A stretch of DNA of 64,000 bases from Parafannyhessea umbonata (GTDB lineage Bacteria > Actinomycetota > Coriobacteriia > Coriobacteriales > Atopobiaceae), in NCBI RefSeq assembly GCF_012844235.1, contig NZ_JABAGR010000005.1:124001-188000 (forward strand), given 5' to 3'. Below are positions 1 to 64,000 of the stretch, in pieces. The notes below the pieces were generated by a model. That model ran no database searches. It was not told the DNA's origin and was given only the letters and a program-made list of their open reading frames with translations. The position numbers were made by a program, and so were the translations under genes. The first letter of the stretch is position 1; every line of letters starts with the position of its first letter.

Positions 1-90
1 CACGGCCTCGCAGTTGAATCCGGCATCGGACACGATGCGAACGATGGCATCGGCAAGGTTCCTCTCGTCCTCCACGACAAGTATGTTCAT
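1..90 (-). CDS. Response regulator, N-terminal receiver start (partial)
   Basis: Reading leftward from an ATG at 88-90, the frame encodes MNILVVEDERNLADAIVRI and continues off the window edge. The VVEDE segment is the acidic pocket at the start of a CheY-like receiver domain, so this is the first 30 residues of a two-component response regulator. An AGGAGG ribosome site lies just upstream on the minus strand (91-100). It is transcribed divergently from rpsP. The output domain and the partner kinase are outside the window. Confidence 0.8.
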   Translation of the reverse strand, partial: MNILVVEDERNLADAIVRIVSDAGFNCEAV

Positions 91-221
91 GGGGCCTCCT
101 TGGGTTTCTGAAATCGTGTTTATTGGTGCAATATAGCGAGCGATACTTAAGGCCGCCTTAAATAGCGTTCCCCGTCAAAAGCACTGCACATTTGCCGTGC
201 AAGGTTCACAAAAACGACACC

Positions 222-249
222 TTGATACGCGTGGGCGGTGTCGTAGAAT
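222..249 (+). promoter_or_regulatory. Predicted sigma-A-type promoter of the rpsP operon
   Basis: TTGATA (222-227) and TAGAAT (244-249) are separated by 16 bases and lie about 75 bases before the rpsP start, in the divergent intergenic region. This is a pattern match only. Confidence 0.5.
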
Positions 250-325
250 ATAAAGTCGCTAATTGCGGCTATGCGGCGCACAAACTCATCTGACCCCGGC
301 GCCGCGAATGTAAAGGAGTTTAGTT

Positions 326-646
326 TTGGCAGTTAAGATTCGTCTCGCCCGTCACGGTGCAAAGAAGCGTCCGTACTACCGCGTCGTCGTCGCCGACGGC
401 CGTATGCCCCGCGATGGTCGTTACATCGAGCTCGTTGGTCGCTACAACCCGCTGACCACCCCGAAGACCATCGACCTCGACCTCGAGAAGATCGACGAGT
501 GGGTCGCCAAGGGCGCCCAGCCCAGCAACGCCGTCGCTCACCTGATCGACATCGCCCGCAGCGACGCTCCCGCTCCCGAGAAGAAGCAGAAGCTCTCCAA
601 GAAGGCTGCCGCCAAGGCCGCTGCTGCCGCCGAGGACGCGGAGTAG
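326..646 (+). CDS. rpsP: 30S ribosomal protein S16
   Basis: Small-subunit protein S16 (106 aa). The N-terminus [19 protein letters not shown] and the segment [13 protein letters not shown] are the family hallmarks. The C-terminus carries an Ala/Lys-rich tail beyond the usual ~85-residue core. Start is TTG at 326, chosen because AAAGGAG lies at 312-318 and the family begins exactly here. It heads a cluster with khpA, rimM, trmD and lepB, the conserved rpsP-rimM-trmD operon context, but rplS is not attached. Confidence 0.97.
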
Positions 647-651
647 CCATC

Positions 652-960
652 GTGTCCGAGGAAATCGCGGACGTCGTGGATTCCCTGGACCAGCTCTCTG
701 ACGACTCTGAGGAACTTGCCTCCGACAAGGTGGCAGACCTGGTTGAGTACATCGTCTGCGGACTCGTGACCAACGAGGACGCCGTCTCGCTGGACGTGAC
801 GGACAGCGAGGGAGCAGCGCTCATCGAGGTCTCCTGTGCCGAGGAGGATGCCGGAAGGATTATCGGCAGGAGGGGCCGCACCATCAAGGCCATCCGCACG
901 CTCGCGCGTGCGCTCGGCTCCAGGGTGGGCACCTCCGTAGAGGTTGAGGTTCTAGGCTAG
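652..960 (+). CDS. khpA: KH-domain RNA-binding protein KhpA
   Basis: 102-aa single KH-domain protein of the KhpA/YlqC family. The GxxG loop is visible in GRIIGRRGRTIKAIR (about residues 68-82), preceded by a short acidic N-terminus. In Firmicutes KhpA pairs with KhpB and binds RNA, affecting cell division and elongation; that role is family knowledge. GTG start at 652, six bases after the rpsP stop, so likely translationally coupled. It sits between rpsP and rimM exactly as in Bacillus. Confidence 0.93.
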   Translation: MSEEIADVVDSLDQLSDDSEELASDKVADLVEYIVCGLVTNEDAVSLDVTDSEGAALIEVSCAEEDAGRIIGRRGRTIKAIRTLARALGSRVGTSVEVEVLG

Positions 961-967
961 ACGTCTC

Positions 968-1486
968 GTGCGTAACGAATACAGAGCCATAGCCCGTGTG
1001 GTAAAGACCCACGGGAGGAAAGGGGAGGTCGTGACGGTTCCCGTCCACGGCCTTCCCTCGCTTATGCGCAAGGGCCTTGAGGTCGCGGTCGTGCCGCCGC
1101 CGCTGAAGGGCCCCCGCGTGCGCAGCGTCGCGTCCGCCGACGACGGGGACAGGGGCCAGCTGGTCCGTCTCGCCGGCGTCGGCGACTTGGACGCCGCGTC
1201 GTCGCTCGTGGGCAAGACGTTGCTGGCCCGTGTGGACGACCTGCCCGAGGGGTTCGAGTACCACGATGCCGACTGGCTCGTGGGAAGGGCCGTCGTGGAC
1301 GAGAAGATCGGCCCCCTGGGCAGAATAGAGGAGGTCATGGTGGGCCCGGCGAACGACGTCTGGTCGATCATGGGCCCCTTCGGGGAGGTCATGCTCCCCG
1401 TGGTGGACGAGTTCGTCCTCGGGACGGACGACGACGGCGCCATCCACGTGAGCGCGCCGGACGGACTGGTCGATGCGGAGGGATAG
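968..1486 (+). CDS. rimM: Ribosome maturation factor RimM
   Basis: 172-aa 16S processing factor that helps assemble the 30S head and binds S19. The N-terminal beta-barrel starts with IARVVKTHGRKGEV; the C-terminal PRC-barrel-like half includes GPLGRIEEVMVGPANDVW and ends with the VVDEFVLGTD segment. GTG start at 968, seven bases after khpA. There is no strong ribosome site, which suggests coupling. Downstream trmD follows at once. Confidence 0.93.
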   Translation: MRNEYRAIARVVKTHGRKGEVVTVPVHGLPSLMRKGLEVAVVPPPLKGPRVRSVASADDGDRGQLVRLAGVGDLDAASSLVGKTLLARVDDLPEGFEYHDADWLVGRAVVDEKIGPLGRIEEVMVGPANDVWSIMGPFGEVMLPVVDEFVLGTDDDGAIHVSAPDGLVDAEG

Positions 1487-1487
1487 G

Positions 1488-2237
1488 ATGAGGTTCGAGA
1501 CGCTCTCGGTGTTCCCGCAGGTCTTCGCACCCTACCTGAACGAGTCGATCATGGGTCGCGCGCAGCGCAAGGGGATACTCGACTTCGAGGCGTACGACCT
1601 CAGGCACTGGACCCATGACCGCCACAACACCGTGGACGACGCGCCGTTCGGCGGCGGGCAAGGCATGCTCATGAAGCCGGCCCCGATCTTCGAGGCGGTG
1701 CGCGACATCGCCTCGAGGGGGGGCGCCAGGCCGCACGTCGTGTTCTTCTCGCCCTGCGGAAGGCGCTACGACGAGGCGTGCGCACGACGCCTTTCCACGC
1801 TCGACCGCGTGCTTCTGGTGTGCGGCCGCTACGAGGGCATGGACGAGCGCGCCTACGAGCTCGCGGACGAGGTGTTCTCGCTCGGCGACTACGTGCTCAC
1901 CGGCGGGGAGCTCGCGGCGCTCGTGGTGATCGACTCCGTCGTGAGGCTGCTTCCGGGCGCCCTGGGGGACGAGAAGAGCGCGGAGGACGAGTCGTTCAGC
2001 GACGGCCTGCTGGAGTACGCGCAATACACGCGCCCGGCGGACTTCGAGGGAAGGCGCGTCCCGGATGTGCTGCTCTCAGGCGACCACGGCGCCGTGGACG
2101 CGTGGCGCAGGCGCAGCTCGATTGAGCGCACGGCCCGCTGGAGGCCGGACCTGCTGGACGGAGCGACCCTGACCGAAGAGGAGCGCGCGTTCGCCCGCGA
2201 GGCGGCGCGGCGCGAGGAGGGTGAGTGCGATGCCTGA
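1488..2237 (+). CDS. trmD: tRNA (guanine-N1)-methyltransferase TrmD
   Basis: SPOUT-family enzyme making m1G37 in tRNAs (249 aa). Visible signatures are FGGGQGMLMKPAP, LVCGRYEGMDERA and the trefoil-knot S-adenosylmethionine loop SLGDYVLTGGELAALV. ATG at 1488 is preferred over the in-frame ATG at 1473 because GGAGGGA precedes it and the family begins MRFETLSVFP. It starts right after rimM and overlaps lepB by eight bases. Confidence 0.96.
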   Translation: MRFETLSVFPQVFAPYLNESIMGRAQRKGILDFEAYDLRHWTHDRHNTVDDAPFGGGQGMLMKPAPIFEAVRDIASRGGARPHVVFFSPCGRRYDEACARRLSTLDRVLLVCGRYEGMDERAYELADEVFSLGDYVLTGGELAALVVIDSVVRLLPGALGDEKSAEDESFSDGLLEYAQYTRPADFEGRRVPDVLLSGDHGAVDAWRRRSSIERTARWRPDLLDGATLTEEERAFAREAARREEGECDA

Positions 2238-2802
2238 GGAAGAGGAAGCCCAAAAGGGCAGGCGCCTTCCCGCCTGGCTCGACTGGGTCATCACGATCGC
2301 CGTTGGCGTGACGCTCGCGCTTCTGGTGCGCACGTTCGTGGCCGAGGTGTACATCGTGCCGTCCGGCTCGATGCTCGAGACCATCCAGGAGGGGGACCGC
2401 CTGGTGGGAGAGAAGGTCAGCTACCGCGGCTCGACGCCCAAGCGAGGGGACGTGGTGACGTTCGACGACCCGGAGAAGCCGGGGACGACGCTCATCAAGC
2501 GGGTCATCGCGACGGGCGGCCAGACCGTGGACCTGAGGGACGGCCACGTGTACGTGGACGGGAGGAAGCTGGACGAGCCGTACGTGCTTGACAAGCCCAC
2601 CTACCCGCTCGAACAGCAATCCAGCATCCTGAGCGAGGCGATCGCCTACCCGTACAAGGTGCCGGACGGCTGCATCTGGGTCATGGGCGACAACCGGACG
2701 AACTCGCTCGACTCAAGGTACTTTGGGCCCGTGAGCACAAGTAAGGTATCCTCGAGGGCGCTGTTCATTTTCTGGCCGATAGGTGACGCGCGCGGGCTGT
2801 AG
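2230..2802 (+). CDS. lepB: Signal peptidase I
   Basis: 190-aa type I signal peptidase that cleaves exported preproteins. One N-terminal membrane segment (about 19-37) is followed by the catalytic serine motif VPSGSM (Ser47), the lysine region TLIKRVIA (Lys90) and the box [20 protein letters not shown] 2230 is chosen because GAGGAGG lies nine bases upstream; a GTG at 2221 abuts that site. Bacillus-sized (short) rather than E. coli-like. It overlaps trmD; the ribosome operon probably ends here. Confidence 0.94.
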
Positions 2803-2842
2803 CCGCCGCGCCGGAAGACATACGATGGGAGCTTATAGGGAC

Positions 2843-3754
<912 letters not shown>

Positions 3755-5851
3755 ATGGCAGACACCTTGGATTTCCTGCTTGAGGTCGGCACGGAGGAGA
3801 TGCCGTCCGCCCCGCTCATCCACGCCATCAAGCAGTTCGGCGAGCTCGTCCGCGCAGGCCTTGACGAGGCCGGGCTCGAGCACGGCGAGGTCACTCCCAT
3901 GAGTACCCCGCGCCGTCTGACCGTCCTGGTGAAAGACGTCGCAACCTCCACGAAGGAGGTCCACGAGGTCAAGCGCGGCCCCGCGGCAAGCATCGCGTTC
4001 GACGCGGACGGCAACCCCACGAAGGCGGCCGCCGGCTTCGCGCGCAAGTTCGGGCTCGACGCCACGGAGCTCGTGCGCAAGCAGGACGCCGACGGCAGGG
4101 AGTACGTCTTCGCCGAGAAGAACGTGCCCTCCAGGCCGGCTGTCCCCATCCTGACCGAGCTCTCCCAGAACTCCATCGCATCCCTCGAGTGGCCGAACTA
4201 CCGCAGCCAGCGCTGGGGGTCCGAGCACGCGACGTTCGTGCGCCCCATCCGCTGGATCTGCGCGCTTCTGGGCGAGGAGGTCGTGCCCGTCACGTACGCG
4301 GACGTCACGTCCTCCAACGTCACGCGGGGGCATCGCGTGCTTGGTCCCGGCGAGCACGTGGTGAAGGACCCGGCGAGCTACGTCGAAGTGTGCCGCGAGG
4401 CGGGCGTGCTCTTCGAGGACGAGCGCCGCAAGGTCATCCGCGACGGCATCGCCCGGGTCGAGGCGGAGCGCGGCGGCGCGCACGTGGACACGCCGAAGCG
4501 CATCTTCGACGAGGTGGTGAACCTCACGGAGTACCCGACGGTCCTCGTGGGCAAGTTCGACGAGGAGTTCCTTGACGTCCCGAACGAGATCATCTGCGAC
4601 TCGATGCTCTCGAACCAGCGCTACTTCCCGGTGTACGACGCGACGGGTGCCCTCACGCGCGAGTTCGTCGTCGTTTCCAACAGCGCGCGTCGCAACAACG
4701 AGCGCGTCATCGACGGCAACGAGCGCGTCGTGCGCGCCCGCCTGGACGATGCGAAGTTCTTCTACGAGGAGGATCTGAAGAGGCCGCTCGAGGACTACGT
4801 CCAGAAGCTCAAGGACGTCGTGTTCCAGGAGAAGCTCGGCACCGTGTACCAGAAGGCGCTGCGCATGCAGGAGATTGCCCCCGAGGTCGCGACCCAGGCC
4901 GGCTGCGACGCCGCGACGGTATCCAACGCCGCCCGCGCGGCACTTCTCGCCAAGGCGGACCTCGTGACGCAGGCCGTCGTGGAGTTCACGAGCCAGCAGG
5001 GCGTCATGGGCGGCTACTACGCGAAGGCGTCCGGCGAGTCCGACGAGGTCGCGGAGGCCATCCGCGACCACTACCGCCCGCGCTTCGCGGGTGACGAGCT
5101 GCCGTCCGGCGTCGTCGGCAAGTGCGTCGCGATCGCGGACAAGCTCGACACCGTCTGCGGCATCTTCGCGATCGACGAGCCGCCCACCGGCTCATCCGAC
5201 CCGTTCGCCGTGCGCCGCTCCGCCATCGGCATCATCTCGATGCTGCGCACGCTGCCGTCCGTCTCGCTGAAGTCGATCATCGCAAAGTCGCTGGACGCGT
5301 ATGCAAGCCAGGGCCTCGAGTTCGACCGCGACAAGGTTCAGGCGCAGGTCGAGAAGTTCTTCGCCGGCCGCCTGAGCACGATCGCGAAGGACGAGAAGAT
5401 CTCGCCCGACACGATTGAGGCGGTCTCGAGCGTGGGCGTCATCGACCCCGAGGAGTTCCTGGAGCGCGCGCATGCGCTCGAGGACGCCAGGCGCGACCAG
5501 CCGGAGCTCTTCGACGACCTCGCGACCGCCTACGCCCGCGCCGCGCACCTCGGCGACGCGAAGCTCGGCGTCGAGGTGGACGAGTCCGTCATGGGTGACG
5601 CCGAGAAGGCCCTTCTGGACGCGTGCCAGAAAGGTAGCGAAAACGTGGAGAAGGCGCTTGGCGAGGCGGACTACAGGGGCGCCTGCAAGGCTCTCGCCGA
5701 ACTAAGGGAGCCAATCGACCGTTTCTTTGATGACGTGCTCGTCATGGACGAGGACACTGTAGTAAGGGAGAACCGACTTAGGTTGCTGAATCGTTTCGCA
5801 TCGGTGTTCAGCGGCGTCGCGAACATTGGCGTCCTCTCGAAGAAGAAGTAG
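3755..5851 (+). CDS. glyS: Glycine--tRNA ligase beta subunit
   Basis: 698-aa tRNA-binding and editing-like beta chain of GlyRS. It begins FLLEVGTEEMPSAPL, the conserved beta-subunit start, and contains NYRSQRWGSEHATFVRPIRW, HD-like segments (RDHYRPRFAGDELP) and a C-terminal anticodon-binding helical region ending FASVFSGVANIGVLS. ATG 3755 directly follows the glyQ stop, so the two are co-transcribed and probably coupled. Confidence 0.97.
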   Translation: MADTLDFLLEVGTEEMPSAPLIHAIKQFGELVRAGLDEAGLEHGEVTPMSTPRRLTVLVKDVATSTKEVHEVKRGPAASIAFDADGNPTKAAAGFARKFGLDATELVRKQDADGREYVFAEKNVPSRPAVPILTELSQNSIASLEWPNYRSQRWGSEHATFVRPIRWICALLGEEVVPVTYADVTSSNVTRGHRVLGPGEHVVKDPASYVEVCREAGVLFEDERRKVIRDGIARVEAERGGAHVDTPKRIFDEVVNLTEYPTVLVGKFDEEFLDVPNEIICDSMLSNQRYFPVYDATGALTREFVVVSNSARRNNERVIDGNERVVRARLDDAKFFYEEDLKRPLEDYVQKLKDVVFQEKLGTVYQKALRMQEIAPEVATQAGCDAATVSNAARAALLAKADLVTQAVVEFTSQQGVMGGYYAKASGESDEVAEAIRDHYRPRFAGDELPSGVVGKCVAIADKLDTVCGIFAIDEPPTGSSDPFAVRRSAIGIISMLRTLPSVSLKSIIAKSLDAYASQGLEFDRDKVQAQVEKFFAGRLSTIAKDEKISPDTIEAVSSVGVIDPEEFLERAHALEDARRDQPELFDDLATAYARAAHLGDAKLGVEVDESVMGDAEKALLDACQKGSENVEKALGEADYRGACKALAELREPIDRFFDDVLVMDEDTVVRENRLRLLNRFASVFSGVANIGVLSKKK

Positions 5852-5909
5852 GATTGGCCGTGAGTTAGGTCGTAACGCAGGGGCCGTGCCCCTTGGCTTG
5901 GAGGTTGAT

Positions 5910-6314
5910 ATGGCAGACGAAGCGATTCTTGAGGACGACATCTTTGACGTGCCTACTCCCGTCGTGATCGTCATCTCGGACGCGCGCGGCAAGACGGCTA
6001 CGAGCGTCGTCGAGGCTGCTGCCGACCAGTTTGGCGAGGACAGCGTGATTATCAAGAGCGTCGGCAACGTCAGGGACCTGGCGACCGTCAAGAAGTACCT
6101 CGACGAGAACATCGAGGAGGGCGTGCCGACCGCCGTGTTCCACACCATCGTCGACAGGAACCTTCGCAGGGACATCCGCCGCGAGCTCGACGGTCGCGGC
6201 ATCCCGTCGATCGACCTGCTGGGCCCCGCGATCACGGTCCTCATGTCGCTCACTGGCGAGGAGCCGAAGCTCGAGGCCGGCCGTCGCGTCGACAGCAAGG
6301 TGGAAGAGCTCTAG
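5910..6314 (+). CDS. Half-length PpsR-like (kinase-PPPase, PF03618-type) protein
   Basis: 134 aa. The sequence VVIVISDARGKTATSVVEA and IPSIDLLGPAITVL match the N-terminal half of the pyruvate,phosphate dikinase regulatory protein family, whose members are normally about 270 aa. The C-terminal half, with the P-loop kinase/phosphorylase active site, is absent: the frame stops with TAG and a strong terminator follows. Start ATG 5910 has GGAGG six bases upstream. Immediate proximity to ppdK supports a role in PPDK regulation, but without the catalytic loop it can hardly act as the classical bifunctional enzyme. It could be a binding or sensory remnant. Confidence 0.7.
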   Translation: MADEAILEDDIFDVPTPVVIVISDARGKTATSVVEAAADQFGEDSVIIKSVGNVRDLATVKKYLDENIEEGVPTAVFHTIVDRNLRRDIRRELDGRGIPSIDLLGPAITVLMSLTGEEPKLEAGRRVDSKVEEL

Positions 6315-6363
6315 CTCTTACTCCATAACTTCCACAAAGTAAAGAACTATTCCACGCATGGCA

Positions 6364-6400
6364 GTCGCTGGCATCTGAATGGATGCCAGCGACCTTTTTT
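6364..6400 (+). terminator. Rho-independent terminator after the glyQS-PpsR-like unit
   Basis: A perfect 11-bp stem (GTCGCTGGCAT at 6364-6374 with ATGCCAGCGAC at 6383-6393) and 8-base loop is followed by CTTTTTT. Confidence 0.9.
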
Positions 6401-6547
6401 ACCCGTTAACGTTTATTTATGGGCAAACAACCAATATGTGTGGATACAATAGGTTTCGTTAGGGACGCCACCACAGGGGTTTGCAGAGTGGCGCCGCAAG
6501 TGTTGGGGTGCGACTTCGCACCATGGAAAAACGATCAGGGGTGTCAA

Positions 6548-9316
6548 ATGGCTGAAAAGCACGTGTACAAATTCGGCGTTGACGAAAACGGTAACAACGT
6601 TACCGAGGTCGCCGGCAAGACCGTAGACGAGGCCAAGTGGATCACGGGCGGCAAGGGCGCGAACCTTGCCGAGATGGCGAACATCGGCCTCCCCGTTCCT
6701 CCGGGATTCTCCATCACCTGCCAGACCTGCGTTGCCTACTCCAGCGCTGGCAACGTCTGGCCTGACGGCGTCCTCGACGAGATCGACGAGTACCGCAAGG
6801 ACCTCGAGAAGCGCATGGGCAAGAAGATCGGCGACCCCGACGACCCCCTGCTGGTCTCGGTCCGTTCCGGCGCACCGTTCTCCATGCCCGGCATGATGGA
6901 CACCGTCCTGAACCTCGGCCTGAACGACGAGTCCGTCAACGGCCTCATCAAGCAGACGAACAACGAGCGCTTCGCATGGGACTCCTACCGCCGCTTCGTC
7001 CAGATGTTCTCCGACGTCGTCATGGGCGTCGACGGCCAGCTGTTCGAGGACGCGATCAACGAGAAGAAGGCCGAGAAGGGCGTCAAGCTCGACACCGAGC
7101 TCAACGCTGACGACCTCAAGGACCTGACCGAGACCTTCAAGGGCATCTTCGCCAAGAACGTCGACTCCCAGGCCCACCCCGAGGTCGCGCCGAACGGCGT
7201 CGCGGAGTTCCCGCAGGACCCCTACCTGCAGCTGCGTCTTGCCGAGCAGGCCGTCTTCGGCTCTTGGAACACCGAGCGCGCCGTGCTGTACCGCAAGCAG
7301 AACAAGATTCCCGATGACCTTGGTACCGCCGTCAACGTGCAGGTCATGGTCTTCGGCAACAAGGGCAACACCTCCGCGACCGGCGTCGCCTTCACGCGCA
7401 ACCCCGCCGATGGCACGAACGAGCGCTACGGCGACTTCCTGGTGAACGCGCAGGGCGAGGACGTCGTCGCCGGCATCCGTAACACGGAGCCCATCGCCGA
7501 CCTCCCGAAGACCCCGGGCCTCGAGGAGGCGGGAAAGGAGCTCTATCACGTCTTCGAGATCCTCGAGGATCACTACGCGGACATGATGGACCTCGAGTTC
7601 ACCATCGAGCAGGGCAAGCTCTGGATGCTCCAGACCCGCGTCGGCAAGCGTACCGCGCTCTCCGCGCTGAAGGTCGCCATGCAGATGGTCGACGAGGGCC
7701 GCATCACCCGCGAGCAGGCAATCATGCGCGTCGCCCCGGAGCAGCTCGACCAGCTCCTGCACCCGCAGTTCGACCCGAAGGCCAAGTTCGACGTCGTCGC
7801 GAAGGGCATGAACGCTTCCCCCGGCGCTGCCGTCGGTGCCGTCGTGTTCTCCTCCGATGCCGCCGTTCACTACCACAACATCGAGAAGCCGTGCATCCTC
7901 GTCCGTTGGGAGACCACTCCTGACGACCTGAAGGGCATGGTCGCGGCCGAGGGCATCCTCACCTCTCACGGCGGCAAGACGTCCCACGCGGCCGTCATCG
8001 CCCGTGGCATGGGCGCGCCTTGTGTCTGCGGCGCCGAGGCGCTGAAGATCGACGCGAAGGCAAAGGAGTGCAAGATCTCCGGCACCGACGTCGTCCTGCA
8101 CGAGGGTGACATCATCTCCATCAACGGCACCACGGGCGACATCATCGTCGGCGCAGTGCCCCTGACCCGCCCGGAGCTCACCGGCGACCTCGAGACCATC
8201 CTCGAGTGGGCCGACGACGTCCGTCACGACGCTTCTCGCGGCCGTCTGTTCGGCGTGCGCACCAATGCGGACAACCCCGCGGACGCGCAGCTCTCCGTCG
8301 ACTTCGGCGCCGAGGGCATCGGCCTCGACCGTACCGAGCACATGTTCCTGGGCGACCGCAAGCAGATCATCCAGTCGTTCATCCTCGCCGACAACGACGG
8401 CCAGAAGCAGCAGGCGCTCGGCCAGCTCCTCCAGGCCCAGACCGGCGACTTCGAGGGCATGTTCAAGGCCATGGACGGCAAGACCGTCATCGTGCGTCTG
8501 CTTGACCCGCCCCTGCACGAGTTCCTCGACGACCCGCGCGATCTTGCTGTCGAGATTGCACGCGCCGAGGGCCGTGGCGAGACCGAGGTCCAGCTCAAGG
8601 CCATGCGCGATCGTCTTGCGCGCCTCGACTCCTTCCAGGAGGCCAACCCCATGCTCGGCCTGCGCGGCTGCCGTCTGGGCATCGTGTATCCCGAGCTCAA
8701 CGAAATGCAGGTCCGCGCCATCGCTGGTGCCGCCGCGGCGCTGAAGAAGCAGGGCTTTGATCCCAAGCCCGAGATCATGGTCCCGCTCATCTCCACGGTC
8801 GAGGAGCTCAAGCTCGTCCGCGAGCAGATCGAGGCCGGCGTGCAGGCCGTCGCCGAGGCCGAGGGTGTCGAGCTCAACATCCCCGTCGGCTGCATGATCG
8901 AGCTGCCGCGCGCCGCCGTCACCGCCGACGAGATCGGCGAGTACGCCGACTTCTTCTCCTTCGGCACGAACGACCTAACGCAGACCACCTTCGGATTCTC
9001 GCGCGACGACGTCGAGTCCGCGTTCATTCCGCAGTACCTCGCGAAGAAGATCCTCAAGACGAACCCGTTCGAGACGCTGGACAAGGGTGTCGCCAAGCTC
9101 GTGAAGATGGGCGTCGAGGGCGGCCACAAGGCCAACCCGACCATCGTCTGCGGCGTCTGCGGCGAGACCGGCGGTGATCCGGACTCCATCCAGATGTACT
9201 ACGACCTCGGCCTTGACTACGTGTCTTGCTCGCCGTACCGCGTGCCCATCGCACGCCTCGCGGCTGCCCAGGCCAAGATCAACTCCAACGGCGGTCCCGA
9301 GAAGATCTCCAAGTAG
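6548..9316 (+). CDS. ppdK: Pyruvate, phosphate dikinase
   Basis: 922-aa PEP-forming enzyme (pyruvate + ATP + Pi to PEP + AMP + PPi), used in anaerobes for glycolysis or gluconeogenesis. The N-terminal ATP-grasp domain starts VYKFGVDENG...GGKGANLAEM. The central phosphohistidine domain has GGKTSHAAVIARGMG, with the regulatory Thr next to the catalytic His. The C-terminal TIM barrel has FFSFGTNDLTQTTFGFSRDD and ends VCGVCGETGGDP. ATG 6548 follows a CAGGGG ribosome site; an upstream in-frame stretch from 6419 is not family-like and is probably leader. Codon use is strongly biased, suggesting high expression. Confidence 0.97.
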   Translation: MAEKHVYKFGVDENGNNVTEVAGKTVDEAKWITGGKGANLAEMANIGLPVPPGFSITCQTCVAYSSAGNVWPDGVLDEIDEYRKDLEKRMGKKIGDPDDPLLVSVRSGAPFSMPGMMDTVLNLGLNDESVNGLIKQTNNERFAWDSYRRFVQMFSDVVMGVDGQLFEDAINEKKAEKGVKLDTELNADDLKDLTETFKGIFAKNVDSQAHPEVAPNGVAEFPQDPYLQLRLAEQAVFGSWNTERAVLYRKQNKIPDDLGTAVNVQVMVFGNKGNTSATGVAFTRNPADGTNERYGDFLVNAQGEDVVAGIRNTEPIADLPKTPGLEEAGKELYHVFEILEDHYADMMDLEFTIEQGKLWMLQTRVGKRTALSALKVAMQMVDEGRITREQAIMRVAPEQLDQLLHPQFDPKAKFDVVAKGMNASPGAAVGAVVFSSDAAVHYHNIEKPCILVRWETTPDDLKGMVAAEGILTSHGGKTSHAAVIARGMGAPCVCGAEALKIDAKAKECKISGTDVVLHEGDIISINGTTGDIIVGAVPLTRPELTGDLETILEWADDVRHDASRGRLFGVRTNADNPADAQLSVDFGAEGIGLDRTEHMFLGDRKQIIQSFILADNDGQKQQALGQLLQAQTGDFEGMFKAMDGKTVIVRLLDPPLHEFLDDPRDLAVEIARAEGRGETEVQLKAMRDRLARLDSFQEANPMLGLRGCRLGIVYPELNEMQVRAIAGAAAALKKQGFDPKPEIMVPLISTVEELKLVREQIEAGVQAVAEAEGVELNIPVGCMIELPRAAVTADEIGEYADFFSFGTNDLTQTTFGFSRDDVESAFIPQYLAKKILKTNPFETLDKGVAKLVKMGVEGGHKANPTIVCGVCGETGGDPDSIQMYYDLGLDYVSCSPYRVPIARLAAAQAKINSNGGPEKISK

Positions 9317-9354
9317 TGTCGACCACGTTGGACGCTAGGTCATAGTTTTATGTG

Positions 9355-9382
9355 GGGGAGAAGGACGCGCGTCCTTCTCCCC
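9355..9382 (+). terminator. Perfect 28-base palindrome after ppdK built from the GAGAAGGAC motif
   Basis: The left arm GGGGAGAAGGACGC (9355-9368) is exactly reverse-complementary to 9369-9382. As RNA it would fold into a long hairpin; a clear T-run is lacking, so termination is plausible but unproven. The arm is a copy of the dispersed motif described in the findings. Confidence 0.6.
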
Positions 9383-9415
9383 TTGCCCATATCTGGGCGA
9401 AGGGAGGCATGCGGC

Positions 9416-10459
9416 ATGGGGCTTTTGGGAAGGGAAGCGCAAGAGAGAAGGGAGCACGAGCTCCTGTCCCGCCATGCGGCGTTTTCCGACGAGTCCGCGG
9501 GAAGGCTCGTGCCCGAGGAGCCGGACGAGCTGAGGACGTGCTACCAGCGCGACCGAGACCGCATACTCCACAGCAAGAGCTTCAGGCGTCTCGCTAACAA
9601 GACGCAGGTGTTCCTGGCGCCGGAGGGCGACCACTACCGGACGAGGCTCACACACACGCTCGAGGTGGCTCAGATCGCGCGCGACATCGCAAGGCCGCTT
9701 GGACTGAACGAGGACCTGACCGAGGCAATCGCGCTTGGGCACGACCTGGGCCACACGCCGTTCGGACACGCCGGCGAGCGTGCCCTTCGGGCGGCGATGG
9801 CCCGGAACCTTGGCATCGACCCGCGATCGAGCGCCGCGGAAGGGCTGTTCAGGCACAACGAGCAGAGCGTGCGCGTGGTCAGCCACTTCGAGAGGGACGG
9901 CAGGGGGCTCAACCTCTCGCGCGAGGTGCTCGATGGAATACGTTGCCATGCGGGAAGCCTGCGCGCGGAGACGCTCGAGGGGAGGGTCGTCGCGAAGGCG
10001 GACCGCATAGCGTACGTGACCCACGACATAGACGACGCGGAGCGGGCGGGCCTCCTTACGGAGGAGGTGCTTCCCGAGAAGTGCCGGGACGTGCTCGGGC
10101 ACACGTCCTCGGAGCGCATCAAGACCATGGTGGAGGATGCCGTGACGTGCAGCGCAGGCACCGGCGACGTCGTCATGTCACCGGAGGTGTGGGGCGCCCT
10201 GATGGGCATGAGGGCGTTCTTGTTCTCGAACCTCTACAAGCGGGGAGACGCAAAGTCTGAGGAGCCGAAGGCGGAACACGTGGTCGCGGCGCTGTTTGAC
10301 CACTTCGTGGCGCATGTGGACGAGATACCCGAGGAGTACCACCTGGCAGAGGGGCAGCAGGAGGTCATGGTTGCCGACTACATCAGCTCGATGACAGACC
10401 GCTATGCCATCAGGCTCTACAGGGACATTTTCGTGCCAAGGGCCTGGGGCATGCGATAA
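9416..10459 (+). CDS. dgt: Deoxyguanosinetriphosphate triphosphohydrolase-like HD protein
   Basis: 347-aa HD-domain dNTPase. The metal-binding motif is clear: RTRLTHTLEVAQIAR supplies the first His and ALGHDLGHTPFGHAGE the HD pair and downstream His. The opening YQRDRDRILHSKSFRRLANKTQVF is typical of the dgt-like family. ATG 9416 has GGGAGG eight bases upstream. It lies between ppdK and rplS; Dgt-like proteins often neighbour dnaG, which is not seen here. Substrate preference cannot be judged from sequence. Confidence 0.93.
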   Translation: MGLLGREAQERREHELLSRHAAFSDESAGRLVPEEPDELRTCYQRDRDRILHSKSFRRLANKTQVFLAPEGDHYRTRLTHTLEVAQIARDIARPLGLNEDLTEAIALGHDLGHTPFGHAGERALRAAMARNLGIDPRSSAAEGLFRHNEQSVRVVSHFERDGRGLNLSREVLDGIRCHAGSLRAETLEGRVVAKADRIAYVTHDIDDAERAGLLTEEVLPEKCRDVLGHTSSERIKTMVEDAVTCSAGTGDVVMSPEVWGALMGMRAFLFSNLYKRGDAKSEEPKAEHVVAALFDHFVAHVDEIPEEYHLAEGQQEVMVADYISSMTDRYAIRLYRDIFVPRAWGMR

Positions 10460-10596
10460 GTTGGCAATACATATGCATTGGTTCTTGCGGCGGGCCCTCG
10501 GTCGGCACGTCCATAGTGGTCCCTCCTGCACTAACCAATGGCAATCAAGGCCCGTGTGTCCTTGTGTATGGATATGTTTTGACGGGTGCTTTCTGC

Positions 10597-10625
10597 TTGT
10601 GCGGATCCCTGTCGTGGAATATACT
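10597..10625 (+). promoter_or_regulatory. Predicted promoter of rplS
   Basis: TTGTGC (10597-10602) and TATACT (10620-10625) with a 17-base spacer, about 65 bases before rplS. It lies inside the 231-base dgt-rplS gap, which has no credible gene. Confidence 0.5.
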
Positions 10626-10690
10626 TCTCGGTTGTGTGTAAACCTATGTGCCGCGCACACCGCGACGGCACCTCTAGAAGTGAGGAAACT

Positions 10691-11032
10691 ATGGACTACA
10701 TTCGCGCAATCGAGCGCCAGCAGATCCGCGAGGACATCCCCGAGGTCCGCGTTGGCGACAACGTCAAGGTGCACTATCGCATCAAGGAGGGTGACCGCGA
10801 GCGCATCCAGGTCTTCCAGGGCGACGTCATCCGCATGAGCGGTGCCGGCTCTCGCGAGACCTTCACCGTCCGCAAGATCTCCTTCGGCGTCGGCGTCGAG
10901 CGCACCTTCCCCCTGCACTCGCCCAAGATCGGCAAGCTCGAGGTTGTGCGTCACGGCGACATCCGTCGCGCAAAGCTCTACTACCTGCGCGATCGCGTCG
11001 GCAAGGCCGCCCGCATCCGCGAGAAGCGCTAA
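10691..11032 (+). CDS. rplS: 50S ribosomal protein L19
   Basis: 113-aa large-subunit protein at the 30S interface. [32 protein letters not shown] and the end [19 protein letters not shown] are hallmark segments. ATG 10691 with GAGGA upstream. Unlike most genomes, where rplS follows trmD directly, here about 8.4 kb (lepB, glyQS, ppdK, dgt) separates them, and rplS has its own promoter and terminator. Confidence 0.97.
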
Positions 11033-11054
11033 GGGTTTCTCAGTCGCACGCATT

Positions 11055-11087
11055 GAGCGGCACCCCGAGGGGTGTCGCTCTTTTTTT
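11055..11087 (+). terminator. Rho-independent terminator after rplS
   Basis: GAGCGGCACCCC pairs with GGGGTGTCGCTC (one G-U pair) across a short GA-rich loop, followed by seven T residues. The rnhB ribosome site begins just past the T-run. Confidence 0.88.
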
Positions 11088-11097
11088 AGGAGCTGCC

Positions 11098-11886
11098 ATG
11101 AGCGAAAGAGTTCATCCCGCCAGTGCGCGCGAGGTTGCCGCACGGCTTTCCGATGCCGGGCTCGACGAGATAGACGGCCTGTTGGAACGCTATGGCGACG
11201 ACCCGCGAAAGCAGGTGCAGCATGCCGTGGCCGTGGCAAGGAGGCGCCGTGACCGAGAGGCGGCCGAGCGAGACCGCGTGAGTGCCATGTACGACCTCCA
11301 GCACGAGCTTGGGGGAGATGGCGTCGTCCTGGGCGTAGACGAGGTGGGAAGGGGAGCCATCGCTGGGCCCCTCACGGTGTGTGCGGTCGCGCTGCCAGCG
11401 AACCCCAGAATATGGGGCCTGAACGACTCGAAGCAGCTCACCCCTGCCCGGAGGGAGGCGCTTGCGGCTCAGATCGCCGAGGTCGCGACGGCAATTGGCA
11501 TCGCGCACATAGAGCCTGCGTCCATAGACGCGGTGGGCATGTCATCCGCGCTCAGGATGGCCATGGCAAACGCGATCGAGGACACGGGCGTCGACCCAGA
11601 CTGCGTGCTCATAGACGGAAACCCCGTGCACGTTCACCCAAGGGAGAAGACCCTGGTCAAGGGCGACGCGCGCGTCGCATGCATCGCGGCTGCCTCCATC
11701 GTCGCGAAGGTCACGAGAGACGCCATCATGGTGGCATACGACGCGGAGTATCCAGAGTACCACCTTGCGGAGTGCAAGGGATACGGGTCGGCGGCGCACA
11801 TCGAGGCTATCAGGCAAATCGGCCTGAGTCCCATCCATAGGGTGTCGTTCTGTGGAAACTTCTTGGAGACCCCCTCTCTCTTCTAA
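11098..11886 (+). CDS. rnhB: Ribonuclease HII
   Basis: 262-aa endonuclease removing RNA from RNA-DNA hybrids and misincorporated ribonucleotides. The catalytic motif GVDEVGRGAIAGPL sits near residue 80 after a ~70-residue N-terminal extension like that of Firmicutes RNase HII. LIDGNP, ARVACIAAASIVAKVTRD and YPEYHLAECKGYG complete the active site. ATG 11098 has AGGAG five bases upstream, immediately after the rplS terminator. Confidence 0.95.
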   Translation: MSERVHPASAREVAARLSDAGLDEIDGLLERYGDDPRKQVQHAVAVARRRRDREAAERDRVSAMYDLQHELGGDGVVLGVDEVGRGAIAGPLTVCAVALPANPRIWGLNDSKQLTPARREALAAQIAEVATAIGIAHIEPASIDAVGMSSALRMAMANAIEDTGVDPDCVLIDGNPVHVHPREKTLVKGDARVACIAAASIVAKVTRDAIMVAYDAEYPEYHLAECKGYGSAAHIEAIRQIGLSPIHRVSFCGNFLETPSLF

Positions 11887-12053
11887 TCAAAAGTAGAATC
11901 GCCTGAATCGACGTTCCGTTCGCGTGCCTGCGATGAACGGGCTTTCGGGACGAGACGGCGGCGTTAGCAAAGTCTTCCGAAAGACGTGCGGCAGCTAGCT
12001 GCGAGCCGCGCATGAGAACCTCTTGGTCCCATTTGGCGAGGACGGGAGGATGC

Positions 12054-12632
12054 ATGTGCGACAACGAGTTCTATCAGGATGGCGAAGACGTCTACGGGAA
12101 GGGGCAGCCTGCGTCGGTTCCAGAAGAGTCTTGCGCAGCGGCTGACGGGGGCTATGCGCCCGAAGGCCTAGAGGAGCAGGCTCGGTGTGCGGGCACGGGC
12201 GGGTACCAGGGAGGGGAGAGCCCGGCCCGCAAACCACTCATGGAGATGAGCGCCCGTGAGATCGGCGACATGGGCGAGCACATAGCGTGCTGCTACCTCC
12301 AGAATCACGGATACAGGATCATCTCCCGAAACTGGATGTGCAAGATGGGCGAGGCCGACATAGTCGCCACCCAGCAAGACGAAGACGGCAATGACGTGTG
12401 CGTGCTCGTCGAGGTCAAGACGCGACTTTCGCTCGGCAAGGAAGACGACGGCATGCCAGAGCTTGCCGTGAATGGCGAGAAGCAGAAAAGGTATCGCGGC
12501 ATTGCGGAAACGTTCCTCAGCGTCTCCACACAGTTTCACCAAGTAAGGTTCGACGTGATCGCAATCAAGATAGTCGCGGAGCACTCTGCGAAGCTCAGGC
12601 ATCTCATCGGCGCCTATGAGGCTGACGACTGA
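12054..12632 (+). CDS. yraN: YraN/UPF0102 family endonuclease-like protein
   Basis: The last ~128 residues form the UPF0102 nuclease-like fold: GEHIACCYLQNHGYRIISRNW, GEADIVA and VLVEVKTR match the D-ExK-type restriction-endonuclease-like core. Preceding it is a ~62-residue acidic, Gly-rich stretch of no known family. ATG 12054 has GGGAGGA just upstream; alternative starts at 12240/12246 would give the bare core. It overlaps comM by one base and precedes dprA, the usual yraN-comM-dprA order. Confidence 0.85.
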   Translation: MCDNEFYQDGEDVYGKGQPASVPEESCAAADGGYAPEGLEEQARCAGTGGYQGGESPARKPLMEMSAREIGDMGEHIACCYLQNHGYRIISRNWMCKMGEADIVATQQDEDGNDVCVLVEVKTRLSLGKEDDGMPELAVNGEKQKRYRGIAETFLSVSTQFHQVRFDVIAIKIVAEHSAKLRHLIGAYEADD

Positions 12633-14116
12633 TGGGCGCCGGCGGATCCCTGAGCGTCGCGTCGGCGACTCTCAGGGGCATCGAGGCACTGCCGGTGGAC
12701 GTGGAGATCGCCACGTCGGCGGGGATTCCGGGCATGTCTATCGTCGGGATGCCGGACGGAAGCGTCCTGGAGGCGCGTGCCAGGGTGAGGTGCGCCATAA
12801 AGGCCTCCGGATTCACCGTGTCTAGGCTGAGGTTCACGGTGAACCTGTCGCCAGGGGAGCTCAAGAAGTCGGGGACGGGCTTCGACCTGCCGCTCGCAGT
12901 TGCCATGCTCGCGGTGACGGGGCAGATTCCGACGAGGGGACTCGAGGATTGCATGTTCGTGGGGGAGCTTGCGCTTGACGGCTCGGTAAGTGCCGTAAGA
13001 GGGCTCGTGGCCTATCGGAGGCTCGCCGAGAGAACGGGAAAGACCCTCGTCTGCCCTGCGTCATCCTACGATGGCCTTGGCGAGGGGGTCCTCAACATCG
13101 AACGGCTCGAGGACCTGCGCCGAGGGGTAGGAAGCCTCGAGGCGGGCGGACGGGGAGAGAGGCGCGAAGCCCAGGCGGGGTGTCCGGATCTCGACTATGA
13201 GGACGTGCTCGACCAGGAGGCGGCGAAGCGCGCGCTCGTGATATCCGCTGCGGGAGGGCACGGTCTGCTCATGGTCGGACCTCCCGGCGCGGGAAAATCC
13301 ATGCTCGCGCGTCGGCTTCCGACCATTCTTCCCCCGTTGACGCCTGAGGAGGCCGAGGAGGTGGCCTTGATAGGGTCTGTTGCTGGACGTGCGGGCGGAT
13401 GCCAGGACAACGGCGCAAGGCCATTCAGGGCTCCCCATCACTCGATATCGCAGGCGGGAATGATCGGGGGCGGCAGCCCCGTGCGTCCCGGGGAGGTCAC
13501 CCTTGCGCACCATGGCGTGCTGTTCCTCGACGAACTGCCGGAGTTCTCAACCAACGTGCTGCAGTCGCTGAGGCAGCCATTCGAGGAACACGTGGTGAGG
13601 CTGGTGCGTGCGGACGGACTGTACAGGTTTCCCTGCGACTTCACGTTTCTCGCGGCAGCCAACCCCTGTCCCTGCGGATACCTCGGAGACCCGGCGCACG
13701 CATGCACGTGCGCCCCGGCAAAGGTTGAGCAGTACCAGGCGAGGGTGGGAGGTCCCCTGAAGGACCGCATAGACGTACACATCTTCGTTGCGCGTCCCGA
13801 TTCCAGAAAGGTCGTGGAGGGTGAGCGCGGCATGAGCTCGGCGCAGATGCGCGAACTCGTGCTTGGGGCGCGGGAGTTCAGATCCTGGAGGGAGTCCAGG
13901 CTTGGCCCTGAGGACGAGGAGGGGCTCGATGGCCTGGCATTGGGGGAGGAGGCGGCCTCGGTGCTGGAGTCGATGGCCAGAAGCCTTGGGTTCGGCGGCA
14001 GGTCGATCGTGCGCGTCGCTAGGGTGGCGAGAACGATAGCGGACGTTCGGCAGGGAGACACGGTGTCAAGGGAGGACGTGCTGGAGGCGTGTGCGTACAG
14101 GGATAGGAGGGGATGA
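12632..14116 (+). CDS. comM: YifB/ComM-type Mg-chelatase-like AAA+ ATPase
   Basis: 494-aa ComM family protein; in Haemophilus and relatives ComM is a branch-migration helicase that promotes natural transformation. An N-terminal Lon-protease-like subdomain (VEIATSAGIPGMSIVGMPD, VNLSPGELKKSG) precedes the AAA+ core with Walker A MVGPPGAGKSMLARRLP and Walker B GVLFLDELPEF, then the AANPCPCGYLGD cysteine segment and the C-terminal sensor region. TGATG overlap with yraN. Followed by dprA, so this is a DNA-processing pair. Confidence 0.93.
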   Translation: MGAGGSLSVASATLRGIEALPVDVEIATSAGIPGMSIVGMPDGSVLEARARVRCAIKASGFTVSRLRFTVNLSPGELKKSGTGFDLPLAVAMLAVTGQIPTRGLEDCMFVGELALDGSVSAVRGLVAYRRLAERTGKTLVCPASSYDGLGEGVLNIERLEDLRRGVGSLEAGGRGERREAQAGCPDLDYEDVLDQEAAKRALVISAAGGHGLLMVGPPGAGKSMLARRLPTILPPLTPEEAEEVALIGSVAGRAGGCQDNGARPFRAPHHSISQAGMIGGGSPVRPGEVTLAHHGVLFLDELPEFSTNVLQSLRQPFEEHVVRLVRADGLYRFPCDFTFLAAANPCPCGYLGDPAHACTCAPAKVEQYQARVGGPLKDRIDVHIFVARPDSRKVVEGERGMSSAQMRELVLGAREFRSWRESRLGPEDEEGLDGLALGEEAASVLESMARSLGFGGRSIVRVARVARTIADVRQGDTVSREDVLEACAYRDRRG

Positions 14117-14119
14117 GGA

Positions 14120-15013
14120 ATGAGGGGGAAGTCCTTCGAGCTGAGACGGGGTGAAGAGGAGTATCCGAGGCGACTAGAGGACCTCTCCGACCCTCCCGAG
14201 CGCCTCTACGGCATCGGTGCCGCAGAGGTTCTGATGGACGCGGGCATCGCAATCGTCGGATCGAGGCGCGCCTCCCCCTACGGGGTCGCCACGGCCGAGA
14301 TGGCCGGGAGAATCGCGGCGGAGAGCGGGCTCGTAGTCGTCTCGGGGGGAGCCCTCGGCTGCGATGCGGCGGCGCTGAGGGCGGCGCAGGCGTCGGGGGG
14401 CACGACTGTGGTCGTATGCGGATGCGGCGCCGGCGTCGTCTATCCGCAATCGTCTCGGGACGTGTTCGAGGGCGCTATATCGAGGGGCGCGGTGATATCC
14501 CTCGAGAGGTGGGGCGCGCCTCCTCGGAGATACGCGTTCCCGAAGAGAAACAGGATCATCGCCGCAATCTCCGATTCCACGCTCGTCGTGGAGGCCGGCG
14601 TGAGGTCTGGGACCATGAGCACGGCGGAAGCAGCATCAGCCATGGGGAGGAGGCTGTATGCGATACCTGGGTCGATCTACTCGCCCCAGTCCGTTGGGAC
14701 GAACGAGCTCATCTCGGACGGTGCGAGCATCGTGTGCTCTGAGCGAGACCTAGAGATGTGCATCGCGCTGGATTACGACAAGCTGAGGCTTTGCGCGGAC
14801 GGCTCGCATTCTGAGCGAGGCCGCGTCCTCTCCGCCCTCGTGGCATCCCCGACGAGGGCGGACGAGCTGGCGAACAGGCTGGGCGAGAGCGTCATCACGA
14901 TTCTGGGCACGCTGAGTGACTACGAGGCGCGGGGGATGATCGTCCGGCTCCCGGACGGAAGATACTCGCCCACGGCCGAGCTCCTCCGCGCTTCGGATAG
15001 AATGGGTCCCTGA
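14120..15013 (+). CDS. dprA: DNA processing protein DprA (Smf)
   Basis: 297-aa Rossmann-like protein that loads RecA on incoming single-stranded DNA during transformation. The core motifs IAIVGSRRASPYG, VVSGGALGCDAAA, RYAFPKRNRIIAAISD and VVEAGVRSGTMSTA are all present; a C-terminal winged-helix-like region (about 230-290: ADELANRLGESVITILGTLSDYEARGM, given in part) follows. It starts three bases after comM, so co-transcribed. DprA also occurs in non-competent species, so it is suggestive only. Confidence 0.94.
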   Translation: MRGKSFELRRGEEEYPRRLEDLSDPPERLYGIGAAEVLMDAGIAIVGSRRASPYGVATAEMAGRIAAESGLVVVSGGALGCDAAALRAAQASGGTTVVVCGCGAGVVYPQSSRDVFEGAISRGAVISLERWGAPPRRYAFPKRNRIIAAISDSTLVVEAGVRSGTMSTAEAASAMGRRLYAIPGSIYSPQSVGTNELISDGASIVCSERDLEMCIALDYDKLRLCADGSHSERGRVLSALVASPTRADELANRLGESVITILGTLSDYEARGMIVRLPDGRYSPTAELLRASDRMGP

Positions 15014-15038
15014 GAATGGCTGTCGAGAGGAGTGCACG

Positions 15039-16367
15039 TTGTCGAAGAGTGTTGTCGTGGTCGGTGGGGGACTAGCCGGCAGTGAGTGCGCGCTGCAGCT
15101 TGCGGATCGGGGGGTTTCCGTGACACTCGTCGAGCAGCGTCCCGTGGCAAGCACGGCCGCTCACCACACCGACGGCTTCGCCGAACTCGTCTGCTCGAAC
15201 TCCCTCAAGTCAATGAGGCACGAGAGTGCGGCGGGGCTCCTGAAGGAGGAGCTCGAGAAGATGGGGTCTAGGCTCATCCGCCTTGCGAAGGAATCCGCCG
15301 TGCCGGCCGGAGGGGCCCTCGCCGTAGACCGCGGGCGGTTCTCCGCGCTCGTGGGTCACGCGATCGACGAGAGCCCGAACATCACCGTGGAGCGTCGCGT
15401 CGTCGAGGAGATTCCGGAAGGACCGTGCGTCATAGCCGCGGGCCCGCTCTGCGGAGACGCACTCTTCGCATCGATCGCCGCAAAGGTCGGCGGAGAGTCC
15501 CTCTCGTTCTATGATGCCGCGGCGCCGATCGTCGACGTGGAGTCGCTGGACAGGGGAGTCGTGTTCTCGCAGTCGCGCTACGACGAACAGGGTAGGGGCG
15601 ACTACCTTAACTGCCCGATGACCCGCGAGGAGTATGAGAGCTTCTACGAAGAGCTCGTTTCCGCGAAGCGCGTCGTCTCCAAGGAGTTCGAGCAGAGCGA
15701 CCTCTTCAGTGCGTGCCAACCCGTCGAAGAGGTCGCCAGGACGGGCAGGGACTCGCTCAGGTTCGGCGCCCTGAAGCCAGTGGGACTGACCGACCCCCGC
15801 TCCGGCAGGCGACCGTGGGCGGCGGTGCAGCTCAGGGCGGAGAACGCCGACCTGACCGCATACAACCTCGTTGGATTCCAGACGAATCTGACGTGGGGAG
15901 AGCAGAAGCGCGTGTTCCGCATGATTCCGGGCCTCGAGAACGCCGAGTTCTTCAGGTATGGGGTCATGCACAGGAACTCGTTCGTCGACGCCCCGAGGGT
16001 GCTCGACCATACGTTCAGGATCCCCGGAACGCAGACAAGGCTTGCGGGGCAGATTACCGGTACAGAGGGGTACACCGAGGCAATCGCATCGGGGCTGCTC
16101 GCCGCCCTCAACACATATGCGGACATCACCGGCATCGAGGAGGTCGATCTTCCGAGGACGGGTGCGCTCGGATCGCTCGTCGCGTACGCCACGAACCCCG
16201 ATACCAGGCCGTACCAGCCGATGCACGTGAACTTCGGACTCGTTCCGCCGCTTGAGGGCGGGCGACGCAAGAAGAGGGAGCGGTATCAGGCATACGCAGA
16301 CCGGGCGACCGTCGACCTGGAAGGGTACCTTGAGTCGCGTCGCGACCTCTTCGAAGCCTTCCGATAG
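15039..16367 (+). CDS. trmFO: tRNA U54 methyltransferase TrmFO (folate/FAD-dependent)
   Basis: 442-aa FAD protein making m5U54 with methylenetetrahydrofolate, in place of TrmA. The Rossmann start SVVVVGGGLAGSECALQLA, the signature ELVCSNSLKSM, NCPMTREEYESFYEEL and LAGQITGTEGYTEAIASG identify it. TTG start at 15039 with GAGAGGAG about seven bases upstream. Its position between dprA and a Xer recombinase matches Bacillus synteny, with topA missing. Confidence 0.96.
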   Translation: MSKSVVVVGGGLAGSECALQLADRGVSVTLVEQRPVASTAAHHTDGFAELVCSNSLKSMRHESAAGLLKEELEKMGSRLIRLAKESAVPAGGALAVDRGRFSALVGHAIDESPNITVERRVVEEIPEGPCVIAAGPLCGDALFASIAAKVGGESLSFYDAAAPIVDVESLDRGVVFSQSRYDEQGRGDYLNCPMTREEYESFYEELVSAKRVVSKEFEQSDLFSACQPVEEVARTGRDSLRFGALKPVGLTDPRSGRRPWAAVQLRAENADLTAYNLVGFQTNLTWGEQKRVFRMIPGLENAEFFRYGVMHRNSFVDAPRVLDHTFRIPGTQTRLAGQITGTEGYTEAIASGLLAALNTYADITGIEEVDLPRTGALGSLVAYATNPDTRPYQPMHVNFGLVPPLEGGRRKKRERYQAYADRATVDLEGYLESRRDLFEAFR

Positions 16368-16383
16368 CGGAACGCGCGTCACC

Positions 16384-17307
16384 ATGGCGACCGCAGGAGG
16401 GGAGCTCGAGAGGTTCCGTTCGTGCGTCGGGCGGTTCCTCAGGCACATAGGGGGAGTCGAGAGGCTTTCGGACAACACGGTAAGGGCCTATTCGGGAGAC
16501 CTTCGGGCATATCTCGACTGGGCGGAAAGGCGTCACGTCGACCCGTTCCACGTTACGCACTCCGAGCTGAGGGGCTACCTTGCCGAGATGAGCCGCGCGA
16601 GGTACTCGACGGCGACCATGAACAGGAGGCTCTCCTCGGTACGGGACCTCTACAGGTGGCTTGTGGAGGAGGGCGTGACGACGGAGGACGCTGCGGCGGC
16701 GATCGTGAGCCCGAAGAGGGCCAAGACGCTCCCTAGGACGCTTACCGAGGAGGAGGCCGAGAGGCTTCTGGGGGCTTGTGACGGACGGGATGCGAAGGAC
16801 GTGAGGGACAGGGCATTCCTGGAGCTCCTGTACGCGACCGGGGCGAGGATTTCCGAGGTGTCGAAGCTCGACCTCGGGGACGTTGACCTCGACCAGAGGC
16901 AGGTGAGGCTCGAGGGAAAGGGGTCCAAGACCCGCATCGTCCCGATATACGACCTCGCGGCGGAAAGGGTCGGGTCCTACGTGTCTGAGGCGAGGCCCGC
17001 GCTTGCCGCGAAAAGCCTCACGCGTGAAGAGGCCCTCTTTCTTTCCACCCGTGGCAATAGGATGTCCGCGGACGCGCTTAGGACCGTGTTCGAGAGAAGG
17101 GCGACGGCGGCGGGCATCGACAGGAGGGTCACGCCGCATGCGATGAGGCACACGTATGCCACGGAGCTCCTCTCTGGCGGTGCCGACCTGAGAAGCGTCC
17201 AGACGCTTCTTGGGCATGCCGACCTCTCGACGACGCAGATCTACACCCACCTCACGATCGATAGGATGAAGGCGGCGGCTCGGCAGGCCCACCCGCGGGG
17301 AGAGTGA
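16384..17307 (+). CDS. xerC: Tyrosine recombinase XerC/XerD type
   Basis: 307-aa site-specific recombinase. N-terminal SAM-like core-binding domain (about 1-100), then the catalytic domain with the full R-K-H-R-H-Y set: ATGARISEV, KGSKTRIVP, HAMRHTYATELL, LGHADLSTTQIYTH. The likely role is chromosome dimer resolution. The neighbourhood (after trmFO, before rpsB) is the standard chromosomal xerC place in Firmicutes, so this is not a phage integrase. ATG 16384; the ribosome site is weak. hslVU and codY, which usually follow, are absent. Confidence 0.92.
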   Translation: MATAGGELERFRSCVGRFLRHIGGVERLSDNTVRAYSGDLRAYLDWAERRHVDPFHVTHSELRGYLAEMSRARYSTATMNRRLSSVRDLYRWLVEEGVTTEDAAAAIVSPKRAKTLPRTLTEEEAERLLGACDGRDAKDVRDRAFLELLYATGARISEVSKLDLGDVDLDQRQVRLEGKGSKTRIVPIYDLAAERVGSYVSEARPALAAKSLTREEALFLSTRGNRMSADALRTVFERRATAAGIDRRVTPHAMRHTYATELLSGGADLRSVQTLLGHADLSTTQIYTHLTIDRMKAAARQAHPRGE

Positions 17308-17419
17308 AGGTGACGGATGTCACGGAAAGCGGGCGTGGGGCGTTCGAGAAAAGCGGTGCCGCCGCCCATGCCGAGGGTTGCGGCGCGACTTGTGGAGCTG
17401 ATACGATTTTTTCACGTCG

Positions 17420-17448
17420 TGGAAAATCGGCTCTCCCGCTGTTATAAT
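17420..17448 (+). promoter_or_regulatory. Predicted promoter of rpsB-tsf
   Basis: A consensus TATAAT (17443-17448) with TGGAAA 17 bases upstream (17420-17425). It lies in the 283-base gap between xerC and rpsB, which otherwise holds only a leader hairpin. Confidence 0.6.
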
Positions 17449-17511
17449 TTTTTCTCGCTGTGCGATCGCACGGCATAAATTCACACGTGTGACGACTCGT
17501 CGACCACGGTG

Positions 17512-17536
17512 CCTAAGGCGACAGCCGCGCCTTAGG
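17512..17536 (+). promoter_or_regulatory. rpsB leader hairpin (candidate autoregulatory element)
   Basis: CCTAAGGCG (17512-17520) pairs perfectly with CGCCTTAGG (17528-17536) in the untranslated leader, between the predicted promoter and the ribosome site. S2 leaders are autoregulated in other bacteria; that this hairpin serves such a role is inference. Confidence 0.4.
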
Positions 17537-17590
17537 TGGTTAGCACGGGGTTGATATCACACGGAGGACCAACCAATGGAGGTTTTCAGA

Positions 17591-18346
17591 ATGGCTGTTA
17601 AGATCAACATCCGCACCCTGCTCGAGGCTGGCTGCCACTATGGCCACCAGACGCGTCGCTGGAACCCGAAGATGAAGCCCTACATCTTCGGCGAGCGCAA
17701 CGGCATCTACATCCTCGACCTCAAGCAGACCGTGCTCGACGCGGACAAGGCATACACCTTCCTGAAGGACACCGCTGCCAAGGGTGGCCGCGTCCTGTTC
17801 GTCGGCACCAAGAAGCAGGCCCAGGAGCCCATCGCGACCCAGGCCGAGCGCTGCGGCATGCCCTACATCAACCAGCGTTGGCTCGGCGGCATGCTGACCA
17901 ACTTCGTGACCATGCGCTCCCGCATCGATCGCCTGGAGGAGCTCGAGGCCATGGTCGAGGACGGCCGCATGGCTCTTCTCCCCAAGAAGGAGCAGGCTGT
18001 CCTGAGCAAGGAGCTCGAGAAGCTCCAGCGCAACCTCGGTGGCGCCCGTGACCTGCACGCCCTGCCGCAGGCCCTGTTCGTCGTGGACAGCAAGCGCGAG
18101 GAGATCGCCATCCGCGAGGCAAACCGCCTGCACATCCCGGTCGTCGCCCTTCTCGACACCAACTCCGACCCCGACGTCGTCGACTACGGCATCCCCGCGA
18201 ACGACGACGCGATTCGCTCCGTCAACCTCATGTGCGAGCTCGTTGCCGACGCCGTTCTGGCTGGTTCCGGCAAGGAGCAGATCACCGAGCAGGAGATGGC
18301 TGCCGGCGAGACGACCCCTGCGGTAGAGACCCCCGCTGCCGAGTAG
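17591..18346 (+). CDS. rpsB: 30S ribosomal protein S2
   Basis: 251-aa S2 protein. [24 protein letters not shown], the FVGTKKQAQ segment and [10 protein letters not shown] are diagnostic; the C-terminus is a short acidic Thr/Ala tail. ATG 17591 (MAVKINIR) is preferred by family alignment, with GGAGG at 17579-17583. An in-frame ATG at 17576 also has a GGAGGA site, giving a possible five-residue longer form. tsf follows after 48 bases. Confidence 0.97.
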
Positions 18347-18394
18347 CCCAAGGTCACAAGCTCTATAGGATTTCAACCCCAAAGGAGGGGCAAC

Positions 18395-19264
18395 ATGGCA
18401 AAGATTACCGCCGCCCTCGTCAAGCAGCTGCGCGAGATGACCGACTCCCCCATGATGGAGTGCAAGAAGGCCCTCGTCGAGGCTGATGGCGACATCGACA
18501 AGGCCGTCGACGTTCTCCGCAAGATGGGCGTTGCCAAGGCCGTCAAGCGCGCTGGCCGCGAGACGAACGAGGGCACCGTCGCCGCCTACATCTCCGAGGA
18601 CGGAAAGACGGGCGCTCTTCTCGAGCTCACCTGCGAGACCGACTTCGTCGGCACCAACCCCAAGTTCACCGGCTTCGCCAACGAGCTTGCCAAGGTCGTC
18701 GTCGAGAACGACCCCGCTGACGACGAGGCGCTCAAGGCATGCAAGATGGGCGAGAGCACCGTCGCCGACGAGCTCACCGAGATGATTCACGTCATCGGCG
18801 AGAACATGAAGGTCGCCCGCTTCAAGCGCGTCTCCGTCGAGAACGGCGCCCTTGCGAAGTACGTGCACCACAACGGCAAGCTGGCCGACATCGTCACCTT
18901 CGAGTTCGCGAAGCCCGAGACCGCCGCTGCCGGCGAATTCAAGAGCTTTGCCCACGACGTTGCGATGCAGGTCGCTGCATCTAACCCCGTCTCCGCGCGC
19001 CGCGAGGACGTCCCCGCAGACGTTCTTGAGCACGAGAAGAGCATCTACATGGCTCAGGCCGCCGAGTCCGGCAAGCCGGAGTTCATCCAGGAGAAGATCG
19101 CCCTCGGCAAGCTCGAGAAGTTCTACAAGGAGAACTGCCTGACCGAGCAGGAGTCCATCAAGGAGTCCGGCGTCACGATCAACGAGCTCGCCGCGAAGGT
19201 CTCCAAGAGCCTCGGCGACGACGTCAAGGTCGTCAGCTTCGTGCGCTTCTCCTTCGGCGAGTAG
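18395..19264 (+). CDS. tsf: Elongation factor Ts
   Basis: 289-aa nucleotide exchange factor for EF-Tu. The N-terminal UBA-like helix bundle ITAALVKQLREMTDSPMMEC and the core TDFVGTNPKFTGFANE are conserved, as is the C-terminal coiled segment. Strong ribosome site AAAGGAGG. Co-transcribed with rpsB and closed by a terminator. Confidence 0.97.
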   Translation: MAKITAALVKQLREMTDSPMMECKKALVEADGDIDKAVDVLRKMGVAKAVKRAGRETNEGTVAAYISEDGKTGALLELTCETDFVGTNPKFTGFANELAKVVVENDPADDEALKACKMGESTVADELTEMIHVIGENMKVARFKRVSVENGALAKYVHHNGKLADIVTFEFAKPETAAAGEFKSFAHDVAMQVAASNPVSARREDVPADVLEHEKSIYMAQAAESGKPEFIQEKIALGKLEKFYKENCLTEQESIKESGVTINELAAKVSKSLGDDVKVVSFVRFSFGE

Positions 19265-19287
19265 CCACGTACAGAGTGTTTTCTGTG

Positions 19288-19315
19288 GAGCCGGTGCCAA
19301 GCACCGGCTCCTTTT
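19288..19315 (+). terminator. Rho-independent terminator after tsf
   Basis: A perfect 10-bp stem, GAGCCGGTGC (19288-19297) with GCACCGGCTC (19301-19310), a three-base loop, then CTTTT. Confidence 0.9.
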
Positions 19316-19432
19316 ATATGGCGCCAGGGACTGCTTGCCTATTGGTTGGGTGGTTCTTCTCGCGCTTTGCTAGAATCTTATGAGCGTGAACGAACAGCTT
19401 TTTAGTCTTCCCCAAGTGACTGGAGGCCTGGA

Positions 19433-20152
19433 TTGTCCGACTACAAGTTCAAGCGCGTGCTTCTGAAGCTCTCTGGCGAGGCCCTCATGGGGTCGAAGGA
19501 GTTTGGAATCGACCCCGACGTTCCGCAGAAGATCGCGGAGGAGCTCAAGCCCGCATACGTCGCGGGAATGCAGATCGCGGTCGTCGTGGGCGGCGGCAAC
19601 ATATTCAGGGGGCTTTCCGGCGCGGCCGCAGGCATGGACAGGGCCCAGGGCGACAACATGGGCATGCTCGCGACCGTGATCAACTCGCTTGCGCTGCAGG
19701 ATACCTTCGAGCGTAACGGGATGGTATGCAGGGTCATGAGCGCGATCGAGATGCACCAGGTCTCCGAGACCTACATCAGGCGCCGCGCCATCAGGCACCT
19801 GGAGAAGGGTCGCATCACGATCTTTGCCGCGGGCACCGGCAACCCGTACTTCACGACGGACACCGCCGCGGCGCTGCGCGCGTGCGAGATCGGTGCGGAG
19901 ATCCTGATGAAGGCGACGAAGGTCGACGGCATCTACGACTCCGACCCCATGAAGAACCCGGATGCGAAGAAGTTCGACACCATCACGTACATGGACGTCC
20001 TCAACAGGGACCTCCACGTTATGGACGCGACCGCGACGGCACTCTGCCATGACAACCACATGCCCATCATGGTGTTCAACCTCGATGAGGACGGAATATT
20101 TGACAGGGCGCTTCGCGGCGAGCACGTTGGAACGACCGTCGTAGACGAATAG
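19433..20152 (+). CDS. pyrH: Uridylate kinase
   Basis: 239-aa hexameric UMP kinase. [13 protein letters not shown] and [11 protein letters not shown] form the phosphate-binding loop; [17 protein letters not shown] and [10 protein letters not shown] are typical. TTG start at 19433 with GGAGG six bases upstream. It heads the pyrH-frr-uppS-cdsA-dxr-rseP run, and a TAGAAT -10-like box lies at 19371-19376. Confidence 0.97.
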
Positions 20153-20161
20153 GAGAGCGAA

Positions 20162-20707
20162 ATGAGCACCTTTACCGATTCCGCGAAGAAGAGCATGGAC
20201 AAGGCGATCGACGCGTTGAAGTTCAACTTCAGCAAGGTCCGCACGGGGCGCGCGAACGCGCACGTACTCGACGGCATCAGCGTCGAGTACTACGGGCAGC
20301 CCACGCCCATCACGCAGCTTGCGGGCGTGAAGGTCCCCGAGGCCTCAATGCTCGTGATCGAGCCGTGGGACAAGACGGCGCTCAAGGCGATCGAGAAGGC
20401 CATCGAGGCCTCCGACCTGGGCATCACCCCCGGCAACGACGGCGTCTCCATCCGCCTGCCGTTCCCGAAGCCGACGGAGGAGCGCCGCAAGGAGCTCGTG
20501 AAGGACTGCAACAAGTACGCGGAGGAGGCGCGCGTCGCCATCAGGAACGCCCGCCGCGACGCGATACACGCCGCCGAGAAGGACGAGGAGCTCTCCGAGG
20601 ACGACGTGAACCGCGAGAAGAAGCAGATCCAGAAGGTCACGGACGAGTTCGTCGCGAAGGTCGACTCCATGCTGAAGGAGAAGACCTCCGAGGTTATGGA
20701 GATCTAG
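20162..20707 (+). CDS. frr: Ribosome recycling factor
   Basis: 181 aa. Domain I helices (FNFSKVRTGRANAHVLDGI) and the inserted beta domain (YYGQPTPITQLAGVKVPEA) are standard; the end KVTDEFVAKVDSMLKEKTSEVM closes the three-helix bundle. It starts nine bases after pyrH. Confidence 0.97.
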   Translation: MSTFTDSAKKSMDKAIDALKFNFSKVRTGRANAHVLDGISVEYYGQPTPITQLAGVKVPEASMLVIEPWDKTALKAIEKAIEASDLGITPGNDGVSIRLPFPKPTEERRKELVKDCNKYAEEARVAIRNARRDAIHAAEKDEELSEDDVNREKKQIQKVTDEFVAKVDSMLKEKTSEVMEI

Positions 20708-20708
20708 C

Positions 20709-21494
20709 TTGAGACGAGACTTGGACAAGCTCGCCGCATACTACGCAGACGCACCCGAGGACATATCGCTCGCGGACGTCGACCTCGAGCGCGTGCCCAG
20801 GCACGTCTCCATCATCATGGACGGCAACGGCCGCTGGGCACAGGCGCGCGGGCTCGACCGCTCGCAGGGACATGTCGCGGGCGTCGACTCGCTGCGCGAG
20901 ACCGTCACGACGAGCGTGCGGCTCGGCGTGGACGCGCTTTCCGTGTACGCGTTCTCGACCGAGAACTGGAAGCGCCCGCAGAAGGAGGTCAACCTCCTGA
21001 TGCACCTGTTCGCGACGACCCTCCTGAAGGAGCTGCCGCTCTTCCACCAGGAGAACGTGCGCCTGCGCTTCCTGGGCGACCTGACGCGTCTTCCGGACGA
21101 GACGCGCGCCGTGTTCCAGGAGGGCCTCGACGAGACGTCTGACCACGACGGCATGACGTTCGCGCTCGCGGTGAACTACGGGTCCCGCGCGGAGATCGTG
21201 CGCGCGTGCAGGGGCATCGCGCGGGACGTTGCCGAAGGCAGGATGTCTGCCGACGACGTGGACGAGGAGCTCTTCTCGTCCAGGCTCTACACGGCGGGCA
21301 TGCCTGACCCCGACCTGCTCATCAGGACCTCGGGCGAGCTCAGGCTCTCCAACTACCTGCTGTGGCAGCTGGCATACACGGAGTTCTATGTGACCGACAC
21401 CCTGTGGCCGGACTTCGACCGCTGGGAGTACTTGAGGGCCGTTCGTTCCTTCCAGGGCAGGAACCGGCGCTTTGGAGGTGTTACGGGCAAGTGA
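20709..21494 (+). CDS. uppS: Undecaprenyl (isoprenyl) diphosphate synthase
   Basis: 261-aa cis-prenyltransferase producing the lipid carrier for cell-wall synthesis. The catalytic motif SIIMDGNGRWAQARG with the essential Asp, YAFSTENWKRP and the C-terminal DLLIRTSGELRLSNYLLWQ are present. TTG start one base after frr. An N-terminal ~25-residue extension precedes the catalytic fold. Confidence 0.95.
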   Translation: MRRDLDKLAAYYADAPEDISLADVDLERVPRHVSIIMDGNGRWAQARGLDRSQGHVAGVDSLRETVTTSVRLGVDALSVYAFSTENWKRPQKEVNLLMHLFATTLLKELPLFHQENVRLRFLGDLTRLPDETRAVFQEGLDETSDHDGMTFALAVNYGSRAEIVRACRGIARDVAEGRMSADDVDEELFSSRLYTAGMPDPDLLIRTSGELRLSNYLLWQLAYTEFYVTDTLWPDFDRWEYLRAVRSFQGRNRRFGGVTGK

Positions 21495-22507
21495 GCGACA
21501 TGGGTGACAACAAGGGCGAGAAGAACGTGGAGACCCAGACGGGCGACGCCCCGCTGACGGAGGGCACGACGTCGCGGCGAGCTGATGAGCAGGAGGGCTC
21601 GGCGGCGCCGGAGAAGGAGCAGGAGGCCGCATCTGGCGCGAAGCCTGCGGCCGCGGCGGAGAAGGCCGAGGATGCCGGCCGGAAGGACGGCGGAAAGCAC
21701 CCGTCCACCATGACCATGCGCATCGTCTCCGGCGCGATCTACGCGATCGGAACGGTCGCGTGCCTGTTTCTGGGCACGTGGCCCACGGCGATCCTCATCG
21801 CGGTGATGGCGTTCTTGTGCTGCTCGGAGTTCCTGAAGATGTCCCGCCGCAGCGGCAGGATGCCAAACGACGTCATAGCGCTCGCGTTCGCAGTCATCTT
21901 CCCGTTCGCGCCGCTCTCGAACATATCGGACTCGGAGTTCTTCGTCATCTTCGCGCTGCTCGTGGTGTGCGCGCTGTGGTATGTCTCGACGCCGCGTGCG
22001 AACATGGGCGACGTGGCGCTCACGGTGTTCGGGCCCATCTACACGTCGCTCGCGTTCTCGAGCATCGTGATCATCCGCGACGCCTTCCCGGGCTGGAGGG
22101 GCGCCCTTCTCACCTTTGCGGTCATGGGCTCCATCTGGCTCAGCGACTCGTGCGCGTACTTCGTGGGGTCGAAGTTCGGCAAGCACAAGCTAGCGCCCAG
22201 GATCTCTCCCAACAAGAGCGTCGAGGGCTTCTGGGGCGGCATGGTCGGCAGCGTCGCCGTGTGGGTCGTGGTGTTCGCGCTCGGCATCTACAACATCAAC
22301 CTGCCGTACGCCATCGTGTGCGGCGTGCTGGTCGACGCGGCCGCCGTCGCGGGCGACCTGTTCGAGTCGCGCATCAAGCGCGGCGTCGGCGTGAAGGACT
22401 CCGGCAACCTCATGCCGGGCCACGGCGGCATGCTCGACAGGTCGGACTCGCTCCTCTTTGGCGGCATGACTGCGTTCCTGCTGCTCAGGCTGGGAGGAAT
22501 CCTGTGA
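21491..22507 (+). CDS. cdsA: Phosphatidate cytidylyltransferase with hydrophilic N-terminal extension
   Basis: 338-aa CDP-diacylglycerol synthase. About 75 N-terminal residues are charged and low-complexity (Glu/Lys/Ala), then come about eight membrane segments. The family signature is seen in LAPRISPNKSVEGFWGG and GVGVKDSGNLMPGHGGMLDR. GTG 21491 overlaps the uppS stop and has GGAGGTG ten bases upstream, which fits better than ATG 21500. The tail includes a near copy of the dispersed GAGAAG motif. Confidence 0.92.
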   Translation: MSDMGDNKGEKNVETQTGDAPLTEGTTSRRADEQEGSAAPEKEQEAASGAKPAAAAEKAEDAGRKDGGKHPSTMTMRIVSGAIYAIGTVACLFLGTWPTAILIAVMAFLCCSEFLKMSRRSGRMPNDVIALAFAVIFPFAPLSNISDSEFFVIFALLVVCALWYVSTPRANMGDVALTVFGPIYTSLAFSSIVIIRDAFPGWRGALLTFAVMGSIWLSDSCAYFVGSKFGKHKLAPRISPNKSVEGFWGGMVGSVAVWVVVFALGIYNINLPYAIVCGVLVDAAAVAGDLFESRIKRGVGVKDSGNLMPGHGGMLDRSDSLLFGGMTAFLLLRLGGIL

Positions 22508-23703
22508 GCATATTCGAGGACTTCAAGTCCGGCGTCACGCGGCGCGAGCCGCAGCGCGTCGCGGTCCTGGGCGCCTCGGGGTCGATTGGCACGCAGACGC
22601 TCGACGTCTGCCGCAAGCACGCCGACCGCCTGCGCGTCGTCGCCGTGGCAGTGAACGACTCCGTGGCGTTCGCCGTGAGGGCGGCGCGGGAGTTTGGCTG
22701 TGCGCACGTCGTGATCGCGAACGAGGCGCACCGGGACGACCCGGCCCTTGCCGAGCTCCCGGCGTCCTGTGAGGTGAGCTTCGGCCAGGAGGGCCTCGTG
22801 CGCGTCGCGTCGGCCGAGGACGTAGACAGCGTCGTGGACGCGGTCGTGGGCTTTGCGGGCATATACGCTGGCTACGCCGCGCTCAGGGCCGGCAAGGCCC
22901 TCATGTACGCGAACAAGGAGTCGCTCGTCGTCGGCGGCGACCTCCTCATGCCGCTCGCGCGCCCCGGCCGCCTCATACCGGTCGACTCGGAGCACAGCGC
23001 CATCTACCAGTGCCTGGTGGGGGAGCACCGCTCCGATGTCCACCGCATCTGGCTCACGTGCTCCGGCGGTCCGTTCTACGGCATGGGCCGAGAAGAGCTT
23101 TCCCACGTGAGCGCGGCCATGGCCCTCAAGCACCCAACGTGGGCCATGGGCGCCAAGATCACGATCGACTCCGCGACGCTCATGAACAAGGGGCTCGAGG
23201 TGCTCGAGGCGCACCACCTGTTCGACGTCCCCGTCGACATGGTCAACGTGCTCGTGCACCCGCAGAGCATGGTGCATTCCATGGTCGAGTTCGAGGACGG
23301 CGTCGTGAAGGCCCAGCTCGGCCCCTCCGACATGCGCATACCCATCCAGTACGCGCTCAGCTACCCAGAGCGCTGGGAGACTCCCGCGCTCCGCGTGGAC
23401 TACCGCGCGGCGCCGGACTTCACGTTCGGCCGCGCGGACGAGGACGCGTTCGGCTGCCTCAGGCTCGCGAAGGAGGCGGGCCGTGCGGGCGGCACCATGC
23501 CGTGCGCCATGAACGCGGCGAACGAGGTGGCGAACCTCGCGTTCAGGCAGGGCCGCTGCGGCTTCCTGGACGTTGAGGCGACGGTCGCCCACGTGATGGG
23601 CAAGACCGAGGTCGCCCCCGTGGAGTCCCTGCCGCAGCTCGAGGAGGTCGACGCGCGCTCCCGCAAGCTCGCCGCGTCCTACCTGGACGGGGCATGCCGT
23701 TGA
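22504..23703 (+). CDS. dxr: 1-deoxy-D-xylulose 5-phosphate reductoisomerase
   Basis: 399-aa NADPH-dependent enzyme of the MEP isoprenoid pathway. VAVLGASGSIGTQTLDV is the NADPH site; MYANKESLVVGG, PVDSEHSAIYQCL, SGGPFYG and ATLMNKGLEVLEAHHLF carry metal and substrate residues. GTG 22504 overlaps cdsA by four bases. Together with ispG and ispH in this window it shows the non-mevalonate route. Confidence 0.96.
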   Translation: MSIFEDFKSGVTRREPQRVAVLGASGSIGTQTLDVCRKHADRLRVVAVAVNDSVAFAVRAAREFGCAHVVIANEAHRDDPALAELPASCEVSFGQEGLVRVASAEDVDSVVDAVVGFAGIYAGYAALRAGKALMYANKESLVVGGDLLMPLARPGRLIPVDSEHSAIYQCLVGEHRSDVHRIWLTCSGGPFYGMGREELSHVSAAMALKHPTWAMGAKITIDSATLMNKGLEVLEAHHLFDVPVDMVNVLVHPQSMVHSMVEFEDGVVKAQLGPSDMRIPIQYALSYPERWETPALRVDYRAAPDFTFGRADEDAFGCLRLAKEAGRAGGTMPCAMNAANEVANLAFRQGRCGFLDVEATVAHVMGKTEVAPVESLPQLEEVDARSRKLAASYLDGACR

Positions 23704-25079
23704 TGGGCGTCGTGTCCGCCGTGTTCTGGGGCGTGGTCGTGTTGTCGCTCCTCGTGTTTTTGCACGAGGGCGGCCACTTCCTCGCAGCCCGCGCCTGCGG
23801 CATGCGCGTGACGGAGTTCTACCTGGGCATGCCGTGCCGCCACCACCTGGCGCGCAAGTCCCGCACGTACGGCACGGAGTTCGGCGTAACGCCCATCCTG
23901 CTTGGCGGCTACACGCGCATCTGCGGCATGGAGGGCACGCACGACGAGCTGCTGCCCGCGCTGCCCGCCTGCTTCGGCATGGTGCAGCGCGAGGGCCGCG
24001 TGCTCGCCACGGACGTCGCAGCGGAGCTCGGGGTGGACGCTGACCGCGCATACGACATGCTCGCGACGCTTGCGGACTGGGCCGCCATCCGCCCGTACTA
24101 CGATGCCGAGAAGGGCGAGGCGCCGTCGCAGGCAACCCTGCCCGAGGCCTTCGAGACCCTCCGCCGCGACGCCAACATGCTGACGGAGTACGATCGGGGT
24201 CACGACTTCTCTCTTCCGGGCACGACCGAGGCGGGCGCCCCGCGACCGCTCGAAGACCCGGCCAAGGCGCTTGAGTGCGAGAAGAGCCGCACCTACCTGG
24301 GGAAGGGCTTCCTCAAACGGGTCTTCACGCTGCTCGCGGGCCCGCTCGTGAACGTCGTGCTCGCGTTTCTCGTCGTGACGGCGAGCCTCTCACTCGTCGG
24401 CGTCGAAGTCGCGGTCAACTCAAACCGGCTCGGTGCCGTCACGAGGGGCTCGGCCGCCCAGGCGGCGGGCCTCAGGGCGGGGGACGTCGTCACGAGCGTC
24501 GGCGGCAGGTCGTGCGGGGACTGGAACACCCTCGCCTCCGCCATAGACGCGGCGCTCAAGACCGGCGAGGACTTCAAGGTGACCTACGAGCGCGGCGGCT
24601 CCTCGCATGAGGCGGTCGTGAGGACGGGCGGCAAGCGTCTGGGCGCGCTCGGCGTCGAGGCGCTCACGCGCCGCGTGCGCCTGAGCCTCGCGGACGCGGC
24701 ATACTCCGCCGTGCGCTACGGCCAGGAGGTCGCCGGCTTTGCGGTGAGGCTCATCATGCCGCAGCACACCATGGAGACGCTCGGCTCGGCCTCGTCCGTG
24801 GTCGGCATCTCCGCCGCGGCCAGCCAGGCGGCGTCGAGCGGCGTGAACGACCTTCTCCTCTTCATCGCGATGGTGTCGATGTCGCTTGGCTTCATGAACC
24901 TGCTTCCCATCCCGCCGCTCGACGGCGGCAAGATCCTGATAGAGATCGTGCAGCTCGTGATCCGCAGGCAGCTCTCCGTCAGGGTTCAGGCGTACATCAG
25001 CTACGTCGGCCTTGCGTTCTTCCTGTTCATCTTCGTGTTCGCCCTCAAGAACGACGTCGTCCGCCTTGTCCTGGGCTGA
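23703..25079 (+). CDS. rseP: RseP-family site-2 metalloprotease with a ~110-residue insertion
   Basis: 458-aa intramembrane zinc protease. HEGGH near residues 21-25 and the second metal motif IPPLDGGKIL near 405 are intact, and a PDZ domain lies between (about 215-300). Between the GGYTRICGMEG loop and the membrane segment RVFTLLAGPLVNVVLAF is an insertion of roughly residues 77-185 that looks partly like a winged helix. Homologues usually have only a short loop there. TGATG overlap with dxr. Confidence 0.88.
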   Translation: MGVVSAVFWGVVVLSLLVFLHEGGHFLAARACGMRVTEFYLGMPCRHHLARKSRTYGTEFGVTPILLGGYTRICGMEGTHDELLPALPACFGMVQREGRVLATDVAAELGVDADRAYDMLATLADWAAIRPYYDAEKGEAPSQATLPEAFETLRRDANMLTEYDRGHDFSLPGTTEAGAPRPLEDPAKALECEKSRTYLGKGFLKRVFTLLAGPLVNVVLAFLVVTASLSLVGVEVAVNSNRLGAVTRGSAAQAAGLRAGDVVTSVGGRSCGDWNTLASAIDAALKTGEDFKVTYERGGSSHEAVVRTGGKRLGALGVEALTRRVRLSLADAAYSAVRYGQEVAGFAVRLIMPQHTMETLGSASSVVGISAAASQAASSGVNDLLLFIAMVSMSLGFMNLLPIPPLDGGKILIEIVQLVIRRQLSVRVQAYISYVGLAFFLFIFVFALKNDVVRLVLG

Positions 25080-25106
25080 CGTTGCGGGGGCCGATAGGGG
25101 GTTTGT

Positions 25107-26225
25107 ATGAGTGACGAGAACGACGCGCGTCCGGCGCGCGAGCTCACGCACCAGGTCCACGTGGGAAACGTCGCCGTCGGCGGCGGGGCGCCCGTGTCGG
25201 TACAGTCCATGTGCACCACGAAGACGGACGACCCCGCGTCCACGCTCGCGCAGATCGAGGGCCTCGCGAAGGTGGGGTGCGAGATCATCCGCGTCGCCGT
25301 CCCCAACGCGGCGGCGCTCGACGGCTTTGGCGAGATCTGCGCCCAGAGCCCGCTTCCCGTGGTGGCGGACATCCACTTCGACCACCGGCTCGCCATAGGG
25401 GCGGCGCGCCGCGGCGCGGCGGCGCTTCGCATCAACCCCGGCAACATCGGCTCGTTCGACCGCGTGGACGCCGTGATCGACGAGGCGGGAAGCCAGGGCA
25501 TTCCCATCCGCATCGGCGTGAACGCAGGCTCGCTCGACCCGAAGGTCGACGCGCGCCAGGACCTCACGCTGCCGCAGAAGCTCGTCGCGTCCGCCTCTTC
25601 CTACGTCGAGCACTTCCGCGAGCGCGGCTTCGACGACATCGTGCTCTCCGCGAAGGCGCACTCCGTCCCCATCACGCTCCAGACGTACCGCATGCTCTCG
25701 CGCGAGCTGCCCACGGTGCCGCTGCACGTGGGCGTAACTGAGGCCGGCACGCTGCGCCAGGGCACGGTAAAGAACTGCGTGGGCGTCGGCATCCTGCTGG
25801 AGCAGGGCATAGGCGACACCATGCGCCTCTCGCTCACGGCCGACCCCGTGGAGGAGGTCAACGTCGCCTGGGACCTGCTGTCCTCGCTCGGCATGCGGCG
25901 CCTGCACCCCGAGCTGGTGAGCTGTCCCACGTGCGGGCGCTGCCAGGTGAACCTCATCGGCATGGCGGACGAGGTCTCAAGACGCCTTGCGCAGGTGAAG
26001 GCCCCCATCTCCGTCGCGGTCATGGGGTGCGTCGTCAACGGGCCCGGCGAGTCGCGCGACGCGGACCTCGGCATCGCGTGCGGCCGTGGCCAGGGCGTGC
26101 TGTTCCGCAACGGCGAGAAGATCCGCAACGTCCCCGAGGACCAGATCGTGGACGAGCTCTTCCGCGAGATAGAGGCCCGCTACGGGGACGCGATCGAGAG
26201 CGACGCGGGCGAGAAGGACGCGTAG
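25107..26225 (+). CDS. ispG: (E)-4-hydroxy-3-methylbut-2-enyl-diphosphate synthase
   Basis: 372-aa 4Fe-4S enzyme, penultimate MEP-pathway step. Cluster ligands are visible in SCPTCGRCQ and VMGCVVNGPGESRDAD; the barrel begins GGAPVSVQSM. ATG 25107 with AGGGGG upstream. The last residues, DAGEKDA, are encoded by an exact copy of the dispersed motif and lie beyond the usual C-terminus. Confidence 0.96.
   Translation: MSDENDARPARELTHQVHVGNVAVGGGAPVSVQSMCTTKTDDPASTLAQIEGLAKVGCEIIRVAVPNAAALDGFGEICAQSPLPVVADIHFDHRLAIGAARRGAAALRINPGNIGSFDRVDAVIDEAGSQGIPIRIGVNAGSLDPKVDARQDLTLPQKLVASASSYVEHFRERGFDDIVLSAKAHSVPITLQTYRMLSRELPTVPLHVGVTEAGTLRQGTVKNCVGVGILLEQGIGDTMRLSLTADPVEEVNVAWDLLSSLGMRRLHPELVSCPTCGRCQVNLIGMADEVSRRLAQVKAPISVAVMGCVVNGPGESRDADLGIACGRGQGVLFRNGEKIRNVPEDQIVDELFREIEARYGDAIESDAGEKDA
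26205..26222 (+). repeat. Dispersed motif copy (ispG C-terminus)
   Basis: GCGGGCGAGAAGGACGCG; exact match to the core GGCGAGAAGGRC. Encodes AGEKDA. Confidence 0.7.
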
Positions 26226-26288
26226 AATATACCGCTAGTGTTCTTGCCGACGCAGGCGTCGGCTGGCAGTGACTTGGAAGGAAGCACG

Positions 26289-28010
26289 TTGAGAAAGTAC
26301 ATGCAGATGTCGAAGCTCTACGCTCCGACCCTCAAGGAGGACCCCAGGGAGGCGGAGCTCGCAAGCCACAGGCTGCTGCTTCGCGCGGGCATGATCCGCC
26401 GCGGCGCGGTGGGCCTGTACAGCTACCTGCCGCTCGCGTGGCGCTCCATCAACAAGATCGAGGACATCATCCGCGACGAGATGGAGGCCATCGACGCGCA
26501 GGAGATGCAGGTGCCCATCCTGACGGACGGCGAGCTGTGGCACCAGAGCGGCCGTTGGAACGACTACGGACCCGAGCTCATGCGCCTGAGCGACCGCTAC
26601 GAGCACGAGTACGCGCTCGGCCCCACGCACGAGGAGACGTTCACGGACCTGGTGCGCAACGAGCTCCGCAGCTACAAGCAGCTGCCCGTCACGCTCTACC
26701 AGATGCAGGACAAGTTCCGCGACGAGCGCAGGCCCCGCTTCGGCCTCATGCGCGGCCGCGAGTTCATCATGAAGGACGCGTACTCGTTCAGCGCGACGCA
26801 GGAGTCCCTGCAGGAGTGCTACGACCAGGAGAAGGCCGCGTACGCCAGGATCTGCGAGCGCGTGGGCCTGAGGGCGCTCCCCGTGGTCGCAGACTCCGGC
26901 CAGATCGGCGGCGACACGTCCGTCGAGTTCATGGCGCTCGCCGACGCCGGCGAGGCGGCTCTCGTGTACTGCGACGACTGCGGGTTCGCGGCGGACACCG
27001 AGGCCGCGACCGCCGGCGTGACCGTGGTCGACGGCGAGCCGGGCGACATGGAGAAGGTCTCGACCCCGGGGATCGGCACCATCGACGACGTCTCAGCGTT
27101 TCTCCACATCCCCGCGGCGGCGACCCGCAAGGCGCTCGCGCTCGTGGACGGAGATGGCAGGCCCGTCGTCTGCTTCGTCCCCGGCGACCACGAGCTGAAC
27201 GACGTGAAGGCGGAGCACGCGTTTGGCGCGTACCACCTGATGAGCGACGAAGAGCTGAAGGAGTACGGCCTCGTTAAGGGCTTTATCGGCCCGGTCGGCC
27301 TGCCCGAGGGCGTGCGCGTGTTCTTCGACGAGTCGCTGCGCCCGTCCGAGTGGTGGACCATCGGCGCGAACGAGGCGGACTTCCACTTCGTGCACGCACA
27401 CCCCGGCCGCGACTTCAAGATCGCGGACGACGCGTGGGTAGACGTCGTCACGGCGAAGGCGGGCGACCGCTGCCCCAAGTGCGGCGCCCCCCTGAAGGAG
27501 GCCCGCGGCATCGAGGTCTCGCAGGTGTTCCAGCTCGGCAAGAAGTACTCCGAGGCCATGGGCGCCACGTTCATGGACGAGGACGGCGTGGAGAAGCCCC
27601 TCATCATGGGCTGCTACGGCATCGGCATCAGCCGCACGCTGCAGGCGATCGTGGAGCAGCACCACGACGAGCACGGCATCATCTGGCCGGTGAGCGTCGC
27701 TCCGTACGAGGTCGAGGTCATTCCGCTGGACGTGCACGACGAGCTCGTGTGGCCCGTGGCGGACAAGGTCGCGCGCGAGCTTCTGGAGCTTGGCGTCGAC
27801 GTGATGGTGGACGATCGCAAGGAGCGCCCGGGCGTCAAGTTCAACGACGCCGACCTCATGGGCATGCCGTTCCAGGTGGTCTGCGGCAAGAAGGCCGTAA
27901 AGAACGGCAACGTCGAGCTCAAGGTCCGTGCGACGGGCGAGCGCACGGAGGTCGCGATCGAGGACGTGGCGCAGCTCCTGGCCCAGAGGGTCAAGGCGGA
28001 GCGCGCGTAG
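26289..28010 (+). CDS. proS: Proline--tRNA ligase
   Basis: 573-aa bacterial-type class II ProRS with the editing (INS/YbaK-like) insertion, about 225-390. LASHRLLLRAGMIRRGAVGLYSYLP (given in part here as HRLLLRAGMIRRGAVG), RDEMEAIDAQEM, GPTHEETFTDLV and RFGLMRGREFIMKD are class II motifs. TTG 26289 is preceded by GGAAGGAAG; ATG 26301 is an alternative. Its leader holds an 8-bp hairpin at 26246-26263. Confidence 0.96.
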   Translation: MRKYMQMSKLYAPTLKEDPREAELASHRLLLRAGMIRRGAVGLYSYLPLAWRSINKIEDIIRDEMEAIDAQEMQVPILTDGELWHQSGRWNDYGPELMRLSDRYEHEYALGPTHEETFTDLVRNELRSYKQLPVTLYQMQDKFRDERRPRFGLMRGREFIMKDAYSFSATQESLQECYDQEKAAYARICERVGLRALPVVADSGQIGGDTSVEFMALADAGEAALVYCDDCGFAADTEAATAGVTVVDGEPGDMEKVSTPGIGTIDDVSAFLHIPAAATRKALALVDGDGRPVVCFVPGDHELNDVKAEHAFGAYHLMSDEELKEYGLVKGFIGPVGLPEGVRVFFDESLRPSEWWTIGANEADFHFVHAHPGRDFKIADDAWVDVVTAKAGDRCPKCGAPLKEARGIEVSQVFQLGKKYSEAMGATFMDEDGVEKPLIMGCYGIGISRTLQAIVEQHHDEHGIIWPVSVAPYEVEVIPLDVHDELVWPVADKVARELLELGVDVMVDDRKERPGVKFNDADLMGMPFQVVCGKKAVKNGNVELKVRATGERTEVAIEDVAQLLAQRVKAERA

Positions 28011-28103
28011 GCGCATCGCAGCAAGGAAGTGCCCAGGCGGCCCGACCCAGAGGGGGAGGGCCGCCTCGCGTATGGCAACAGGCAGAGGCAGGGGGAGAAG
28101 AGT

Positions 28104-29126
28104 ATGGAATACAAGGAGCTGGCCGCCGCGGCGCGCGGAAGCATGGGCCAGTGGTGCAAGGCGTGTCCCGTCTGCGACGGCCGGGCGTGCGGGTCTCACA
28201 TGCCGGGCCCCGGCTCGAAGGGCACCGGGACGGTCGCCGCCCGAAACTACGCGGCGTGGCAGGACGTGCTGGTGCGCATGGACACGATACACGAGGCGTA
28301 CGAGGCCGACACGTCCGTGGAGCTCTTCGGCAGGAGGCTCTCCGTTCCCGTCATGGTCGGCCCCCTGGGCGACGTGAAGCTCCACTACGGGGACAAGTGG
28401 GAGATGGAGGACTACAACTCCTGCATACTGCACGCGGCGGCGAAGGCCGGCTCGCTCGCGTGGACGGGCGACGGGATGGTCGCCGCGATCCACGAGTCCG
28501 CGGTGCACGACATCGGCGAGCTCGGCGGGTGCGGCATTCCCACCATCAAGCCGTGGAACCTCGAGACCGTGATGCGGAAGCTCGAGCTCGCGTTCGCGGC
28601 GCGCCCCGTGGCCGTGGCGATGGACATCGACGCGGCGGGGCTCCCGTTCCTGAAGGGCTTCCAGCCGCCCGCGGGGCCGAAGTCCGTGACGGAGCTGCGA
28701 CGGGTGGCGGACGCCTGCCACGCGCACGGGACGCCGTTCGTGCTGAAGGGCATCATGGGCGTGCGCGCCGCACGCAAGGCGGCGGAGGCGGGCGCGGACG
28801 CCATAGTGGTGAGCAACCACGGCGGCCGCGTGCAGGACGGCGTCCCCGCGACGGCCGAGGTCCTGCCCTCGATAGCCCGGGAGGTCGGCGACGACCTCAA
28901 GATCCTCGTGGACGGGGGCATACGATCCGGCCTCGACGTGTTCCGCGCGCTGGCGCTTGGCGCAAACGCATGCCTCGTGTGCAGGCCGTTTGCCGTCGTG
29001 ACGTACGGAGCTGGGGCGGAGGGCGTGTCCGACTACTTCGCGCAGCTCGCGCGCGAACTCAGGGACACGATGGAGATGTGCGGCGCGCGCACGGTGGAGG
29101 ACATCGACGCCGACGTGCTCGCGTGA
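28104..29126 (+). CDS. FMN-dependent alpha-hydroxyacid oxidoreductase family protein
   Basis: 340-aa TIM-barrel flavoprotein of the lactate/glycolate oxidase superfamily. FVLKGIMG (FMN-phosphate Lys), VVSNHGGRVQDG (catalytic His) and ILVDGGIRSGLDVFRALALGA are clear. The N-terminus has a cysteine cluster, CKACPVCDGRAC, as in anaerobe-type members, which may bind metal or an Fe-S cluster. ATG 28104 with GGGGGAG upstream. Substrate unknown; lactate is a guess. Nearby isoprenoid genes raise type 2 IPP isomerase as an alternative, but the motif set fits hydroxyacid enzymes better. Confidence 0.8.
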   Translation: MEYKELAAAARGSMGQWCKACPVCDGRACGSHMPGPGSKGTGTVAARNYAAWQDVLVRMDTIHEAYEADTSVELFGRRLSVPVMVGPLGDVKLHYGDKWEMEDYNSCILHAAAKAGSLAWTGDGMVAAIHESAVHDIGELGGCGIPTIKPWNLETVMRKLELAFAARPVAVAMDIDAAGLPFLKGFQPPAGPKSVTELRRVADACHAHGTPFVLKGIMGVRAARKAAEAGADAIVVSNHGGRVQDGVPATAEVLPSIAREVGDDLKILVDGGIRSGLDVFRALALGANACLVCRPFAVVTYGAGAEGVSDYFAQLARELRDTMEMCGARTVEDIDADVLA

Positions 29127-29257
29127 CTTGGCCTTCGGGAAGCGACTTCCCCTCGGGCAGAAGATTTTTTTGAGGCACGCCTTCTGGATTGCCGCAGTTA
29201 AACGCACGTGAGCCTAAAACTCCGCAAACAATTTTGTGATTGATTGCACTTCTCGGC

Positions 29258-29285
29258 TTTACAAGCCGCCGTCTTCTGATACTAT
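29258..29285 (+). promoter_or_regulatory. Predicted promoter of tRNA-Val
   Basis: TTTACA (29258-29263), 16-base spacer, TACTAT (29280-29285), ending 14 bases before the tRNA. Confidence 0.55.
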
Positions 29286-29299
29286 AGCTACCGCACTGA

Positions 29300-29374
29300 G
29301 GGCGATTAGCTCAGGGGTAGAGCACTTCCTTCACACGGAAGGGGTCGCTGGTTCAAATCCAGCATCGCCCACCA
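29300..29374 (+). tRNA. tRNA-Val(CAC), CCA encoded
   Basis: Acceptor GGGCGAT pairs with ATCGCCC; the anticodon stem CTTCC/GGAAG closes the loop TTCACAC with anticodon CAC; the T loop is TTCAAAT. The 3' CCA is encoded. Confidence 0.95.
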
Positions 29375-29385
29375 TTGGATACGAG

Positions 29386-29416
29386 GGCCGGACGGGTTGA
29401 CCGTTCGGCCTTTTTT
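29386..29416 (+). terminator. Terminator after tRNA-Val
   Basis: GGCCGGACGG (29386-29395) pairs with CCGTTCGGCC (29401-29410), with one G-U pair and a five-base loop, followed by six T residues. Confidence 0.88.
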
Positions 29417-29518
29417 CTACGCAGCCAACGCGGGGGCGGTACGAGGGCTCCGGGCGGAACATCGCGCCAGCCGTCGCGCCCGTCCCACGACGCGCGGGCA
29501 TGGCGTGGCTATCGGCAC

Positions 29519-29560
29519 AAAGAAGGCCGCGCCCGCCTGGAAGTTCCAAGCGGGCGCGGC
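29519..29560 (-). terminator. Terminator of the minus-strand 4-TM gene
   Basis: An 11-bp GC-rich stem, GCCGCGCCCGC (29526-29536) with GCGGGCGCGGC (29550-29560). Read on the minus strand it is followed by CTTCTTT. The rest of 29417-29648 shows no gene. Confidence 0.6.
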
Positions 29561-29580
29561 TGATTTCTGGCAAGTGCCTT

Positions 29581-29590
29581 GGGGGAGAAG
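29581..29590 (+). repeat. Intergenic GGGGGAGAAG element
   Basis: Same 10-mer as at 9354, 28091 and 42971. Lies in non-coding DNA downstream of the minus-strand gene. Confidence 0.4.
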
Positions 29591-29648
29591 TGCGTGGGCT
29601 CCGGGCGGGGGCTGCGCCGCGTGACGCGGCCGCGAGCGTGCGGAGGCC

Positions 29649-30026
29649 CTACTTTGCGTCCAGGATCGTGACGACCTTCTTGGCGAGCACGAAGACGAGA
29701 AGCGCCATCACGACGCAGGTGGAGCCGATGAAGATCTCGGCAAGGGACTTCTGGGGCGCGACGAGGATGTACGCCGCGCAGAAGAACATCACGAGCACCA
29801 TGACGGAGCTCATGTTGCGGATCTGCCTGGCGTTGGAGGGCACGTTGATCTTGCGGGCGCACTGGAAGCCCATGTAGGCGCAGAGCACGCCGTCAAGCAG
29901 CCCGACGTATGCGCGCGGGTTGAGGTGGTTCACGACGACGAGGGCGACTGCGGATGCGGTCGCGAGCACGCCGACGATGAGTGAGATGATGCATACGATC
30001 TTGAGCTTCTTGCACGCGTCGTTCAT
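29649..30026 (-). CDS. Small membrane protein with four predicted TM segments
   Basis: 125 aa. Four hydrophobic stretches are visible: IVCIISLIVGVLATASAVAL, AYVGLLDGVLCAYMGF, VMVLVMFFCAAYILVA and IFIGSTCVVMALLVFVLA. It starts at ATG 30024-30026, with GGAGAC upstream on the minus strand; a longer frame to 30149 lacks a ribosome site. I do not recognise the family. It is the only minus-strand gene for 26 kb on either side and sits between two tRNA clusters, a common spot for accessory insertions. Confidence 0.7.
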   Translation of the reverse strand: MNDACKKLKIVCIISLIVGVLATASAVALVVVNHLNPRAYVGLLDGVLCAYMGFQCARKINVPSNARQIRNMSSVMVLVMFFCAAYILVAPQKSLAEIFIGSTCVVMALLVFVLAKKVVTILDAK

Positions 30027-30186
30027 GTGGGTCTCCGTTTCGGGTTTGTGGGCGGGCGCCTGGGCGTCCGCGCTGCGTGACGGGGGAGAGTCCCCCTCTG
30101 TCTTGGTTCCCAATAGAGTGAAGTTTAGCGTTTTGTGGAGGAAGTTCACAACTGCGGAGCCAGTCGGGCGGTTTGAAGATTCTCGC

Positions 30187-30214
30187 TTGACCGCCTTGGT
30201 GACTTTGGTACTAT
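30187..30214 (+). promoter_or_regulatory. Promoter of first tRNA-Ala/tRNA-Ile2 unit
   Basis: TTGACC (30187-30192), 16-base spacer, TACTAT (30209-30214). Confidence 0.6.
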
Positions 30215-30233
30215 ATCTCTCGCACCAACGAAC

Positions 30234-30309
30234 GGGGAATTAGCTCAGTTGGGAGAGCGCATGACTGGCAGTCATGAGGTCAGGGGTTCGAATCCCCTAT
30301 TCTCCACCA
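30234..30309 (+). tRNA. tRNA-Ala(GGC), copy 1
   Basis: Acceptor GGGGAAT pairs with ATTCTCC, leaving the G3-U70 wobble that marks alanine tRNAs. The anticodon loop CTGGCAG gives GGC. CCA is encoded. Confidence 0.95.
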
Positions 30310-30356
30310 CGTAGACTCTGGGGCGGCGGCTGTGGTCGCCGCCCTTTCCAGTTTCC

Positions 30357-30432
30357 GGGCCTATGGCGCAACGGTTAGCGCAGGGGACTCATAATCCCTG
30401 GGTTGGGAGTTCGAATCTCTCTGGGCCCACCA
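30357..30432 (+). tRNA. tRNA-Ile2(CAT, lysidine type), copy 1
   Basis: Anticodon loop CTCATAA. Acceptor GGGCCTA carries C4-G69 and C5-G68, and the anticodon stem has a 27-43 G-U pair, as in E. coli tRNA-Ile2 recognised by TilS. Elongator tRNA-Met is the alternative reading of CAT. CCA is encoded. Confidence 0.8.
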
Positions 30433-30440
30433 CATGCGAC

Positions 30441-30466
30441 GGGACCCCCTCGGGGGTCCCTTTTTT
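30441..30466 (+). terminator. Terminator of tRNA unit 1
   Basis: GGGACCCC/GGGGTCCC stem with CTCG loop, followed by six T residues. Confidence 0.9.
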
Positions 30467-30494
30467 GTTGTCGGAAATTGTCAAAACTTTTCCG

Positions 30495-30522
30495 TTGACT
30501 CAAGTCCGCGTTTTGGTAATAT
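30495..30522 (+). promoter_or_regulatory. Promoter of second tRNA-Ala/tRNA-Ile2 unit
   Basis: TTGACT (30495-30500), 16-base spacer, TAATAT (30517-30522). The spacing matches copy 1, but the -35 region lies outside the duplicated block. Confidence 0.6.
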
Positions 30523-30541
30523 ATCTCTCGCACCAACGAAC

Positions 30542-30617
30542 GGGGAATTAGCTCAGTTGGGAGAGCGCATGACTGGCAGTCATGAGGTCAGGGGTTCGAA
30601 TCCCCTATTCTCCACCA
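30542..30617 (+). tRNA. tRNA-Ala(GGC), copy 2
   Basis: Identical to the copy at 30234-30309. Confidence 0.95.
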
Positions 30618-30664
30618 CGTAGACTCTGGGGCGGCGGCTGTGGTCGCCGCCCTTTCCAGTTTCC

Positions 30665-30740
30665 GGGCCTATGGCGCAACGGTTAGCGCAGGGGACTCAT
30701 AATCCCTGGGTTGGGAGTTCGAATCTCTCTGGGCCCACCA
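30665..30740 (+). tRNA. tRNA-Ile2(CAT, lysidine type), copy 2
   Basis: Identical to the copy at 30357-30432; same Ile2/Met caveat. Confidence 0.8.
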
Positions 30741-30748
30741 CATGCGAC

Positions 30749-30773
30749 GGGACCCCCTCGGGGGTCCTTTTTT
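30749..30773 (+). terminator. Terminator of tRNA unit 2
   Basis: Same hairpin as unit 1, one C shorter before the T-run. Confidence 0.88.
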
Positions 30774-30925
30774 GTTGGGCGAGTTTGCATCAGGCAAATG
30801 GAGCTGTGACGCAATGGTGCTTTGGTAAGCGTCACGGGCGGCGTGCGCGGCTGGTGCCGGACCCACGTATAATCAAGTGGATTGTACTTCTCGGGCAGAC
30901 GCCCGTATTGTGGAACGGACAGCAC

Positions 30926-32932
30926 TTGATAGCACTTGCAGACAAGATCACGAAGTCGTTTGGCGGCCGTGTCCTGTACACGGCCGCAACGTTGCAGCTG
31001 AACGCGGGGGAGCGCTGGGGCCTCGTTGGACCGAACGGCGCGGGCAAGACCACGCTCCTCAAGATCATGATGGGGCAGGAGGAGCCGGACGAGGGCACCG
31101 TGTCGTTCGCGCGCGACGCTTCCGTAGGCTACCTCGAGCAGGAGACGCACCTTGCGGGCGAGAAGAGCGCGCTCGGCGAGGTCGTGGACTCCGCCGTGGA
31201 GGTCAAGCGCCTCGAGGCGCGCATCAAGGAGATGGAGCGCCAGATTTCCGAGATGCCCGAGGGCGACGAGCAGTACGCGCTCCTGGAGCGCTACGGCGCG
31301 GCGCAGGACCGCTACGAGCGCCTGGGCGGCTACGAGCTCGAGGCCAGGGCGAAGCAGATCCTGGGCGGCCTGGGATTTCCCGTCGAGGACTTCGACAAGC
31401 CGGCGAAGGAGTTCTCCGGCGGCTGGCAGATGCGCATCGCCCTGTCGAAGCTGCTGCTGAGGCACCCCGACCTTCTCCTTCTGGACGAGCCCACCAACCA
31501 CCTGGACCTGGAGTCCGTCAAGTGGCTCGAGTCGTTCTTGGCGGGCTACGACGGCGCCGTGCTGCTGGTGAGCCACGACCGCTCGTTCATGGACGCGTGC
31601 GTGAGCCACATCGCGTCGCTCGAGAACAAGCGCCTCATGACGTACACGGGAAACTACACCAGCTACCTGCACCAGCGCGAGGACAACCTGGAGCAGCTCC
31701 GCGCGAAGCGCGCGGCGCAGGAGCGCGACATCCAGCACATGGAGGTGTTCATCGAGCGCTTCCGCTACAAGCCCACGAAGGCGAGGCAGGTGCAGGAGCG
31801 CATCAAGAAGCTCGAGAAGGTGCGCGAGGAGCTGGTGGTGCTGCCGGAGTCCTCGAAGAAGGTGCACTTCAAGTTCCCGGACCCGCCGCGCACCGGCGAC
31901 GAGGTCGTGAGCCTGGAGGGCATCTCGAAGCACTACGAGGACAACGACGTGTACGACGGCGTCGACCTGAAGCTGTACCGCGGCGACCACGTGGCACTCG
32001 TGGGGCCCAACGGAGCGGGCAAGTCCACGCTCATGAAGATCATCAACGGCCACGAGGCCCCCACGGCGGGCTCCGTGAGGCTTGGCCAGAACGTGACCGT
32101 GGCGTACTACGCGCAGCACCAGCTGGAGACCCTGCGCGAGTCGTACACCGTTCTGCAGGAGATGGACGAGGCCGCGCCCGGCTGGACCACCTCCCAGGAG
32201 CGCAAGCTGCTGGGCGCGTTCCTGTTCCACGGCGACGACGTGGAAAAGAAGGTCGGCGTGCTTTCCGGCGGCGAGCGCGCGCGTCTGGCGCTCGCGCGCA
32301 TGCTCGTGGCGCCGGACCCGCTGCTGTGTCTGGACGAGCCCACGAACCACCTGGACATCGACTCCGTGGACGTGCTCGAGGAGGCCCTCGTCAACTTCCC
32401 GGGCACCATCGTGCTCATCAGCCACGACGAGCACCTGGTGCGAGCGGTGGCGAACAAGGTGGTGGACGTTCGCGACCACAAGGTGACGCTCTACGACGGC
32501 GACTACGACTACTACCTGTACAAGCGCGCGGAGCTCGAGGGGCAGGTGCAGGGCGCCCAGGCGGGCGAGAAGGGCGCGGCGTCCCGGCAGGAGGCGGCGC
32601 ATTCCGCCGCGCCCGCGGCGGCCCCCGCGCCCGCGGGCCGCAACGTGAAGACGAAGGAGCAGCGCCGCGCGGAGGCGGAGGCCAGAAACGCCGCGAACAA
32701 GGCCGTCCGCGAGGAGAGGAAGCGCCTGAAGCAGGTGGAGGCCGCGCTTAAGCCGGCGCAGGCGCGCTACAAGGAGCTCGTGAACATGATGGCCGACGAG
32801 GCGCTGTACAACGACGCCGCGAAGTTCGACCAGTGCATGAAGGAGTACAACGCGCTCTCGAAGAAGATCCCGGCGCTCGAGGAGGAGTGGCTGGAGCTTA
32901 CGGAGAAGATCGAGGAGAGTCTGAATGCCTAG
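30926..32932 (+). CDS. ABC-F family ATPase (Uup/EttA-like), first copy
   Basis: 668-aa soluble protein with two ABC cassettes and no membrane domain: Walker [13 protein letters not shown] and [12 protein letters not shown], Walker [16 protein letters not shown] and [15 protein letters not shown], with a basic P-site linker (about 240-320). An Ala/Pro-rich spacer leads to a C-terminal coiled coil as in Uup. ABC-F proteins act on ribosomes; antibiotic protection is possible but not indicated. TTG 30926 has GGAACGG upstream; TTG 30908 is an alternative. A TATAAT lies at 30868. Two dispersed-motif copies fall inside. Confidence 0.9.
32561..32578 (+). repeat. Dispersed motif copy (ABC-F linker)
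   Basis: GCGGGCGAGAAGGGCGCG, exact core, encoding AGEKGA at the start of the linker before the coiled coil. A near copy with GAGAAGAGC is at 31154-31171. Confidence 0.7.
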
Positions 32933-33476
32933 GCATGCCGCCCCTGACTGGGACGAGAGGACGCAGGCGTATCCCGCGACGCAGACGCGCCGCCAGCCGC
33001 AGGACGCCGAGGCGGAGGGCGCGGCCACGCCTTACGCCGGCGAGGTGCGGACCCAGACGTACGCGCGGCAGCAGTACGCCGCGCCACCGCAGCGGCCTTA
33101 CGTGGCACCGGTAGAAGGCCCGAGGCAGACGCCCTTCTCGCCCGGGGGCGCGCAGGTGCCGCCCGCGGCGCGCCAGGCGTACGGCCGCGCGCTGTCGTGG
33201 CTGCTTAGGGTGGTCGCCCTCGCGTGCAGGCTGTACGCGATTGCGCTCGCGGCGCTCGTGGCGGCAAACGCCGTGGTGCTGGGCTCGTGGCGCATCCACG
33301 TGGTGGAGCTCACCGCGGCGTTCACGGCATGGCTGCCGTCTTCCGTCTCCGGGACGCTCGTGTTCCAGACGCCGTTTGGCGGCGTGCTGCGCGGGGACTT
33401 CGTCGCCGTGGCCGTCGCGCTGTTCGTGATCGACTGGCTGCTTGTGCGCAAGGCGCGCACGATTGGGGCAAGGTAG
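32925..33476 (+). CDS. Membrane protein with disordered N-terminus, function unknown
   Basis: 183 aa. Residues 1-85 are hydrophilic and Gln/Pro/Tyr-rich; then follow hydrophobic spans (about 93-125, and one near the C-terminus, [15 protein letters not shown]) with a short loop between. The first ATG overlaps the ABC-F stop by eight bases, and the M50 protease gene follows, so it is part of the operon. No family recognised. The reverse-orientation motif copy encodes TPFSPGG here. Confidence 0.7.
33130..33144 (-). repeat. Dispersed motif copy, opposite orientation
   Basis: CGCCCTTCTCGCCCG; its reverse complement contains GGCGAGAAGGGC exactly. The orientation flip changes the encoded peptide. 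Confidence 0.7.
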
Positions 33477-33483
33477 GGAAGAC

Positions 33484-34149
33484 ATGCTCTCTAACCAGCG
33501 GATATTCATGATCGTGGGCTCGGTCGCCCTCGTGATGCTCTCGGCAATCGTGCACGAGGTGGCCCACGGCTGGGTCGCGTACAGGCTGGGCGACCCCACG
33601 GCGAAGCAGGCGGGAAGGCTCACGCTCAACCCGCTCGCGCACCTGGACCCTGTGGGCTCGGTGCTGCTGCCGCTCCTTATGGCGTGGATCGGCGGGCCGG
33701 TGTTCGCGTTCGCGAAGCCGGTGCCGTACAACCCGTACAACCTCAGGAACCCCCGCCGCGACGAGGTGCTGGTGGCGCTCGCGGGGCCGGCGTCCAACCT
33801 GCTGCAGGCGCTCGTGGGCGCGGTCGCGTTCAGGCTGGCGTTCGCTTCTTGGTCGGGCGCGGAGGACGCGCTGTACTGGGTGCTCATGGCGCTGCAGATC
33901 TACGTGTACGTCAACCTGACGCTCATGTTCTTCAACCTCATCCCGCTGCCGCCGCTGGACGGCTCCAAGATCGTGATGCCGCTCCTTCACGGCGGCGCGC
34001 GGCAGAGCTACTACAAGATCCAGCAGTACAGCATGCCCATCCTTCTGGTGGTGCTGTACGTGCTGCCGTCGGTCCTGGGCTTCGACCCGCTGGGCATGTA
34101 CCTGGACGCGACCGCCGGCAGCCTCGCGACGCTCATGATGGGGGCGTAG
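33484..34149 (+). CDS. M50-family site-2 protease (SpoIVFB/YwhC-like)
   Basis: 221-aa multi-pass membrane metalloprotease with HEVAHG (residues 24-29) as HExxH and NLIPLPPLDGSKI supplying the second metal ligand. It has no PDZ or CBS domain, so is of the small type. Genes of this family commonly precede scpA-scpB, as here. ATG 33484, eight bases after the preceding stop. The substrate is unknown. Confidence 0.9.
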   Translation: MLSNQRIFMIVGSVALVMLSAIVHEVAHGWVAYRLGDPTAKQAGRLTLNPLAHLDPVGSVLLPLLMAWIGGPVFAFAKPVPYNPYNLRNPRRDEVLVALAGPASNLLQALVGAVAFRLAFASWSGAEDALYWVLMALQIYVYVNLTLMFFNLIPLPPLDGSKIVMPLLHGGARQSYYKIQQYSMPILLVVLYVLPSVLGFDPLGMYLDATAGSLATLMMGA

Positions 34150-34968
34150 GTGTCGTACAACGTAAAGACACAGGCGTACTCGGGCCCGTTCGACCTGCTG
34201 CTGCAGCTGGTCAGCCGGCAGAAGCTCGACATCGGGTCCATCTCGATCGCCGAGGTGGCCGACCAGTACATGCGCGAGGTGCAGTCCATGGGCGAGCTCG
34301 ACCTGGACGTGGCGAGCGACTTCGTGCTCGTGGCGTCCACGCTGCTCGACATGAAGGCGGCTGCGCTCGTTCCAAACGAGCCGCAGCGCCCCCGCAAGGA
34401 GGAAGAAGAGGAAGACGACGAGGACGACCTCGCGAACCTCTCGCCGGACGAGGCGCGCGAGGTGCTCATCGCGCGGCTCATCGCGTACAAGCAGTTCCGC
34501 AACGCAGCCGCGGCGCTCGGCAGCCGCATGGAGGCCGAGAGCCTGATGGAGCCGCGCACGGCCGGGCCGGACCCCGAGTTCATGGGGCTCATGCCGGACT
34601 ACCTCGAGGGCATCACGCTGCGCTCCCTCGCGGTGATCTGCGCGGACCTGGACAGCCGCCGCCAGGGCTTCCTGCTGGAGGCGGAGCACATCGCCCCCAA
34701 GCGCCTGCCCATTGCGCTCACCGTGGCGTCCGTCGACCGCGTCACGCGCGCGCACCCGCTCGTGAGCTTCTCGGACCTGCTCGACGGCGACCTGCGGCCC
34801 GAGACGCTCGTCGCGACGTTCCTCGCGATACTGGAGCTCGAGAAGCGCGGGTCCGTCGTGCTGACGCAGGAGCACACGTTCGGCGAGATAGACGTCGCGC
34901 GCGTCGAGGGCGCGAAGCCGTTCGAGCTCGACAACTCGGACCTCACGAGCATCGAGGAGGATGCCTGA
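34150..34968 (+). CDS. scpA: Segregation and condensation protein A
   Basis: 272-aa kleisin bridging the SMC dimer. YSGPFDLLLQLVSRQKLDI and IAEVADQYMREV form the N-terminal SMC-binding domain; LVASTLLDMKAAALVP follows; the mid-region is acidic; the C-terminal winged helix is at about 200-260. GTG start abuts the previous stop. Confidence 0.95.
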   Translation: MSYNVKTQAYSGPFDLLLQLVSRQKLDIGSISIAEVADQYMREVQSMGELDLDVASDFVLVASTLLDMKAAALVPNEPQRPRKEEEEEDDEDDLANLSPDEAREVLIARLIAYKQFRNAAAALGSRMEAESLMEPRTAGPDPEFMGLMPDYLEGITLRSLAVICADLDSRRQGFLLEAEHIAPKRLPIALTVASVDRVTRAHPLVSFSDLLDGDLRPETLVATFLAILELEKRGSVVLTQEHTFGEIDVARVEGAKPFELDNSDLTSIEEDA

Positions 34969-35711
34969 TGCAGGACCTGGAACATCTTGACCACGACTCG
35001 CTGAAGGGCGCGCTCGAGGCGCTCCTTCTGGTATCCACGGACGCCGTGCCCGCGACGGAGCTCTCCAAGGTGCTGGGCATCGCCCCCAGCGAGGCGGCGG
35101 GCGCCCTGGCGGAGCTCGCGGCGGAGTACTCCGACGCCGACCGCGGCTTCCAGCTGCGCGAGGTCGCGGGCGGCTGGCGGCTGTTCACGCACCCCGCCTA
35201 CCACGACGTCGTGGAGCGCTACGTGCTCTCCTGGGACACGCGCCGCCTTTCGCAGGCCGCGCTCGAGACGCTGGCGGTCATCGCGTACCACCAGCCCGTC
35301 ACGCGCGAGGGCGTGAAGGCCGTCCGCGGCGTCAACTCCGACGGCGTGATCGGCTCGCTCAAGGAGAAGGGCCTCGTGCGCGAGGTGGGGCGCGAGCGCG
35401 ACCGCAGCCGCGCCATGCAGTACGGCACCACGCAGCGCTTCCTGGAGACGTTTGGCCTGCGCAGCCTGCGCGACCTGCCGCCGCTTGAGGACTTCGCCCC
35501 GGACGAGGAGTCGAAGCGCTTCATCCGCGAGCGGCTTTCCGGCAGCGCGATATCCTCCACGCTCGAGGAGGCCTCGGCCGACATCGAGGAGGAGCAGGAG
35601 CTGCTGGGCGACGCGTTTGAGGACGACGATGCGAGCCCAGGGGTGGGCGACTCCGAGGACTCCACCGCAGAAGAGTCCCCCGCGTACGGCGAGGGCGAGG
35701 CGGACCTTTGA
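34968..35711 (+). CDS. scpB: Segregation and condensation protein B
   Basis: 247-aa partner of ScpA with two winged helices: LKGALEALLLVST at the start and LSQAALETLAVIAYHQPVTR with SDGVIGSLKEKGLV. An acidic, Ser/Glu-rich tail of ~55 residues extends past the core. TGATG overlap with scpA. Confidence 0.95.
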   Translation: MQDLEHLDHDSLKGALEALLLVSTDAVPATELSKVLGIAPSEAAGALAELAAEYSDADRGFQLREVAGGWRLFTHPAYHDVVERYVLSWDTRRLSQAALETLAVIAYHQPVTREGVKAVRGVNSDGVIGSLKEKGLVREVGRERDRSRAMQYGTTQRFLETFGLRSLRDLPPLEDFAPDEESKRFIRERLSGSAISSTLEEASADIEEEQELLGDAFEDDDASPGVGDSEDSTAEESPAYGEGEADL

Positions 35712-36619
35712 TGGCGGCGGCCAGGGAAGGCGACGGCGCCGAGAAGGGCGCCGGCCTCGACATCGCCTACACCATGAGGCTCCAGCGCTACCTGGCCCGG
35801 GCGGGCGTCGCGAGCCGCCGTGGGTCGGAGGCGCTCATGACCGCAGGCCGCGTGCGCGTGAACGGCCTGGTCGTGACGGAGCTCGGCAGCAAGGTGACGC
35901 CGGGCGTGGACGTGGTGACGGTGGACGGGCGCGAGTGCACGCTCGCGGACGACTCCGCGTACGTGATGCTGTACAAGCCGTCCGGCTACGTCACCACCAT
36001 GAGCGACCCGCAGGGCAGGCCGTGTGTCGCATCGCTCGTGCCCACGGAGCGCTACCCGGGGCTCTTCCCCGTGGGGAGGCTCGACGCCGACACGACCGGG
36101 CTTCTCCTCTTCACCACGAACGGCGACGTCGCGAACCAGATGCTTCACCCGTCGCACCACGTGTGGAAGCACTACGTTGCGCTCGTGCGCGGCGTGCCCA
36201 CGCGCCACCAGCTGCAGATGCTGCGCGACGGCGTGCGCATGCCGGACGGCATGGCGTCACCCGCGAAGGCGCGGCTGCTTTCCGCGGACGACCCGGCCGC
36301 GCTGCCCGTCGTCGGCGAGGGGCTGCCGTACAACCACGCCGTGGTGGGGCTCTCCATCCACGAGGGGCGCAAGCACCAGGTGAAGAAGATGCTGCGCTCC
36401 ATAGGCCACGAGGTGGTGAGGCTGCACCGCGACGAGTTTGGCCCGCTCGCGCTCACCGGCCTGATGCCCGGCCAGTGGCGGCCGCTCACGGACGCCGAGC
36501 GTGCGATGATAGAGGGGCTGGGCAAGGCCGACGCGCCCAAGGCGGCGGGTTCTTATGGGGCGCCGCGCCAACGGGGCGCGCGTGCGCCCAGAGACGGGAG
36601 GGAGGCCCATCGTGGCTAG
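35711..36619 (+). CDS. rluB: Pseudouridine synthase RluB/RsuA family
   Basis: 302 aa. An S4 RNA-binding domain (RLQRYLARAGVASRRGSEALM) precedes the catalytic domain with GRLDADTTGLLLFTTNG, where Asp is the nucleophile, and EGRKHQVKKML. Likely modifies 23S rRNA. ATG 35711 overlaps the scpB stop. The first 20 residues are an extension containing a near copy of the dispersed motif (35735-35752, AEKGAG); the C-terminus is basic. Confidence 0.93.
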   Translation: MAAAREGDGAEKGAGLDIAYTMRLQRYLARAGVASRRGSEALMTAGRVRVNGLVVTELGSKVTPGVDVVTVDGRECTLADDSAYVMLYKPSGYVTTMSDPQGRPCVASLVPTERYPGLFPVGRLDADTTGLLLFTTNGDVANQMLHPSHHVWKHYVALVRGVPTRHQLQMLRDGVRMPDGMASPAKARLLSADDPAALPVVGEGLPYNHAVVGLSIHEGRKHQVKKMLRSIGHEVVRLHRDEFGPLALTGLMPGQWRPLTDAERAMIEGLGKADAPKAAGSYGAPRQRGARAPRDGREAHRG

Positions 36620-37286
36620 GCAACGGATACTTCTGATGCGTCACCCCGAGACGCGCGAGAACATGGCGGGCGTGCTTTCCGGCCGCATCGACGTGGACCT
36701 CACGCCCAGGGGAGAAGAGCAGATGCGCCGCGCCATAAAGGCCGTCGTGGCGTGGGAGCCCGACCGCATCTGGTGCTCCCCGCTGTCGCGCTGCCGCTCC
36801 ATCGCGGAGGAGGCGGCGTTTCGCCTGGGAATCGAGTGCCGCGTGGAGCCCGGGCTCGCGGAGATAAACTTCGGCAGCATCCAGGGCATGCGGATGGATG
36901 AGGTGCACGAGCTTGGCTACGACTTCCCGTGGCCGCTGGACGAGGACGGGCGCTCCATGCCGGCACCGGGCGCGGAGAGCTTCGAGGACCTGCTCGGGCG
37001 CGCCCGCGGCGTGCTCGCGGCCCTGGAGCCGCTGGAGGGCCGCACGGCGTGCATCAGCCACGGCGGCATGTCCCGCGCCATACTGGGCGCCGTGTTCGGG
37101 ACGCCGCTCTCCACGTTCTGGCACGTGACGCTCCCCAACGTGAGCTCGCAGATCCTCACCTATGGAGGCGGGCACTTCTCGCTCGCGGCGCTTGCCCTTG
37201 CGCCGGAAGAGGTTGTCAGGCGCATGCGGGAGCCGGAGCTCATAGGAATCGACACGACGCAGAACATCTCTGGGAAGGACGCATGA
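36612..37286 (+). CDS. Histidine phosphatase family protein
   Basis: 224-aa phosphoglycerate-mutase-like phosphatase. The phosphohistidine motif reads LMRHPETREN, so the usual RHG is RHP; WCSPLSRCRSIAEE, LAEINFGSIQGM and ISHGGMSRAIL supply the rest of the pocket. GTG 36612 overlaps rluB by eight bases. A role in cobalamin or other metabolism cannot be told from sequence. Confidence 0.88.
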   Translation: MARQRILLMRHPETRENMAGVLSGRIDVDLTPRGEEQMRRAIKAVVAWEPDRIWCSPLSRCRSIAEEAAFRLGIECRVEPGLAEINFGSIQGMRMDEVHELGYDFPWPLDEDGRSMPAPGAESFEDLLGRARGVLAALEPLEGRTACISHGGMSRAILGAVFGTPLSTFWHVTLPNVSSQILTYGGGHFSLAALALAPEEVVRRMREPELIGIDTTQNISGKDA

Positions 37287-38890
37287 TGATAGTAGCCATT
37301 GACGGACCGGCGGGATCGGGCAAGTCGACGACGGCCCACGCCATCGCGGACCGGTGCAACCTCACGTTCCTGGACACGGGCGCCATGTATCGCGCCGTGA
37401 CGTGGCGCTGCCTCGATTCGGGCGTGGACGTGAGCGACGGCGACGCGGTATCGGCCGTGGCGGAGCGCGCGAAGATCGTGTTCGGCAAGTCCGCGGACGG
37501 ACAGACCGTGAGCATCGACGGGCAGGACGTGACGCGCCAGATCCGCACGCCGGAGGTCGACCGCAACGTGTCCGTGGTGTCCGCCTACCCCCGGGTGCGC
37601 GAGGCCATGGTGGCGCGCCAGCGCGAGCTGGGCGCGGCCGGGGACGTCGTGGCGGAGGGAAGGGACATCGGCACCGTCGTCTTCCCCAACGCGGAGGTGA
37701 AGGTGTTTCTGACGGCCGATGCCGCCGCGCGCGCCCACCGCAGGGCCGTGCAGCGCGAGGGCGGAGACGCTGGTCGCGACGCCGCTGCGAAGGCCGACGC
37801 GGCAGAGGAGCGGCAGATACTCCAGGACCTGGTGCGCCGCGACAAGCTTGACAGCTCGCGCAAGGAGTCTCCGCTGAGGCCCGCGGCGGACGCGCACATG
37901 ATCGACAACTCCGCGCTCACGCCGGAGCAGGTGGTGCAGCAGATCGTGGACCTGATGGACGCAGCCCGCGCGCAGGGCGAAGCACCTAAGGCGGGCGAGG
38001 TCGCCCCTTTTGACGACGGGGGCGAGCGCACCTCGCCCAGTCCTGCCGCAGACGGCGGGGCGGCGGACGCCCCCGCAGGCGCACGCGCAAAGGACGCTGC
38101 GGCCGAGAAGGGCGCGGGCAAGCCGGCCGCGAAGGCCGCCGCGAAGTCGAAGGCACCTGCGGGCCGGATGCGCGCGTTTGCGGGCAACTCGTTCGACGAC
38201 TACTACGACCACGGGATGAAGGAGTTCCCGCTGCCGGCGCGGGCGCTTCTGGCCGTGGCCGCCACCATCGTGTGGGCGGTCACGAAGGTGCTGTGGCCGT
38301 GGAGGATCGAGGACGTGCGGCTGCTTCGCGACGACGCGCGGGGCCGCATGATCGTGATGAACCACACCTCCATGCTCGACCCCGTGGTGATCGTCTGCGG
38401 GCTGTACTTCCACGGCATCCGCGTGAGGCCGATCTCGAAGAGCGAGTTCAACAAGACCGACTTCGTGTCGTGGCTGTTCTCGCGCGCGGGGGCCATCCCC
38501 GTGAGGCGTGGCACCGCAGACCTGAAGGCGGTGCGCCGGGCGCAGGCGGCCCTCACGCGCGGCGAGTGCGTGCTGGTGTTTCCGGAGGGCACGCGCATCA
38601 AGAGCGACGACCAGCCCGTCACCATACACGGCGGGTTCGCGCTCATGGCGCAGATGGCGAAGGCGCCCGTGCAACCCGTCGCCATCGTGGGCGCGCGCGA
38701 CATTACGCCCAAGGGCACGCACTGGAAGCGCTTTGGCCGCGTGTTCTGCAAGGCGGGGGAGTGCATCGAGTTCTCCGACCTGGGCGTGAGGGGCCGCAAG
38801 CAGCAGGCGCTCAGGATGGAGGAGGTCGCGATGGAGCGCGTGTACGCGCTGCGCGACGAGCTCCGCCGCGAGCACCCGGGAAAGATGTAG
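37283..38890 (+). CDS. cmk: CMP kinase fused to PlsC-type acyltransferase
   Basis: 535 aa. Residues 1-230 are cytidylate kinase: P-loop IDGPAGSGKSTTA, FLDTGAMYRAVTWR, VAEGRDIGTVVFP. An Ala/Lys/Pro-rich linker (about 235-300) follows, then a membrane-anchored 1-acylglycerol-3-phosphate acyltransferase with NHTSMLD (about 360) and LVFPEGTRI. It thus joins nucleotide and phospholipid synthesis in one chain. ATG 37283, overlapping the phosphatase stop. The frame is continuous with no sign of sequencing error. A motif near-copy lies in the linker (38102-38118). Confidence 0.92.
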   Translation: MMIVAIDGPAGSGKSTTAHAIADRCNLTFLDTGAMYRAVTWRCLDSGVDVSDGDAVSAVAERAKIVFGKSADGQTVSIDGQDVTRQIRTPEVDRNVSVVSAYPRVREAMVARQRELGAAGDVVAEGRDIGTVVFPNAEVKVFLTADAAARAHRRAVQREGGDAGRDAAAKADAAEERQILQDLVRRDKLDSSRKESPLRPAADAHMIDNSALTPEQVVQQIVDLMDAARAQGEAPKAGEVAPFDDGGERTSPSPAADGGAADAPAGARAKDAAAEKGAGKPAAKAAAKSKAPAGRMRAFAGNSFDDYYDHGMKEFPLPARALLAVAATIVWAVTKVLWPWRIEDVRLLRDDARGRMIVMNHTSMLDPVVIVCGLYFHGIRVRPISKSEFNKTDFVSWLFSRAGAIPVRRGTADLKAVRRAQAALTRGECVLVFPEGTRIKSDDQPVTIHGGFALMAQMAKAPVQPVAIVGARDITPKGTHWKRFGRVFCKAGECIEFSDLGVRGRKQQALRMEEVAMERVYALRDELRREHPGKM

Positions 38891-38899
38891 GGAGGACGC

Positions 38900-39790
38900 A
38901 TGCCGACGATCGAGGTGGCCCGCGAGGCCGGGGCCTGCTACGGGGTGAACCGCGCGCTCGAGCTGGTGCGCAAGGCCGCGGCGCAGGCGGAGGGACCCAT
39001 CCATACGCTCGGGCCGCTCATCCACAACCCCACCGTCGTGGAGTCCCTTGCGCAGGGCGGCGTAACGGTGGCAGGCGCGCCGGACGAGTTCTTGGGCGGC
39101 ACGCTGGTGCTGCGCACACACGGCGTCACGCCGGACGAGGAGGCGCGCGCTCGCGAAGCCGCGGACAGCGTGCTGGACGCGACGTGCCCGTTCGTGGTGC
39201 GCGCCCACCGCGCGGCCGAGACGCTCACGCGCGAGGGCTACCAGGTGCTGGTGTTTGGCGAGGCGGGCCACCCCGAGGTCTTGGGAACGCTCGGCCACGC
39301 GCCGGGCGCGACGGTGGTGGAGCGTCCGGAGGACGCGGACGCGCTCGAGCTCGGGCGCAAGGTGGGCGTCGTGGTGCAGACCACGCAGTCCCGCGCGCGT
39401 CTGGCAGAGCTCGTGAGGCGCCTGCTGGGCCGCACTGACGAGGTACGCGTGATGGACACGATCTGCGAGGCGACGTCCGAGCGCCAGGCCGCCGCGGCGG
39501 AGCTTTCCGCCCGCGTGGACGCGATGGTGGTCATAGGCGGCAGGATGTCCGCGAACACGCGACGGCTCGCAGAGATCTGCGCGGGGGCGTGCGCGCGCAC
39601 CCACCACATAGAGACGCCGGACGAGCTCGACCCCGCGTGGTTCGCGGGCGCGGAGGCCATCGGCGTGACGGCGGGCGCCTCGACCCCCCAGGAGCAGATA
39701 GACGAGGTCGTGGCCGCCATCGGCAGGCTCACGGGCGCCACGTGCGCAAGCGCGCCCGCCGCGGGCGAGAAGGACGGGGCCCGGGGCTAG
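38900..39790 (+). CDS. ispH: 4-hydroxy-3-methylbut-2-enyl diphosphate reductase
   Basis: 296-aa Fe-S enzyme ending the MEP pathway. Cluster cysteines are in EAGACYGVNRALE, VLDATCPFV and DTICEATSERQ; TAGASTPQEQIDEV is conserved near the end. ATG 38900. It follows the cmk-plsC fusion, a linkage also known for separate cmk/plsC/ispH genes. The final AAGEKDGARG comes from an exact motif copy. Confidence 0.95.
   Translation: MPTIEVAREAGACYGVNRALELVRKAAAQAEGPIHTLGPLIHNPTVVESLAQGGVTVAGAPDEFLGGTLVLRTHGVTPDEEARAREAADSVLDATCPFVVRAHRAAETLTREGYQVLVFGEAGHPEVLGTLGHAPGATVVERPEDADALELGRKVGVVVQTTQSRARLAELVRRLLGRTDEVRVMDTICEATSERQAAAAELSARVDAMVVIGGRMSANTRRLAEICAGACARTHHIETPDELDPAWFAGAEAIGVTAGASTPQEQIDEVVAAIGRLTGATCASAPAAGEKDGARG
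39761..39777 (+). repeat. Dispersed motif copy (ispH C-terminus)
   Basis: GCGGGCGAGAAGGACGG, exact core. Confidence 0.7.
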
Positions 39791-39823
39791 CGCCTGCCCG
39801 TGGCCGTGCGATCTTCTCGCCCG
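39762..39823 (+). terminator. Inverted motif pair at the end of ispH
   Basis: CGGGCGAGAAG (39762-39772) and CTTCTCGCCCG (39813-39823) are perfect inverted repeats separated by 40 bases. The pair spans the stop codon and could fold in the mRNA; no T-run follows, so a terminator role is tentative. Confidence 0.4.
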
Positions 39824-39941
39824 TGGCGCCCGCCTTGCCATGCGCGCTTTCGCTGTGTTGGTGAGGGCGCCGCTCAACCGAATAGCCCGCGCGAGCGAAT
39901 GGTAGACTGAGCGTAATTGTGCCCCTATAGCAAGGAGTGAT

Positions 39942-41264
39942 ATGTCAAAGCCAATCGTCGCCGTTGTCGGCCGGCCCAACGTGGGCAAGTCCACGCTGGT
40001 GAACCGCCTCTCCGTCAATCGCGATGCCATAGTCCACGAGTCGCGCGGCGTCACGCGCGACCGCTCGTACCACGACTGCGACTGGAACGGTCGCGACTTC
40101 GTGCTGATAGACACCGGCGGCATCGAGTCCGCCAAGAGCAAGGACGTGTTTGCCCCGCGCATCCGCGAGCAGGCGCTCGCCGCGTGCGACGAGGCGGACG
40201 CAATCATCTTCGTGGTGGACGGGACCGTGGGCGTCACGGACGAGGACGAGGAGGTCGCGCGCGTGGTGCGGCGCTCTAAGAAGCCCGTGTTCCTGTGCGT
40301 GAACAAGCTGGACGACCCGGCCAGGGAGCTGAACAGCTGGGACTACTACTCGCTGGGCGTGGGCGAGCCGCGCGGCATCTCTGCCGGCCACGGCTTTGGC
40401 ACCGGCGACCTGCTGGACGACGTGGTCGCGGCGCTGCCCGACGAGGGCGAGCCAGAGCCGGAGCGCGAGGACGGCGTGCTGAACGTCGCGATCATCGGCA
40501 GGCCGAACGTGGGCAAGTCCTCGCTCACGAACCGCCTGGCGAAGCGCAACCGATCGATCGTGAGCGACGTCGCGGGCACCACGCGCGACGCCGTAGACAT
40601 CGAGATCGCGTGGAAGGGCAGCCGCATACGCCTGGTGGACACGGCCGGCATGCGCAAGAAGACCCAGGTGCACGAGGACGTGGAGTACTACAGCCTCGTG
40701 AGGGGCCTGCAGGCCATGGACAAGGCGGACGTGTGCCTGCTCGTCGTCGACGCGAGCGTCGGCGTGACGGAGCAGGACCAGAAGCTCGCGGGCATGGCCA
40801 TCGACCGCGGCTGCGCCATCGTCGTCGTGCTGAACAAGTGGGACCTCATCGACACGGAGGAGAAGCGCGAGGCCGTGAGGTCGTCGCTCGACCAGAGGAT
40901 GACGTTCGCGCGCTGGGCGCCTTCCGTCAACGTGAGCGCGCTCACGGGCCGCGCGACGGACAAGGTGCTCGCCGCGGCAGTGAGGGCGTCCGAGAACCAC
41001 GCGCGCCAGGTGCGGACGTCGGAGCTGAACAGGCTCGTCACCTCCATCCGCGAGGGCGGCCACACCGTCACGTACAAGAACCGCCGCCTGAAGATCCACT
41101 ACGCCACGCAGACGGGCACGAAGCCGCCGGCGCTCACGTTCTGGTGCAACGCGCCGGACCTCGTGGACGACAACTACGAGCGGTTCCTGGAGAACCGCAT
41201 CCGCGAGACGTTCGACTTCGCGGGCACGCCGCTCAGGCTCAGGTTCAGGCGGAAGGACGACTAG
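39942..41264 (+). CDS. der: GTPase Der (EngA)
   Basis: 440-aa double-GTPase essential for 50S assembly. Two G1 motifs, GRPNVGKST (about residue 9) and GRPNVGKSS (about 184), DTGG and DTAG G3 motifs, NKLD/NKWD G4 motifs and a C-terminal KH-like domain ending LRLRFRRKDD. ATG 39942 with AAGGAG upstream. The 151-base gap before it holds only the inverted motif pair. Confidence 0.97.
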   Translation: MSKPIVAVVGRPNVGKSTLVNRLSVNRDAIVHESRGVTRDRSYHDCDWNGRDFVLIDTGGIESAKSKDVFAPRIREQALAACDEADAIIFVVDGTVGVTDEDEEVARVVRRSKKPVFLCVNKLDDPARELNSWDYYSLGVGEPRGISAGHGFGTGDLLDDVVAALPDEGEPEPEREDGVLNVAIIGRPNVGKSSLTNRLAKRNRSIVSDVAGTTRDAVDIEIAWKGSRIRLVDTAGMRKKTQVHEDVEYYSLVRGLQAMDKADVCLLVVDASVGVTEQDQKLAGMAIDRGCAIVVVLNKWDLIDTEEKREAVRSSLDQRMTFARWAPSVNVSALTGRATDKVLAAAVRASENHARQVRTSELNRLVTSIREGGHTVTYKNRRLKIHYATQTGTKPPALTFWCNAPDLVDDNYERFLENRIRETFDFAGTPLRLRFRRKDD

Positions 41265-41265
41265 C

Positions 41266-41943
41266 ATGCCAACAATCGCTATCGCGACGCTCGCGTGCAT
41301 GGCGGGTGCGTTTCTCATCTGCGGCATCCCGAGCGGGCTCATCATCGCGCGGCACTCCAGCGAGCACGTGGACGTGCGCAAGGTGGGCTCCGGCAACATC
41401 GGGATGACGAACGTGGCGCGATCGGCCGGCGGCGGCGCGGCCGCGCTCACGCTCCTGTGCGACGCCGGCAAGGGCTACCTCGCCATCATGCTCGGACGCC
41501 TCGTGGTGTCCCAGGTGGCCTTTGGCGGGGACTTCTCGCAGACGGCCGCGCTCGGCGCCGCGGGCTGGTCCACGACCGCGCTGTACATGGCGTGCGTGCT
41601 CGGCCACGTGTACTCGCCGTACCTGGGCTTCCACGGCGGCAAGGGCATCAGCGTTGGCCTGGGCGCCGGCCTTGGCTTCTGCTGGCCCGTCACGCTCATG
41701 ATGCTCGCGGTGTTCCTGGTGCTTGCCGTGCCGACGCGCTACGTTTCGCTCGGCTCCGTGAGCGCGGCCATATCGCTTCCCATCATCTCGTTCGCGTGGG
41801 GCATCCGCGGCGTCGCGATCGTGCCGCTTCTGGTGGTGGCGGCCGTCGTGGTGTTCGCGCACAGGGGAAACATCAAGAAGCTCGCGTACGGCCAGGAGCG
41901 CAAGTTCAGCGTTCACAGGCGCGGCGACAAGGAAGGCAGGTAG
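41266..41943 (+). CDS. plsY: Acyl-phosphate glycerol-3-phosphate acyltransferase
   Basis: 225-aa membrane acyltransferase, first step of phospholipid synthesis from acyl-phosphate. Conserved loops: GIPSGLIIAR, VGSGNIGMTNVARSAG, DAGKGYLAI and GHVYSPYLGFHGGKGISVGLG. ATG 41266 right after der. It makes lysophosphatidate, the substrate of the PlsC domain encoded 3 kb upstream, from the product of gpsA next door. Confidence 0.95.
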   Translation: MPTIAIATLACMAGAFLICGIPSGLIIARHSSEHVDVRKVGSGNIGMTNVARSAGGGAAALTLLCDAGKGYLAIMLGRLVVSQVAFGGDFSQTAALGAAGWSTTALYMACVLGHVYSPYLGFHGGKGISVGLGAGLGFCWPVTLMMLAVFLVLAVPTRYVSLGSVSAAISLPIISFAWGIRGVAIVPLLVVAAVVVFAHRGNIKKLAYGQERKFSVHRRGDKEGR

Positions 41944-41945
41944 CG

Positions 41946-42965
41946 ATGGCGGGAAGGATAGCCGTCATCGGCTCGGGGTCCTGGGGCACGGCGGCCGCGG
42001 GCCTGCTTGCGGCGCACGCCAACGACGTGCGGGTGTGGGCGCACTCGCCCAAGGTGGCCGAGGCCATCAACCGCACGCACAGGAACCCGCGCCACCTCAA
42101 GGACTACGAGCTGCCGGCAAACGTGAGCGCGAGCCACGACTTCGCGGAGGTGCTCGACGGCGCGGAGTCCATGGTGATGGTAGTGCCGTCCTCGTTTCTG
42201 CGCGGCATATGCGAGGGGCTGAGGGGGCTCGTTCGCGAGGACCTGCCCATCGTGGTGCTCACGAAGGGCATCGAGCCGGGGACGCACCTCCTCATGGCGG
42301 ACGTCGTGGCGGACGTGCTGGGAAACCCCGGGCGCGTAGCGGCGCTTTCGGGCCCCAACCACGCCGAGGAGATCTGCCAGGGCCTGATTTCCGCCGCGGT
42401 CGTTGCGTGCCAGAGCGAGGCTCTCGCGGCATACTTCCAGGAGGCGTTCGTGTCTCAGGAGTTCCGCGTGTACCGCTCGCAGGACATCAAGGGTGTCGAG
42501 GTGTGCGCGGCCGTGAAGAACGTCGTCGCGATCGCGTGCGGCATCTGCGCGGGCCTTGGCCTGGGCGACAACACGCTCGCGGTCCTCATGACCCGCGGCC
42601 TCGCCGAGATCAGCCGGATCGTGTGCGCCGTGGGCGGCGACCCCATGACGTGCATGGGCCTGGCGGGCATGGGCGACCTCGTGGCCACCTGCACCTCTCG
42701 CCACTCGCGCAACCGCACGTTCGGCGAGGCGTTCTCGCACGGCGAGAGCCTCGAGGCGTACGAGGAGCGCACCGGCATGGTGGTGGAGGGCGCCCGCGCG
42801 GCGCAGAGCACGTGGGAGCTCGCGCGGGAGCTTGGGATCGAGGCCCCGCTCACGAACGCGGTCCACTCGATTCTGTATGATGGGACGGAGCTGGGCGAGG
42901 CGGCCCAGCTGCTTTTGGACCGCGACCCGCACGTTGAGTTCTACGGCCTAGACACAAGGGAATAG
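41946..42965 (+). CDS. gpsA: Glycerol-3-phosphate dehydrogenase [NAD(P)+]
   Basis: 339-aa soluble enzyme producing glycerol-3-phosphate from DHAP. IAVIGSGSWGTAAAGLLA is the nucleotide loop; VVLTKGIEPG, LSGPNHAEEI, GVEVCAAVKNVVAIACGI (catalytic Lys) and GMGDLVATCTSRHSRNR are typical. Two bases separate it from plsY. Confidence 0.96.
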   Translation: MAGRIAVIGSGSWGTAAAGLLAAHANDVRVWAHSPKVAEAINRTHRNPRHLKDYELPANVSASHDFAEVLDGAESMVMVVPSSFLRGICEGLRGLVREDLPIVVLTKGIEPGTHLLMADVVADVLGNPGRVAALSGPNHAEEICQGLISAAVVACQSEALAAYFQEAFVSQEFRVYRSQDIKGVEVCAAVKNVVAIACGICAGLGLGDNTLAVLMTRGLAEISRIVCAVGGDPMTCMGLAGMGDLVATCTSRHSRNRTFGEAFSHGESLEAYEERTGMVVEGARAAQSTWELARELGIEAPLTNAVHSILYDGTELGEAAQLLLDRDPHVEFYGLDTRE

Positions 42966-42970
42966 AGCAC

Positions 42971-42980
42971 GGGGGAGAAG
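42971..42980 (+). repeat. Intergenic GGGGGAGAAG element before rpe
   Basis: Exact 10-mer, also at 28091; at both places it doubles as the ribosome site region. Confidence 0.4.
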
Positions 42981-42988
42981 ATCGAAAC

Positions 42989-43669
42989 ATGCCAAACGAA
43001 AGCGTACTGATTGCACCGTCGGTCCTCTCGGCCGACTTCACGCGTCTGGGCGAGGAGCTCGAGAGCATCAAGAGCGCGGACCTCGTCCACTACGACGTGA
43101 TGGACGGGCACTTCGTGCCGAACCTGAGCTTTGGCACGGAGATTCTGCGCCAGGCGAAGGCCGCGACGAGGCTTCCCCTGGACGTGCACCTGATGGTGAC
43201 GAACCCGGAGGAGCAGGTGCCGTGGTACCTCGCGGCCGGCGCGGACGTCGTGACGTTCCACTACGAGGCCCAGACGCACGCGGACCGGCTCGTGGGTCTC
43301 ATCCACGACGCGGGTGCGAAGGCGTGCGTCGCGCTGAACCCGGGGACGCCAGTGGCCGCGCTCGACGCGATCCTGGACGAGCTCGACATGGTGCTCGTGA
43401 TGACGGTGAACCCCGGCTTTGGCGGGCAGAGCTTCATCCCCGGCTCCGTGAGGAAGCTCAGGGCCCTGCGCAGGATGTGCGCGGAGCACGGCGCGAGCCC
43501 GCTCGTGGAGGTGGACGGCGGCATCGGCGCGGACAACGTGGGCGAGGTCGTTGCCGCGGGCGCGAACGTGATAGTGGCCGGAAGCAAGGTTTTCAAGGCG
43601 GCGGACCACGCCGCAGCGATTGAGGAGCTCCGCCGCAACGGCACCATGGGGCTCGCCAAGAGGGCATAG
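42989..43669 (+). CDS. rpe: Ribulose-phosphate 3-epimerase
   Basis: 226-aa TIM barrel. IAPSVLSADFTRLGEEL, VHYDVMDGHFVPNLSFG, LVMTVNPGFGGQSFI and LVEVDGGIGADNV carry the metal and catalytic residues. ATG 42989; GGGGGAG upstream. Confidence 0.97.
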   Translation: MPNESVLIAPSVLSADFTRLGEELESIKSADLVHYDVMDGHFVPNLSFGTEILRQAKAATRLPLDVHLMVTNPEEQVPWYLAAGADVVTFHYEAQTHADRLVGLIHDAGAKACVALNPGTPVAALDAILDELDMVLVMTVNPGFGGQSFIPGSVRKLRALRRMCAEHGASPLVEVDGGIGADNVGEVVAAGANVIVAGSKVFKAADHAAAIEELRRNGTMGLAKRA

Positions 43670-43671
43670 GG

Positions 43672-44844
43672 ATGCAGAACAAGAACTACGTGTACCTGGA
43701 CTTTGCGGCCTCAGCGCCCATGTGCGAAGAGGCCATCGAGGCGGAGCGGTTCTACGAGGAGTCGCCGATAGCGGGCGCGAACCCGAACTCGCTCCACACG
43801 CTGGGACGCATGGCGTACGCGCGGCTGGAGCAGTGCCGGCGCGACATAGCGCGCTGCGTGGGCGGCGGCTTCAGGCCGGCGGACGTGGTGTTCACCTCCG
43901 GCGGAACGGAGTCGAACAACCTCGCGCTGTACGGCATGGCCGAGGGCGCGCGCGACCGCGACCGCAACAGGACGAGGGTCATCGTCTCGGCCATCGAGCA
44001 CGACAGCGAGCTTGACGTGGTGCCGGCGCTGCGCGGCCGCGGCTTCGAGGTGGAGCTCGCCAGGCCAAACCGCGAGGGCGTCGTGACGGAGGACGCCGTA
44101 CGAAGGCTCCTGGGGCCCGACGTGGCGCTGGTGAGCGTGATGAGCGCGAACAACGAGACGGGCGTCGTGCAGCCGGTGGGCAAGATCGCCCGCGCGGCGC
44201 ACGAGGCCGGCGCGCTGTTCCACACGGACGCGGTGCAGGCCTTCGGGCGGATCCCGCTCGACGTGGCCGACGCCGACGCCGTGAGCATCGCCGCGCACAA
44301 GATCGGCGGCCCCGTGGGCATAGGCGCGCTCATGGTGCGCTCGCGCTGCCCCCTGCGGCCCCAGAGCTTCGGCGGCGGGCAGGAGCAGGGGCGCCGCCCC
44401 GGCACCCAGGACGTGCGCGGGGCGCTCGCGTTCGCGGCGGCGGCCAAGAGCTGCGCGGACGGGCTGGACCGCACGCGAGCGGTCGTCCAGGGCCGGGCAA
44501 ACGCGCTCTTCTCGCGCCTGTGCGCGGAGGGCACGGGCATCCTGCCCACGGTGAGCGCAACGGTGGACGAGGGACGCCTGCCCGGCATGGTCTCCGTCAT
44601 GGTCCCGACCCTGGACTCCGAGACGCTCATCCTGAAGCTCGACCAGCTTGGGTTCGAGGTGTCCGCGGGATCGGCGTGCTCGTCCGGCTCGCTCGACCCC
44701 AGCCACGTGCTCTCCGCCATGGGAATCGCCCGGGGCGACGCCCTGGGATCGCTCAGGATCTCGTTCGACGAGCGCGTGAGCGAGGGCGACCTGGACCGCT
44801 TCGCGGACGCTCTCCTTGGCATCGTCTCTAGCAACCGGAGGTAG
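43672..44844 (+). CDS. Cysteine desulfurase (NifS/IscS family)
   Basis: 390-aa PLP enzyme. VYLDFAASAPM start, TSGGTESNNLAL, HTDAVQAFGRIPLDV, SIAAHKIGGPVGIGALMV (PLP Lys) and SAGSACSSGSLDPSHVL (catalytic Cys). It donates sulfur for Fe-S clusters or tRNA thiolation; no scaffold or thiI/mnmA gene is adjacent to say which. The active-site N-terminus differs from the usual YLDNAAT by Phe. ATG 43672, overlapping the operon tightly. Confidence 0.92.
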   Translation: MQNKNYVYLDFAASAPMCEEAIEAERFYEESPIAGANPNSLHTLGRMAYARLEQCRRDIARCVGGGFRPADVVFTSGGTESNNLALYGMAEGARDRDRNRTRVIVSAIEHDSELDVVPALRGRGFEVELARPNREGVVTEDAVRRLLGPDVALVSVMSANNETGVVQPVGKIARAAHEAGALFHTDAVQAFGRIPLDVADADAVSIAAHKIGGPVGIGALMVRSRCPLRPQSFGGGQEQGRRPGTQDVRGALAFAAAAKSCADGLDRTRAVVQGRANALFSRLCAEGTGILPTVSATVDEGRLPGMVSVMVPTLDSETLILKLDQLGFEVSAGSACSSGSLDPSHVLSAMGIARGDALGSLRISFDERVSEGDLDRFADALLGIVSSNRR

Positions 44845-44846
44845 AC

Positions 44847-45560
44847 ATGAACGACTACGAGGCGCTCCTGCGCCTTCAGCAGATCGACCTGGAGCTCATG
44901 CGCGACAGCCGCAGGCTCAAGGCGATGCCGCAGCAGAAGAGGATCGCCGCTGCCGACGCGGCGAAGCGCAAGGTGGCCGGCGAGCTCACGAAGATCGTGG
45001 GCCAGCGCAAGGACGCCGAGCTCGAGCTCCAGGACGCGGAGGCCGAGCACGAGCACCTGATGCAGAAGACGGACGAGGTGAGGGCCCTCGCGCAGGAGGG
45101 CGACTACCGCCAGGCGTCCAGCATCGAGCAGCAGCTGACCTCGCTCGCCAAGAAGATGGAGAAGATCGAGTTCAACTACAAGGAGACGTCCGACCGCCTG
45201 AAGCGCCTCCAGAAGGCCGAGAGGAACGCGCGCGACCTGGACGCGAAGCTCGACGAGGAGCGCGCGGCCCAGCAGGCGTCGTTCGAGAGCGACACCGCGG
45301 ACATCATGGCGCGGGTGCGCCAGCTCGCCGACGAGCGCAAGCGCATGGTCGCGGCGCTGGACGAAGACACGCTCGCGCGCTACGACGCCGCGGCGAAGCG
45401 CTTTGGCGGCCTCGCCGTCGAGAAGCTCGAGGGCAACGTGCCGTCCGTGTGCCGCGTTAAGCTGCAGCCGAGCCTGTTCAGCGACCTCAAGCACGCCGGT
45501 TCGATCGCGGAGTGCCCGTACTGCCACCGCCTGCTGGTGACCGAGGAGGTTGCCGACTGA
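44847..45560 (+). CDS. Coiled-coil protein with degenerate C4-type zinc ribbon
   Basis: 237 aa. Residues 1-175 form a long antiparallel coiled coil. The C-terminus has CRVKLQPSLFSDL and AECPYCHRLLV, aligning with the bacterial zinc-ribbon family (CxxCHMxLPP...CPxCGR), but the first of the four cysteines is replaced (PSVC). GGAGG precedes ATG 44847. It lies between a desulfurase and coaBC; the function is unknown. Confidence 0.8.
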   Translation: MNDYEALLRLQQIDLELMRDSRRLKAMPQQKRIAAADAAKRKVAGELTKIVGQRKDAELELQDAEAEHEHLMQKTDEVRALAQEGDYRQASSIEQQLTSLAKKMEKIEFNYKETSDRLKRLQKAERNARDLDAKLDEERAAQQASFESDTADIMARVRQLADERKRMVAALDEDTLARYDAAAKRFGGLAVEKLEGNVPSVCRVKLQPSLFSDLKHAGSIAECPYCHRLLVTEEVAD

Positions 45561-46771
45561 TGGCGAACGTGACGCTGGTGGTGTGCGGTGGCATCGCGGC
45601 GTACAAGGCGTGCGAGGTCATGCGCGGCCTGCAGAAGGCCGGCTGCGACGTGCGCGTCGCCATGACGCAGGACGCGACGCGCTTCGTGGGCGAGACCACG
45701 TTCAGGGCGCTCTCGCACCACGAGGTGGTCACGTCGCTGTACGGCATGCACGAGACGGCCATCCCGCACGTGGAGTCCGCGGACTTCGCGGACCTGGTGC
45801 TGGTAGCGCCCGCGACGGCGAACGTGATGGCGAAGATGGCGTGCGGCATCGCGGACGACGCGGCGACGGCGACGATCCTCGCGGCGCACTCGGACGTGCT
45901 GGTGGCGCCCGCCATGAACGTGAACATGTGGCGCAACCCCGCGACGCAGGCTAACGTCTCGCTGCTGCGTGGCCGCGGCGTGCGCTTCGTGATGCCGGCG
46001 TCCGGCGAGCTCGCGTGCGGATACGTGGGCGAGGGCAAGCTCGCGCCCGTGGAGGACATCGTGGCCGCGGCGCTGGCCCTTCTCGGCAAGGCAGAGGGCG
46101 CAGGCGAGAAGGACGCGGCGCTCGCGGGCAGGGACGTCGTCGTGACGGCGGGTCCCACGCACGAGGCCATAGACCCGGTGCGCTACATCGCGAACGCGTC
46201 AACCGGCAAGATGGGCTACGCAATAGCGCGCGAGGCGGCGCGCCGCGGGGCGAACGTGACGCTCGTGAGCGGCCCGACGGCGCTCGCGACGCCCGTCGGC
46301 GTGCGACGCGTGGACGTGGTGAGCGCCGCGCAGATGCACGAGGCGGCGCTTGCGGCGTTTGGGGGCGCGGACGCCGCGATATGCGCCGCGGCCGTGGCGG
46401 ACTACACGCCGAAGGCCCCGGCGGACCACAAGCTGAAGAAGACGGAGGAGCGCCTGGATGCGATCGAGCTCGTGGAGACCGCGGACATCCTGCGCGACCT
46501 GAGCGCGCGCAAGGGCGACCGCGTGGTGGTGGGGTTCGCCGCCGAGACGGACGACCTCCTTGCCCACGCGCACCAGAAGCTCGAGCGCAAGGGCTGTGAC
46601 CTCATAGTCGCGAACGACGTGAGCCGTGCGGACAGCACGTTTGGGTCCGACACCGACCGCGTTGCCTTCGTGTACCCGGACCGCGTGGAGCAGATGGACA
46701 CGCTGCCGCTGGAGCAGGTCGCGGCGGAGCTCCTGGATAGGCTGGGCGCCCTTCTGGGGAGGGTGCGGTAG
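45560..46771 (+). CDS. coaBC: Bifunctional CoaBC (phosphopantothenoylcysteine synthetase/decarboxylase)
   Basis: 403-aa coenzyme A biosynthesis enzyme. The N-terminal flavin decarboxylase has [39 protein letters not shown] and [17 protein letters not shown] linker with AGEKDAA (about 181-187) follows, then the synthetase domain: [36 protein letters not shown] and the K-x-KK segment [13 protein letters not shown] coupling with the preceding gene. Confidence 0.95.
46101..46117 (+). repeat. Dispersed motif copy (coaBC interdomain linker)
   Basis: CAGGCGAGAAGGACGCG, exact core, falling precisely between the decarboxylase and synthetase domains. Confidence 0.7.
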
Positions 46772-46772
46772 C

Positions 46773-47621
46773 GTGGGCGCGATCACGATCGGCTGCCACC
46801 TGTCCACCTCCGCGGGCTTCGAGGCCATGGGCAGGACGGCGCTCGAGATCGGCGCGAACACGTTCGCGTTCTTCACGCGCAACCCCCGGGGCGGCAGCGC
46901 GAAGGCGCTGGACCCCAGGGACGTGGAGGCGCTTCTGACCCTGATGGCCGAGCACGGCTTTGGGAAGCTGGTGGCGCACGCGCCGTATACCATGAACCTG
47001 TGCTCCGCCACGGAGCGGACCGTGGAGTTCGCGCGCGAGGCCATGGCCGGCGACCTTGAGCGCATGGAGGCGCTGCCGGGCAACTACTACAACTTTCACC
47101 CCGGCAGCCACGTGAGGCAGGGGGCAGGTCGCGGCATCGAGCTCATCTGCGAGGGGCTGAACCAGGTGCTGGTGCCCGGCCAGCGCACGCGCGTGCTGCT
47201 AGAGACCATGGCCGGAAAGGGCACGGAGGTGGGCCGCAGCTTCGAGGAGCTGGCGCGCATAATCGACGGGACGCGCGAGAATCAGCTGCTTGGCGTGTGC
47301 CTTGACACGTGCCACGTGAGCGACGCCGGCTACGACGTGGCCGGCGACCTGGACGGCGTGCTGGACGAGTTCGACCGCGTGATCGGCCTGGACCGGCTGT
47401 GCGCGCTGCACCTGAACGACTCGAAGAACCCGCGCGGGTCGCACAAGGACCGCCACGAGAGGATAGGCGAGGGCACGCTGGGCCTGGATGCCTTCCGCGC
47501 GGTGGTCACGAACCCAAGGACGCGCGACCTGCCGATGATACTGGAGACGCCGAACGACCTTGCGGGATACAGGCGCGAGATAGCGCTGCTGCGTGGGCTT
47601 GCGGCGGACGTGGAGGAATAG
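46773..47621 (+). CDS. nfo: Endonuclease IV (AP endonuclease)
   Basis: 282-aa zinc TIM-barrel repair nuclease. [79 protein letters not shown] and PMILETP cover the metal ligands. GTG 46773 one base after coaBC. Confidence 0.96.
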
Positions 47622-47623
47622 CT

Positions 47624-49444
47624 TTGGGAATTCTGATTGGCTGCGAGCACCTGAGCATGGAGTGGCCGGGCAAGCAGGTGCTGCGCGACCAGACCATAGG
47701 CATAAACGAGGGCGAGCGCATAGGCATCGTGGGCAGGAACGGCGACGGGAAGTCGACGCTCTTGGAGCTTGTGGCTAAGCGCCTGGAGCCGGACTCCGGC
47801 AAGGTGACGTACCGCAACAACATCGAGGTGGGCATGCTCGCCCAAGACGACGCGCTCGACGACGCGGACACGGTGGAGCACGCCGTGGTGGGCGACGTGC
47901 CGGAGTACGTGTGGGCGTCCGACCCCAAGGTGCGCTCCGTGGTGGACGAGCTTCTGGGCGACGTTGACTGGCACGCGAGGGTGGGGGAGCTCTCCGGCGG
48001 GCAGCGCCGCCGCTGCGACCTGGCACGCGTGCTCGTGGGCACGTGGGACGTGATCCTGATGGACGAGCCCACGAACCACCTGGACATGGGCGCGATCACG
48101 TGGCTCGCGCGGCACCTGAGGCACCGCTGGCAGCAGGGACAGGGCGCCCTTCTCGTCGTGACGCACGACCGCTGGTTCCTGGACGAGGTGTGCGAGCACA
48201 TGTGGGAGGTGCACGACGGGGTGATCGACCCGTTCGAGGGCGGCTACTCCGCGTACATACAGCAGCGCGTGGAGCGCCAGCGCCAGGCGGCCGTGACGGA
48301 GGAGCGCCGCCAGAACACCCTGCGCAAGGAGCTCAACTGGCTCGCGCACGGCGCGAAGGCGCGCTCGAGCAAGCCGAAGTTCAGGATCGACGCCGCGATG
48401 GCGCTCCTGGCGGACGACCCTCCGCTGCGTAACACCACGGAGCTGAAGCGCCTTGCCGTGAGCCGCCTGGGCAAGCAGGTGATGGAGCTTAAGGACGTGA
48501 GCGCCGGCTACGGCGAGCGCCAGGTGCTGAGGGACGTGAGCTGGCTCATAGGGCCGGGCGACCGCTACGGCATCCTGGGCGAGAACGGCGCCGGCAAGTC
48601 CACGCTCCTTAAGGTGATGACGGGCCGCATGCTGCCGAGCGCCGGCTACGTCAAGATCGGCAAGTCCGTGAAGTTCGGCATACTGTCCCAGCACCTGGAC
48701 CAGCTGCGCGAGAAGGACGACTGGCGCGTGGAGGAGCTCCTGGCCACGTTCAAGAAGTACTACGTGGTGGACGGCAAGCCGCAGAGCCCGGAGCAGCTGC
48801 TGGAGCGCCTGGGCTTCGAGCGCAGGGAGTTCCCGACGTTCATCAAGGACCTGTCCGGCGGCCAGAGGCGGCGCCTGTCGATACTGTGCGTCCTTCTCCG
48901 CGAGCCCAACGTGCTCATACTGGACGAGCCCGGAAACGACCTCGACACGGACATGCTCGCCGTGCTTGAGGACCTGCTTGACACGTGGCCGGGCACGCTC
49001 ATCCTGGTGAGCCACGACCGCTACCTGATGGAGCGCGTGACGGACGACCAGTTTGCGCTGATAGACGGCCACGTGCGCCACGTGCCGGGCGGCGTGGACG
49101 AATACCTATCCCTTTTGGATGGCAGCATACAAAAGTCGAATTCGACATCCGCGCCCGCCACGCCTAACGTGGATGCGCAGGGCGAGAAGGACGGCGGCCC
49201 CGCGCCGACGGGCCTTTCCAACGCCGAGCGCCGCGAGCTGAAGAAGCGCTACGACGCCGTGGCGCGCAAGCTGCAGAAGCTCGAGGGAGAGCCGGAGCGG
49301 CTGCGTGCGCGCATGGCGGAGCTGGACGCGTCGGACTACCAAGGCCTCATGGACGCGCAGTCCCAGATAGACGACGTCGAGGCCCAGGTGGACGAGCTCG
49401 AGACGGAGTGGATAGAGCTGTCGGACAAGCTGGGCCTGGACTAG
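47624..49444 (+). CDS. ABC-F family ATPase, second copy
   Basis: 606 aa, two ABC cassettes: Walker A GRNGDGKSTLLE and [12 protein letters not shown]; signatures LSGGQRRRCDL and LSGGQRRRLSI; Walker [14 protein letters not shown] and LILDEPGNDLDTD. A basic linker is at about 215-260, and a C-terminal coiled coil (about 525-606) suggests a Uup-like subtype. It is divergent from the copy at 31 kb, so not a recent duplicate. TTG 47624, three bases after nfo. The spacer before the coiled coil holds a motif copy. Confidence 0.9.
   Translation: MGILIGCEHLSMEWPGKQVLRDQTIGINEGERIGIVGRNGDGKSTLLELVAKRLEPDSGKVTYRNNIEVGMLAQDDALDDADTVEHAVVGDVPEYVWASDPKVRSVVDELLGDVDWHARVGELSGGQRRRCDLARVLVGTWDVILMDEPTNHLDMGAITWLARHLRHRWQQGQGALLVVTHDRWFLDEVCEHMWEVHDGVIDPFEGGYSAYIQQRVERQRQAAVTEERRQNTLRKELNWLAHGAKARSSKPKFRIDAAMALLADDPPLRNTTELKRLAVSRLGKQVMELKDVSAGYGERQVLRDVSWLIGPGDRYGILGENGAGKSTLLKVMTGRMLPSAGYVKIGKSVKFGILSQHLDQLREKDDWRVEELLATFKKYYVVDGKPQSPEQLLERLGFERREFPTFIKDLSGGQRRRLSILCVLLREPNVLILDEPGNDLDTDMLAVLEDLLDTWPGTLILVSHDRYLMERVTDDQFALIDGHVRHVPGGVDEYLSLLDGSIQKSNSTSAPATPNVDAQGEKDGGPAPTGLSNAERRELKKRYDAVARKLQKLEGEPERLRARMAELDASDYQGLMDAQSQIDDVEAQVDELETEWIELSDKLGLD
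49179..49194 (+). repeat. Dispersed motif copy (second ABC-F linker)
   Basis: AGGGCGAGAAGGACGG, exact core, encoding QGEKDGG before the coiled coil. Confidence 0.7.
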
Positions 49445-49487
49445 CCGCGACGTGCTGGGACAGAGGGGCCGCGGAGGGAAGTATGCT

Positions 49488-51230
49488 TTGCGTGAGCTGC
49501 TGATGGGGTACCTGCGGGGATACCGCGGGCGCGTGACCGTGGGCATGGCGGCAAAGGTGGTCGAGGTCGTGTTCGACCTCATGACGCCCATGATCGTGGC
49601 GCGCATGATAGACGTGGGCGTCGCGCACCACGACGCCCGCTACGTGCTGAGGATGGGCGCGCTGCTGGTGTGCCTTGCGTGCGTGGGCTACTGCTTCACG
49701 CTGGTGTGCCAGAGGATGGCGGCCCTGGTATCGCAGGGCGTGGGGACGGACCTGCGCAATGCGCTCTTCAAGAAGACGATGGAGCTCTCTGCCGAGGACG
49801 TGGACCGCTTTGGCACGCCGTCGCTCACCACGCGCATCACGAACGACGTGAACCAGGTGCAGGTGGCGATCGCCCTTGGCATCCGTCAGCTCATACGCTG
49901 GCCGTTTTTGGCCGTGGGCTCCATGGTGGCAGCGCTTCTCATCGACTTTAAGCTGGGCTGCATATTCCTTCTGTGCACGCCGCTCATAGGGCTCGTGTTC
50001 TGGTTTGTGATGTCGCGCGCGGTGCCGTATTTCAGACAGATGCAAACGCGCCTTGACCGCGTGAGCCTCATCACGCGGGAGTCGCTCTCCGGCGTGCGCG
50101 TGATCCGCGCGTTCCGCCGCGAGAAGGACGAGTTTGCCCGCTTCCGCCGCGCCGCCAACGACCAGGCTGCCACGGCCGTCGCCGCGGGCAGGCTGACGGC
50201 GCTTTTGAGCCCGGCGACGTTCGTGGTGCTGAACGCGGGCGTGGTCGCGATCCTGTGGAGCGGCGCGTTTCGCGTGAGCGTGGGCGACCTCACGCAGGGC
50301 GAGGTCATGGCGTTCGTGAACTACATGACGCAGACGCTGCTTGCTGTGGCGTACGTGGCGAACCTCGTGGTCACGTTCACCCGCGGGTCGGCCTCTGCGC
50401 AGCGCGTCATGGAGGTGCTGGACGCGAGCCCGGCCCTTGCGCAGGCTGAGGCGGGCCGCGTGGAGCCGCCCGCGCGCGGCGAGGCGCCGGCCGTGAGCCT
50501 GGACGACGCCACGTTCTGCTACGCGGGGTCGTCGCAGCCGGCCCTCGCGCACGTGACGCTCGACGTGCGCGAGGGCGAGACCTTGGGCATCATCGGCGGC
50601 ACGGGGTCGGGCAAGTCCACGCTCGTGCAGCTGCTGCCGCGCCTGTACGACGCCACGTCCGGCAGCGTGAGCGTGCTCGGGCGCGACGTGCGCGAATGGC
50701 CGCTTGACCAGCTGCGCGCCACCGTCGCCATCGTGCCGCAGCGTGCGTCGCTCATGACGGGGACTATCCGCTCTAACCTGACGTGGCGAAAGCCGGACGC
50801 CACTGACGACGAGCTGTGGGCGGCACTCGAGCTTGCGCAGGCGGCAGACTTCGTGCGCGCGAAGCCGGCCGGCCTGGACGAGCCGGTGGAGGCAGACGGC
50901 AAGAACTTCAGCGGCGGACAGCGGCAGCGGCTCACCATCGCGCGCGCCCTCGTGGGGTCGCCGCGCGTCGTGGTGCTGGACGACTCCGCCTCCGCGCTCG
51001 ACTTCGCGACGGACGCGCGCCTGAGGCAGGCCCTGGCCTCGCTTTCGGGCACGACGACGAGCGTCGTCGTCTCTCAGCGCGTGAGCGCGGTCATGGGTGC
51101 CACGAAGGTGCTCGTGCTGGACCACGGCCGCGTGGCCGGGATCGGCACGCATGCGGAGCTGCTGCGCACGTGTGCGCTGTACCGCGAGATCTGCCTGTCG
51201 CAGCTCTCGCCGGAGGAGGTGTCAGCGTAA
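49488..51230 (+). CDS. Heterodimeric ABC exporter, subunit with degenerate ATP site
   Basis: 580 aa. Six membrane helices (about 1-300), then the ATPase: Walker A GGTGSGKSTLVQLLP, signature FSGGQRQRLTIARAL, Walker B VVVLDDSASALD (Asp instead of catalytic Glu) and SQR instead of the switch His. These changes are typical of one half of heterodimeric exporters such as LmrCD/BmrCD. TTG 49488 has GGAGGG nine bases upstream; GTG 49452 is an alternative. Substrate unknown (drug or lipid/peptide). Confidence 0.88.
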   Translation: MRELLMGYLRGYRGRVTVGMAAKVVEVVFDLMTPMIVARMIDVGVAHHDARYVLRMGALLVCLACVGYCFTLVCQRMAALVSQGVGTDLRNALFKKTMELSAEDVDRFGTPSLTTRITNDVNQVQVAIALGIRQLIRWPFLAVGSMVAALLIDFKLGCIFLLCTPLIGLVFWFVMSRAVPYFRQMQTRLDRVSLITRESLSGVRVIRAFRREKDEFARFRRAANDQAATAVAAGRLTALLSPATFVVLNAGVVAILWSGAFRVSVGDLTQGEVMAFVNYMTQTLLAVAYVANLVVTFTRGSASAQRVMEVLDASPALAQAEAGRVEPPARGEAPAVSLDDATFCYAGSSQPALAHVTLDVREGETLGIIGGTGSGKSTLVQLLPRLYDATSGSVSVLGRDVREWPLDQLRATVAIVPQRASLMTGTIRSNLTWRKPDATDDELWAALELAQAADFVRAKPAGLDEPVEADGKNFSGGQRQRLTIARALVGSPRVVVLDDSASALDFATDARLRQALASLSGTTTSVVVSQRVSAVMGATKVLVLDHGRVAGIGTHAELLRTCALYREICLSQLSPEEVSA

Positions 51231-53080
51231 TGGCCAACCCGTATGCCGCGGGGGCATCCGCCTCCGCAACCATGTCGAACGTGCGCGGAAACGTGGGCGG
51301 CACAGACCCCAACCAGGGGATGGACGTTGCGGGCTACGGCGTGGGCACGGTGCTGCGCCGCGTCATGCGCTACGTGCGGCCGCACCTGACGCTTCTGGTC
51401 GCCGCGTTTGTGGCCTCCGCCGCGTCCGTCGTGCTGCAGCTGTACGTGCCCGTGCTCATAGGCAACGCCATCGACTGCATGGTCGCCGCCGGCCGCGTGG
51501 ACTTCGCGCGCCTGGCGCCCGTGCTCAGGCGGCTCGCCGTTGTGGTGGCCGCCGCGGGCGCGTGCCAGTGGGTGCAGGGCTACTGCACGAACCGACTCTC
51601 GTACAACACGGCGCGCGACCTGCGCGTGGACGCGTACGGCAAGCTCGACCGCCTGCCGCTGTCGTTCGTGGACTCGCACTCCCACGGCGATTTGCTGTCC
51701 CGCGTCATAAACGACGTGGACCAGGTGAGCGACGGCCTGCTGCAGGGCTTCACACAGCTGTTCAACGGCGTCGCCACCATCGTGGGAACCATCGCGTTCA
51801 TGCTGTCCATATCCGTGCCCGTCGCGCTCGTAGTCATCCTGCTCACGCCGCTGTCCGTGCTCGCGGCCGGGCTCATCACGCGCAAGTCCGCCTCTTCGTT
51901 CGCGGCGCAGCAGGCGCTGCAGGGCGAGCTCGGCGGTTTTGCGGAGGAGGTCATCGGCAACCAGAAGCTCGTGACGGCGTTCGCGCACGCGCCGGCGGAC
52001 GTCGCGACGTTCGGCCGCGTGAACGCGGAGCTGTACGAGAAGGGCGTGCGTGCGCAGTTCATAAGCAGCCTCAGCAACCCCTCCACCAGGCTCGTGAACA
52101 ACGTCACGTACGCCGCGGTCGCCATCGCGGGCTGCGCGAGCGTCATCACCGGCTGGCCCACGCCGCTTTCCGTGGGCCAGGTGCAGAGCTTCCTCTCGTA
52201 CGCGAACCAGTACATGAAGCCGTTCAACGAGATCTCCGCCGTCGTGACGCAGGTGCAGACCGCGTTCGCTTCCGCGCGGCGCCTGCTCGCGCTCATGGAT
52301 GCCGCGGAGGAGAAGCCGGACGCCGCGGACGCGGGGGAGCTTCCCGCCCCACGGGGCGAGCTCGAGCTGGACCACGTGTTCTTCTCGTACAGGAAGGACC
52401 GTCCGCTTTTGCGGGACGTGTGCATACACGTGCCGGCCGGCAAGCGCTTTGCGCTGGTGGGGCCCACCGGCTGCGGCAAGACGACCCTCATCAACCTTCT
52501 GCTGCGGTTCTACGACGTGGACGGCGGCACCATCACGCTCGACGGCATGGACACGCGCGGCCTCACGCGGCAGAGCCTGCGCTCCGCGTTCGGCATGGTG
52601 CTGCAAGAGACGTGGCTGTTCGAGGGCACGGTACGCGACAATATAGCGTACGGCATGCCGGACGCCACGGACGAGCAGGTGGTGGCCGCCGCGAAGCGCG
52701 CCCATGCGCACAAGTTCATCATGCAGCTGCCCCAGGGCTACCAGACGATGGTGGGCGAGGGCGGAGGCGCCCTTTCGCAGGGGCAGCGCCAGCTGCTGTG
52801 CATCGCCCGCGTCATGATGTGCGACCCTGCGGTGCTGCTGCTGGACGAGGCGACGAGCTCCATCGACACCCGCACGGAGCTGCAGGTGCAGGACGCGTTC
52901 GACCGCATGATGGAAGGCCGCACGTCGCTCGTGGTGGCGCACAGGCTCTCGACCGTGCGCAACGCGGACTGCATTATCGTCATGCGCGACGGCCGAGTGG
53001 TGGAGAAGGGCACGCACGAGGAGCTGCTGGCCGCCGGCGGGTTCTATCGCGACCTCTACCAGAGCCAGTTCGCCCGCTAG
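51230..53080 (+). CDS. Heterodimeric ABC exporter, catalytic subunit
   Basis: 616 aa. About 45 residues of low-complexity N-terminus, six membrane helices, then the ATPase with GPTGCGKTTLINLLLRFYD, LSQGQRQLLCIARVM, canonical LLLDEATSSIDT and VVAHRLSTV. Its signature LSQGQ deviates from LSGGQ and would face the degenerate Walker B of the partner, giving the expected one good and one degenerate site. ATG overlaps the partner stop (TAATG). Confidence 0.92.
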   Translation: MANPYAAGASASATMSNVRGNVGGTDPNQGMDVAGYGVGTVLRRVMRYVRPHLTLLVAAFVASAASVVLQLYVPVLIGNAIDCMVAAGRVDFARLAPVLRRLAVVVAAAGACQWVQGYCTNRLSYNTARDLRVDAYGKLDRLPLSFVDSHSHGDLLSRVINDVDQVSDGLLQGFTQLFNGVATIVGTIAFMLSISVPVALVVILLTPLSVLAAGLITRKSASSFAAQQALQGELGGFAEEVIGNQKLVTAFAHAPADVATFGRVNAELYEKGVRAQFISSLSNPSTRLVNNVTYAAVAIAGCASVITGWPTPLSVGQVQSFLSYANQYMKPFNEISAVVTQVQTAFASARRLLALMDAAEEKPDAADAGELPAPRGELELDHVFFSYRKDRPLLRDVCIHVPAGKRFALVGPTGCGKTTLINLLLRFYDVDGGTITLDGMDTRGLTRQSLRSAFGMVLQETWLFEGTVRDNIAYGMPDATDEQVVAAAKRAHAHKFIMQLPQGYQTMVGEGGGALSQGQRQLLCIARVMMCDPAVLLLDEATSSIDTRTELQVQDAFDRMMEGRTSLVVAHRLSTVRNADCIIVMRDGRVVEKGTHEELLAAGGFYRDLYQSQFAR

Positions 53081-53166
53081 CCGAGGCCTTGCCCCCATCG
53101 TTCCCGCGCGCGCTAGCATATGGACCGCCGGATGACCCGGACGCACCATTGCAGGACGGAGGACCG

Positions 53167-54654
53167 ATGGACGGTACCATAGTTTATGACGCGCTCGTGA
53201 TAGGCGCCGGGGTGAGCGGGTGCTCCATAGCCCGCGAGCTCAGCCGCCTGGACGGACGCTTCCTTGTGCTGGAGGCGGAGGACGACGTGTGCGCCGGCAC
53301 GTCGAAGGCGAACTCCGCCATCGTGCACGCTGGCTTCGACGCCAAGACCGGCACGCTCATGGCGAGGCTCAACGTGGAGGGAAACGCGCTCTTTCCGCAG
53401 CTTGCGCGCGAGCTGGGCTTTGCGTTCGACCGCATTGGCTCGCTCGTGGTCTGCACGGACGAGAAGGACATGCCCGCGCTCGAGGCACTTCTGGAGCGCG
53501 GCCGCGCAAACGGCGTGCCGGAGCTTCGCATCGTGGGGCGCGAGGAGCTCGTGCGCATGGAGCCGAACATCGCGGACGGTGCCGTCGCGGCGCTGTGGGC
53601 GCCCACGGCCGGCATCTGCGACCCGTTTGCGCTCACGGCCGCGCTGGCGGAGAGCGCCGCCACAAACGGCGTGAGCTTCCGATTTGACGCGCGGGTCACG
53701 GCGGTGGAGCCCGTGACGCTGGAAGGCGGCGCGCCTGGCTGGAAGGTGACGGCCGGCGGCGACGCGTTCTTCTCGCGCGTGGTCATAAATGCGGCCGGCG
53801 TGTACGCGGACCAGATCCACAACATGGTGAGCGCAGACACGCTCACGATAGTGCCGCGCCGCGGCGAGTACGAGCTGCTGGACACCACGGCCGGCGGCCA
53901 CGTGCGCCACACCGTGTTCATGCTGCCCACCAAGATGGGCAAGGGCGTACTCGTGACGCCCACGGTCCACGGCAACCTGCTGGTGGGACCCACCGCTGAC
54001 GACATCGACGACAAGCGCGGCACCCAGACCACGCCGGCCGGCCTTGAGGCCGTGCGCCGCAAGAGCGCCCTCACGGTGAGGGACATCCCGTTCCGCGAGA
54101 CCATCACGTCGTTTTCGGGCCTTCGCGCGCACCAGCCGGGCCACGAGTTCATCATAGGGCCCGTCGCGGGCGCGCCGGGATTCCTGGACTGCGCCGGCAT
54201 CGAGAGCCCGGGCCTCACGGCGAGCCCCGCGATCGGCCGCATGGTGGCCGCGCAGGCAAACGACATACTGGGCCTGCCGCGCAACCAGAGCTTCGAGCCG
54301 CGGCGCCGCCCCATCCCAGACCTCAAGCGCATAGGCCAGGGCGAGTGGGAGCGCCTGATAGAGAGCGACCCGGCGTACGGCACCATCGTGTGCCGCTGCT
54401 GTCGCGTGAGCGAGGCCCAGATCCGCGATGCGTGCCGCCGCGTGCCGGGGGCGCGCTCGCTGGACGGCGTGAAGCACCGCACCGGCGCGTGCATGGGCCG
54501 CTGCCAGGCGGGCTTCTGCACGCCGCGCATCATGGAGATCCTTGCAGAGGAGGTCGATGGCCTTTCCATGGAGGACGTCACGAAGTGCGGTCCGGGCTCG
54601 CGCATGGTCGTGGGCCACGACAAGCAGGCGGAAGGGGGCGAGCGCCATGACTAG
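53167..54654 (+). CDS. GlpA-like FAD-dependent glycerol-3-phosphate dehydrogenase with BFD-like Fe-S domain
   Basis: 495 aa. DALVIGAGVSGCSIARELSR is the FAD loop; AGTSKANSAIVHAGFD and SGLRAHQPG(H)EFIIGP resemble the anaerobic G3P dehydrogenase/L-2-hydroxyglutarate family. The C-terminus has VCRCCRVSEAQI and GACMGRCQAGFC, a BFD-like [2Fe-2S] motif. ATG 53167 with GGAGGA upstream. First of a triad with a GlpB-like flavoprotein and DUF1667, the anaerobic glycerol-3-phosphate dehydrogenase type in anaerobes. glpK or glpF is not next to it. Confidence 0.85.
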   Translation: MDGTIVYDALVIGAGVSGCSIARELSRLDGRFLVLEAEDDVCAGTSKANSAIVHAGFDAKTGTLMARLNVEGNALFPQLARELGFAFDRIGSLVVCTDEKDMPALEALLERGRANGVPELRIVGREELVRMEPNIADGAVAALWAPTAGICDPFALTAALAESAATNGVSFRFDARVTAVEPVTLEGGAPGWKVTAGGDAFFSRVVINAAGVYADQIHNMVSADTLTIVPRRGEYELLDTTAGGHVRHTVFMLPTKMGKGVLVTPTVHGNLLVGPTADDIDDKRGTQTTPAGLEAVRRKSALTVRDIPFRETITSFSGLRAHQPGHEFIIGPVAGAPGFLDCAGIESPGLTASPAIGRMVAAQANDILGLPRNQSFEPRRRPIPDLKRIGQGEWERLIESDPAYGTIVCRCCRVSEAQIRDACRRVPGARSLDGVKHRTGACMGRCQAGFCTPRIMEILAEEVDGLSMEDVTKCGPGSRMVVGHDKQAEGGERHD

Positions 54655-56020
54655 CATGGCCACAGGCGCACATGCCGGCGCCACTGCCGGCGCGGGAGAG
54701 AAGGGCGGTACCGCGGCCGCGGCCGTTCCGGAGCTCGAGCGCGACATCGTGATCGTGGGCGGGGGATCGGCTGGCCTTGCCGCCGCCATCGCCGCGCATG
54801 ACGCCGGCGTCGCGTCCGTGCTGGTGCTGGAGCGCGAGCCTCAGCTGGGCGGCATCCTCAACCAGTGCATCCACAACGGCTTTGGCCTCCACACGTTCAA
54901 GGAGGAGCTCACGGGCCCGGAGTACGCGGCCCGCTACGTGGCGAAGGCGCGCGAGCGCAACATCGAGCACATGCTCAGGACCACGGTGCTCGACGTGTCG
55001 CCCGGGCGCGTGGTGACGGCCGTCAACGCGGAGCGAGGCATCTTCCGCGTGCGTGCCGGCGCCGTGGTGCTTGCCATGGGCTGCCGCGAGCGCCCGCGCG
55101 GCGCGCTTAACATCTGCGGCACGCGCCCGGCCGGCGTGTACACGGCCGGCACCGCGCAGCGCCTGGTAAACATCGACGGCCTGCTGCCGGGGCGCGAGGT
55201 CGTGATCCTGGGCTCCGGCGACATCGGCCTCATCATGGCGCGCAGGCTCACGTTGGAGGGCGCGCATGTGGCGTGCGTCGCGGAGCTCATGCCGTACTCC
55301 GGCGGCCTCAAGCGCAACATCGTGCAGTGCCTGGACGACTTTGGCATACCGCTCAAGCTCTCGCACACCGTGGTGAACGTGGAGGGCGAGCGCCGCGTGG
55401 AGGCCGTCACCATCGCGCGGGTGGATGATCACCTGCGGCCCATACCCGGCACGGAGGTGCGCTACCCGTGCGACACGCTGCTGCTTTCCGTGGGGCTTCT
55501 GCCAGAAAACGAGCTCAGCCGCCAGGCCGGCGTGCGCATAAACCCCGTCACGCGCGGCGCGTTCGTGAACGACCAGCTCATGACCAGCGTCCCGGGCGTG
55601 TTTGCGTGCGGCAACGTGCTGCACGTGCACGACCTGGTGGATTACGTGAGCGAGGAGAGCGCCCACGCCGGCGCGTGCGCCGCGCGCTACATGCAAGGGG
55701 CGGCCGGCCTTGCCGCGGGCGAGAAGGACCTCCCCGGCGCCGCGACGGAGCTCGCCATCGAGGCCACGGGCGGCGTGCGCTACACCGTGCCCTCGTTCGT
55801 CTCGCCCGGACGCATGGACGATTCGCTGAGGCTGCGCTTTCGTGTGGGGGCGGTCTACCAAAACCGCTACGTGTCCGTCTACGTGGGCGACCGCCGCGTG
55901 ACGCATCGCCGCAAGCCCGTGATGGCGCCGGGCGAGATGCAGGAGGTCACGCTGAGGCGGGCCGACCTTGCGGACGCCCGCCCCGGGGATGTCGTCCGCG
56001 TTCTTCTGGAGGATGAGTAG
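54647..56020 (+). CDS. GlpB-like NAD(P)/FAD oxidoreductase
   Basis: 457 aa. After an Ala/Gly-rich ~28-residue N-terminal extension come the FAD loop DIVIVGGGSAGLAAAIAAHD, LNQCIHNGFGLHTFKEELTGPEY (in part), AMGCRERPRGAL, a second Rossmann loop VVILGSGDIGLIMARRL and VFACGNVLHVHDLVDYV. The fold is thioredoxin-reductase-like. ATG overlaps the GlpA-like gene by eight bases. Two dispersed-motif copies fall in it, one in the N-terminal extension (54692-54708, near copy) and one between the core and C-terminal domain. Confidence 0.87.
   Translation: MTSMATGAHAGATAGAGEKGGTAAAAVPELERDIVIVGGGSAGLAAAIAAHDAGVASVLVLEREPQLGGILNQCIHNGFGLHTFKEELTGPEYAARYVAKARERNIEHMLRTTVLDVSPGRVVTAVNAERGIFRVRAGAVVLAMGCRERPRGALNICGTRPAGVYTAGTAQRLVNIDGLLPGREVVILGSGDIGLIMARRLTLEGAHVACVAELMPYSGGLKRNIVQCLDDFGIPLKLSHTVVNVEGERRVEAVTIARVDDHLRPIPGTEVRYPCDTLLLSVGLLPENELSRQAGVRINPVTRGAFVNDQLMTSVPGVFACGNVLHVHDLVDYVSEESAHAGACAARYMQGAAGLAAGEKDLPGAATELAIEATGGVRYTVPSFVSPGRMDDSLRLRFRVGAVYQNRYVSVYVGDRRVTHRRKPVMAPGEMQEVTLRRADLADARPGDVVRVLLEDE
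55715..55729 (+). repeat. Dispersed motif copy (GlpB-like protein)
   Basis: GCGGGCGAGAAGGAC, exact core, encoding AAGEKD between the flavin domain and the C-terminal domain. Confidence 0.7.
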
Positions 56021-56021
56021 C

Positions 56022-56393
56022 ATGTCGCAGGAAGAGAAGAGCGTCACGCTCACGTGCATACGCTGCCCCAAGGGCTGCCAGGTGACGGTGACGCTGGCGG
56101 GCGGCGAGGTCGCGGCCGTCACGGGCAACGGCTGCCCGCGTGGCGACGCGTACGCACGCAAGGAGGTGACGGACCCCACGCGCGTGGTGACGACGGTGGT
56201 GCCCGTGAGGGGGTCTGACGTTGCGCGCATGGTATCGGTCAAGACCGCGGGCGACGTGCCGAAGGCGAAGGTGCTGGACGTTGTGCGCGCGCTTTCCGAC
56301 GTGAGCATGGCGGCGCCGGTGCACATTGGCGACGTGGTGCTTGCAGACGTCTGCGGCACGGGCGTGGACGTGATCGCCACGAAGGACGTGTAG
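56022..56393 (+). CDS. DUF1667 protein (GlpA/B partner)
   Basis: 123 aa with an N-terminal cysteine cluster, LTCIRCPKGCQVTV and NGCPRGDAYA, typical of DUF1667. The family is found with GlpA/GlpB-like flavoproteins and probably provides an Fe-S or electron-transfer subunit analogous to GlpC (inference). GGAGG before ATG 56022; overlaps the preceding gene's end region tightly. Confidence 0.88.
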   Translation: MSQEEKSVTLTCIRCPKGCQVTVTLAGGEVAAVTGNGCPRGDAYARKEVTDPTRVVTTVVPVRGSDVARMVSVKTAGDVPKAKVLDVVRALSDVSMAAPVHIGDVVLADVCGTGVDVIATKDV

Positions 56394-56456
56394 CGGCGGC
56401 CGTGCCTCTACGCATCGCGCCCTGCGGCCCCACGTCACGCGGCCCTAAAAAAGATC

Positions 56457-56774
56457 CTACAGCGCTTCCCAGCGGCAGCGTCGCATGTCGACCCTGCCGC
56501 TGGGCGTAAACGCAACGCCCTCGTCTTCCAGCATGGCGCGCTGGGTGCCCTCTCCGCCAAACGCGAACCCCGGAGCCAGGGACCCGTCCGCAAACACCAC
56601 GCGGTGGCACGGCACGCCGCCGGCAACGCCGGGGCTCGCGTGCATGGCAAACCCTACGTAGCGGGCCTTGCGTGGCTCTCCCATCATCGCGGCCACCTGC
56701 CCGTACGTCGCCACGCGCCCGCGCGGGATCTGTCGCACCACAGCGTATGCGCGTTCGAAAAAGCCCTCGTCCAT
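56457..56774 (-). CDS. MGMT-family (alkyltransferase-like) protein
   Basis: 105-aa DNA-binding domain of O6-alkylguanine transferases without the N-terminal domain. VVRQIPRGRVATYGQVAAMMG is the helix-turn-helix with the base-flipping Arg finger; GGVPCHRVV retains the acceptor Cys, unlike true Atl proteins, which have Trp or Ala there. Start at 56772-56774 with GGGAG upstream. It is divergent from the thioesterase. Confidence 0.88.
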   Translation of the reverse strand: MDEGFFERAYAVVRQIPRGRVATYGQVAAMMGEPRKARYVGFAMHASPGVAGGVPCHRVVFADGSLAPGFAFGGEGTQRAMLEDEGVAFTPSGRVDMRRCRWEAL

Positions 56775-56845
56775 GTTGCTCCCATCTGCTATGTTTGCTA
56801 CGTACCATATCCCACGGCCCGTGCCGTGCCAACCAAAAGGACAGC

Positions 56846-57379
56846 ATGACGGAAAGCGACCTAAGCCAACTCGTGAGCCAGACCACGGCGCCGCAAGAGA
56901 CGCGCCCCCTGAGATCGCAGGAGCGCTCACGCACGCGCGCGACGCACACCGTGGTCCACGGCGACATGAACGGTGAGAACCGCCTGTTTGGCGGACGCCT
57001 CATGGAGTGGATAGACGAGGCCGCGGGCATAGCCGCGCGCAGGCACTGCGGCGGGTCCGTCACCACGGCGTGCGTGGACAGCCTCGTGTTCAAGAATCCC
57101 GCCTACCTCAACGAGATAGTGGTCATCGACGCGTACGTCACGTATGTGGGCAAGACGTCGCTCGAGGTTCGCGTGGACTCCTACGTGGAGGACGTCGCGA
57201 CGGGGGAGCGCAAGCAGATCAACGTGGCGTACCTCACGGAGGTCTGCGTGGGGGAGGACGAGCGACCCCGGCGCATACCGTTTGGCCTGAAGCTCGAAAC
57301 TGACGAACAGCGAAACGAGTGGCACATGGCCCAGATTCGCAAGATGATCCGCCGCGAGCGCCAGGAGCAGGGCATCTAG
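56846..57379 (+). CDS. Hotdog-fold acyl-CoA thioesterase (YkhA-like)
   Basis: 177 aa. GDMNGENRLFGGRLMEWIDEAA is the active-site segment of cytosolic acyl-CoA hydrolases (quoted here as NGENRLFGGRLMEWIDEA), with FKNPAYLNEIVVIDAYVTYVG after it. ATG 56846, AAAGGA upstream. Chain-length preference is unknown. Last core-genome gene before the tRNA-Pro insertion site. Confidence 0.88.
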   Translation: MTESDLSQLVSQTTAPQETRPLRSQERSRTRATHTVVHGDMNGENRLFGGRLMEWIDEAAGIAARRHCGGSVTTACVDSLVFKNPAYLNEIVVIDAYVTYVGKTSLEVRVDSYVEDVATGERKQINVAYLTEVCVGEDERPRRIPFGLKLETDEQRNEWHMAQIRKMIRRERQEQGI

Positions 57380-57431
57380 GCTGGCGTTTGGGCGGCGGCG
57401 AATGAATTTCGAAAATAGTCGCAATTTGCGC

Positions 57432-57460
57432 TTGCCCCGTCCTTCTCGTCCTGCTATATT
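57432..57460 (+). promoter_or_regulatory. Predicted promoter of tRNA-Pro
   Basis: TTGCCC (57432-57437), 17-base spacer, TATATT (57455-57460), about 38 bases before the tRNA. Confidence 0.6.
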
Positions 57461-57498
57461 ATTCAACCGCAGGCGGGCGCGAGCCCAAGTGCAACAAA

Positions 57499-57575
<77 letters not shown>

Positions 57576-57584
57576 CGAAACCGC

Positions 57585-57614
57585 AGGTCAGAGGCTTAAG
57601 CCTCTGACCTTTTT
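57585..57614 (+). terminator. Terminator after tRNA-Pro
   Basis: AGGTCAGAGGCTT (57585-57597) is perfectly complementary to the following 13 bases, then TTTT. Confidence 0.85.
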
Positions 57615-57620
57615 CTTTAG

Positions 57621-57698
57621 GTGTCCTATTTTGTGTCCTATTTGTGTCCTGTAAAACGTGCAACTGGGTTCTTCTGATGTCCCGAAATGTCCTATTTT
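57621..57698 (+). repeat. Direct repeats GTGTCCTATTT next to tRNA-Pro
   Basis: Copies at 57621, 57633, a partial at 57644 (GTGTCCTGT) and TGTCCTATTTT at 57688. Close tandem repeats beside an attachment site resemble integrase arm-type sites. From here to 58130, about 430 bases, I see no credible gene: frames on both strands lack ribosome sites and family features. Confidence 0.5.
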
Positions 57699-58130
57699 GC
57701 AATAGGGGGAAACTCCTCGGCGAACGGTTGCGATACGCGTCTTCGTGCAGTATCGCCACATCAGGAATGCGTCAGTTTGCGCGCCTCTATGGGGCTCCCA
57801 AGCCGGCCTGCGCGCATGAGGTCAGGCCGCCGTTCGACCTCTCGCCTTCGCATAGTGGCTCGCCTGTCGACAAGTGCCCGAGACTCTGCACGCAGCATAC
57901 GAACCATCGGCCTGCCTTGTGTATCCTCGGCTTGGGCGCTTGTGAAGGAACCGTGGCGTCCTGGGGGAATTCCCGGCCATTGCGGACGACGCGGACAGCG
58001 GGGGACAGGCCGGCAGACGCGGCCAGAGGCACCGACACCAGCGGATAGCATGCGAATCGTCAGGTAACCCAAGGGCGTCACGCTCCATCCGAGGATGGGA
58101 GGTGACACCAGATGAGGGAAGGCGACACGC

Positions 58131-58331
58131 ATGCAGGAAGAGCAGACACCAGACCTCTCCCGGATGAACCGGCCGCTCAGCACGCAGGAGGTCTCGCGGT
58201 ACCTCGGGCTCTGCGAGCGCCAGGTCCTGCGCATGGTCCATAACGGGCAGATCCCAGCAAAGAAGTTCGGCCACAACTGGTACTACTCGCCAAGGAAGAT
58301 CGCCCAGCTGGTCGGGATGCTGGACCAATGA
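58131..58331 (+). CDS. Excisionase-like HTH protein 1
   Basis: 66 aa. LSTQEVSRYLGLCERQVLRMVHNGQIPAKKFGHNWY (in part: STQEVSRYLGLCERQVLRMV) is a MerR-like/excisionase (Xis/TorI type) winged helix. GGAAGG lies eight bases before ATG 58131. Proteins of this fold direct excision or regulate element genes. Confidence 0.75.
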   Translation: MQEEQTPDLSRMNRPLSTQEVSRYLGLCERQVLRMVHNGQIPAKKFGHNWYYSPRKIAQLVGMLDQ

Positions 58332-58470
58332 CGCCGCCCATGGGAGTGGCGTCATGCGTTTTCCGCGAAGGCTGCCGTTGCAGAAGCTTGCAGAAGGCTG
58401 TCCCGTGGCCTGCCGACGGGGGATGCTCCATCCCGCCGTATCCTCGCTGTCGAGGGGCAAGGGGGTCCAG

Positions 58471-58692
58471 ATGAGTCATCGGGAAATCAGAAGCAGCTTG
58501 GACATGATATCGGCGGACGAGGCCGCGAGGATCCTCAGGGTCTCCCCGAGGACGGTAAGGCGGCTCTGCATGGACCGGAAGATCCCCGCCGTCAAGGTGG
58601 GCAGCCAGTGGCGCATCGACAGGACGGAGCTCATGAGGACGCTAGCCAGGGACAGCAGGATGTCCTGCTGGCTCGGAATGGATGGCAAATAG
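58471..58692 (+). CDS. Excisionase-like HTH protein 2
   Basis: 73 aa. ISADEAARILRVSPRTVRRL and KIPAVKVGSQWRIDRTEL form the same helix-turn-helix plus wing as the preceding protein, with distinct sequence. ATG 58471 follows GGGGGTCC; an upstream in-frame extension from 58354 looks non-coding. Confidence 0.7.
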   Translation: MSHREIRSSLDMISADEAARILRVSPRTVRRLCMDRKIPAVKVGSQWRIDRTELMRTLARDSRMSCWLGMDGK

Positions 58693-58749
58693 GCTCGGAT
58701 CCCGTCTGCGGTCGGTCTCGCGCGGCGTCTCGAATGGAGCTGATCAGAG

Positions 58750-59025
58750 ATGAGACAGACCACAAAAGCAGAGAGAATCAACGGCAGCCGCAGCACCATC
58801 CTCATCAAGGAGTACTACTCCGTCGAGGAGGTCTCCCGCCTCCTGCACATCAGCGAGAGGACGGTGAGGGAGCTCGCGCACCGCGAGGAGGACCCGCTCC
58901 CGTTCCGGCTCCTCTTCGGGCAGCAGAGGAACTCCTTCATACACCGCGAGGACCTCATGGACTGGCTCGAGTCGAACTCGCAGCTCGTCCGCGACGCCGC
59001 GAAGAAGCAGATGGGCCAGGCGTGA
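58750..59025 (+). CDS. Excisionase-like HTH protein 3
   Basis: 91 aa. YYSVEEVSRLLHISERTVRELA then FIHREDLMDWLES (helix and wing strand of the excisionase-type domain), with a longer C-terminus. Its stop overlaps the next start (TGATG), linking it to the winged-helix/loader genes. Confidence 0.72.
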   Translation: MRQTTKAERINGSRSTILIKEYYSVEEVSRLLHISERTVRELAHREEDPLPFRLLFGQQRNSFIHREDLMDWLESNSQLVRDAAKKQMGQA

Positions 59026-59468
59026 TGCAAAGTCACTCGGCCGGCGAGTTCGCCACGGTGTACCGCTTCATGACAGAGGGGCTGGGGCTCCGGGGATCAG
59101 ACCTCCTCGTCTACGCGAGGGTCTTCAGCTTCTGCCAGGAGGAGGGCGGAACCTACTTCGAGTCGGCCGAGAGCTGCGCCGCGTTCCTGAACATGTCGGA
59201 GAGACAGGTCAGAAGGTCCCTCGGGAACCTCGTCTCGAGGGACCTCATAGCAGAGACCGCCGATGCCGAGACGTGCCCGAGGGGTAGGGCCTTCGTCCTC
59301 CGCAGGGGGGCCGTCAGCGCGGCGATAACGCGCGTGGAGGGCGGCGAGACCACGGACAAATTGTCCGCGGGCAAGTCGGGAAGCGGACATATTGTCCGCG
59401 GCTCCGGACATCCTGGCCACGGCCGCGGACAGATTGTCCGCCCCTATATAGATAGAAGAGAAGAGTAG
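59025..59468 (+). CDS. Winged-helix DNA-binding protein, possible replication/partition regulator
   Basis: 147 aa. Residues 10-75 look like a helix-turn-helix found in plasmid or phage replication proteins (SDLLVYARVFSFCQEEGG, NMSERQVRRSLGNLVSRDLI). The C-terminal ~40 residues are low-complexity because the DNA here holds phased palindromes. It is followed by a DnaC-like loader, the arrangement of many element replication modules. Exact family not identified. Confidence 0.65.
   Translation: MQSHSAGEFATVYRFMTEGLGLRGSDLLVYARVFSFCQEEGGTYFESAESCAAFLNMSERQVRRSLGNLVSRDLIAETADAETCPRGRAFVLRRGAVSAAITRVEGGETTDKLSAGKSGSGHIVRGSGHPGHGRGQIVRPYIDRREE
59353..59441. repeat. Helically phased palindromic iterons GCGGACANATTGTCCGC
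   Basis: Full palindromes at 59353-59367, 59383-59399 and 59425-59441 plus a half-site at 59404-59416. The GGACA boxes start at 59354, 59385, 59406 and 59427: spacings 31, 21 and 21 bases, i.e. three, two and two helical turns. They lie inside the 3' end of the preceding gene, just before the loader gene. Likely protein-binding sites (origin iterons or an operator). Confidence 0.75.
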
Positions 59469-59508
59469 AACGAATCTCATATGAGAGACCGGAGAGGAGA
59501 CGGGCGCA

Positions 59509-60414
59509 GTGGGCTCGATTGGCAGGATCGGCGCGGACGCGGAATGCGATGGGCGGCAGCCATGTCGCCAGACGCTCGTGACGCCCGAGGAGGCGATTGC
59601 GCGGGGGCTGGTCCGCGAGGTCCCGCCTCCCGCGAGGTGCGCGTACTGCGGGAGGCCGCTCAGGCCGCTCGGAGTCCCCGTCTTCGGGAGCGTCGCCTGG
59701 GTGTCGCACGAGCCATGCGAATGCGAAGGGGCCGAGCGCGAGAGGAGGGAGGAGGAGAGGAGGGCCCTGGACGAGATGGCCGCGGAGAGGGAGCGCAGGC
59801 TCGAGAGGTCGGGGATCCCGCTCAGGTTCCGAAAGGCGACCCCAACAGAGGCCCGGTGCGCCGCTTATGCGGATGCCCTTCCCGGGTCGGGGCCCAACGG
59901 GCTCTTCATCCACGGACCGGTCGGCACGGGGAAGACCCACAACGCGGCGGCGGTCGCCATAGCGGCCACGGACCGGGGGCTAAGGACCGTCTTCACCTCG
60001 GCAATCGCCATATTCTCGAGCATCAGGGAGACCTTCGACGGGGGAGGCTCGAGCAAGAGGGCCCTCGAGAGGTACTCGTCGTGCGAGATGCTGGTCCTGG
60101 ACGACCTGGGCAAGGAGTCCAGCTCGAGGTGGTCCCTCATGACGCTGTTCGCCATCGTCAACGCCAGGTACGAGGGCATGAGGCCGACGGTCGTCACGTC
60201 GCAGTACACGCTGTCGCAGCTGAGGTCGAGGCTCGCGTCGACCGGCGAGGCGGAGACGGCCACCGCCATAGCCTCGCGAATCGCCGCGACGTGCGCCGAC
60301 GTGGAGCTCACGGGACCTGACCTGAGGAGAGGCGCCTTTGGACCCCGAGGGACGCAACCTAAACAGAGGACATATTCTGTCGCAAGTCGATCAATACTCG
60401 AAAACTTCAAGTAG
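59509..60414 (+). CDS. DnaC/IstB-like helicase loader ATPase
   Basis: 301 aa. An N-terminal zinc-finger-like segment (CAYCGRPL ... CEC, about 44-72) and charged helix lead to an AAA+ domain with Walker A HGPVGTGKTHNAAAVA and Walker B EMLVLDDLGKE, then a sensor region VVTSQYTLSQL. GTG 59509 with GAGGAG upstream. It probably loads replicative helicase for element replication (inference). IstB of an insertion sequence is unlikely, since no transposase is adjacent. Confidence 0.82.
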   Translation: MGSIGRIGADAECDGRQPCRQTLVTPEEAIARGLVREVPPPARCAYCGRPLRPLGVPVFGSVAWVSHEPCECEGAERERREEERRALDEMAAERERRLERSGIPLRFRKATPTEARCAAYADALPGSGPNGLFIHGPVGTGKTHNAAAVAIAATDRGLRTVFTSAIAIFSSIRETFDGGGSSKRALERYSSCEMLVLDDLGKESSSRWSLMTLFAIVNARYEGMRPTVVTSQYTLSQLRSRLASTGEAETATAIASRIAATCADVELTGPDLRRGAFGPRGTQPKQRTYSVASRSILENFK

Positions 60415-60493
60415 GGCATTTTGTCGTTATGTCTTCTCGCTCTTCAGTGAACCACAGGGGAGTGAATGTAGCATTCGGATCGTCACTGCTTCA

Positions 60494-60543
60494 GAAAAAG
60501 GCGGCTTTACCTCGTCGCATAAGATGACGCGGTGAAGCCGCTT
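60494..60543 (-). terminator. Terminator of the minus-strand DUF4236 gene
   Basis: GGCGGCTTTACC (60500-60511) pairs with GGTGAAGCCGCT (60531-60542), one G-U pair; on the minus strand it ends with TTTTT. The rest of 60415-60630 shows no gene. Confidence 0.6.
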
Positions 60544-60630
60544 ACTACATCGTTTATGTGAGCAGCCAGTCTCAGAGGAATACGCTGCAGGATTTTTTGA
60601 TCCTCCCTCAACTTGTGAGGATAAGCTGCC

Positions 60631-61677
60631 CTATCGCAGAAAAGTCTCGAACTTATTCGCAGACGTGCGCATCTCACTGATCGTGTTGCTATTGGAGCAC
60701 ATCAGCTCGATATGCAGGCCCGAATCCGAGGTCACACGCACGCTTCCGTACTCGCAAATAGGGACCTGCCTGTTGTTCTTGAATCGCTTGTCGGGCGTCC
60801 CATTCTTGTTTACCTTGAGCCACGTCTGCCCTATCACCTTCGCGTCCTTGGGGACAGGGTCCGTCTCAACGAAGCGTGACGTTCCGAACTCCATGTCGAT
60901 GTCCTCGTAGCTGATAGCGCCAACGTTCGTTCTCGCTACGACGAGGACCTTGTCGGGCAGGAAGTAGACGCGCTGCTTGCGAAGCCTCAGGCCGAACGGC
61001 TGGACGTTGGACTCCACGAAGAACGGAAGCTTGCTGATCGCGTGGGCAGGTATCCTCTTGACCCCTCGCGTCGCGCCACCGCTCACCTTCCTGTCCAGGC
61101 TGGCCTCGGAGACCGTCTGCCAGAACTTATTATTCTTGTTCAGGCTCATCCAAATTGCGGAGAGGTCGTCGTAGGCTGCCTGCGCTTCGTCGTCGAACGA
61201 GTACTCCATCGGGACTTTCATCTTCGAGTGGACGACAATCTTGAGAACGATGCCGGCGATTGCCGTGAAGATGAAGGGCGGGAGGACTGCGAGGATGACG
61301 GTCGCCATCAGCCAAGTGCTGAGGTAATCGAGCCTCTGGGCCTTCCTCATCTGGTCCAGTAGCTCCTCGTACTCCGCCGGCTGGTAGTCACCTGCGTTCA
61401 CGCTCTCCGTGCTCACGGCGTTCGAAACCCCAGCCTGCTGCAAATGGCTTGCGCCACGGGCGTGGCTCGACGAGCCCGAGCGCCCCTTTCTCTTCCCGCT
61501 CTCGCTGACGTACGAGAGCCCGGTGCCCGGAATCGAGTACGTCCGTCGCGAAGAGCCCCTTGCGGTCTTCGTGTAGCGGTATCCCTTCGTGCCCCAGCTG
61601 TACCCGATGCCACTCTTGCTGATGTTGACGCGGAATCCCCCACCCAAATTGATGCTCTTCCGAAAACGCACGCCCAA
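60631..61677 (-). CDS. DUF4236-domain membrane protein (cargo)
   Basis: 348 aa. The N-terminus MGVRFRKSINLGGGFRVNIS and SGIGYSWGTKGYRYTKTARG is the DUF4236 signature. A Ser/Gly-rich region follows, then hydrophobic segments (about 122-150), then a soluble C-terminal domain. TTG start at 61675-61677 with AGGAGGG six bases upstream on the minus strand. It runs against its neighbours and has lower GC and different codon use, suggesting separate acquisition. The function of the domain is unknown. Confidence 0.8.
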   Translation of the reverse strand: MGVRFRKSINLGGGFRVNISKSGIGYSWGTKGYRYTKTARGSSRRTYSIPGTGLSYVSESGKRKGRSGSSSHARGASHLQQAGVSNAVSTESVNAGDYQPAEYEELLDQMRKAQRLDYLSTWLMATVILAVLPPFIFTAIAGIVLKIVVHSKMKVPMEYSFDDEAQAAYDDLSAIWMSLNKNNKFWQTVSEASLDRKVSGGATRGVKRIPAHAISKLPFFVESNVQPFGLRLRKQRVYFLPDKVLVVARTNVGAISYEDIDMEFGTSRFVETDPVPKDAKVIGQTWLKVNKNGTPDKRFKNNRQVPICEYGSVRVTSDSGLHIELMCSNSNTISEMRTSANKFETFLR

Positions 61678-62167
61678 GGTAAGCCCTCCTCAATCGCTGA
61701 ATACTTCCTAAGCTAGGTTATATGTCCAACCAAGACCTTATCATGCCGCATAAACTTAGATGACATTGTTACTGTTGGGCTAGGCGTAGCGGGCAATGCC
61801 CTTTGAGTAATATCGATTTTTCCCGGCTAGGACTTGCGGTACGTAAGAGAGTGCAACCTCCTGAGAACATATCTACATCCATTCCATGAGACGCCCTGGG
61901 GAGCGCTCGGTACTTTTCATCAAAGTTCCGAGAGCGAATCTGCATCGAGGATTACGGGGCGGGTAACCAAAAACTAATGGTTAATGCTACCAATTCCTCG
62001 CGATATTGACTCGAAATGGACTGGGTGCGCGTGGACAACGCGGCCCATACGGACATCCGCCTCGCATTGAATCGTAGGCGGCGGGCCGCAACCGGCACCC
62101 AGCTAACGACGAGAGAGACAGGCCGCGCAAGCCGGCCCGTCCACGAGCCGCCCGCCATGGAGGACAC
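61678..62167. other. Intergenic stretch without a recognised gene
   Basis: About 490 bases, AT-richer than its surroundings up to about 62000. It must contain the divergent promoters of the DUF4236 gene and the conjugation genes. One imperfect inverted repeat (61904-61916 with 61922-61936) is visible; nothing else supportable. Confidence 0.5.
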
Positions 62168-62782
62168 ATGGCAGACGACTTCGGCGACGACGCCGGCCAG
62201 CAGATATTCGACTGGGCGCTGCGACTCGGCCTGGAGGGGTACCGCCGCGGCGGAGGCCCCGCGGGGCAGCGCGCCGTCGAGGAGGCGATAGGGCGCCTCG
62301 AGGCCGCGCTGGAGAACGCCAGAGACGCCGTCGGCGCTTCTACGGATTCCCCGGCCGAGGCGCGACAGGAGGTCCGGACAGACGCGAGGTTCGCCCGCCT
62401 CGACATGTCGGAGTTCGCCGAGCTCGAGGACGGGCAGAGGGTAATCTCCGCGGTGGACGCGAAGCTCACGGCAAACGACATATGGCACGGGATGACGGAG
62501 GACGGCGGCACGCCCTGGCTCGTCTTCAAGACGGCCGACGCGCCGGCGGTCGCGTCGACCTTCGACCAGCTCGTATCGGACACGAGGGAAGCCGCGAGCA
62601 GGGCCGCGGAGCGGATCCGCCAGGAGCAGGAGCGGGAAGGCGGGTCCCGCGGCGCCGACCGCGACCGGGAGCCCCTCAAGGAGAGGGCGGAGCGTGCGAG
62701 GAGGGCCTCCGAGGCCCAGTCGCATGACACGGAACGCGACCGTGCGCCGGAGCAGGACCGCGTGGAGACGAGGTCGAAGTGA
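62168..62782 (+). CDS. PcfB/DUF3801-like conjugation protein
   Basis: 204 aa. The helical N-terminus and the segment DMSEFAELEDGQRVISAVDAK fit the DUF3801/PcfB family, which accompanies the PcfC coupling protein in Gram-positive conjugative elements and helps recruit the relaxosome. The C-terminal ~60 residues are highly charged (Arg/Glu). ATG 62168 with GGAGGA upstream; the stop overlaps the next start (GTGA). The assignment rests partly on the neighbour. Confidence 0.72.
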   Translation: MADDFGDDAGQQIFDWALRLGLEGYRRGGGPAGQRAVEEAIGRLEAALENARDAVGASTDSPAEARQEVRTDARFARLDMSEFAELEDGQRVISAVDAKLTANDIWHGMTEDGGTPWLVFKTADAPAVASTFDQLVSDTREAASRAAERIRQEQEREGGSRGADRDREPLKERAERARRASEAQSHDTERDRAPEQDRVETRSK

Positions 62783-64000
62783 GGGCGCGAGGAACGGGCG
62801 CCGCAACCGCGGCCGGGCTCTCCGCCGCCGCGTTCGCAATCGGCGACATCGCCGCCGCTGCACTGCCAGCCGGCGCGCCCGCCGACCCGGAATCCACGGT
62901 TCGTAGAGTCCTTTCAGGAATCATCGCGGGGACCGCCTCGCCGAGCGCGGAGCCGATCCCGCTCGCCGTCGGGCTAGCCTGCGCCGCGGGAGTCTGGCTC
63001 GCCTGGGCGAGGAGGCTCTCTCTCGCCGGGGAGCACAGGAGCGGCGAGGAGCACGGCAGCGCTAGGTGGGCGAGCCCGAGGGAAGCCGGGGCGTTCGCCG
63101 ACCGTGGGGACCCAAGGAACAACATCATCCTCACGCAGCACGTTTCCCTCGCCATGTCCAGGGCAGACCACAACCCCAGGCTCGAGCGCAACAGGAATGT
63201 CCTCGTGATCGGAGGGTCCGGCTCCGGCAAGACCCGCTCCTACGTGATCCCCAACGTCCTACAGATGAACGCGAGCCTCCTGGTGACCGACCCCAAGGGC
63301 ACGCTCGAGGCCGAGCTGGGGCCGGCCCTGCGCTCCGCCGGCTACGAGGTCGCCAGGATCGACACCGTGGACTTCGGCCGCTCGGCGCGCTACAACCCGC
63401 TCGCCTACGTGCGCACGCAGCAGGACGTGCTCGAGGTCGTCGACTGCATCATCGCCAACACCACGAGGGAGGGCTCCTCCTCGGCGGACCCGTTCTGGGA
63501 GAACGCAGAGAGGCTCCTCTACAGCGCGCTCGTGGCATACCTCGTCTGGCACTGCCCGGAGGCCGACAGGAACCTCCCGGGCCTCATGACGCTCCTCTCG
63601 CTGGCGTCGGCGAGCGAGGGGGACGAGAGCTACAGGAGCCCACTCGACGTGCTCTTCGACGAGCTCGAGACGGGAAAGAGGTGCGTCGTCGGCGATTGCC
63701 CCCGCGACGTGGGCGCGCGCTCCTTCTCGGGCGGGAGCCGAGTTACGTGGGTCAGGGTCGCGGAGCCGCTCGCGCCGGAGGAGGACTTCGCGCTCGGCCG
63801 CTACCGCGCCTTCAGGGTCGCCGCGGGCAGGACCCTCAAGTCGATAATCATCAGCTGCAACGCGAGGCTCGCCCCGCTCGGCGGCGAGGAGATCCGACGC
63901 GTCCTCTCGGGCGACGACCTCGGGATCGACCTCATGGGCGAGCCGGGCCGCAGGGTCGCGGTCTTCGCCACCACGTCGGATACGAACGGGACCTTCTCGT
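62779..64000 (+). CDS. VirD4/TraG (PcfC)-type coupling ATPase, 3' end outside window
   Basis: At least 407 residues from GTG 62779 with no stop before the edge. Two N-terminal hydrophobic spans, then GSARWASPREAGAF, NNIILTQHVSL, Walker A VLVIGGSGSGKTRSYV, LLVTDPKGTLEAE, ADPFWENAERLLYSALVAYL and SIIISCNARLAPL follow the PcfC pattern closely. It pumps the nicked strand to the secretion channel. Overlap with the PcfB-like gene shows coupling. Confidence 0.92.
   Translation, partial: MRARGTGAATAAGLSAAAFAIGDIAAAALPAGAPADPESTVRRVLSGIIAGTASPSAEPIPLAVGLACAAGVWLAWARRLSLAGEHRSGEEHGSARWASPREAGAFADRGDPRNNIILTQHVSLAMSRADHNPRLERNRNVLVIGGSGSGKTRSYVIPNVLQMNASLLVTDPKGTLEAELGPALRSAGYEVARIDTVDFGRSARYNPLAYVRTQQDVLEVVDCIIANTTREGSSSADPFWENAERLLYSALVAYLVWHCPEADRNLPGLMTLLSLASASEGDESYRSPLDVLFDELETGKRCVVGDCPRDVGARSFSGGSRVTWVRVAEPLAPEEDFALGRYRAFRVAAGRTLKSIIISCNARLAPLGGEEIRRVLSGDDLGIDLMGEPGRRVAVFATTSDTNGTFS

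Follow-up and report, generated by a model that had tools for sequence, protein, structure and literature searches.

Locus and neighbouring genes

The window analysed here is a stretch of 64,000 bp (C23:124001-188000) from a genome of 2.32 Mb (G000). The region under study lies between two ORFs, ppdK and dgt, which are on one strand and 99 bp apart. Its features are as follows.

6419..9316, + strand: ppdK (pyruvate phosphate dikinase, presumed), from the ORF; stop codon at 9314-9316
9355..9366, + strand: 5′ arm GGGGAGAAGGAC of the ppdK 3′ hairpin, from the fold; identical in both sister genomes
9367..9370, + strand: loop GCGC of the ppdK 3′ hairpin; both sisters have another loop
9371..9382, + strand: 3′ arm GTCCTTCTCCCC of the ppdK 3′ hairpin, from the fold
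9383..9400, + strand: weak T-tract TTGCCCATAT and a second small abutting hairpin, UUGCCCA-UAUC-UGGGCGA, from the fold
9416..10459, + strand: dgt (dNTP triphosphohydrolase-like, presumed), from the sequence; likely start ATG 9416

The name ppdK comes from the initial annotation and is kept here as an assumption. Relatives of this ORF were found in 129 of the 140 family genomes, and the closest named ones among the matches listed were those of Olsenella massiliensis (88%) and Atopobium sp. Marseille-P4126 (86%); on this ground the genome is classed here as Atopobiaceae-type. The name dgt, given in the same annotation, is likewise presumed; tblastn search showed homologues with 66–94% identity at 23 of the 29 other loci. 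An ORF with a start at 9350 was rejected as too long a reading of dgt, the ATG at 9416 being the likelier start. A few genes past dgt, the ORF at 12632-14116 looks by eye like a ComM/YifB-type Mg-chelatase-like ATPase.

A perfect palindrome between ppdK and dgt

A 28-base palindrome with GAGAAGGAC in its arm had been claimed for this gap. We found it at exactly 9355-9382, where GGGGAGAAGGACGCGCGTCCTTCTCCCC is self-complementary over 14+14 bases, reads the same on both strands and allows no extension. It starts 38 nt past the ppdK stop codon. No other perfect palindrome of the window is as long, the runner-up having 26 nt (57585-57610), and an independent-base estimate at the GC content of the window gives about 0.001 expected perfect palindromes of at least 28 bases in 64 kb. 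Folded as RNA, the palindrome forms a 12-bp stem with a 4-nt loop. The folding energy of a 43-nt piece containing it was −25.7 kcal/mol (z −4.67), which was equalled by none of 200 shuffles, and the whole ppdK-dgt gap also folded better than all 200 shuffles. The palindrome had been described as the sole strong structure of the gap; strong it is, but it does not stand alone, since the weaker second hairpin (9383-9400) adjoins it. The window has 13 copies of the word GAGAAGGAC, where 0.65 would be expected, and two of them lie inside the palindrome.

Conservation and covariation of the hairpin

In the two sister genomes of the same genus (G001 and G002), all 24 arm bases are unchanged and the flanks have diverged. 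The loop reads GCGC in the window, GTGC in G002, and TCGC in G001. Because a DNA palindrome would be expected to retain its centre, these changed loops fit an RNA hairpin or terminator with a free loop, not a DNA palindrome.

Our search showed a G/purine-rich hairpin 23–51 nt past the ppdK stop in all 30 family genomes nearest by ppdK, as located with an expression composed from arms already known. Arms of the GGGAG/GGGAA type were present in 27 of these 30 genomes and in 6 of 20 more distant ones. dgt lies downstream of ppdK in 24 of the 30 loci; in the remaining six it was not found and the hairpin is still present. This indicates that the hairpin belongs to ppdK. Eight further ppdK loci, whose downstream DNA was read by eye, have similar hairpins with different arm sequences. 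No convincing hairpin was found at the expected place past ppdK in three of 50 genomes (G055, G003, and G059). The folding energies over the 50 genomes prove little by themselves, because 230 GC-rich bases will often yield a stable best hairpin by chance.

For covariation, 16 alignable hairpins were hand-chosen from the 50 for similar arms. Among them, 95% of the cells pair, and six of the ten pairs have changed on both sides. Double-change cells numbered 17 against 7.6 in shuffles, with none of 500 shuffles as high; neither the paired cells nor the covariation score was matched by any of the 500. When the partner was slid along the alignment, all three values fell.

Probable termination of the ppdK transcript

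The hairpin is stable and G+C-rich, lies near the stop codon independent of the next gene, and shows compensatory pairing changes, as a terminator would. The proposal of a terminator-like hairpin is thus borne out by its position, conservation and covariation and by the changed loops in the sisters. These properties, together with the stem, can be read off the sequences; from them we infer that the hairpin most likely terminates transcription, and its efficiency is judged in the same way. When RNA polymerase copies the second arm, a 12-bp hairpin of G/purine against C/pyrimidine would form in the RNA behind it, and this hairpin would destabilise the transcription complex before dgt is read.

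The ten bases past the outer stem contain three T in the window, four in G002, and eight in G001, where the tail reads TTCTTGTTTTT. A simple terminator scan did not list the ppdK hairpin in the window, and by the strict classical definition, with a T-tract directly behind the stem, the window copy falls short. A reasonable guess for this copy, given its weak T-tract, is that it terminates partially or with the help of a factor. Like intrinsic terminators, the ppdK hairpin has a G+C-rich stem and a 4-nt loop soon after the stop codon, a T-rich tail in sister G001, and pairing kept through covariation. It differs from them in the weak T-tract of the window copy and in the abutting second hairpin, by which it comes nearer to the poly-U-less I-shaped and paired (double) hairpin terminators, described as a class in PMC8355165. 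The ppdK palindrome itself is an ordinary conserved terminator-like hairpin. Taken alone it matters little, as the likely end mark of the ppdK transcript.

The dispersed motif

A sample of 464 kb of G000, made of the window and 20 stretches, was used for word counts. The commonest 9-mer in it was GGCGAGAAG, and GGGCGAGAAGGAC occurred 34 times against 0.2 expected. The dispersed motif noted earlier is therefore real, and it is bigger than had been seen. Its 13-bp consensus is GGGCGAGAAGRRC, with positions 4–10 and 13 nearly invariant. At position 4, the base preceding GAGAAGRRC in a GGG context, we counted C 112 times, G 3 times, and A and T once each (664 kb, with the ppdK site masked). Whole-genome counts of GCGAGAAGGAC were 261 in G000, 345 in G001, and 228 in G002; genus g33 has 50–466 per genome, mostly more than 200, and many other genera have a handful. 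By these counts the motif is lineage-limited within the family, with dialects around GCGAGAAGNNC in other genera. Another over-represented word in the 464 kb was GCTTTCCGGC / GCCGGAAAGC, with 20 copies against 0.9 expected.

Codon usage was rejected as a full account of GAGAAGGAC. In-frame GAG-AAG-GAC occurred 54 times against 15 from codon frequencies, the peptide GEK 85 times against 13–62 for its permutations, and the 13-mer lies far above the Markov expectation; 31 of 86 GGGCGAGAAGRRC sites were non-coding-like, against 15% of random sites. A coding bias of the motif persists: 39 of the 86 sites stand in one sense frame, which reads Gly-Glu-Lys-(Asp/Gly/Ser/Asn).

Short, over-represented, dispersed and strand-polar motifs include the FtsK-orienting KOPS/SRS and Chi, the SRS of Bacillus being GAGAAGGG. 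The motif described here is likewise short, over-represented and dispersed, but it is not strand-polar and its inverted pairs are enriched. No strand polarity was found in ten 20-kb stretches of G002, where both strands are mixed, or in the whole-genome counts of 182 and 189. One site listing showed + sites only. We took this as listing order, because the forward sites are even across the listed 1.35 Mb and the strands are mixed in G002. A KOPS- or Chi-like polar motif was rejected for this lack of polarity.

Inverted motif pairs elsewhere in the genome

The initial annotation had proposed a genome-wide search for further inverted pairs as its own test, and the search found them. G000 contains 13 exact inward pairs of the form GCGAGAAG N3-16 CTTCTCGC; with 648 and 575 single copies, 2.25 would be expected (P ~8e-7). 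Two of the 13 (L180 and L188) were called coding and 11 non-coding-like by a codon model of our own making, which was trained on G000. The latter are as follows.

L186, L190, L192, L194, L196, L198, and L242-L246: 11 non-coding motif-pair hairpins of G000, called by the codon model

The stems of these 11 pairs are extended by 2–8 outer base pairs, and eight of them have at least four T in nine bases on one side, compared with 18% of random non-coding blocks. Judged by sequence, the proposed motif-pair hairpin thus holds at about a dozen other sites in G000. Outward pairs are likewise enriched in this genome (8 against 2.25 expected). The 464-kb sample of G000 had one inward pair against 0.44 expected, a result matched by 34 of 88 8-mer controls of like abundance, and no inward motif pair was found in a 200-kb sample of G002. 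The pair excess, not visible in these samples, therefore rests on the whole-genome counts.

In other genomes, inward pairs numbered 12–14 in the sisters, 27 against 2.6 expected in G056, and 11 against 0.6 in G025. The motif-rich genus g33 showed a modest excess of 2–3 fold; G084 had 15 against 6.1 and G097 14 against 4.8. No pair excess was found in g34; G114 had two inward pairs against 1.7 expected. Two or three of the 27 pairs in G056 (L195, L249, and perhaps L206) were called coding by the same model trained on G000. The spacer is exactly 6 in 23 of the 27, and in 19 of these 23 the central C and G are kept. They are the closing C of each 11-base copy, unpaired in the loop, and the copies seem to abut. 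Since this C and G are conserved although they are loop bases, the motif itself seems to be kept in the G056 pairs, beyond what the stem would call for. In G025 and its relatives the spacer is 6 or 10. What is of interest in this analysis is the motif-pair hairpins, and the class merits separate study.

Interpretation of the ppdK palindrome

We consider it very probable that the palindrome is a conserved 3′-end hairpin of the ppdK transcript, most likely an intrinsic (Rho-independent-type) terminator, and that its GAGAAGGAC arm is not a motif copy. The arm had been equated with the dispersed motif, and this was not supported. It carries a G at position 4, which in the motif is strictly conserved as C (112 C, 3 G), so that the ppdK arms fail as the exact copies expected of an inverted pair of DNA uptake sequences (DUS/USS). 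In addition, the ppdK hairpins of relatives start with GGGGGAG without being motif copies, in motif-poor and motif-rich genera alike. It is nevertheless conceivable, though unlikely, that the hairpin is a motif-pair member one base off the consensus, kept both as a terminator and as a DNA (uptake-like) signal. Both arms contain GAGAAGGAC, and the upstream arm agrees with the 13-mer at 12 of 13 positions; G000 has two GAGAAGGAC N3-8 GTCCTTCTC pairs against 0.18 expected, pairs armed with GGGGAGAAGGAC occur away from ppdK in G049 and G088, and exact motif pairs form hairpins elsewhere in G000. However, the single mismatch sits on the strictly conserved C, motif-poor genera share the GGGGGAG arms, and GAGAAG was found in none of 47 ppdK hairpins sampled outside the genus of the window (g1), including all nine from motif-rich g33, which lack the motif there. 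The likeness of the arm to the motif is probably a coincidence. On the simplest reading, the ppdK terminator has long had a purine-rich arm, and GAGAAGGAC is one of the states this arm has taken and no copy of GGGCGAGAAGRRC. Against coincidence counts the finding that the GAGAAGGAC arm is present in all three genomes of the motif-rich genus of the window, and there only. The motif may have drawn the g1 arm toward itself; this would be one event, with little weight either way.

Two other readings do without the motif. With ppdK and dgt on one strand, a gap of 99 bp and a weak T-tract, the hairpin might stabilise or process a 3′ end between co-transcribed genes and so give unequal transcript levels, without termination. 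We think this improbable in view of the T-rich tails in sister G001 and many other relatives, and of a next gene that was not always found to be dgt. The perfect dyad about 33 bp ahead of the likely dgt start could also be taken for a palindromic DNA operator of a dimeric regulator of dgt. This is very improbable, as the palindromic centre is lost in both sisters, six of the 30 loci have the hairpin with no dgt found behind it, and the arms drift with compensating changes; a protein-binding dyad was rejected because of the loop changes.

Comparison with DNA uptake sequences

Inverted DUS/USS pairs serve as terminators in Neisseria and Pasteurellaceae (PMC2397512, PMC1852404, and PMC3630211); in Table 5 of PMC1852404, N. 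meningitidis Z2491 has 226 inward and 5 outward pairs, and H. influenzae has 50 inward and 25 outward. The two inverted arms of the ppdK hairpin share GAGAAGGAC with the dispersed motif, as in such pairs, but break its strictly conserved base. The exact motif pairs of G000 resemble those of Neisseria and Haemophilus: their hairpins are accompanied by T-runs, and more of the pairs point inward (13) than outward (8). They differ in that there are few pairs per genome, the uptake role of the motif is putative, and the host is an actinobacterium of the Atopobiaceae type. The likeness of the motif-pair class to DUS/USS pairs is good by analogy, and an uptake role is a possible candidate. Since the ComEC family is nearly universal (137 of the 140 family genomes), it is of no use as a discriminator for this role.

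A wider proposal, which we put forward as tentative and rather doubtful, is that several genera of the Atopobiaceae type use the 13-bp motif (GGGCGAGAAGRRC, with dialects around GCGAGAAGNNC) as a DNA uptake sequence and have co-opted its inverted pairs as terminators; the ppdK palindrome would then be a member one base off or a convergent look-alike. A literature search on competence and uptake motifs in this group, which covered few subscription papers, found nothing on point, and the matches listed for the motif-core letters were all unrelated. In this actinobacterial family, a motif that is strongly over-represented and lineage-limited gives hairpins in non-coding DNA where two copies are inverted, as with the uptake sequences of Neisseria and Haemophilus. 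If the motif is an uptake sequence, it lies outside Neisseria and Pasteurellaceae, the groups where uptake sequences are described, and a single-membrane lineage would have evolved sequence-selective uptake of DNA.

Other hairpins in the window

The 26-base perfect palindrome at 57585-57610, AGGTCAGAGGCTTAAGCCTCTGACCT, has a TTAA centre and a TTTTC tail and lies directly after a tRNA gene (57499-57572). It is an ordinary terminator-like hairpin built like that of ppdK, and perfect palindromes as terminator-like hairpins are therefore not peculiar to the ppdK site. The window also has four tRNA genes at 30234-30737. They form two pairs that score alike, and the hairpin GGGGCGGCGGC tgtg GTCGCCGCCCT appears twice there, at 30320 and again at 30628. 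The paired genes and the repeated hairpin suggest that about 308 bp were duplicated in tandem.
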